A program made the translations under genes and the position numbers. Source: a virus. Taken from it: a stretch of DNA of 27,399 bases. The stretch covers positions 1 through 27,399 of IMG/VR virus record IMGVR_UViG_3300031455_000005, one strand, 5' to 3'. How positions within the stretch are numbered: the first letter of the stretch is position 1; each line of letters starts with the position of its first letter. This document shows positions 1 to 27,399 of this stretch, piece by piece. Below the pieces are notes generated by a model. It saw only the letters and a list, made by a program, of their open reading frames with translations, did no database searches and was not told the origin of the DNA.

Positions 1-37
1 CGCTGTTGTTCAGCTCCAGGCGCACGGGCTTCTTCAT
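1..37 (-). CDS. 5' end of an early-operon gene (partial)
   Basis: Only the first 12 codons are in the window, starting at an ATG read leftward from 37 and beginning MKKPVRLELNNS. A strong Shine-Dalgarno GGGAGG lies about 6 nt upstream, in the 12-nt gap after the DUF2786 gene. The short N-terminus resembles small unnamed proteins found at this place in Mu-like prophages, but 12 residues cannot settle a function. It shows that the early operon continues to the left of the window. Confidence 0.6.
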   Translation of the reverse strand, partial: MKKPVRLELNNS

Positions 38-49
38 GGCGTACCTCCC

Positions 50-724
50 TCACTTCAGAAGCGCGATGGGCTGGCGCTGGCCAACGCCGCCATGCAGCTC
101 GGCATTGCGGCCGGCAGCAGCACCGTGGCGGAAGTCGTCGTACCGCGCTTTGCGGCCGGCGTCACGGCGCTGCAGCTTTGCCGAGCTCAGGTTCGGGTGC
201 TTGCGCTGCATGTACGCGTCGAGCAGCGGCTTGTTGCGCTCCACCGTCGACATCTGGCCGAGCAGCTGCACCGCCTCGCGCACCCAGCCCAGCGCGAAGG
301 CATCGCCGCGGGCCCGCTTGGTGCTGTCCTTGCAGTTCTTCGACTGGCTCTTGACGTAGGCGCGGCGCGCGCTCTTGCACTGGCGATGTAGCACCTCGTA
401 GGCGTAGGCGGCCAGCTCGTGCGCCGGCGCCAGGCCGATGAACACGAATTCGGCGCGCTCGAAGCCGTGAGACAGGATCAGCTCGCAGCCGAAGGCATCG
501 CCGACGTGGCCAGCGAGTGCGCCCTCCCAGTACTGCACCTTCGTCGACGAGGCGCGGGCGCGCCCTTCGGCGACGTCGGACAGCTGCAGGTCGATCTGCT
601 CGATGCCGAGGGCCTCGGTGAGCTTCTGCGCCTGGCGCAGCGCCGAGGCGGCTTCGGTCGGATTGGCGCTCTTGCTCAGCGCCAGGCAACGCTTGATCTT
701 GCGGATGGCGTCTTCGCGGTCCAT
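50..724 (-). CDS. DUF2786 domain protein
   Basis: This 224-residue protein begins MDREDAIRKIKRCLALSKS, the typical start of DUF2786, followed by a helical stretch (residues 20-45) and a mixed alpha/beta region. The middle (about 60-150) carries basic, lysine/arginine-rich sequence (KSARRAYVKSQSKNCK). DUF2786 proteins are common in Mu-like and other temperate phages, and their role is unknown. The ATG at 724 overlaps the upstream TGA as TGATG, so it is preferred over the TTG codon immediately before it. The last 40 residues are rich in Arg, Gly and Ala and look disordered. Family assignment is from the N-terminal pattern. No catalytic residues can be named. Confidence 0.8.
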   Translation of the reverse strand: MDREDAIRKIKRCLALSKSANPTEAASALRQAQKLTEALGIEQIDLQLSDVAEGRARASSTKVQYWEGALAGHVGDAFGCELILSHGFERAEFVFIGLAPAHELAAYAYEVLHRQCKSARRAYVKSQSKNCKDSTKRARGDAFALGWVREAVQLLGQMSTVERNKPLLDAYMQRKHPNLSSAKLQRRDAGRKARYDDFRHGAAAGRNAELHGGVGQRQPIALLK

Positions 725-978
725 CAACGGTCACCCCGATCTTTGTAGGCGAATTCGTGGGCATCGCACACGGAACTCGCGAGCACCAGAATGCGGTGCA
801 AGCCGCAGCGGTTGTTCTTCCTGCGCCAGCTTTCCTTGTTGGTGCGGAAGTTCATGAACTCGCTGACGTCGTAGACCACGTGCTTGCAGTTCCTGCACTG
901 CGCATAGCGTGCAGGCTCCGGCGGTACCGCCTTGCGAAAGCCGATCGTCTCGGCCGTGGCGGCATCAGGCTTTCTCAT
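724..978 (-). CDS. small cysteine-rich (zinc-finger-like) phage protein
   Basis: 84 residues starting MRKPDAATAET. The start at 978 has GGAGA 8 nt upstream and overlaps the end of the preceding gene by 14 nt. The cysteine pattern is CRNC near residue 28, then CGLH near 53 and a later CDAH, suggesting one zinc site of four Cys/His ligands. Similar short Cys/His proteins recur in early regions of Mu-like prophages, but I know of no assigned function. It sits between two unknown genes in the coupled early operon. Binding to DNA or protein through a zinc site is inference from the motif only. Confidence 0.7.
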   Translation of the reverse strand: MRKPDAATAETIGFRKAVPPEPARYAQCRNCKHVVYDVSEFMNFRTNKESWRRKNNRCGLHRILVLASSVCDAHEFAYKDRGDR

Positions 979-1492
979 CGACGTTTCTCCATTCAAGGAG
1001 CAGCGTCACGCCGCGGTACGTGTATTCCGGGCGCGCCCGACCGGTGTGGATCGCATCCATGCCGGCGGTGAGCACGGCATTCAGGACCAGCGCAAAGCGC
1101 TCGGGGTGGTAGGTATCCAGCCGCTTGGGCAGCAGCGCCTCCAGGCGCTCGAAGACGGCTGGCTCGATGTGGTCACCCGGGTGCTTGGCCACATGCCGCC
1201 GCAGCATCACGCTGCGCTGCCGGCACGGAACATCCCACAGGCATTTGTTGCCCGTGTCTGGCTGCGGCGGCGCGGCAATGGACTTGGCCCGGTCCCGCTC
1301 GATGGTCGTAATCGCGTTGCGCAGGTCATCGCGCAGCCAGTGCAGGGTCCGACTGCTTGTGCCTGGCTCGAACCCGATGTCGGCCTCCGCAACGCGGTCC
1401 AGGTAGCACAGCGCGTCCTGCAGCATGCCGCGCAGCACGACGCGTTCGCCTCGAAGGCGGTCCAGCTCGGTTTCGTAGGGCGTGACTTTCAT
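965..1492 (-). CDS. hypothetical early phage protein
   Basis: 175 residues starting MKVTPYETELDRLRGER. The ATG at 1492 is preceded by AAGGAGG, and it overlaps the stop of a 34-codon reading frame as ATGA. Upstream in-frame codons encode an Arg-rich, non-coding-looking run and are left out. Residues 1-60 look helical and partly coiled-coil (ETELDRLRGERVVLRGMLQ), and a second helical segment lies near 60-80 (LHWLRDDLRNAITTIERD). Cysteines near residue 91 and 97 and the segment AVFERLEALLP are the other visible landmarks. I do not recognise the family. Confidence 0.7.
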   Translation of the reverse strand: MKVTPYETELDRLRGERVVLRGMLQDALCYLDRVAEADIGFEPGTSSRTLHWLRDDLRNAITTIERDRAKSIAAPPQPDTGNKCLWDVPCRQRSVMLRRHVAKHPGDHIEPAVFERLEALLPKRLDTYHPERFALVLNAVLTAGMDAIHTGRARPEYTYRGVTLLLEWRNVDEKA

Positions 1493-1593
1493 GCCATGCC
1501 TCCTTCGGCCTTGGCGACGACGACATCGAGCGGCTGCGGGTCGGCGCAGACGTCGACAGGGCGCTGCCGGTCCCGCGTTGAGCGGCTGGTCAT
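1489..1593 (-). CDS. 34-residue early-operon microprotein
   Basis: A short frame starting MTSRSTRDRQRPVDV, with GGAGGG about 10 nt upstream of its ATG. It overlaps the upstream gene's TGA (ATGA at 1590-1593) and also the next gene's ATG (ATGA at 1489-1492), exactly as its longer neighbours do. Its last codons also form the AAGGAGG ribosome site of the next gene. It may be a real small protein or a translational coupler that carries ribosomes across the gap. Residue composition is polar and uninformative. Confidence 0.5.
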   Translation of the reverse strand: MTSRSTRDRQRPVDVCADPQPLDVVVAKAEGGMA

Positions 1594-1970
1594 TGCGGCG
1601 TGCCCTCCGCGCGCACCCCATCGGAGTGCTCGGCACCAGTGGCTGCATTGACCTGCTCAGCCAATCTCAGCATCGGCATCGCGCCCACACCGAGGGCCAT
1701 CGCAAGGCTGTGCACCATGTTCGCGGTGGCGGCCAGGTCGCGGGCCTGCGCGTTGGCGTCGCCGCCGTAGTCGGCCAGCTTGGAGCGCAGCCGGAATGCG
1801 ATGCCCTCGCGCTCGGTGCCGATCTTCACCAGCTTCGAGTAGCCCGGCGTCAGGCGCATGAACACCTCGCTGTTGCCTGGTGCGTTGTGCAGCACGACGT
1901 GCGCGGCGATGTCGTGCCGCTGCAGGATGGCCTCGATCTCCGCACGGGCTGCGATCAGCTTTGCGTCCAT
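1590..1970 (-). CDS. hypothetical early phage protein
   Basis: 126 residues starting MDAKLIAARAEIEAILQRHD, with a GGAGATAGTC-ATG start. The N-terminal 20 residues form an amphipathic helix. Residues 22-60 look like a beta-rich core (IAAHVVLHNAPGNSEVFMRL), followed by a helix containing NAQARDLAATANMVHSLAMALG. This order resembles small conserved proteins of Mu-like prophages with no known role. It starts 3 nt below the previous gene's stop, so it is in the same operon. I do not recognise a named family. Confidence 0.65.
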   Translation of the reverse strand: MDAKLIAARAEIEAILQRHDIAAHVVLHNAPGNSEVFMRLTPGYSKLVKIGTEREGIAFRLRSKLADYGGDANAQARDLAATANMVHSLAMALGVGAMPMLRLAEQVNAATGAEHSDGVRAEGTPQ

Positions 1971-1972
1971 GA

Positions 1973-2209
1973 CTATCTCCTTTCAACTGCTGCGGCGCGC
2001 CCCGCCTCGGTGACGATGAACAGGTCATCGCCACCAGTCAGCTCATTGCCTCGGCGATGGGTCATCAGACCTTCGGCGACAAGCGCGCGGCACGCCGAGA
2101 AATCGTCGCTTCCATACCCAGTGACGAAGTGGTTGCGGTACGGCCTGCCGCGCCCATTCGCGTCCAAGCCGAGGCTGTGCCGAAGGATGGACAGCTGCTG
2201 TTCGTTCAT
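1973..2209 (-). CDS. small winged-helix-like phage protein
   Basis: 78 residues starting MNEQQLSILRHSLGLDANG. The ATG at 2209 forms ATGA with the stop of the gene before it. The pattern is familiar from many prophages: a conserved 'LRHSLGL...YRNHFVTG.GSDD...CRALVAEGLM' core, then a turn and a predicted beta hairpin (GGDDLFIVTEAGRAA), which together look like a small winged helix. The 'T.AG' ending resembles the wing of MarR-type folds. No partner or site is known to me. DNA binding is inference. Confidence 0.7.
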   Translation of the reverse strand: MNEQQLSILRHSLGLDANGRGRPYRNHFVTGYGSDDFSACRALVAEGLMTHRRGNELTGGDDLFIVTEAGRAAAVERR

Positions 2210-2589
2210 GCCGCCGCCCTCGCTGCTTGCTTTCCACGCAGCTGGCGCAGCATGTCTTTGTGCAGCGCCTTCACGACGCGATCGATCTCCGCCGGATCGC
2301 GATACTTGCCGGCGTTGTCGATGTTGGCCCACGTCAGGTGCCGTGAGCTGCGACCACCACCGCACCACGCGAGCCAGACGCCCAGCGCATCGCCCTTCAG
2401 CTTCTGCGAGCTAGCCTCAACGACCCCGGGCACGAGCAGCCCGCCCTTGTACCCACGACGCGCCGCGACGGTGACTTCCCGGACCACTGTCGTGCGGGCA
2501 CCGTGGCATAGCGCGATCGCGCCATCGGGCACCTGGTCGCCGAACTGGATCAGGCCGGTGGCCCAGCAGAAGGCGTAGTACGGCTTCAT
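2206..2589 (-). CDS. hypothetical early phage protein
   Basis: 127 residues starting MKPYYAFCWATGLIQFGDQ. The N-terminal 45 residues look like a compact beta-rich fold (AFCWATGLIQFGDQVPDGAI), while residues 80-127 are helical and basic (EIDRVVKALHKDMLRQLRGK). Both ends are coupled: ATGA with the gene before and with the gene after. The family is not recognised. The basic C-terminal helix could bind nucleic acid, but that is inference from charge only. Confidence 0.6.
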   Translation of the reverse strand: MKPYYAFCWATGLIQFGDQVPDGAIALCHGARTTVVREVTVAARRGYKGGLLVPGVVEASSQKLKGDALGVWLAWCGGGRSSRHLTWANIDNAGKYRDPAEIDRVVKALHKDMLRQLRGKQAARAAA

Positions 2590-2957
2590 GTGCTGGCCTC
2601 CGCCGCCGCCGGCGCACGCCGCGACAGCGGATCGCCCTGGGCGAACAGCGCGGCGAGCAGGTCGCAGTCGTAGTGCGGGCCGAAGATCGGCATGCCGCGG
2701 TACCGGAACGCCTCGCGCGCCTCGTGCTCGACGCTGGTCAGCACGCACTTGAAAGCGGTCTGCACCACCTCGCTGCGCGTGGCCTCGTGGCTGATGTACC
2801 ACTTGCGCGTGTGCTGCCGCTTGACCTCGCTGGTCTCGGCACACTCGCTGAAGAAGGTGGCCTGCAGCCAGAAGCGATCGCCCGCCTGTGCCACGTGGAA
2901 CACGTACAGCGGAAAGTGCACCAGGCGCAGCACGCGCTGGATCTCGTCGAGAGTCAT
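2586..2957 (-). CDS. hypothetical early phage protein
   Basis: 123 residues starting MTLDEIQRVLRLVHFPLYVF. Aromatic-rich beta segments dominate residues 10-60 (FPLYVFHVAQAGDRFWLQATF), followed by a helix-rich region and the 'YRGMPIFGPHYDCDLLAALF' segment. The latter tyrosine/histidine/aspartate-rich stretch is the most distinctive part. It lies 9 nt after the Mor-like gene, the first real gap in the tightly coupled operon, so it may have its own ribosome site. I do not recognise a family. Confidence 0.6.
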   Translation of the reverse strand: MTLDEIQRVLRLVHFPLYVFHVAQAGDRFWLQATFFSECAETSEVKRQHTRKWYISHEATRSEVVQTAFKCVLTSVEHEAREAFRYRGMPIFGPHYDCDLLAALFAQGDPLSRRAPAAAEAST

Positions 2958-2966
2958 GACGCCGTC

Positions 2967-3392
2967 CTACTCGAATAGCCGGGGCTGCTGCCCGGCGGGT
3001 TGATCGCCGGCGTCCCCATGACGCCGGCGCTGTCGGGCCTGCAGCCGCTGCGCAGCGCGCCGCGTCAGGCCGAATTCGGTGGCTGCCTCGCGCAGCGACG
3101 TGTCGTTGCGCATGGCAACGAAGCGCCGGTCGCGCAGTTCGCGCAGCGCCGCCGTGGCCTTGGGCACGACGACGGCATCGGAGTGGCAGATCTCGCCCAG
3201 CTTGCGGGCGTCGGACGTGCCGATCAGATGCGAAAGCCAGTGATCGGGGCCCGGCTCGCGCGGGAAATAGACGCGCTGGCCCTGGCAGCGCTCCACCACG
3301 CGCATCGTCTTCTCCAGCCCGACCGCGGCAACGAACTGGCGCAGCAGCGGCGGCAGCAGCTGCATGTCCATGTCGTCGGGGCTGTCGCTCAC
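2967..3392 (-). CDS. mor: Mor-family transcription activator
   Basis: 141 residues. The pattern is that of the Mu Mor/C family: an N-terminal helical dimerisation part (LLPPLLRQFVAAVGLEKTMRVVERCQG), then a beta strand with 'RVYFPREP', and a C-terminal helix-turn-helix (TSLREAATEFGLTRRAAQRL, about residues 96-116). In Mu, Mor activates the middle promoter and C the late promoters. Only one such protein is seen here, so it may serve both roles, which is inference. The GTG at 3392 overlaps the GemA stop as GTGA with AAAGGG upstream. An ATG seven codons in is an alternative start. The tail is Arg/Gln-rich. Confidence 0.88.
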   Translation of the reverse strand: MSDSPDDMDMQLLPPLLRQFVAAVGLEKTMRVVERCQGQRVYFPREPGPDHWLSHLIGTSDARKLGEICHSDAVVVPKATAALRELRDRRFVAMRNDTSLREAATEFGLTRRAAQRLQARQRRRHGDAGDQPAGQQPRLFE

Positions 3393-3820
3393 GCCGACAG
3401 CCCTTTGCGCGCGCACCAGGCCTTCAATGCCTCGACCACGCGGTTCGCGTCCTTGGCCGGCAGGAAGTTGGGCGAGGACATGCCGGCCTGTGCCTGCACG
3501 AATTCGCCCAGGCCGCGTTCGCTGGGGTCGCGCAGCACGCCGGCATCGCCCAGCAGCTTCCACAGCTTGCGGATCTTCGCGGCCTGCCAGCCGCCGGGCG
3601 GGCGCTGCTGCGCCGGGCCGACGCAGCTGCGCAGGTGCGCCAGCACGCGCTTGCGGCCCTGCGGGCTCAGCTTCGACGCCGACGCCGCACCGCCGCGCTC
3701 GCGCAGCATGGTGCGGTAGGCGCTGGCCTCGCTCTTGTCGGCCGTGTCCAGGCCGAGCTGCGTGGCCATGATGTGGATGGCCGCGATCTCGCGGGCGCGA
3801 TCGTCGGGCTGCGTGCGCAT
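3389..3820 (-). CDS. gemA: GemA (Mu gp16) family regulatory protein
   Basis: 143 residues starting MRTQPDDRAREIAAIHIMATQLGLD. The segment 'IAAIHIMATQLGLDT...YRTMLRERGG' is the signature of the DUF1018/GemA family, seen next to Mor in Mu-like phages. The C-terminal half is helical (KLWKLLGDAGVLRDPSERGLGEFVQ, then EALKAWCARKGL), as expected for this family. In Mu, GemA affects host gene expression and DNA gyrase activity; here the biochemical role is inferred from family only. Its start overlaps the stop of the HD gene as TGATG, and it is followed by the Mor-like gene, matching Mu gene order. Confidence 0.87.
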   Translation of the reverse strand: MRTQPDDRAREIAAIHIMATQLGLDTADKSEASAYRTMLRERGGAASASKLSPQGRKRVLAHLRSCVGPAQQRPPGGWQAAKIRKLWKLLGDAGVLRDPSERGLGEFVQAQAGMSSPNFLPAKDANRVVEALKAWCARKGLSA

Positions 3821-4341
3821 CACGTCGGCGCCAGTTCGTGAAACCGCGCCAGGAACAGCGCACGCGCCGCCTCGGGCAGCAGCGGGTCGATCGGCTGCGG
3901 CAGCGGCTCGATGCCTTGGGTGACGGCCCAGCCGTCGACGTTGAGCATCAGGTCGCGCTGCTCGGTGCGCAGCGCCACCAGGTCGGCGCGCTTCACGCTT
4001 TCCGGCAGGCTGGGCGCCAGGCCGAAGCGCGTCAGCACGATGGCTTCCACGCGCCGCTCGATCAGCTTGTATTCGGGCAGCAGCCGCTTCAGCGGGCTGG
4101 ACACGTCGCCGACGAAGGCCTCCGCGGCATCGTGCATCAGGCCGGCCAGCGCGTCCTGCGGCGGCACGATGTGCGACACCAGCACCGAGTGCTGCGCCAC
4201 CGAATAGAAGCGCTGCGTGTGGCCTGTAAAGCGGCAGATGTGCGCCAGCGCGTGCGCGATCTCCATCACGCCGATCTCTGAGCGCCAGGGGCGCAGCAGG
4301 TCGAAATACCTGCCCGCGGCCGTCAGGATGGTCGGGCTCAT
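3820..4341 (-). CDS. HD-domain phosphohydrolase (YfbR-like)
   Basis: 173 residues. The metal-binding HD pattern is visible as H51 (in SVAQHSV), H70-D71 (in GLMHDAAEAF) and D120 (in KRADLV), with the usual E74 and D79 nearby. The segments 'RFTGHTQRFYSVAQHSVLVS' and 'GDVSSPLK' are hallmarks of the YfbR-like HD group that dephosphorylates 5'-deoxynucleotides. It is therefore probably a soluble nucleotide phosphohydrolase. A role in adjusting nucleotide pools during phage replication, or in degrading nucleotide signals, is inference. Similar HD proteins occur in other prophage early regions. Confidence 0.82.
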   Translation of the reverse strand: MSPTILTAAGRYFDLLRPWRSEIGVMEIAHALAHICRFTGHTQRFYSVAQHSVLVSHIVPPQDALAGLMHDAAEAFVGDVSSPLKRLLPEYKLIERRVEAIVLTRFGLAPSLPESVKRADLVALRTEQRDLMLNVDGWAVTQGIEPLPQPIDPLLPEAARALFLARFHELAPT

Positions 4342-4574
4342 CGCGTGCCCCTCGCCGGCCCGCGGTAGTACAGGCGCCAGTGCTCCACGCCCAACAGCGC
4401 CACCTGGGCGACGCGCTCGGCCGAGTGGAAGTCAGACCCGTAGAGCTTCTTGCCCAGGGCATCCGCCGCCTGCTGGGGCCCAGCGGTACAGCTTGCGCGG
4501 CAGCCCTTCACGGTGCTGGTGGTGTAGGTGCCGCCGGCGTCGCGCACCAGCGTGTCCTGTTGCAGAAGTGCCAT
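4338..4574 (-). CDS. hypothetical early phage protein
   Basis: 78 residues starting MALLQQDTLVRDAGGTYTTS. The N-terminus looks like a short beta hairpin with a threonine run, the middle has two cysteines (CRASC) and a helix (QQAADALGKKLYG), and the C-terminus is a helix-rich segment with ERVAQVALLGVEHWRLYYRG. It overlaps both neighbours (ATGA). The family is not recognised and the sequence gives no catalytic hint. Confidence 0.6.
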   Translation of the reverse strand: MALLQQDTLVRDAGGTYTTSTVKGCRASCTAGPQQAADALGKKLYGSDFHSAERVAQVALLGVEHWRLYYRGPARGTR

Positions 4575-4849
4575 CAGTGCAGGCCTCCGGCGCCGTGGGG
4601 GTGGTCGGCAGGGTCTGCCGTGGCGTGGCTCAGCTTCACGATCAGCTCGGTGAGCCGAACGCCCACGCGGCAGCCGCAGGGCGCGACGAGCATCACCTCG
4701 TTCTCGCGCGGTGCGAACAGCAGGTGTGCCTGCGGCACGCCCATCTGCGGGCACTCGATCGTGGCCACGAGGAAGATGTCCGACTGGATCTTGGGTCCGG
4801 CCGGCTTGATGACGACGGGCACGTGCCGCAGGGATTCGGCCTTGTCCAT
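4574..4849 (-). CDS. hypothetical early phage protein
   Basis: 91 residues starting MDKAESLRHVPVVIKPAGPKI. It looks mostly beta-rich: FLVATIECP, then a cysteine-bearing segment APCGCRVGVRL. The C-terminus is His/Ala/Gly-rich. The start lies 1 nt below the Gam stop, and the end overlaps the next gene as TGATG. The CGC motif together with an earlier Cys could hold a metal, but only three cysteines are present. Unrecognised. Confidence 0.6.
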   Translation of the reverse strand: MDKAESLRHVPVVIKPAGPKIQSDIFLVATIECPQMGVPQAHLLFAPRENEVMLVAPCGCRVGVRLTELIVKLSHATADPADHPHGAGGLH

Positions 4850-4850
4850 G

Positions 4851-5372
4851 TCAGTCCGCCTGCTGCTCGAAGGGCGCCACCACGAAGTCCTCGACGCCGG
4901 TGACGACGTTGATGCCGGCCACGCCGGCCACGGCCTTCGGTTCGTTGAGGATGGCTTCCTTGTTGACCTCCTCCTTGGTGCGCACGAACTGGCCCAGGCC
5001 CAGGCGCTTAAGGGTTTCGATGACCGTGTCGGCGCCGCGGATCGCCACGCTCGGCGGCCGCTGCCGCCAGCTCACTTCGCCGGTCACCAGGTTGGCCGTC
5101 TTCACGCGCCCGCTGTCGGTCAGCGTCTCGCGGTTGGCCTCGCACCAGGTCTGGATGCCCTGCTGCAGCAGCTTGGCCCGCTCTGCCAGCGCGTCCAGCT
5201 CGGGCTGGTGCAGTGCGGTGATGCCGGCGATCGCATCGTTCATTTCCGTGGTGCGGCGCAGGTGCTCGCGCTGCAGCGCACCCAGCGCGCCGATGTCGCG
5301 CGCGCAGTCGTCGCGGCTTTGCGGCGCGTCCTTGGCCTTGCTCTTGATGCGGGTCTTCGTGGTCGTACTCAA
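4851..5372 (-). CDS. gam: Mu Gam-like host-nuclease inhibitor
   Basis: 173 residues with the Gam family layout. A basic N-terminus is followed by a long coiled-coil (residues 20-75, including LGALQREHLRRTTEMNDAIAGI and AERAKLLQQGIQTWCEANRETL), then a beta-rich 'VKTANLVTGEVSWRQRPPSV' core that is the best marker of this family, and a C-terminal helix (TVIETLKRLGLGQFVRTKEEVNK). Mu Gam, a Ku relative, binds DNA double-strand ends and blocks exonucleases. The start is a TTG that overlaps the upstream TGA (TTGA), with AGGAG 8 nt upstream. A non-ATG start is unusual and may limit expression. Confidence 0.88.
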   Translation of the reverse strand: MSTTTKTRIKSKAKDAPQSRDDCARDIGALGALQREHLRRTTEMNDAIAGITALHQPELDALAERAKLLQQGIQTWCEANRETLTDSGRVKTANLVTGEVSWRQRPPSVAIRGADTVIETLKRLGLGQFVRTKEEVNKEAILNEPKAVAGVAGINVVTGVEDFVVAPFEQQAD

Positions 5373-5623
5373 GATGGAATCTCCTGTGCTTCAGGGTTGG
5401 AAAGGGCTCGCACGCAGCCGGTAGCCGCGTCGGCCGCCTGGCGGTACTCATTCAGCAGGCGCAGCGCGTGGTGCGGCCCCTGCCGGTTCTGGAAGGCGCC
5501 CCAGGTGCGCCACACGTCGCGCTGCATCTGCAGCGGCACCGCTCGCCAGTGCGCAACGCACATCAGCCGGCCGCGCGGCACGGCCTTGGCGCAGACGGAG
5601 CACTGGGCGGTGGGCGCGCTCAC
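5369..5623 (-). CDS. small cysteine-containing phage protein
   Basis: 84 residues, starting at a GTG (SAPTAQCSVCAKAV) that overlaps the upstream stop as GTGA and has GAAGG 9 nt upstream. The pattern C-x2-C-x9-C-x2-H (CSVCAKAVPRGRLMCVAH) looks like a small zinc knuckle. The rest is helical and polar (QMQRDVWRTWGAFQNRQG). Short proteins with this Cys/His start directly precede Gam in other Mu-like prophages, but I do not know a function. Confidence 0.65.
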   Translation of the reverse strand: MSAPTAQCSVCAKAVPRGRLMCVAHWRAVPLQMQRDVWRTWGAFQNRQGPHHALRLLNEYRQAADAATGCVRALSNPEAQEIPS

Positions 5624-5835
5624 GGGCTGACGCCTTCGACGCCGATGCCGTACAGCTCGCGCGCGGCCTGCTGCGCGTGCAGCGCAGCCCCGTCGTCGAC
5701 CAGCTGTGCGCACACGTTGCGCACGCGCTCCTCGCGCACGCCCAGGTGGCTGACCAGGTCGGCCAGGTCGACCCACTCGCCCTTGCGGGCCTGCAGGCGG
5801 ATGAGCACGCATGCGCGCAGGGCGTAGGCGCTCAT
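5620..5835 (-). CDS. small winged-helix-like DNA-binding protein
   Basis: 71 residues starting MSAYALRACVLIRLQARKG. The layout helix-strand-helix with 'WVDLADLVSHLGVREERVRNVCAQLVDDGAAL' fits a winged-helix DNA-binding fold, with the recognition helix near REERVRNVCAQL. The start is coupled to the gene above by ATGA. The function is inferred from the fold-like pattern only; regulation of the operon or a replication accessory role would both fit. Confidence 0.6.
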   Translation of the reverse strand: MSAYALRACVLIRLQARKGEWVDLADLVSHLGVREERVRNVCAQLVDDGAALHAQQAARELYGIGVEGVSP

Positions 5836-6485
5836 GACTGGGCCTCGACCGTCTGCGCCAGGGCGGAAAGCGCCAGGCGATCCAGCCACGCGAACAGCGC
5901 GCGTGTCGACTCCGCGCTCAGCCGGCCCTCGATGCCGTCCGCGCGCAGCGACAGCTGGCCATTGCTGTCGATCGCGAACCAGGGGCTCGGGCTGATCGCC
6001 TTGGGCGGCGCGGACGGCTGCGCCGGCGCATGCGCGCGATCGATGTTCACACCGGCTTGGCGGGCGGCAGCCGAAGCCGTCTGCACGTCGGCAGCCTTTG
6101 TGGCGGGCAAGCTGCCGAAGGGCCACGCCGGCGTGCCGCTGGCCTTGGCTGCGGCCACCACGGCGTCGGCCTGCGCGGCGGTGTCGACCTGTGCCTCATG
6201 GTCGGCCTCCAGCTCGTCCAGCCACACGGGCCGGTCCTCGCCCAGCGGCACCCGGTCGGTGGCCCACCAGGTGGAGAACTTGCCGTTGTCGTTCGATCGC
6301 AGGTAGCCGCTGCGCTGCAGCGACGACAGCGTGGCGCTCAGCGGCAGGCTGTCGATCTGGCTCTTGAAGTGGTCGTGCACCTGTGCCGAGCCCACGCCCG
6401 TGCGGCCACGCGCCGCCACGGCACGCCAGACGCGCCGGCTCGTCTCGGAGAGCGGCATGCGCCGGCCTGTGCGCGGCCCGCTCAC
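5832..6485 (-). CDS. hypothetical early protein with N-terminal winged helix
   Basis: 217 residues starting at a GTG (SGPRTGRRMPLSETSRRVW) with GGGAGAAG upstream and GTGA coupling. Residues 15-70 look like a winged helix: a first helix (SETSRRVWRAVA), a helix pair (GSAQVHDHFKSQ...LSATLSSLQRSG), then 'YLRSNDNGKFSTWWAT' as wing strands. Residues 85-150 are Ala/Asp/Glu-rich and likely disordered. The C-terminus (FAIDSNGQLSLRADG) resembles a short beta element plus helix. DNA binding is likely from the N-terminus. No family name is known to me. Confidence 0.65.
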   Translation of the reverse strand: MSGPRTGRRMPLSETSRRVWRAVAARGRTGVGSAQVHDHFKSQIDSLPLSATLSSLQRSGYLRSNDNGKFSTWWATDRVPLGEDRPVWLDELEADHEAQVDTAAQADAVVAAAKASGTPAWPFGSLPATKAADVQTASAAARQAGVNIDRAHAPAQPSAPPKAISPSPWFAIDSNGQLSLRADGIEGRLSAESTRALFAWLDRLALSALAQTVEAQS

Positions 6486-6745
6486 AGCAACTTCTCCCGC
6501 CGGCACTGCTGCGCATCCAGGCCGGCGCGCAGGCCGGCCTCGAAGGCCGCCTCGACCTCGGCCAGGTGCTGCGCGTGGCCGTCGCCGGAGTCGGCGTCGA
6601 TGTCCGGGGCGCCCAGCAGCCCAGGCAGCAGCACGATGAAGGCGGCGATCAGCAGCGCCAGCAGCGTGACGTGCACCGCGTCGCGCCAGCGGCGGCGTGT
6701 CTGGATGACGGTGCCGTGTTCGCGGAACAGCATGCGGGATTTCAT
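6482..6745 (-). CDS. small single-pass membrane protein
   Basis: 87 residues starting MKSRMLFREHGTVIQ, with GAGGAG 9 nt upstream. A basic N-terminus is followed by one clear hydrophobic segment (about residues 26-45, VTLLALLIAAFIVLLPGLLG). The C-terminal part is acidic to mixed and helical (AEVEAAFEAGLRAGLDAQQC). The positive-inside rule suggests N-in, C-out. It lies among cytoplasmic DNA-handling genes, so it may tether something to the membrane. This is inference. I know of no family. Confidence 0.6.
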   Translation of the reverse strand: MKSRMLFREHGTVIQTRRRWRDAVHVTLLALLIAAFIVLLPGLLGAPDIDADSGDGHAQHLAEVEAAFEAGLRAGLDAQQCRREKLL

Positions 6746-7185
6746 TGGGGGCTCTCCTCTGTCGGTGGGGGTTGATCGGGCTGCGCCTTCTTGCGCGGCT
6801 TCACCTCGCGCGGCTGCGGCGGCGCGCTCAAGCCGAAGTGCGGGCAGCGCCGGCACGCCTGCCAGTGCGCCAGGTCGCGCGGGCTGCCGATGGGCGGGTT
6901 GCGGTGGGCGTAGGCGCGGCATTCGTCGGCGCTGATGACGCGCACCGCGCCGAGCTGCTCGCCCAGGTGCGGGCATTCGTACTGGCCCAGCAGGTGCACC
7001 ACCTTGTCGGCAATGCGCGCCGTGCTGGCCTGGCCGGTGCCGTACAGGCCCGAGCCGTTGAGCACCTGGCACACCATCGGCTGCGACACGCCCAGCCGGT
7101 TGGCCAGGTCGGTGCGCGACGATCGCCCGCAGGCAGCGCGCAGCAGCGCGAACCAGGGCTCGTCCATGTAGGGAAGCTGCGGCAT
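6742..7185 (-). CDS. HTH DNA-binding early phage protein
   Basis: 147 residues starting MPQLPYMDEPWFALLRAACG. Residues 12-50 hold a helix-turn-helix: 'RTDLANRLGVSQPMVCQVLNGS', typical of lambda/LacI-like recognition. A later segment carries 'CRAYAHRN...WQACRRCPHF', a Cys-containing motif often seen in the same family of Mu-like early proteins. The tail is Pro/Lys-rich (PREVKPRKKAQPDQPPPTEE). The family occurs in early regions of Mu-like phages between MuB and Gam. A role as a regulator or replication helper is inferred. It is coupled to its neighbours by TGATG and ATGA. Confidence 0.68.
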   Translation of the reverse strand: MPQLPYMDEPWFALLRAACGRSSRTDLANRLGVSQPMVCQVLNGSGLYGTGQASTARIADKVVHLLGQYECPHLGEQLGAVRVISADECRAYAHRNPPIGSPRDLAHWQACRRCPHFGLSAPPQPREVKPRKKAQPDQPPPTEESPQ

Positions 7186-7787
7186 CAGGCCTGGCCCCCC
7201 TTGCGGGCGTACAGGCTCGGCGGCTGCGGCGCGTCGGCCACCAGCACGAAGCGCTTGAGCCCGTTGCTGGTGCCCTGCGCGTTGATGCGGCGCGCGCTTT
7301 CCTGCACCGCGCCGGCATCGGCCCAGCGGCGCAGGTAGCGCCGGATGGACGCGCGCGTGCGTTCGAAGTCGTCGCCGGCGTCGCACAGCGTGCTGGCCGC
7401 GCTGTCGGCGTCGAGCATGCGGCGCATGCGCAGCAGGGCCCACAGCCGGGCGCTGAGCGACTGCGGATCCAGCGCATGGCGCTTGCCGTGCGGCGCCTTC
7501 GGGCCGCTCTTGCGCACCTTGCCGGCAGCGGCCTCGCGCACCGCGGCTGCGCCTTCCGCGTTCAGCGTGTAGCCATCCACGCGCGCGCCGTCGACGATGC
7601 GCGTGCGATGGCGCAGGAAGCCCAGCGCGCACAGCCGCGTGGTGGCATGCACCCGCTGTTCGGCAGTGATGGCCCCGGCCAGCCAGTCATCGAGCTGCCG
7701 AACGCTGAACACGTCGCCCTGCACCAGCTGCTGCGTGGCCAGCGCCTGCAACACGGCCGCGGTGACCCAGCGGGTCGGCTCGCTCAT
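7185..7787 (-). CDS. two-winged-helix hypothetical protein
   Basis: 200 residues starting MSEPTRWVTAAVLQALATQQ, with GGAG 8 nt upstream. The first half (residues 8-75) reads as a winged helix with 'GDVFSVRQLDDWLAG' and a strand-wing 'ARVDGYTLNAEG'. The second half (about 105-170) has another helical bundle and wing (SLSARLWALLRMRRML, ASIRRYLRRWADAGAV). The linker is Lys/Pro-rich. It is probably DNA-binding by fold-like pattern. No name is recognised. Confidence 0.62.
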   Translation of the reverse strand: MSEPTRWVTAAVLQALATQQLVQGDVFSVRQLDDWLAGAITAEQRVHATTRLCALGFLRHRTRIVDGARVDGYTLNAEGAAAVREAAAGKVRKSGPKAPHGKRHALDPQSLSARLWALLRMRRMLDADSAASTLCDAGDDFERTRASIRRYLRRWADAGAVQESARRINAQGTSNGLKRFVLVADAPQPPSLYARKGGQA

Positions 7788-7882
7788 GGCAGCAGCTCCG
7801 CGCCGATGCCGCAGCCGGCCAGCAGGATCACCGCCAGCGCCGCCCAGAACACCACGCACGCAGAAAACAGCAGTGCCCTCAT
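7784..7882 (-). CDS. 32-residue hydrophobic peptide
   Basis: A short frame starting MRALLFSACVVFWAALAV, with GGAGG 8 nt upstream. It overlaps the MuB stop (ATGA) and the next gene's ATG (ATGA). It is almost entirely hydrophobic, so it is a likely membrane-spanning or exported peptide. The segment ILLAGC matches a lipobox (LAGC), which would leave only nine residues after cleavage at the Cys. It is too short for family assignment. The coupling at both ends and the strong ribosome site are the main evidence that it is real. Confidence 0.6.
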   Translation of the reverse strand: MRALLFSACVVFWAALAVILLAGCGIGAELLP

Positions 7883-8619
7883 GCCAGCGCCTCCGGGCGG
7901 CGGCCCAGCGGGCGGGCCTTGAACTCGACCACCAGCGCCTTGCCCTTCACCTTGGCGGCGTCGACCGTCTTCCAGCCGTTGGCGCCGGCCCACTGCTCGA
8001 TGTTGGCGATGGCGTTGAGCACCAGGCGCATGCGGCCGTGCGATTCGGCGTGGATCTGCGCCACCAGGTCGGCGGCGATCTGCACCTCGGCCAGCCGCTC
8101 GCACGACGCCTTCACGTCCTCGACGCTCAGCGGCAGCAGCTCGACCACGCGGTTGACGCGGCTGGCGATGTGCCCGTAGCGCGCCAGCGTGTCGCCGAAG
8201 CGCTCCATGCCCACCAGGAAGCAGGTGCTGCCGCACATGTCGGTGATGTCGCGGATCACCTCCAGCAGGCCCGGCGTGCTGCGGATCAGGAAGTCCGCCT
8301 CGTCGAACACCATCGGCGCCATCTCGACCGCCAGGCGGCCGATGATGCGGGCCTGCACCTCGCTGTTGCGCCCGCGCGTGTCCAGGCCCATCTTGTTGGC
8401 CAGCTCGTCGAGCAGCGCGCGCTTGGTCCACGTCTCCTTGCAGCGCACGAACACCGCGCCGTTGTCGACGGCCCAGCGCTCGACCAGCTCGCTCTTGCCG
8501 ACGCCGAAGGGGCCGCGCACGATGACCAGGCCGGCCTCGCGCGCGCCGCGCTTCTCGACGGCGAGCTGCGCTTCGTGCAGGCGCCGGTAGTTCGATGTGA
8601 TGACGAAACCTCGCTTCAT
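7879..8619 (-). CDS. B: MuB-type AAA+ target-DNA ATPase
   Basis: 246 residues. Walker A is GPFGVGKS (36-43) and Walker B is MVFDEAD (103-109), with a likely sensor region near STCFLVGME (131-139). The arrangement is that of the MuB/TniB AAA+ family. MuB polymerises on target DNA with ATP and stimulates the MuA transposase, and also guides target choice. The protein is shorter than Mu MuB (312 residues) and lacks its extra N-terminal HTH domain, as in BcepMu-like phages. GAGGAG lies upstream of the ATG. The gene follows MuA after a 54-nt gap. Confidence 0.93.
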   Translation of the reverse strand: MKRGFVITSNYRRLHEAQLAVEKRGAREAGLVIVRGPFGVGKSELVERWAVDNGAVFVRCKETWTKRALLDELANKMGLDTRGRNSEVQARIIGRLAVEMAPMVFDEADFLIRSTPGLLEVIRDITDMCGSTCFLVGMERFGDTLARYGHIASRVNRVVELLPLSVEDVKASCERLAEVQIAADLVAQIHAESHGRMRLVLNAIANIEQWAGANGWKTVDAAKVKGKALVVEFKARPLGRRPEALA

Positions 8620-8673
8620 GGGGACTCCTCGGGGTAGGACGTTGGTGGTGCGGGCCGTGCGGGCTGGGTGGGC

Positions 8674-10815
8674 CTACACGGCGGTCTTAAAAGCGTCGTC
8701 GTCATCCGGCCAGGCCAGGCCACGGCCGGTGAAGTACTCGCGCAGGCGGTCGTAGTCGTGGCCCTCGGCCCAGGCACGGATCCACGCGCCGTCCTCGTCG
8801 GTCCAGGCCTGGCGGTGCTGCATCAGCCATTCGTAGCGGTCGGACGCGCTGTCGAAGAAGGCCGGGCGCGCGTCGGCGGCCACCGGCAGCAGCTTGGCGT
8901 CGGGCGCGGCCGGCAGGTCCAGCACCACGGGCGCCTGCGGCACGTCGAGCACCGGCTTCAGCTCGCGCAGCGCGGTGTCGATCTGCGCCTCGCGCCGCTT
9001 GACGATGCCCTCGACGCGCGTGCGCCGGGCGCGCTCGATCGCGGCTTCGGGGAAGTAGCCCATCTTGTTCGCCGTGGCCGATGCCTCGCAGACGAAGCGG
9101 CCGTCCAGCGTCCAGATCCACACGCGTGATGAATCGAACAAGTCGTAGTGCAACCTGATCGGGGAACCGTCCACCTCACGGTGCATCAGCTCTTCGCTGA
9201 AGTAGCTGCCGCTCATGAACTCCAGCCAGCCGCGCTTCGCGGTGCGCACGACGGCGGGCATGAACAGGTGGCGCAGCGTGGGCGCGTCGGGGATGTGCTG
9301 GTCTTCCGGTACCAGCATCGCCGCCCAGGCCTCGGCCGGCGTCATGTGCTTGCCGGCATGCGGGCCGCTGGCGTGCTTGGGCAGGCTGCTGTGACGGTGC
9401 TGCGTGTTGTAGGCATGCACCGCCTTGCCCACCGCCTGCATGAACTGCTGCCAGCTCGGCGCCTTGGCGCTCAGGCGCACCACCTCGCCGGTCTTCTCTG
9501 CCTGCCGCAGCGCGGTCTGTTCGCGGGCGAACTCCAGCCGCGCGTTGCGCACATGCCCACTGTCGGCATCGCTGCCCTGGTAGCTGCCGAACTGCCGCGC
9601 GCAGCGGATCATGTGGGTCTTCCAGCTGCGCTCGATCAGGCCGTGGCCTTGCGGATGGCCGGGGATGCCGGTGCGGTGCTCGGTGCCCAGACGCGCGAAC
9701 AGGCCGGCAATGGGGCAGTCCAGCGCCTTGGCGGTTTCGCCGGCGCCGTTGTCGCTGTAGACCAGCGCCATCTGGCCGTGCGTGCCCACCGCGCGGCGGA
9801 TGGCGTCGCCCACGGCGATGGTGTTTTCGGACAGCGACGCCGACCAGCCGGTGATCAGCCGAGTGGCCGCGTCCAGCACCACGGTGACCTCGGGCGCGAA
9901 GGGCTGCCCGTGGATCGGGTGGCGGGCCTTGGCCTTGAAGGTGTGGCCGTCGACCACAGCCACGTCCAGCGGCTTCAGCGTCGACGTGTCGCGCTTCTTG
10001 AAGGGCAGCTGCGCCGCGCGCTCGGCGCCGGTGTGCCGCGCCTTGAGCAGCGCGATGTTGGCCCGGTGGTCCAGCTTGCCCAGCGCCCGGCGCGCCTGGT
10101 CGTACAGGCGGCGCCAGTCGTCGAAGGGGCGTCCCAGCGCCAGGTTCACGGCCTGCGCGACCTCGGTCAGGTTCCGGGCCGCGCCCGTGGCCGAGTGGTA
10201 GCGCGCCAGCACGGCCGACACGTCTTCGGGCAGCTGCGACAGCGTGCCCGCCGGGGTCGGCGCGGGGATCAACGCCTGCCAGCCGCCGCTGCGGTGCGCA
10301 GACGCCCAGCGGAACAGCGTACGCACGCCGATGCGCACGCCCTTGCCGTCGCCGTCGCGCCGGGGCTTCTGGTTCGCCGTGGCGGCGACGCGCAGCAGTT
10401 CGCCGGGCACCGCGGCAGCCAGCAGCTGCGCGCTGAGCAGTTCGGCCGCGCGCGTCATGCCGCCGGCGGCGGCCATCATCGACTCGATGCGCTTGACCAG
10501 CTGCACGCGCGCATCGGCGCAGGCCGCATCGGCGCGGCTGGGCGGGCGGCGCTCGGCAACGGGTGCAGGCACCGGCGGCGCGGCAGGCTGCTCGGTGGGC
10601 AGCGCGTCGGGGGCGCGGCGCAGCTGCTCGATGAGTAGCGCGCGGCGCGTGGCGGGCGGAAGGTGGGCAGGGTCGTATTCCCGCCCACCACCACGGCCAC
10701 CGCGTGGCCGCGAGGGCACGCCCAGCTGCTGGAGTTTCCGGCGCACACCGAATTCGCTGCTCGGCATGCCGTCGAGACCAGTCAATTCGTTCGCGCTGAA
10801 CCAGCGGGATGTCAC
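8674..10815 (-). CDS. A: MuA-type DDE transposase
   Basis: 713 residues with the MuA layout. An N-terminal winged helix (about residues 4-60, 'FSANELTGLDGMPSSEFGVRR') is followed by helical end-binding domains (100-240), and an rve/DDE catalytic core. The visible acidic triad is D289 (in VAVVDG), D355 (in VYSDNGAG) and E395 (in HGLIERSW). After that come a beta-barrel-like C-domain (about 530-610) and a C-terminal tail that, as in Mu, probably contacts MuB. It cuts and joins phage ends during replicative transposition. The start is a GTG overlapping the upstream stop as GTGA, with GAGG 7 nt upstream. Family confidence is high; exact residue numbers are my count. Confidence 0.95.
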   Translation of the reverse strand: MTSRWFSANELTGLDGMPSSEFGVRRKLQQLGVPSRPRGGRGGGREYDPAHLPPATRRALLIEQLRRAPDALPTEQPAAPPVPAPVAERRPPSRADAACADARVQLVKRIESMMAAAGGMTRAAELLSAQLLAAAVPGELLRVAATANQKPRRDGDGKGVRIGVRTLFRWASAHRSGGWQALIPAPTPAGTLSQLPEDVSAVLARYHSATGAARNLTEVAQAVNLALGRPFDDWRRLYDQARRALGKLDHRANIALLKARHTGAERAAQLPFKKRDTSTLKPLDVAVVDGHTFKAKARHPIHGQPFAPEVTVVLDAATRLITGWSASLSENTIAVGDAIRRAVGTHGQMALVYSDNGAGETAKALDCPIAGLFARLGTEHRTGIPGHPQGHGLIERSWKTHMIRCARQFGSYQGSDADSGHVRNARLEFAREQTALRQAEKTGEVVRLSAKAPSWQQFMQAVGKAVHAYNTQHRHSSLPKHASGPHAGKHMTPAEAWAAMLVPEDQHIPDAPTLRHLFMPAVVRTAKRGWLEFMSGSYFSEELMHREVDGSPIRLHYDLFDSSRVWIWTLDGRFVCEASATANKMGYFPEAAIERARRTRVEGIVKRREAQIDTALRELKPVLDVPQAPVVLDLPAAPDAKLLPVAADARPAFFDSASDRYEWLMQHRQAWTDEDGAWIRAWAEGHDYDRLREYFTGRGLAWPDDDDAFKTAV

Positions 10816-11363
10816 GCGACTACCTCAGTTGCGCCGTAGCGCGACGGGGGCACTCCTCCCATGGCGATCAGCACGCCGCGCGATGTGCCCGCACGACACG
10901 AAGTCCTGCCTCTCAGGACGCGATAGACCGTGCTCTGTTCGAAGCCCTGTTCATGGCACCAGGCAAGGATTGATTTGTCCTGCGCTTCCAGCTGGGCCAG
11001 GAATCTCGCCTTCCAGTTGCAGCCATCCGACGCTTCAGGATCAGGCGCTGGCGCTGGCGTAGCCACCGCTTTTTCGGCGTGCGCTGCGCTTCCACCGCCG
11101 GAGCGATGATCGCCAAGAAGGTAGATCAGGTCGAGCTTTGCAACGAAGAGGCGGAGCAGCACAGTGGCGCTCGGCTCTGAGACGCCGCGCTCGTATCGCC
11201 CGTACATTGCAACAGTCACACCGACGAGTGCAGCGGCATCGGCCTGGCTCAGCCCTGCGGCCTCTCGCTCCTCGCGTAGTCGAGCGCCGCAGTTTTTGCT
11301 GTGCCACGAGTCCATGATCGAAGCGCGACCGTCCGCGCGGAGGCGATAACGCGGCTTCTTCAC
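10812..11363 (-). CDS. XRE-HTH plus gp16-like fused regulator
   Basis: 183 residues starting at GTG (KKPRYRLRADG), with GGGAGG 5 nt upstream and GTGA coupling to the upstream gene. Residues 25-85 form an XRE helix-turn-helix: 'LREEREAAGLSQADAAALVGVTVAMYGRYERG'. This is followed by 'AKLDLIYLLG', which also resembles the repressor's 'AKVDVLYVLTG'. After a Pro/Ala linker, residues 122-175 match the whole neighbouring 78-residue protein (FLA.L...D...W, S.VY.V..GR, R.G..R.V..AMG.VP). The likely role is a Ner/Cro-like early regulator that competes with or modulates the repressor. The fusion is unusual. An ATG at 11315 is a weaker alternative start. Confidence 0.8.
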   Translation of the reverse strand: MKKPRYRLRADGRASIMDSWHSKNCGARLREEREAAGLSQADAAALVGVTVAMYGRYERGVSEPSATVLLRLFVAKLDLIYLLGDHRSGGGSAAHAEKAVATPAPAPDPEASDGCNWKARFLAQLEAQDKSILAWCHEQGFEQSTVYRVLRGRTSCRAGTSRGVLIAMGGVPPSRYGATEVVA

Positions 11364-11596
11364 GCAGCCTCCCGCGCGGAGGTCGCGGCCTGTGCGTGCA
11401 TGACCGGCACAGGTACGCCCATTGCCTTCATGACTTGGCGAGCAGCGCCACGCGCGCCTACCGATCGACCTGCTGCGACCTGATAAACGACGCTCATCGG
11501 CAGCTTTTTCTGGCGCGCCCACTGCGCCAAGGTCATATCGCGGCGAGAGAGGTCCGCCAAAAACGTGGCGACGCTCGGTTGGGGGGAGTGCTTCAT
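11360..11596 (-). CDS. BcepMu gp16-like regulator
   Basis: 78 residues starting MKHSPQPSVATFLADLSRRD. The core 'LAQWARQKKLPMSVVYQVAAGRSVGARG' is the pattern of a small family of phage regulators typified by BcepMu gp16: a helix, a helix-turn-helix with SVVYQV as recognition helix, then a conserved 'GRS.G.RG.A..VMKAMGV'. It is the first gene of the early operon, opposite the repressor, so it probably controls the divergent region. The ribosome site is poor (AAGGG at distance). Its domain recurs in the C-terminal half of the next gene. Confidence 0.78.
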   Translation of the reverse strand: MKHSPQPSVATFLADLSRRDMTLAQWARQKKLPMSVVYQVAAGRSVGARGAARQVMKAMGVPVPVMHAQAATSAREAA

Positions 11597-11709
11597 GCGG
11601 CGCGGCCCTTAAGATCAACTGCCAAATCTTGTCGAAGTTCTTCGATTGTTGTTTCAGTCGGCGATTGTGTCAAGCGATCGTTGGCACGTGCACCCACGAA
11701 AGGTCAGAC
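11597..11709. promoter_or_regulatory. divergent early/repressor control region
   Basis: This 113-bp gap separates the leftward early operon from the rightward repressor and must hold both promoters. Visible repeats are TCGAA-GTTC-TTCGA at 11632-11645 (inverted), AAGAT/ATCTT at 11611-11630 (inverted), and three direct copies of CGATTGT/CGATCGT at 11643, 11662 and 11675. These are candidate operators for the repressor and the two opposing regulators. Promoter hexamers here are too weak to place with confidence. Confidence 0.6.
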
Positions 11710-12186
11710 ATGGATGAAGAGGACACCGCGGCCCGCCGCGCACTTGCGGATCGGCTCAAGCGGGAATGCAGTCGCCTGGACCTCCAGCCCGAAGACCTAG
11801 CCGACAAGTCAGGGGTGCATAGGTCCACCGCGTTCAACTACCTAGCTGGCGCTCGGGTGCCGGACGCTCTGGTACTTGCTCGCATGCAGTTGCAGGCGAA
11901 GGTGGACGTGCTCTATGTGCTTACGGGTGAGCGCGATCTGCCAGCCCAGCTGAGTGCTGCAGAGAAGGAACTGCTGCAGCGGTACGACTCCCTTCCCGCG
12001 AAGCTCCGGACCTTCGTCGACCAGGCCCTGCTGCTGAGTCATCTGGCGTACAGCGATCGAAAGCGCTATCACGAAGAAGACGAGGCTGTGGCGCAGGTGT
12101 CGATCAAGGGAAAGGCCAACAAGGTCGGCAACGTCGCCGGCCGCGACGTGACGATCAACGCGCCGCCTAAGAAGAAGGGGCGTTGA
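11710..12186 (+). CDS. phage repressor (XRE family)
   Basis: 158 residues starting MDEEDTAARRALADRLKREC, with AAAGG 6 nt upstream. Residues 8-65 contain an XRE helix-turn-helix (LDLQPEDLADKSGVHRSTAFNYLAG). After 'AKVDVLYVLTGERD' a helical C-terminal part follows (LSAAEKELLQRYDSL...RTFVDQALLLSHLAY). It ends with 'VGNVAGRDVTIN' and a basic tail (PPKKKGR). Position opposite the early operon and orientation make it the likely lysogenic repressor. No RecA-cleavage peptidase domain is present, so induction must work differently from lambda-type repressors. An upstream in-frame ATG at 11629 is possible but has no better site. Confidence 0.8.
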   Translation: MDEEDTAARRALADRLKRECSRLDLQPEDLADKSGVHRSTAFNYLAGARVPDALVLARMQLQAKVDVLYVLTGERDLPAQLSAAEKELLQRYDSLPAKLRTFVDQALLLSHLAYSDRKRYHEEDEAVAQVSIKGKANKVGNVAGRDVTINAPPKKKGR

Positions 12187-12187
12187 G

Positions 12188-12856
12188 ATGGCCAGCAAGA
12201 AGGACGGACCCGGTCCGCAGGAGGTTGTTGATCCGCACGCAGAGTCGGAAAGCGCGCTTGCAGCTGTCGCGTTTCAGAAGAGCTCGTCGGCGAGCATGCC
12301 TATGGCCGTCGCAGTGGCGCAGCGTTCCCCCGGCTATCGTTTTGCGTACATCGAGGGGCGCGCCGTGCACTTCAGCGTCTTCGGCCCGACCGTCGCCGAA
12401 GCAATGAACGCCGTGTCATTGCTCAAGCTGACCGTGGGTTGGAAGGGGGTGCTCTGCTACTCTCGTGGCCGCCCGGTTGATGCCCATCGCTTGCTTGAGG
12501 TCCTGGATTGCTATGTAGCGGCAACGCGGTGCGTGGACAGGCGAGCCCATTGCCACGCGGTGATCGATGATCCGATGATTCCGAGGGCACCCGCTTACTA
12601 CGGCGGAATTACGATCGCCATGAGCCGGGCCAACCCGCCGCTCATCAAGGAGGTGGTCATCGCCCGCTACGCGTTTCCGTGCGTTCGGCTGCAGTCGCGC
12701 TTTCGGTTCCAGCCAGACCATCCGGCCACGCTGCGAAATCAGATTCAGGCGGCCGCCGCCGCGCAGGACTACGACGTTTGCCCCTTCTTTGATGCGGATG
12801 CATTCGAGGTGGTAGGTGAACGACGTGAGCAACACGAGGTCTTCGACCGGTACTGA
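12188..12856 (+). CDS. hypothetical accessory phage protein
   Basis: 222 residues starting MASKKDGPGPQEVVDPHAES. The ATG is one base after the repressor's TGA, so it is probably co-transcribed. The N-terminal 45 residues are Ala/Ser-rich and likely disordered. Residues 50-220 look like an alpha/beta fold with strands (YRFAYIEGRAVHFSVFG, KGVLCYSRG, EVVIARYAFPCVRL). It has four cysteines in scattered positions. Base use is visibly less GC-rich than that of the early operon, which suggests separate acquisition. I do not recognise a family. Expression from the lysogen together with the repressor is inferred from position. Confidence 0.65.
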   Translation: MASKKDGPGPQEVVDPHAESESALAAVAFQKSSSASMPMAVAVAQRSPGYRFAYIEGRAVHFSVFGPTVAEAMNAVSLLKLTVGWKGVLCYSRGRPVDAHRLLEVLDCYVAATRCVDRRAHCHAVIDDPMIPRAPAYYGGITIAMSRANPPLIKEVVIARYAFPCVRLQSRFRFQPDHPATLRNQIQAAAAAQDYDVCPFFDADAFEVVGERREQHEVFDRY

Positions 12857-12877
12857 GCGCGCCGACCGATCGATCGA

Positions 12878-12900
12878 GGGTGTCGATTCAACCGACACCC
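12878..12900. terminator. perfect 8-bp inverted repeat (hairpin) between genes
   Basis: GGGTGTCG and CGACACCC flank a 7-nt loop ATTCAAC, giving a perfect stem. It lies between two co-oriented genes. There is no following T-run (TTAACAAC follows), so it may be a weak terminator, an operator or an RNA-processing element. An alternative GTG start for the next gene falls inside it. Confidence 0.5.
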
Positions 12901-12927
12901 TTAACAACAAGCCGAAGCGCTGACGCA

Positions 12928-13734
12928 ATGGACCTCAGTCAATACCCGCCGTGCCCGTACTGCGGCGAACCGCTGCCGCGAAACCCGCAGGGCAGGATCA
13001 AGTGCCCGCACTGCGGGGGCGTCGTGCGCGTGAAGTACACGCCGGACAACCCGGAGCGGCGCGTGATGACAAAGGCCCAGGCAGACGTGGCCGACAAGCA
13101 ATGGGCCGCACACCAGCAGCAGGCGTTCGCTGACACGTTGGCCGCGCACGGCGTCTCGTCCGACCAATGGGCGAAGAGGGAGCGGTCGATGCTTCGGTTC
13201 GGACAGAGCGTCCCGGTCGATGCAGTCCACGACGCGTGGACAAGCGGCGACGTGAAACAGATGCTCAAGGTGCTGAGCCACGACACCAATCCGGTGGAGC
13301 GGCACTTCCTGCTGCTGTCGCTGGTGCGGGCGCTGTACAAGGATCGCGATGATCCCCGTGTTCGCTCGAAGCTCCTGAAGATCGGTGACCTCCATCTCGC
13401 GGAACTGGCCGAGCTGCTGCCGGCGCTGTACCGCGACGACGCGATGAACGCCGATGCACATGACGCGCTGATGGCCAAGTACTCCACCCCATCAGATCCC
13501 CCGCGAGCCGTCAGCGACGAATCGGCCACCTCTCGCAGCTATTCGGTGCCGACGTTTCTTCTCTTGGTCCGCGCCTACTGCGAAGACGAGAAATACGACA
13601 AGGCTCGCGCGGTCTGGCGGCGCGCCCACGAAATCGGCTACATCGACGATGCCGATCTGGCCAAGGAGCTGGAAGGCGTCGAGAAGCGCAAGCGGCGCAA
13701 CGACAAGAAGAAGGCCGCAGACACAGGCGCGTGA
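12928..13734 (+). CDS. zinc-ribbon accessory protein
   Basis: 268 residues. The N-terminus holds a zinc ribbon: C9, C12, C26 and C29 in 'CPYCGEPL...KCPHCGG'. The rest is mostly helical, with segments resembling repeat-like helical hairpins (VRALYKDRDDPRVRSKLLKIG, PTFLLLVRAYCEDEKYDKARAVWRRAHEIG), reminiscent of TPR-type solenoids. The C-terminus is a Lys/Arg run (KRKRRNDKKKAA). It may be a protein- or nucleic-acid-binding scaffold, but no catalytic residues are visible. The ATG at 12928 is chosen because the Cys-rich domain starts right after it. The ribosome site is weak. The family is not recognised. Confidence 0.65.
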   Translation: MDLSQYPPCPYCGEPLPRNPQGRIKCPHCGGVVRVKYTPDNPERRVMTKAQADVADKQWAAHQQQAFADTLAAHGVSSDQWAKRERSMLRFGQSVPVDAVHDAWTSGDVKQMLKVLSHDTNPVERHFLLLSLVRALYKDRDDPRVRSKLLKIGDLHLAELAELLPALYRDDAMNADAHDALMAKYSTPSDPPRAVSDESATSRSYSVPTFLLLVRAYCEDEKYDKARAVWRRAHEIGYIDDADLAKELEGVEKRKRRNDKKKAADTGA

Positions 13735-13810
13735 GGAGGTGCGCCCCCTCAATCGCGCGTCGGGTTCATCGCTACGCGGCGCGCGCAGCCGCCATCCCAG
13801 AATGGGGTGC

Positions 13811-14110
13811 ATGCCGACGATCAAGAACGTCCACAGCCGAGTCCGGCACCTGGCTGGCCGCGACATCAACATCCACTACGGCGGCGCCGCTGCAGCCCCG
13901 CCCGACGATGCCAGCCTGGTGATGATCTGCCCGCAGTGCGGACAGCGCACCTGGCGGCACAGCCGGCACTGCGTGCACTGCATGCTCGACCTGTGGCTGT
14001 GGCATGCCGGCAGCGCCGTCATGGCGGGCCTGAAGGCGGCGGCCACTCTGGGCCACGTGGTGGGCCACCTGCTGCTGGACAGAAGGCCGCGTGGACGGGG
14101 CCGCCTGTAA
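13811..14110 (+). CDS. small zinc-ribbon protein with shared 'AGRD' motif
   Basis: 99 residues starting MPTIKNVHSRVRHLAGRDIN. The first 25 residues contain VRHLAGRDINIH, close to VGNVAGRDVTIN at the repressor's C-terminus. Residues 40-57 form a zinc ribbon (C40, C43, C54, C57: CPQCGQ...RHCVHC). Residues 60-90 are hydrophobic/amphipathic (LDLWLWHAGSAVMAGLKAAATLG) and may contact a membrane or another protein. An in-frame ATG three codons earlier is an alternative start. Function unknown. The shared motif suggests a link to repressor-type proteins. Confidence 0.62.
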   Translation: MPTIKNVHSRVRHLAGRDINIHYGGAAAAPPDDASLVMICPQCGQRTWRHSRHCVHCMLDLWLWHAGSAVMAGLKAAATLGHVVGHLLLDRRPRGRGRL

Positions 14111-14122
14111 ACCGCGCCAGCA

Positions 14123-14151
14123 TTGACCGCGCGGCGGCGGTCGACTAGGCT
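14123..14151 (+). promoter_or_regulatory. predicted sigma70-like late promoter
   Basis: TTGACC (14123-14128) and TAGGCT (14146-14151) are spaced 17 bp apart in the gap before the SGNH gene. The -35 is good and the -10 weak, as expected for a promoter that needs an activator such as Mor. The same arrangement, with the same downstream distance to a palindrome, is present before the capsid operon near 23.98 kb. Confidence 0.5.
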
Positions 14152-14175
14152 TCTCACCCACCCGCGCACCCCGCG

Positions 14176-14193
14176 GGGCGGCGAGCGCCGCCC
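14176..14193. promoter_or_regulatory. GC-rich palindrome in 5' leader
   Basis: GGGCGGCGAGCGCCGCCC, able to form a 7-bp stem with a GAGC loop, lies 25 nt after the predicted -10. It is nearly the same as the one at 24,029-24,048. No T-run follows. It could be a terminator for the gene ending at 14110, but the match in position and sequence to the second copy favours a leader element or binding site. Confidence 0.45.
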
Positions 14194-14220
14194 TGATGGC
14201 GCCACACCCCGCCCGGCACG

Positions 14221-16215
14221 ATGCCGGGCATGGCCAGCAAAACCCACAGCGTCACCGTCATCGCCGCCACCGCGCTTGCGGTGAACCGGTTCATCTCGCA
14301 CGCAGGCGCCTACGCCACCAGCAGCAACGACGTGCTCGGCGTGTCCGAGATCGCGGCAGCGGCCGACCGTGCGTGCAGTTGCGTCACCGGCTATTCGTGG
14401 CCGGTGCTTGCGGCCGAGGCCGTCGCCGAAGGCGACTGGGTCAAGCCCGCTGGTGACGGCACGGGGCGGGCGGTGGTGGGCAGCGAGACCGACGCTTGCG
14501 GGCGGGCGATCGCTGCGGCCAGCGCGGGGCAGCTGGTGGATGTGCGGCTGATGCTGCAGTTCGGGGTGCGGGGTGAGGGTGGCGGTGGCGGCTACCTCGG
14601 CAGTGGCGGCCTTGCGGAGATGCTGGCCGTCGAGGGCGCCGCAGTCGTCGTCGGCGCCTGGTTCCTGCGCACAGACGTTGCCCCCCACACGAACTACTAC
14701 CTCGACGCATTGCCGGCCGACGAAATCTCCAGCTGGAGGCCTGGTCTGCCGATTGACCCCAACGCGCCGGTGATGACTGTAGTCGGCCTCGGCAGCAGCT
14801 CGATGGAGGGCAACGTCGCGGTCGGCAGCGTGACCACCATGTCACGCACGGGCAACGTGCTGACCGTCAACGGCACTACGCCGCTTGGCGGGAACTACAT
14901 CGGGCAGAAGGTTCGCCTGTTCGGCATGCGCCCAGACGATCTTCCGGGTGTGTATGAAAAGGCCTCGGTCGGGACCAACACGTTCACCGTGAACTCCGTT
15001 GGACCTGATCTTGCGAACGGTGACATTGCGGCCGGGCCACAGCGACGGTTTCGTGTGCTGTCAAACGAACCCCGCACATCCCCCTATTGGTGGGCAATCC
15101 AGCTTTCCAGCGGCCGGGCGCAAAACCTGGCGAACCGTGGGCTGCCCGGAGCTATTACGTCGCAAGTTCGGTTCCGTGTCCTGGCCGATGTTGGTGCGGT
15201 GAATCCGGCCAGGGTTGTGGTCATGGCCGGGAGTAACGACCTCTCCGCAAATGTGGGCGGTACTCCCGCTGACGACGCAGCAGCCGCGTTCGCCGACATG
15301 CCGAAGCTGGTCGAGCAGTTGGTCGCGCTCGGCGTGCAGATCGACCTGTGCGCCTTGTGGCCGCTTGGATCAGGGTATGCGGATCACGCGGCTTGGAACG
15401 CCCGCTGCCCTCTGTACAACGCGCACCTTGCGAACTTGGCGGCTCAGTACCCCGACCATTGCCACTACGTCGATCTCTACACCCCGGTGGTCAGCGACAT
15501 CGGCGGCGGCGAAATGGGCATGTCCTCGAACCTGATGGGGACGGACGGCGTGCACATGCGCAGCAACGCTGCCTTTGTGCTGGGGCGCGTCCTTTACAAC
15601 TCCTGGGTGCAGCGCGGTGTCCTGGGTCGGCGGTGGACCCCCGGGCGAGTTGAAGGCGGGGGCCAGATCCATCTGGCGTTCAGGACCAATTCCGGGGATT
15701 CCATCGGTCACGCCGGCGGTAGCGGCACAGAGGCTGTGGGCGTTGACGTTCAGCGGCAGTCCGGTTCTCCGACGTTCGTCGGATCGTTGGTGCAGCGGTC
15801 GGACGGGTACTACGCACAGCGGATCGTGATCACTGCAGCGGGCAGTGGTTTCGAGTCCGTGCGCTGCAATTTCACTGGTCTGGCGCCGTACATGCCGAAG
15901 GGCTCACGGTGGCGGTTCACGTGCGACCTGAAGACCGTGAACGCTCCGAACGGATTTGGCTCATGGTCGCTCGTGTTCCAGACCACCGTGGACTCTGTGA
16001 GCCACGACGTCTATTTGAACGTGGACAGCGTCGGGAATGTCGTGCCCTGCGACCAGGATTCCGAGTTCACGTACACGTCGCCTGAGATCCAAATACCGAA
16101 CCCCGCGGGCGGCAGTCACACAGCGGCTGTGCTGAGCGTGCAGGCGACTTGCATAGCGGCGACTGCGCCGTTCACGGTCGAGATCGCCAACCTCGTGTTC
16201 ACGCAGGTGGGATGA
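14221..16215 (+). CDS. SGNH-hydrolase protein with decoration-like N-terminus
   Basis: 664 residues (start MPGMASKTHSV; a second ATG is 3 codons in). Residues 5-110 resemble DUF2190-type capsid decoration proteins (SHAGAYATSS, WPVLAAEAVAEGDWVKPA), a weak match. SGNH blocks follow: nucleophile S193 in GLGSSSMEGN, G307/G310 in NRGLPG, N339 in AGSNDLS, and D442-x2-H445 in TDGVHM. Between blocks I and II (about residues 200-285) is an inserted beta-rich segment (GNVLTVNGTT, GTNTFTVNSV). The C-terminal 150 residues look like a jelly-roll carbohydrate-binding module. It probably removes acyl groups from glycans, acting on the phage particle or the cell surface. Confidence 0.75.
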   Translation: MPGMASKTHSVTVIAATALAVNRFISHAGAYATSSNDVLGVSEIAAAADRACSCVTGYSWPVLAAEAVAEGDWVKPAGDGTGRAVVGSETDACGRAIAAASAGQLVDVRLMLQFGVRGEGGGGGYLGSGGLAEMLAVEGAAVVVGAWFLRTDVAPHTNYYLDALPADEISSWRPGLPIDPNAPVMTVVGLGSSSMEGNVAVGSVTTMSRTGNVLTVNGTTPLGGNYIGQKVRLFGMRPDDLPGVYEKASVGTNTFTVNSVGPDLANGDIAAGPQRRFRVLSNEPRTSPYWWAIQLSSGRAQNLANRGLPGAITSQVRFRVLADVGAVNPARVVVMAGSNDLSANVGGTPADDAAAAFADMPKLVEQLVALGVQIDLCALWPLGSGYADHAAWNARCPLYNAHLANLAAQYPDHCHYVDLYTPVVSDIGGGEMGMSSNLMGTDGVHMRSNAAFVLGRVLYNSWVQRGVLGRRWTPGRVEGGGQIHLAFRTNSGDSIGHAGGSGTEAVGVDVQRQSGSPTFVGSLVQRSDGYYAQRIVITAAGSGFESVRCNFTGLAPYMPKGSRWRFTCDLKTVNAPNGFGSWSLVFQTTVDSVSHDVYLNVDSVGNVVPCDQDSEFTYTSPEIQIPNPAGGSHTAAVLSVQATCIAATAPFTVEIANLVFTQVG

Positions 16216-17567
16216 TGAGAACCCGCTGGCGAATGGCCGCTTCGGAACTGCAGTCAGGGGTGCCCGCGGAGCCGCCGGGGGTTTATGCCAGGCCTCCGGT
16301 GGGCTGCATCTACCTGGGCGCGAACACGAACAGCGCGTTCTTGGACGTGGCCGCGAAGTTCGACTTCGTGATCATGTCTCTCGGCCCGGCCAGCAGCGGT
16401 GCCGGGAACGCGGCGCTGGTCACGGGGTTGAAGGCCCGTAATCCTGCTGTCAAGGTCTTTGGGTACATCGCCCAGGGCGAGGCATCGATGTCCGGTAACG
16501 ACACTCGCGTTGGTGCAACGCAGACGTGGGACAACCCGCATATCAAAGCCACGGCGGAAGGCTGGTGGTTGACAAAGGTCAATGGGGACAAGGTTCAGAC
16601 GTTCGCCCCAGGCACCGCCGCCTACGATATGAACTACACCGCGTGGGTGTCGCCGGACGCCAACGGCCAACGGTATCCGCAGTGGTACGGCGACTACATC
16701 ACCGACATGTCGCGGCGCGGCGGGCGGGTGCCCGATGGGTACTTCATCGATGTGACCATGCACTACGGCTGGGTGTCGGCCGACTGGGATGTCAGCGGGT
16801 CAGTTGACACCAACTACACCGATTCCGCGACGCGACTGGCAATGAGGCAGGGCCACAAGGCGCTGTTCGACCGCTTGAAGCACCACGATCCGTCCGTGAT
16901 CCTGGTTGCCAACTCGGAGATATCGGGCAACCGGAACGTGGATGAGTTCTATGACGACGCGACCAACATCGTCGGGCAGGCGAACTACTTCGCCGAGAAC
17001 GCGCTGTCCACGTTCCACCCCAGCCTGATCGTTGTGAACGGCTTCAACGGCCCGAACGCTGGCGCGATCCTGAAGCGTGCCGTGGACCTTGTCGCCGCCA
17101 GCTCCAACCCCTTGTACGCGGTGATGCGCAGCGAGGGTGATGGCACGACTGACTACCGGGCAATGCGATTCGGCTACGCGGTGGCCCGGGCGTTGGGCGT
17201 GACCCCGGTTCACACCACGTCGTCTAGCCCGTCCGCGAACCACCCCAAGTGGTTCGACGAATACGAGTCTGAGCTAGGCACACCCATCGATGCAGTCCCG
17301 ACCGCAGCGGCCGTTGGGAACATCTGGCTGCGGCGATACCAGAACGGCATGGTGGCATTCAACGTGAACTCCATCACCCCGGCGGGACCGGGCAACTACG
17401 GTCCAGGCTCGGCAGAAAACTACACGCCCCCTGCCGGGCTCTACAAACACCTCGTGGGCACGCAGGACCCGGCGGTGAACACCGGCGCCACCATCACCGG
17501 TGCGATGTCGATCCCCGCCTGGGACGGCCGCGTTCTGATGTGCGTGACGCCTGGGGTGCATTCATGA
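16212..17567 (+). CDS. glycoside-hydrolase-like TIM-barrel protein
   Basis: 451 residues. The ATG overlaps the SGNH stop (ATGA), so the two are translated together. Visible barrel landmarks match the GH114/GHL15 group: 'KVFGYIAQGEAS' (E90), 'GWWLTKVNGD', 'VPDGYFIDVTMHYGW' (D175, D180), 'LVANSEISGN' and 'YAVMRSEGDG'. These strand-end acids are typical active-site positions. A C-terminal domain includes 'NIWLRRYQNGMVAFNVN', like the small beta domain that follows such barrels. Together with the SGNH protein it may deacylate and cut a surface polysaccharide as part of host adsorption. The family call is by pattern only; no fold search was done. Confidence 0.68.
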   Translation: MMRTRWRMAASELQSGVPAEPPGVYARPPVGCIYLGANTNSAFLDVAAKFDFVIMSLGPASSGAGNAALVTGLKARNPAVKVFGYIAQGEASMSGNDTRVGATQTWDNPHIKATAEGWWLTKVNGDKVQTFAPGTAAYDMNYTAWVSPDANGQRYPQWYGDYITDMSRRGGRVPDGYFIDVTMHYGWVSADWDVSGSVDTNYTDSATRLAMRQGHKALFDRLKHHDPSVILVANSEISGNRNVDEFYDDATNIVGQANYFAENALSTFHPSLIVVNGFNGPNAGAILKRAVDLVAASSNPLYAVMRSEGDGTTDYRAMRFGYAVARALGVTPVHTTSSSPSANHPKWFDEYESELGTPIDAVPTAAAVGNIWLRRYQNGMVAFNVNSITPAGPGNYGPGSAENYTPPAGLYKHLVGTQDPAVNTGATITGAMSIPAWDGRVLMCVTPGVHS

Positions 17568-17591
17568 TTTCCAGAACTCGAAAGACCTTTT

Positions 17592-17837
17592 ATGACTGAA
17601 CCTGCACGCGACCAACAGCTCCTGATGCTGGGCGAGATCAAGGGCATCGTCCAGTCGCTCAAGTCCGGCCAGGACTTGATGAACAACCGGCTCGACTCGA
17701 TGGACGAGCGGCTGCGCTCCGTCGAGCAGCGCGCCGCCGTCAGCGGCGCCATCAGCGGCGGCGTGATGGGCGTGGGCATGGCGCTGATCGTCGAAAGCGT
17801 GCGCACCTGGCTGCGTGGCACCGGCAAGGCGCCTTGA
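17592..17837 (+). CDS. small coiled-coil membrane protein (holin-like?)
   Basis: 81 residues starting MTEPARDQQLLMLGEIKGIV. A coiled coil of about 40 residues (KSGQDLMNNRLDSMDERLRSVEQR) is followed by one hydrophobic segment (VSGAISGGVMGVGMALIV) and a short basic tail. This order resembles XhlA-type haemolysin or DUF1515-like phage proteins, some of which assist holins. No other holin candidate is seen, and the lysis genes are elsewhere on the opposite strand, so the holin call is weak. Confidence 0.55.
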   Translation: MTEPARDQQLLMLGEIKGIVQSLKSGQDLMNNRLDSMDERLRSVEQRAAVSGAISGGVMGVGMALIVESVRTWLRGTGKAP

Positions 17838-17838
17838 C

Positions 17839-18339
17839 ATGGCGCACGGCGCCGAACGCCGGCGGCAGCTGCGCGGCTTGTTCGTCTTCAAGCGCCTGCC
17901 GATGGAGGCCTCGTGCGCAGCCATGGGCCTGCCGCGCAGCACCGGCAACAGGTGGAAGTCCGAGGCCAAGGCCGCCGGCGACGACTGGGACTCGGCGCGC
18001 ACCGCAGTGGCGCTGGGCGACGAGAACTTCATGCAGCTGTCGCGGCAGCTGCTCGAGGACTACCTGGTGCAGCACCAGGCGACGATCGACATGCTGCGCG
18101 ACAAGCCCGACACGCCCGCGGCCGACCGCGCGCAGCTGCTCGCGATGCTGGGCGATTCGTTCCACAAGACGATGTCGAGCTTCAAGCGCCTGATGCCGGA
18201 GATGAGCCGGCACGCGGTGGCGCTTGATGCGCTGCAGCGCCTGGCCAGCTTCACGCAGCAGCGCTATCCGCAGCACGTGGGCGTGCTGGTGGAGCTGCTG
18301 GAGCCGTTCGGTCAGGAGCTGGCGAAGGCGTACGGCTAG
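17839..18339 (+). CDS. DUF1804 small terminase subunit
   Basis: 166 residues starting MAHGAERRRQLRGLFVFKRL. The pattern is that of DUF1804, the Mu gp27-type small terminase: an N-terminal HTH (LPMEASCAAMGLPRSTGNRWKSEA), 'GDDWDSARTA', a helical core (EDYLVQHQATIDMLRDKP) and 'SFHKTMSSFKRLMPE'. It binds DNA and recruits the large terminase for packaging. It starts immediately after the preceding TGA. It is on the plus strand although the large terminase is on the minus strand, 2.5 kb away, which is unusual. Confidence 0.87.
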   Translation: MAHGAERRRQLRGLFVFKRLPMEASCAAMGLPRSTGNRWKSEAKAAGDDWDSARTAVALGDENFMQLSRQLLEDYLVQHQATIDMLRDKPDTPAADRAQLLAMLGDSFHKTMSSFKRLMPEMSRHAVALDALQRLASFTQQRYPQHVGVLVELLEPFGQELAKAYG

Positions 18340-18405
18340 AGCCCTTAAACCCCGCCCGAACCGCCCAGGACCCGAAACGCGGGGGTCGGTCGGAAACGTC
18401 GATAC

Positions 18406-18427
18406 CTGTTTAAGCCCTGTTTAAGCC
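18406..18427. repeat. 11-bp tandem repeat CTGTTTAAGCC x2
   Basis: Two perfect tandem copies lie in the convergent gap between the small terminase and the Mu F-like gene. A related inverted half (CCCTTAAAC) lies at 18342-18350. Two exact 11-bp units are unlikely to be random in this GC-rich gap, so they may be a protein-binding site. Confidence 0.55.
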
Positions 18428-18481
18428 CCCTACGGGCCGCGATCGGGTCGGTGCCGCTACAACGGCCGCACCCCCCCTCAA

Positions 18482-18506
18482 AAAATCGCCCGTAGGGCCG
18501 ATTTTC
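18482..18506. terminator. bidirectional terminator between convergent operons
   Basis: The stem AAAATCG-CCC / GGG-C-CGATTTT has a GTA loop and one bulged C. It is followed by U-runs on both strands: TTTT on plus and TTTTTT on minus. It lies where the plus-strand small terminase gene and the minus-strand late block converge, so it can stop both. Its edge touches the stop of the minus-strand gene. Coordinates may be off by one base. Confidence 0.72.
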
Positions 18507-19452
18507 AGGATTGGGCTCTTCCGGCCATCCAGGCCTGCGCCAGCTTCTTCATCGGGTTGAGCTGGATCTCGCGGTCGGTGAACGGCGTGCCACCAGGCGG
18601 CAGACCCCATCGGTCCATCCACGGCCTGGCGGTGCAGCCGCAGTTGATGATCTCGGCCGCCGGCGCCTTGGGGTCGTGCGGGTGCATCAGCTTCACCGTG
18701 CCATTGCCGCGAATGGCCGGCAGCTCGAAGGGCTTGTCCAGGTCGACCACCTGGCCGTCCGCGGCATCGTGGTTCCACCGGGAATGGACCTTGCCGGATC
18801 TGCGCCACTGCTTTTTCAGGTCCGGCAGCAGCTCGGCGCTTTGCTCCAGCCGCTGCTGCTGCGCCAGCGCATAGGCCTCGCCCAGGCTGGTGTGCACGAT
18901 GGTGCGCGCACGGCGCAGCGTGGCGGCGTTCTTCTCGCCCAGCTCGGCGCGCACCGCGCGCACGGCCTCGGTGTGCGTCTGCGCGCCCAGCACCGTCAGC
19001 CCGATGGCGCGGTCGATGCGGCCCAGCGCCGCGCTGCTCAAGTCCTGGATGCGCCCGGCCGTGAAGCTCTTCAGCGCCGCGAGCACGCTGGTGTCCAGCA
19101 TCGGCAGCCGCCAGTCGACATGGATGCCGGCGCTGGCCAGCGGCGCATCGACGGCGGCTACGCCCACGTTCCAGGCGCCGTCCAGCGCGTCTTCGGCGGC
19201 GGTGGCCAGGTCGCCGTTGAGCGCGTCGATCAGCTGCTTGACCTGGGGCTGGATCGCGCCCAGTTGCCAAACCCGCCAATCGGCCGGCTGCTGCGCCAGC
19301 ATGCCGGCGATGGCGAGCGACGCTTCCTGCAGCCGCTTGCGCACCGCCACATCGGTTGCCGCCAGCAGGCCAGCGCGCTGGCGCAGGTTCTGCCGCTGCG
19401 CCGCCAGGAAGGCACGCCGCGCAGCCTCTTCCTCAGGCGTCAGCTTGGCCAT
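18505..19452 (-). CDS. Mu F-like minor head protein
   Basis: 315 residues starting MAKLTPEEEAARRAFLAAQR, with an extended helical N-half (residues 15-180) that includes 'ALKSFTAGRIQDLSSAALGRIDRAI'. The C-terminal third carries the signature of the Mu F/SPP1 gp7-type minor head family: 'SGKVHSRWNHDAADGQVVDLDKPF', then 'MHPHDPKAPAAEIINCGC', where a conserved Cys pair ends the motif. The family links portal to capsid and is present at low copy. It overlaps the portal gene end by 20 nt, so it is translated after it. Confidence 0.83.
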   Translation of the reverse strand: MAKLTPEEEAARRAFLAAQRQNLRQRAGLLAATDVAVRKRLQEASLAIAGMLAQQPADWRVWQLGAIQPQVKQLIDALNGDLATAAEDALDGAWNVGVAAVDAPLASAGIHVDWRLPMLDTSVLAALKSFTAGRIQDLSSAALGRIDRAIGLTVLGAQTHTEAVRAVRAELGEKNAATLRRARTIVHTSLGEAYALAQQQRLEQSAELLPDLKKQWRRSGKVHSRWNHDAADGQVVDLDKPFELPAIRGNGTVKLMHPHDPKAPAAEIINCGCTARPWMDRWGLPPGGTPFTDREIQLNPMKKLAQAWMAGRAQS

Positions 19453-20905
19453 CGAGCTTGGCCTTGGGCTGCGGCTGCGCGCCAGGCTGCGGGTCGCCCG
19501 GCAGCGTGAAGGCGTCGGCCGGGTCATCGGCCTCGCGCTCGGCGCGTTCCTTGCGCGCGGCTTCGAGCTCGGCCTTGGCGTCGATGTCCTGGCCGAAGCG
19601 GCTGGCGATGTCGGCCACCAGGCTCAATGCGCGCTCTTCGCTGAGCAGGCCGCGGTCGACCAGCATCAGCGCCGCGCTGGTGACTTCGCGCATGGCCGAT
19701 GCGAACTTCGTCACGTCCGCGCTCACCAGCTCGGGGAAGCGGGCGGTGACCTTCCATTCAGGCTTGCCCCAGTCGGGCTTGGCGTCCGGCTGCTTCATCA
19801 GCACGTAGCGTCCGAGCTTCTCCAGCATGTGCTTGAGCACGGTCTGCCGCGCGGTGAAGAGCTTGAACGTGGGGTCGCCCATCTCCGCGGCCGCGGCACG
19901 GTTGACGTCGCCACCACCGCCGAACCAGTGCTCGGGCACCGTGGCGCCGGCCAGCACGTGGTTGCGGAACAGCCGCGCTGCCTCCGAGCTGTCGGTCGCC
20001 TGCAGTTCGGGGGCCTTTGCCGCGAGCTCCTCGCCGTCGTTGTGCACGTACACGCTGTTCGGCGCCGGCGGGTGGAAGGTCTTGGAGCGCTCGATGATCG
20101 CCTCGGGCGTGGCGTTCTTGACGTTCAGGTCCCAGACGAAGGCGCGCAGATAGCGCGCGCGGTCCAACTCGCCGAACAGGAACTCGTCGTAGGCATCGAT
20201 CCAGTCCATCTGCGCCAGCAGGTCGCTGCGCCCGCGGCTGCCGCCGCTGAGCAGGTTGACCTGGAACAGGAACACCTCGCCATCGGCGAAGCCGGCGCGG
20301 ATCTCGACGGTGCGCCGCGTGAACAGCTGTTCGTCCTCGCCCAGCACCACCACGCGATAGCGCTCGTAGCGGCCCTTGGCGTCGCGCTTGGTGATCACGC
20401 CGATGGGCTGCTCTGGGTTGTCGGGGTCCGTCACGACCTGGCCGATGCGCTGCGGCGCCAGGTAGCCCAGGCGCACGAAGCCGGAGATCTCGTTCACGTG
20501 CACGGTGAAGCACAGCTCGCCGTGCAGGCCCAGGCTGCGGGCGCGGGGGTAGAGCTTTTCGTCCCAGTCGTTGATCGGGTCGTTCCACCAGGTGTCCAGC
20601 ACGGCCTGGTGATCCTCGTCGCCGCATTCCAGGCGCACGCCCTCGGCCAGCAGGTAGGCCAGCGGGATCTCGATCAGCCGGTTGGCCAGCAGGTTGCTCT
20701 GCCACAGGTATTCGGCCAGGCGCTGCATGCGGTCCTGGCTCATCGGCGTGAGGTCGCGGCCGGCGGCCGTGGCGCCGCTGGCCGACAGGCGCGTCCAGCC
20801 TTCCTCGTCTTCGCTGCTGGCGCCGGCGGCCTCGGCCACGCGCGCGGGCTCGGCGGGCGCGAAGGCGGCGCGCATGCGCTGCCACAGGGTGTCGATCAGG
20901 CTCAT
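19433..20905 (-). CDS. portal protein
   Basis: 490 residues starting MSLIDTLWQRMRAAFAP. Its place between large terminase and Mu F-like protein fits a portal. Visible portal-like parts are the stem/wing 'ANRLIEIPLAYLLAEGVRLEC', a beta-rich clip ('GFVRLGYLAPQRIGQVV', 'VEIRAGFADGEVFLFQVN') and a long crown helix region at the C-terminus (ASAMREVTSAALMLVDRGLLSEE). 'HWFGGGGDVNRAAA' resembles a conserved Gly-rich loop in phage portals of this type. It forms the dodecameric DNA channel. The ATG overlaps the terminase stop (ATGA). Confidence 0.83.
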   Translation of the reverse strand: MSLIDTLWQRMRAAFAPAEPARVAEAAGASSEDEEGWTRLSASGATAAGRDLTPMSQDRMQRLAEYLWQSNLLANRLIEIPLAYLLAEGVRLECGDEDHQAVLDTWWNDPINDWDEKLYPRARSLGLHGELCFTVHVNEISGFVRLGYLAPQRIGQVVTDPDNPEQPIGVITKRDAKGRYERYRVVVLGEDEQLFTRRTVEIRAGFADGEVFLFQVNLLSGGSRGRSDLLAQMDWIDAYDEFLFGELDRARYLRAFVWDLNVKNATPEAIIERSKTFHPPAPNSVYVHNDGEELAAKAPELQATDSSEAARLFRNHVLAGATVPEHWFGGGGDVNRAAAAEMGDPTFKLFTARQTVLKHMLEKLGRYVLMKQPDAKPDWGKPEWKVTARFPELVSADVTKFASAMREVTSAALMLVDRGLLSEERALSLVADIASRFGQDIDAKAELEAARKERAEREADDPADAFTLPGDPQPGAQPQPKAKLDGQADA

Positions 20906-22590
20906 GGGCGGGTCCTGGCAAACATGCGCAGCGCCTGGCGCACCGCGCGTTGGTGGTGGGAGTCGTCGGCGCGCGATCGCGCCTGCTTGTCGTTGACCTG
21001 CGCGCCGGCGGCGACACCGCCGCTGATGGCCAGCATCCACAGCATCTGCACTGCATCGGGGCCGTCGTCGTGGTCGGCCTTGGGGTAGTGGCGGAACTGG
21101 TCGATCAGCGTGGTCTGGCTGCGGTGCAGGCGCAGCAGGCCGTTGGCCATGTGCGGCTGCAGGCTCAGGATGCGCAGGTCCTTGTCGGCGATGGGGATCA
21201 GTGCCCGCGCCGGCACCGGCACGCCGGCGGCGGCCGAGCGCTTGACCAGCTCGGTGCGGATGAATTCGGCGAACACGACGGCCTCGAAGCCCCACACCAG
21301 GCAGCAGAACTCGCGCTGCGCTTCGATGATGTCGCTGATGATGCGGTCGGGCACGCGCTTGCGGATGCTGGCGTGCACGACATCGAGCAGGCCCTTCACG
21401 CGCTGGTAGCCGCCGACGATGATCGCGCTGGGGTCGCGCGATGCGCCGGTGCGGCCCATGCTGGGGTCGCAAGTGCCGTAGAAGATCCATTCGGCGATGC
21501 GGTCGACCCAGAAGTGCAGGCTGTTGGCGAAGGGCGCGTCGTCGCCGGCGCTGGGGTCGTTCTGCTGCTCGCTGTCGAAGGCCTCGTGGCCTTCGCGGGC
21601 GCGCTTGATCATCAGCTTGACCAGCGGGCGCACGGCCGGCCAGCTGACCACCGCGCCGGCGTCCATGTCGCTCGCGTGCTTGCCGTAGAAGGCCATCGCA
21701 GCCCGATCGCCCTCGTCGGGCGTGTCGGCGCCCAGCAGCAGATGCTCGAACCGCTCCCACAGGTCCATGCGGTCGGGCCACTGCACGATGGCCTTGAAGA
21801 CGCGGCTGTGCCACATGGGGTGCTTGATGAAGCGGCTGAGCACGCTGTCGAAGCCCAGCACCGTGCCGACGATCACCGCATCCATGCTGTCGTCGACGGG
21901 GCCCAGGCTGAGCACCGCCTTGGTGACGAACTTCTGCAGCTTGTCGCGCTGCGCCGGCGTGGCGGCGTTCTCGTCGTTCTCGATGTCGTCGAGCAGCGCC
22001 AGGTCGGGCCGGAAGGGGCCGTGGCGCCGGCCGCGCACGCGCTTGCCGATGCCGAAGGCCTCGATCTTGATGTCGTTGGCCGTCAGGATGACGCCCACGC
22101 GCCAGACGCGGCCGCGCCCGGTGGCCTCGGGGAAGTCGCTGGCCAGGCGCGGGTTGCTGTCGAGCTCGACCTTCACCGCTTCCAGCATCTCGGCCGCCTG
22201 CTCGAAGGCGTCCATGAACAGCAGCGGGTAGCGCTTGAGCTTCAGCATCACGCACCACAGCACGAAGCTCATGCTGACCTTGGTGCTCTTGGCCTCGCCG
22301 CGCGGTGCGGCGATCGCGTCGCGCTGGCCGGCCGGGCTGTCTGCGATGGCGGGAAGCCGCTCGTACAGGTACAGGTGCAACAGCGACGGCTCGGCCGTGC
22401 CGTAGTGGGGGAAGTAGGTGCGGTCGAAGAACTCGAAGCCCCTCACCGGGTCGGCCACCAGGCGGCGGCGCTCGGCGATCGCTTCGGGGCTTAAGTCCCA
22501 GCCGCCGGCCGCAGCGTCGATCTGCTGGCGCAGGCTGGTGGCCAGCGAGGCGATGCTGTCGAGGAAGTCCTGGCTGAGCTTCTTGGCCAT
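20902..22590 (-). CDS. large terminase (TerL)
   Basis: 562 residues. The ATPase half has a Walker A-like P-loop APRGEAKST (95-103) and a Walker B LALLDDIE (197-204), with E204 as likely catalytic Glu. The nuclease half starts near 'YGTCDPSMG' (first metal Asp) and includes 'DHDDGPDAVQM' (last acidic site). The pattern fits the TIGR01630-type phage terminases in which the C-terminus is an RNase H-like nuclease. It cuts and pumps DNA into the prohead. Translation probably follows the zinc-finger gene closely (3-nt gap). Confidence 0.9.
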   Translation of the reverse strand: MAKKLSQDFLDSIASLATSLRQQIDAAAGGWDLSPEAIAERRRLVADPVRGFEFFDRTYFPHYGTAEPSLLHLYLYERLPAIADSPAGQRDAIAAPRGEAKSTKVSMSFVLWCVMLKLKRYPLLFMDAFEQAAEMLEAVKVELDSNPRLASDFPEATGRGRVWRVGVILTANDIKIEAFGIGKRVRGRRHGPFRPDLALLDDIENDENAATPAQRDKLQKFVTKAVLSLGPVDDSMDAVIVGTVLGFDSVLSRFIKHPMWHSRVFKAIVQWPDRMDLWERFEHLLLGADTPDEGDRAAMAFYGKHASDMDAGAVVSWPAVRPLVKLMIKRAREGHEAFDSEQQNDPSAGDDAPFANSLHFWVDRIAEWIFYGTCDPSMGRTGASRDPSAIIVGGYQRVKGLLDVVHASIRKRVPDRIISDIIEAQREFCCLVWGFEAVVFAEFIRTELVKRSAAAGVPVPARALIPIADKDLRILSLQPHMANGLLRLHRSQTTLIDQFRHYPKADHDDGPDAVQMLWMLAISGGVAAGAQVNDKQARSRADDSHHQRAVRQALRMFARTRP

Positions 22591-22593
22591 GGG

Positions 22594-22929
22594 CTACCGG
22601 TGGCTGATCCTGGTGATGTGGCCGCAGTGCTGGCACTTCGTGCGCTCGCGTTCGTGCAGCCGCTTCATCTCGTCCTGGTATGCCTCTCGCGTGCGCATCC
22701 ATTGGCTCTCGTGGCGCATGAGCGTGCGCAGCACGAACATCGGCGATACCTTCTCGCCGCAACCGAGGCACGTGCACTCGCTTGCGCGTTCGTCGACCTC
22801 GAAGCTCGTGTTGAAGTGCTGGCAACGCCCGAAGGGCGGCGGCACCAGCATCAGCTTGCCGTCGGGCGGTTCGCGCCGCTCGGCTTTGAGCTTCACCACG
22901 TCAGCGCCATCGCTCACGGTGATCTTCAT
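22594..22929 (-). CDS. zinc-finger-like late protein
   Basis: 111 residues starting MKITVSDGADVVKLKAERRE. It has cysteines arranged as C-x2 (FGRCQHF), then C-x-C-x2-C (SECTCLGCGEK), then C-x2-C-x2-H (KCQHCGHIT), enough for one or two zinc sites. The middle is basic and helical (RTREAYQDEMKRLHERER). It sits between Rz and TerL with ATGA coupling. Its role could be DNA binding during packaging or transcription control, but no family is known to me. Confidence 0.68.
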   Translation of the reverse strand: MKITVSDGADVVKLKAERREPPDGKLMLVPPPFGRCQHFNTSFEVDERASECTCLGCGEKVSPMFVLRTLMRHESQWMRTREAYQDEMKRLHERERTKCQHCGHITRISHR

Positions 22930-23450
22930 CGGCTCGGCTCGCTCAGCGCGTCATAGCTGCGCTCGCAGGCGGTGCCGGCGGCGGCGGCGCGGTCGGCGTG
23001 CTCAGCCAGGATTCGAGCTCGATCGACAGCGCGGCCGAGCAGCTCGGCGCACATTCCTGCGGCGTCGGTGGCTGGCGCGCCGCCTGCGGCAGCGCCGGCA
23101 CTCGCGGCGCCGCGACCAGGATCGGCGGCGATGGCTGCGGCGAGACGCTGGCGCAGCCGGTCAGCAGCGCGGCGAGCATCGGCAGCGTCAGCGCGCGCAG
23201 CGCGCATGGCTTCTTCGGCCGCATGGGTGGTCTCCTGTAGGGCGGCATGGCGCTGCGATTCCTCGGCCCTGGCGGCCTGCTCGGCGGCGGCGGTGGCCAT
23301 GCCCGCTTGCGCACGCAGCTGCGCCTGCTGGGCGGCGATGCGCTGCAGCTGCGCCTCGGCGCGCCAGCCCTGGCTGACCCATCCGGCAGCGAAGGCGACG
23401 CCCAGCAGGGCGGCGCGCCACAGCATCGAGCTGGCGAGCGGGCCCACCAT
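22926..23450 (-). CDS. Rz: Rz-like inner-membrane spanin
   Basis: 174 residues starting MVGPLASSMLWRAALLGVAF. An N-terminal membrane anchor (about residues 8-25) is followed by a long Ala/Gln/Arg coiled coil (about 30-105, including AQLQRIAAQQAQLRAQAG), then a linker and a C-terminal helix (ELLGRAVDRARILAEHADRAAA). This is the i-spanin layout. It acts with Rz1 to fuse inner and outer membranes at lysis. The start is coupled to the endolysin stop (TGATG). Rz1 lies entirely inside this gene in another frame. Confidence 0.82.
   Translation of the reverse strand: MVGPLASSMLWRAALLGVAFAAGWVSQGWRAEAQLQRIAAQQAQLRAQAGMATAAAEQAARAEESQRHAALQETTHAAEEAMRAARADAADARRAADRLRQRLAAAIAADPGRGAASAGAAAGGAPATDAAGMCAELLGRAVDRARILAEHADRAAAAGTACERSYDALSEPSR
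22943..23224 (-). CDS. Rz1: Rz1-like outer-membrane lipoprotein (nested)
   Basis: 93 residues starting MRPKKPCALRALTLPMLAAL, nested inside Rz in a different frame. It has a basic n-region, a hydrophobic h-region and the lipobox LLTGC, then a Pro-rich mature part (PTPQE, SPQPSPP, PTAPPPPAPPA), all typical for the o-spanin Rz1. AGGAG lies 10 nt upstream of the ATG. Rz1 would be sorted to the outer membrane and pair with Rz. Full embedding within Rz is known in lambda-like phages. Confidence 0.8.
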   Translation of the reverse strand: MRPKKPCALRALTLPMLAALLTGCASVSPQPSPPILVAAPRVPALPQAARQPPTPQECAPSCSAALSIELESWLSTPTAPPPPAPPASAAMTR

Positions 23451-23968
23451 CAGCCCTGCTCGGCGATGCAGCGCGCATGCCGCTCCAGCTGCCGCGTCCA
23501 GACGCCCTTGCAGCCGGTGGGTCCCCAGTGCTGCGGCTGGCTGCAGTCGCGGCCGGCCTGCCGGCGCCACAGCAGCAGCGCGTCGCAGGCCTGCCTGTGT
23601 TCGCCGGCCAGCAGGTGGCGGCGCATGCTGCTGCCGACCCAGTTGGCGATGCCGTACTGATAGACGAAATCCACGTACAGGTCGAACTCGCCCTGCGTGA
23701 GCGCGACGCCGGGCAGCGATGCGCGGAAGCGGTCTTCGTCGGTGCGGATGTGCGCGGCTGCGACGACGAGCGCGCGCACCGGCGTGATCCTGTCGCCCAT
23801 CTGCACGGGCTTGCCGCTCTCGTAGACCGTGCTGCCGAATCCGATGGTCGGCTTGTCGCCCGCGGTGGGCACGATGGCGCGCTCGGTGTAGGACTCGGAG
23901 CCGACGAGCGCCAGCAGCCCGGAGGCGGACAGCGTGAGGATGGCGACAGCGACGCGCGTCCGGTTCAT
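23450..23968 (-). CDS. SAR endolysin (GH24 lysozyme)
   Basis: 172 residues starting MNRTRVAVAILTLSASGLLA. A weakly hydrophobic N-terminal segment (about 6-22), rich in Ala/Gly/Ser, acts like a signal-arrest-release domain. Then comes the GH24 motif ESYTERAIVPTAGDKPTIGFG, with E25 or E29 as catalytic Glu and D38/T41 near the active site. The rest fits the lysozyme fold (DFVYQYGIANWVGSSMRRHLL, LLLWRRQAG). It cuts peptidoglycan after release from the membrane, so a dedicated holin may not be needed. It is the first gene of the leftward late block. Confidence 0.85.
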   Translation of the reverse strand: MNRTRVAVAILTLSASGLLALVGSESYTERAIVPTAGDKPTIGFGSTVYESGKPVQMGDRITPVRALVVAAAHIRTDEDRFRASLPGVALTQGEFDLYVDFVYQYGIANWVGSSMRRHLLAGEHRQACDALLLWRRQAGRDCSQPQHWGPTGCKGVWTRQLERHARCIAEQG

Positions 23969-23975
23969 GGGGTTC

Positions 23976-24004
23976 TTGCCGGTGTGATGAGGCAGGCCGA
24001 TAAT
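23976..24004 (+). promoter_or_regulatory. predicted sigma70-like promoter for capsid operon
   Basis: TTGCCG (23976-23981) and GATAAT (23999-24004) are spaced 17 bp apart. They lie in the 116-bp divergent gap between the endolysin (leftward) and the capsid operon (rightward). The -10 is good, the -35 fair. The distance from the -10 to the palindrome at 24,029 is 25 nt, equal to that in the second such region near 14.15 kb. Confidence 0.5.
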
Positions 24005-24028
24005 CTGGCATCCCCCCCATCAACAGGC

Positions 24029-24048
24029 AGGGCGGCGCGCGCCGCCCT
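24029..24048. promoter_or_regulatory. 20-bp perfect GC palindrome in capsid-operon leader
   Basis: AGGGCGGCGC/GCGCCGCCCT is a perfect palindrome, downstream of the predicted promoter and upstream of the first capsid-operon gene. No co-oriented gene lies upstream, so it is not a terminator for a preceding plus-strand gene. It shares GGGCGGCG-CGCCGCCC with the palindrome at 14,176. A leader hairpin, a binding site for a late regulator, or a terminator for antisense transcripts remain possible. Confidence 0.5.
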
Positions 24049-24084
24049 TCTGTATTCGATGCCGCGTGGGCAGCATGCCGCTCC

Positions 24085-24333
24085 ATGTCAATGCAGGAGC
24101 GCAGCGTGCAGAAGCCCGAAGATCCGAAGCCCGAGGCCAAGCGACTCAGCGCGGCCGAGGCCGCCAAGCTGGTGAAGCGTACCGTCGTCGTCAAGGACGG
24201 CGATGCCGAGCGCGCGAAGGTGCTGCCGATCGCCGCGAAGGAGGTGCTCTCCTTCCGCGACTACGGCACGCACGTGGTGGTGGTCACCACGGACGGCCAG
24301 AAGTTCAGCTCGGCCGAGGCCGAGGCGGCCTGA
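24085..24333 (+). CDS. hypothetical small protein of capsid operon
   Basis: 82 residues if started at 24085 (MSMQERSVQKPEDPKPEA). The best ribosome site (AGGAG at 24095) is 6 nt before an in-frame GTG at 24106, which would give 75 residues. The N-terminus is Lys/Glu/Pro-rich and disordered. Residues 30-80 look like a small mixed fold (LVKRTVVVKDGDAERAKVLP, THVVVVTTDGQKFSS). It overlaps the next gene as TGATG, so it is part of the head operon. Function unknown. Confidence 0.65.
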   Translation: MSMQERSVQKPEDPKPEAKRLSAAEAAKLVKRTVVVKDGDAERAKVLPIAAKEVLSFRDYGTHVVVVTTDGQKFSSAEAEAA

Positions 24334-26744
24334 TGAAGCGCATCCCCGCCGGCGCGGGCTACGAGGCCATCACCGAAGCGGTGGCCTCGGAGTTCGGCGC
24401 GCTGCTGGAGCTGGTGCGCCAGGCGCTGCGCGACAAGGTGCGCATGTCGCCCGGCCAAGGCGACTACTACATCGACGTGCAGGGCATCTGGCCCGACCGC
24501 GTGGTGGCGCACCTGAACGGCCGGCTTTACAGCTACCCGTACACGGTGCAGGCCGACAACACGGTGATCGTCAGCGACGGCGCCGAGGTGGTGCTGGCGT
24601 ACAGCGCCGCGCGCGAGGCGGCGGCAACGCCGCCCGCCGGTGCCGTGTTCCGCGAGGCGGCGGACGGCTCGATCGAGGTGACGCTGATCCGCGCAGGCGT
24701 GAGCCTGAACGGCAACGTCTACACCGACGCGGCGCTGCAGGACGCGGTGCCGCTGTTCGAGGGTGTGCGGGTATTCGTGAAGAGCGACGCCGAGCATTCG
24801 CAGGGCAGCGGCAAGGACGTTCGCAACCTGATTGGCGGCATCTACGGCGCGCGCTTCGTCGCCGGCGCCGAGCCCGATGCCGGCTCGATCGTGGGCACGC
24901 TCAGGCCCATCGATCCGACCGACGCCGTGGTCACCAAGATGGTCGAGGCCGTGAGGCGCGGCATGCAGGGCCTGATGGGCCTGTCGATCGACGCGCATGC
25001 GCGCACGAAGCGCGAGCAGCGCGGCGGCAAGAGCGTGCGCGTCGCGCAGAAGTTCGTCCGCGTGAACAGCGTGGACCTGATCGTGGAGCCGGGCGCTGGT
25101 GGCGGCCTGGACCGACTCACCGAAGCCACCGAGCACCGTCAATCATCCGAAGAGGACCCGATGAAGAACCGTTTTCTGCTGGCCCTTGCGGCCGTCTCTG
25201 CCGTGGCGGCTGCGGCCGTGCCCGCGGATGCCAGCCCGGTGCTGGTGATGAGCAAGCTGACCGAGGCCTGCGCCGGCGCCAAGGTCGACCTGGTCAAGGT
25301 GCTGGAGGCGGCCGAGAAGGCCGAATCCGACGACGCCGTGGCACCGGCCGTGACGCGCCTGGTGGAAGCGGCCAAGGCGCAGCCCCAGGGCAACACCCAG
25401 CGGCTGAGCGAGGCCGTCGACGACGCGCCGGTGACGCGCGCCGAGATGCTGCAGTGGCGCGTGCGCCAGGCTGCGGCTCAGCGCATCGCCGAGTGCAAGC
25501 TGCCGAAGCCGGCCATCGCGCGCCTGCAGGCGGCGTTCGATGCGCGCGAGCGCTTCACCGAGGCCGACGTGGAGACGGCGATCAAGGGCGAGCGTGAGTA
25601 CCTGGCGCACTTCACCGAAAGCGGTGCGGTGCGCGTGGGCGGCGCCGGCCAGATCGAGGTGCAGGACCGCTCGGTGGTCATGAAAGACATGCTCGACGCG
25701 TTCTTCGACCCGGCCCACAAGGACCACCGCAAGGTGCAGTCCTTCAAGGAGTGCTACGTCGAGATCACCGGCGACAAGCGGGTGACCGGTCAGCTGGCCA
25801 ACTGCGACCGCTCGCGCCTGGCGGAATCGCTGGGCGAGGTGGGTGACTTCCGCGAGGCGGTGAGCACGGGCACCTTCGCCAACGTGCTGGGCGACAGCAT
25901 CACGCGCCGGCTGCTGGACCTGTACGGCCAGATGACCGACCTGCAGGCCTGGCGCAAGGTGGCCACCGTGACGCCGGTGCAGGACTTCCGCAGCCAGGAA
26001 CGCACGCAGATCGGCGGCTACGGCAACCTGCCGGCGGTGGCCCAGAACGCGGGCTACACCGCGCTGACCACGCCGGGCGACCTGAAGTCCACCTACGCGG
26101 TCAGCAAGCGCGGCGGCCTGGAGACGGTGTCGCTGGAGGCGATCAAGAACGACGACGTGCGCGCGATCCGCCGCATCCCGCAGGAGCTGGCGCTGGCGGC
26201 GTCGAACACGCTGTACGAGTTCGTGATGGACTTCTATCGCACGAACCCGACGATCTACGACTCGGCGGCGCTGTACACGGTGGGCCGGGGCAACCTGTTC
26301 ACCGTGGCGCTGTCCGGGCCCGAGTTCGCGGTGCACCGCCTGGCGATGGCGAAGATGACGCGGCTGAGCTCCAACAAGCGCCGCGGCATCACGCCGATGC
26401 GCATCATGGTGCCGTTCGACCTGCAGGAGACGGCCTACAACCTGTTCGTGCGAAACCAGAACCTGGACAAGACCTTCGTCCAGAGCATCAACCCGGAAGT
26501 GATCCCGGTGCCGTACTGGACCGACGCGAACGACTGGGTGACGACGGCAGACCCGAGCGTGATGCCGGTGCTGGAGATCGGCTTCCTGGACGGCAAGGAA
26601 GAGCCCGAGCTGTTCCTGCAGGACATGCCCAACGTCGGCTCGCTCTTCAGCAACGACCAGATCACCTACAAGATCCGCCACATCTACGGCGGCAACGTGC
26701 TGCCCGAGGGCGAGAAGGCGACCACCAAGGCCGTCGTGGCCTGA
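24333..26744 (+). CDS. prohead protease-scaffold-major capsid fusion
   Basis: One open frame of 803 residues. Residues 1-95 are a mixed-fold leader. Residues 100-260 resemble HK97/herpes-type prohead proteases, with H155 (SDAEHSQG) and S218 (MGLSIDAH) as likely catalytic pair and the 'VNSVDLIVEPGAGG' strand typical of the group. Residues 277-480 are helical and scaffold-like (LVKVLEAAEKAESDDAVAPAV, then DVETAIKGEREYLAHF). Residues 500-803 look like an HK97-fold capsid protein (NVLGDSITRRLLDLY, then SLEAIKNDDVRAIRRIPQELA, and YKIRHIYGGNV at the end). An in-frame internal start lies at 25161, and cleavage or internal initiation would release mature capsid protein. It starts at TGATG overlap. 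Confidence 0.83.
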   Translation: MKRIPAGAGYEAITEAVASEFGALLELVRQALRDKVRMSPGQGDYYIDVQGIWPDRVVAHLNGRLYSYPYTVQADNTVIVSDGAEVVLAYSAAREAAATPPAGAVFREAADGSIEVTLIRAGVSLNGNVYTDAALQDAVPLFEGVRVFVKSDAEHSQGSGKDVRNLIGGIYGARFVAGAEPDAGSIVGTLRPIDPTDAVVTKMVEAVRRGMQGLMGLSIDAHARTKREQRGGKSVRVAQKFVRVNSVDLIVEPGAGGGLDRLTEATEHRQSSEEDPMKNRFLLALAAVSAVAAAAVPADASPVLVMSKLTEACAGAKVDLVKVLEAAEKAESDDAVAPAVTRLVEAAKAQPQGNTQRLSEAVDDAPVTRAEMLQWRVRQAAAQRIAECKLPKPAIARLQAAFDARERFTEADVETAIKGEREYLAHFTESGAVRVGGAGQIEVQDRSVVMKDMLDAFFDPAHKDHRKVQSFKECYVEITGDKRVTGQLANCDRSRLAESLGEVGDFREAVSTGTFANVLGDSITRRLLDLYGQMTDLQAWRKVATVTPVQDFRSQERTQIGGYGNLPAVAQNAGYTALTTPGDLKSTYAVSKRGGLETVSLEAIKNDDVRAIRRIPQELALAASNTLYEFVMDFYRTNPTIYDSAALYTVGRGNLFTVALSGPEFAVHRLAMAKMTRLSSNKRRGITPMRIMVPFDLQETAYNLFVRNQNLDKTFVQSINPEVIPVPYWTDANDWVTTADPSVMPVLEIGFLDGKEEPELFLQDMPNVGSLFSNDQITYKIRHIYGGNVLPEGEKATTKAVVA
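25151..25163 (+). promoter_or_regulatory. internal ribosome site and ATG in the capsid fusion gene
   Basis: AGAGGA ends 5 nt before an in-frame ATG at 25161, codon 277 of the fusion. It lies precisely at the junction of the protease part and the scaffold/capsid part. Initiation here would make a 527-residue scaffold-capsid product, as Mu does with its protease (I) and scaffold (Z) genes. The predicted start MKNRFLLALAAVSAVAAAAV looks like a Sec signal peptide with a possible cleavage after PADA. This seems accidental in a capsid protein but is odd. Confidence 0.55.
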
Positions 26745-26823
26745 CCCCACAACCGACGAAGCGACAGGCCGCAAGCGGGACGGATCGAAGCCCGCACCGG
26801 CCACTTTGCTTGCCATCATCCCC

Positions 26824-27399
26824 ATGGCCCTGACCGACTACCAATCGCTCGTCGCGCGCCTCGTGCGCGCGCCGGCCGACCTGATCACGACGCCGGACAT
26901 CGCACGCGTGATCGCGTCGGCGGTGCGGCAGTACAGCCTGGACCGGCCGCGCACGCTGGTGCGCGACACCACGTGGGCGCAGGCCGGGCACTACGGTCCG
27001 CTGCCGGCCGACATGGACGCGTCGAGCCGCGTGCTGGAGGCGGAGAGCCCGATCGGCAGCGTGCCGCGCCACCTGCGCATCGTGGCGATCGCCGTGGAGC
27101 CGCCCGAGGAGCTGTCGCTGCTGTGCACGGACAGCCTGGCCGCCGGCGACGTGATGCGGGTGGAGTTCACGGCGGCGCACGTGCTCGATGCCGAGACCGA
27201 CACCGTGCCCGCCGAGCATCGTGATGCGCTCGGCTCGTGGGCCGCGCATCTGCTGTGCCGCGAGCTGGCCACCTACTTCAGCGGCGAGCGCGAAAGCAGC
27301 ATCGGCGCGGACGGCTCCAACACCGAGAGCCGCGCGCGCAACTACGCGGCGCGGGCGAAGGAGTACCGCGCCGCCTACTTCAACAGCCTCGGCCTGGTC
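26824..27399 (+). CDS. head-completion/connector-type protein (partial)
   Basis: An open frame from an ATG at 26824 runs to the window end without a stop, 192 codons so far. It begins MALTDYQSLVARLVRAP and continues 'DIARVIASAVRQYSLDRPRTLVRD'. It later has 'SRARNYAARAKEYRAAYFNSLG', a basic helical end typical of gp6-like or related head-completion proteins that follow the capsid gene in many phages. The middle is beta-rich (PRHLRIVAIAVEPPEEL, VMRVEFTAAHVLDAETDTVP). It follows the capsid gene after a 79-nt gap. The family call is by context and pattern; the C-terminus may be missing. Confidence 0.7.
   Translation, partial: MALTDYQSLVARLVRAPADLITTPDIARVIASAVRQYSLDRPRTLVRDTTWAQAGHYGPLPADMDASSRVLEAESPIGSVPRHLRIVAIAVEPPEELSLLCTDSLAAGDVMRVEFTAAHVLDAETDTVPAEHRDALGSWAAHLLCRELATYFSGERESSIGADGSNTESRARNYAARAKEYRAAYFNSLGLV

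Follow-up and report, generated by a model that had tools for sequence, protein, structure and literature searches.

What links the short repressor of a Mu-like transposable phage to a small zinc-ribbon protein encoded further along the same strand? Both genes lie in a 27.4-kb virus record, analysed over its 27,399 nucleotides (hereafter the window), in which a Mu-type transposase was matched (Table 1). The repressor, P0001, has weak Pfam matches to HTH_3 and HTH_31 and a match to PHROG 2328 'transcriptional repressor' (E=3.7e-9). It fits the short HTH phage immunity repressors, with an HTH_3-type domain and an orientation divergent to the transposase and Ner genes. No LexA/CI-type C-terminal peptidase or oligomerisation domain was found in P0001 with Pfam, or with PHROGs beyond the HTH. 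Its AlphaFold2 model contains helices and a tail only: residues 1-118 form confident helices, and the tail (119-158) is of low confidence (about 50), with faint strand pairing. Two adjoining HTH genes of the window, at 10812-11315 and 11360-11596, both on the minus strand, match PHROG 925; the C-terminal half of the former resembles the latter, which suggests that a Ner-like gene may have been duplicated and fused.

Table 1. Features of the window and the support for each.
Feature	Position	Strand	Support or remark
Mu-type transposase	8674-10815	-	PHROG 310 transposase, E=4e-121; diverges from repressor
P0001, short HTH repressor of Mu-like phage, 158 aa	11710-12183 (feature to 12186)	+	Pfam, PHROG, AlphaFold2
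P0001 tail motif VSIKGKANKVGNVAGRDVTIN, residues 130-150	12097-12159	+	HMM trained on P2-like prophages, alignment with relatives
Intervening gene, PHROG 16260 of unknown function	12188-12856	+	E=2.4e-30; no shared motif seen
Intervening gene with N-terminal zinc ribbon	12928-13734	+	no shared motif seen
P0002, 99-aa zinc-ribbon protein, candidate partner	13811-14107 (feature to 14110)	+	CPQC..CVHC; weak DZR match
P0002 head motif VRHLAGRDINIH, residues 11-22 of 99	13841-13876	+	ten residues precede

A preliminary description of this DNA stated that the repressor ends, and the zinc-ribbon protein begins, with an AGRD-type segment. Both segments were located, with the AGRD codons at 12136-12147 (P0001) and 13853-13864 (P0002), and these are the sole AGRD[V/I/M] sites in the whole record on either strand. 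They are near the termini, but not at them. In P0001, VGNVAGRDVTIN covers residues 139-150 of 158 (12124-12159) and stops eight residues before the end, because APPKKKGR comes after it; in P0002 the segment lies ten residues inward. The alignment of the two proteins runs past AGRD (SIKGKANKVGNVAGRDVTIN / TIKNVHSRVRHLAGRDINIH), with a score of 44 (z=7.4 against shuffled heads), and the P0002 head ranks 3 of 21 real heads against the P0001 tail. Among the tail/head pairs of the predicted genes in the window, this pair ranks 4 of 992; the window pair alone is therefore suggestive, not decisive. A generic unbiased score test, of low power (null of 280 frames), missed the pair because the frame begins far upstream of the start codon. 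Across the six-frame reading frames of the window and 22 Mu-like relatives (544,307 residues), AGRD[VIL] was matched 14 times, and 8 of these matches fall at repressor tails or at the heads of following genes. Without the near-duplicate locus L018, the count is 5 of 11 (p~6e-10, with the favoured positions defined post hoc). Position and recurrence thus appear to make the window match more than chance.

Terminal tail/head pairs recur across Mu-like and P2-like loci. With the window transposase as query, 41 related loci were obtained. Among phages and prophages of the Mu-like and P2-like kinds, a motif of 15-30 residues rich in V, G, N and D is recurrently found at the end of short repressors, and the next gene, or the next two, after such a repressor starts with a copy of it. 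Matching pairs were found in the Mu-like loci L006 (AQTFHGPVGAVG / VQEFHGQVDQVA), L012, L017/L018, L100 (MVATGTGIVQVGG / MLATGSGIIQVAG) and GenBank phage KS10 (MVASGSGITQVG / MSASGFGIIQVAG), and in the P2-like GenBank phages KS5, AP3 and Carl1, in which the repressor carries QNFxGAxxGQxVTGDV and the next gene QKFxGxxGQVAGGDV. The L012 repressor ends in NVGGDVAGRDIK and the next gene starts with NVGGDVAGRNIS, the cores being NVGGDVAGR in both. The repressors of L017 and L018 have the ending VHVRGSGNVTAGRDVN, the next gene, for a two-TM protein, starts with FISVAGQGNVTAGRDVN, and in L018 the second following gene starts with VIYVTGWGNVTAGRDVI. AGRD-type cores recur in L105 (GDIAGRDIVN / GEVAGRDIVN) and L122 (GGVAGRDIVN / GDVAGRDITN), and tails and heads vary together, as in L128 (VSQVV/VSQLV) and L100 (VATGTGIVQVGG/LATGSGIIQVAG).

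The pairs were also present in loci picked by the HTH only (L151, L155 and L162), with heads on two following genes in L162. In a Burkholderiaceae sample, 29 of 398 genomes were positive for the partner family PHROG 5825, and most of these partner genes stand behind a repressor gene with a tail similar to the head of the partner; in a wider sample of the class the partner domain was rare (2/369 genomes). An alignment of sister repressors showed the tail motif in the window, L006, L012, L017 and L018, and its absence in the close relatives L011, L014, L016, L023, L029 and L032, so that the tail behaves as a module that some close repressors have and others lack. There are exceptions. In L135-L138 the HTH genes next to head-bearing partners have no motif in their tails, and partner-type genes occur in L109, L112, L119, L121 and L129 with no repressor upstream in the stretch read. 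The heads of L109, L112, L119 and L121 read NGNVQIGQV or SGNIQIGT, with a RHIM-like VQIG/IQIG core. The repressors of L143 and L152 end in a shortened tail motif (ILHGEVEQVRKKG / PLHGPVEQVRKKS), and no partner was seen. A scan of IMG/VR with the motif fixed as a DNA pattern returned 42 stretches, nearly all of them interior chance matches or other proteins, and the only relevant contigs were L017/L018; a fixed-sequence search is unsuitable because the motif family is diverse.

The match between tail and head is specific to the locus. For 21 cognate pairs, the summed local score was 863, against 570+-37 under permuted pairing (p<=1e-5, to be read, like the other p-values here, as a guide, because gene lists and starts were partly chosen by eye and the loci are related), and the cognate head had a mean rank of 4.1 of 21. 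Permutation inside hand-made subfamilies only gave an overall p=1.5e-4, with p=0.001 for subfamily A, p=0.017 for subfamily C, which includes the window, and no locus-specific excess in cluster B (p=0.83). Three of the 21 pairs (L106, L110 and L113) did not score above shuffled heads, and L131 was marginal. Leave-locus-out scoring of 37 repressors not picked by motif found a strong matching head downstream of 6/8 motif-tailed repressors and of 0/29 others (Fisher p=1.2e-5, at a head cut-off of 45 set after the scores were seen); two of the six positives (L090 and L144) are P2-like, of the KS5/AP3 kind, and the motif set still contained cousins of these (e.g. L110) after their own lineage had been removed. 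An HMM was also built solely from P2-like tails and heads and used to rank 5040 reading frames of the window and of 22 Mu-like loci: the repressor tails of L012, L006 and the window took ranks 1, 3 and 4, and the heads of L006 and L012 took ranks 5 and 11.

The partners are of varied types: ORF6C-like helical, two-TM and zinc-ribbon proteins. In the AlphaFold2 model of the L012 partner, the head (1-64) is of low confidence (about 32) and the helical domain is well predicted. The nearest model in BFVD is an ORF6C-domain phage protein (E=3.6e-5). Against the PDB the fold had no significant match; the best entries (E>1), the Sak recombinase from a Sak/Stl complex and the C-terminal domain of Red-beta, give only a hint. 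The Pfam ORF6C profile (PF10552) weakly matched the L122 partner and the L133 fusion (E=8e-4 and 1.3e-3, just under the Pfam cut-off). PHROG 17822 combines in one chain an HTH part (5-87) and an ORF6C-like partner part (89-264), and full-length fusions were read from genomes in L133 and L134. The linkers of these two fusions had no significant match to the motif, which would be expected if a covalent link makes the tag unnecessary.

Recurrence, position, co-occurrence, locus-specific match, disorder of the tag in two models and the fusion family support the reading that the motif is a homotypic docking tag that couples the repressor to a partner from its operon, to which we give a probability of about 0.6. 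The tag would be a beta-prone homotypic association segment. In the short repressor it would be carried by a flexible extension past the folded HTH domain, and in one or two proteins of the same lysogeny operon by a flexible extension that precedes their folded or membrane part. Pairing between like segments, probably by stacking or addition of beta-strands, would bring the partner to the repressor on its operator. This partner, whether ORF6C/antirepressor-like, TM or, here, a zinc-ribbon protein, may then control the assembly or the release of the repressor. Since the tail/head match is specific to each phage, the tag probably holds both proteins together, and the presence of like segments in up to three proteins per operon (L018, L162) argues for self-type stacking rather than a lock-and-key fit. 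The docking or beta-strand self-association element of the preliminary description is thus partly supported, being the reading that best fits the comparative data: recurrence in the family, co-occurrence and the locus-by-locus match speak for it, but the window pair is weaker.

The arrangement resembles the stacking tags of fungal and bacterial cell-death signalling. In BASS pairs, formed by the C-terminus of a Bell effector and the N-terminus of an NLR, short, diverse and flexible terminal motifs likewise stand on neighbouring genes, C-terminal in one protein and N-terminal in its neighbour, and the partner often has a TM helix (PMC7889193, PMC8086366, PMC12261475). This layout is found here at the level of the family; the window pair has the matching motifs, but its genes are not adjacent. 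In contrast to BASS, the first protein here is a phage HTH repressor, there is no NLR (NACHT/NB-ARC) or Bell domain, and the hosts are Burkholderiales prophages rather than filamentous bacteria. The repressor/partner pairs perhaps work like a BASS pair, yet we do not class them as one. Some tails and heads share with RHIM, PP and BASS3 an [I/V]Q[V/I]G core with G/N before or after it; however, no profile matched, and the AGRD-type tail of the window is without such a core. PHROG 17822 and the partners PHROG 5825 and 6521, all of function unknown in PHROGs, resemble our pairs in that the two domains occur as one chain or as neighbouring genes, whereas the candidate partner in the window has a zinc ribbon and not an ORF6C-like domain. 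Known phage antirepressors carry Bro-N or Ant domains in front of ORF6C (PF10552), while here it is the tag motif that stands in front of the domain.

A review of amyloid signalling from 2021 asks whether bacteria have signalling amyloids outside NLR pathways (PMC7889193), and the repressor/partner pairs would be candidates for these in well-studied laboratory phages. Even the weaker reading, in which the docking is specific but not amyloid, would account for the assembly and regulation of short repressors that lack a CI-type C-terminal domain, and it would provide functions for several unknown phage gene families (PHROG 5825, 6521 and 17822). Each pair is small and cognate and can easily be tested. 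In the literature searched, mostly without subscription journals and preprints, we found no earlier description of them.

The readings that compete with a docking tag differ in what they make of the likeness. One and the same factor, from the host or the phage, could recognise both segments as short linear motifs, as the recurrence of the AGRD[VI] core in unrelated proteins would allow. But the match within a locus exceeds that between loci, even inside subfamilies, and tails and heads co-vary (L128, L100, L012); a common host partner would not drive the joint divergence of each pair, and we consider this reading, which the preliminary description gave as its alternative, quite improbable. Similar segments could also be left by a recent duplication or gene conversion that has no role at the protein level, or by a DNA repeat of operator type situated inside the genes. 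Identical residues share their codon in 100/204 cases (49%) against 82 expected (40%), most strongly in L122, L107 and the window, and this slight excess points to a contribution of recent DNA copying in some lineages. Even so, the motifs are in frame at both termini, and codon sharing lies close to the expectation from codon usage, so that protein sequence is what is kept; the likeness is probably mostly at the protein level with some recent copying, and an origin by DNA processes alone is very unlikely. A stronger version of the docking reading would be polymerisation of the tags as cross-beta, templated by the repressor tail or the partner head, and templating would switch the partner or remove the repressor. 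The BASS-like layout, the many motif families, segments that are similar rather than complementary, several TM partners and tails with an [I/V]Q[V/I]G core resembling that of RHIM (IVQVGG in L100, NVQIG in L151) are consistent with such amyloid-type signalling. Nevertheless, no RHIM match was obtained in Pfam to E=10 or in a PDB profile search, although the same database detected the RIPK1 RHIM peptide; neither an NLR nor a Bell protein is present, and simple dimeric strand pairing accounts for the same data. We hold polymerisation to be possible but doubtful, and only tentatively raise the wider idea that Mu-like and P2-like phages might use locus-specific signalling-amyloid motifs outside NLR systems, linking the repressor to operon effectors or antirepressors, with templated polymerisation setting or breaking lysogeny.

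For the window alone, the likeness might be due to chance, with P0002 unrelated and the true partner of P0001 absent or elsewhere. The rank within the window would allow this, and so would several properties of P0002: the general motif HMM failed to detect its head, its gene is two genes away from P0001, and no homologues were found in the phages, plasmids, IMG/VR and species genomes searched. Yet the alignment stands well above shuffled heads and high among real ones, the record's only AGRD[VIM] sites fall at the expected termini of P0001 and P0002, and in L006 the corresponding place is taken by a gene with a head and one for a zinc-ribbon/TM protein, so that a chance match seems unlikely. 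The P0002 gene is coding-like (GC3 0.89) and looks genuine; the C-terminal segment of the protein is weakly hydrophobic (best 19-residue hydropathy 1.3), and Pfam found no ORF6C profile in it. We hold P0002 to be the likely partner of P0001, because the same termini and the same register best explain the only two AGRD sites. The pair is one of the weaker examples of tail/head pairing, and a locus with a relative of an intervening gene (L047) had no tail/head pair.

Some neighbouring genes deserve mention. In L006, a head-bearing ORF with CxxC (5326-5733, minus strand) overlaps a zinc-ribbon and TM protein (5657-5911, minus strand); these ORFs resemble P0002 split in two and may be frameshifted or a truly separate pair. 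The third gene after the repressor in L017 (3284-4438, minus strand) encodes a DUF4238 protein (Pfam E=2.6e-36) and is a possible moron. In PfPro and Dobby, two P2-like phages of Pseudomonas, a tiny ORF that comes after the repressor gene (L094:3370-3555 and L095:3456-3572, both on the plus strand) copies the C-terminal helix of the repressor (FYRQLSQRDQEQLRRLIEALL vs QYRSIPPDDQRAIRRFVKAM), a helical counterpart of tail copying, and is possibly a heterodimer or dominant-negative partner.
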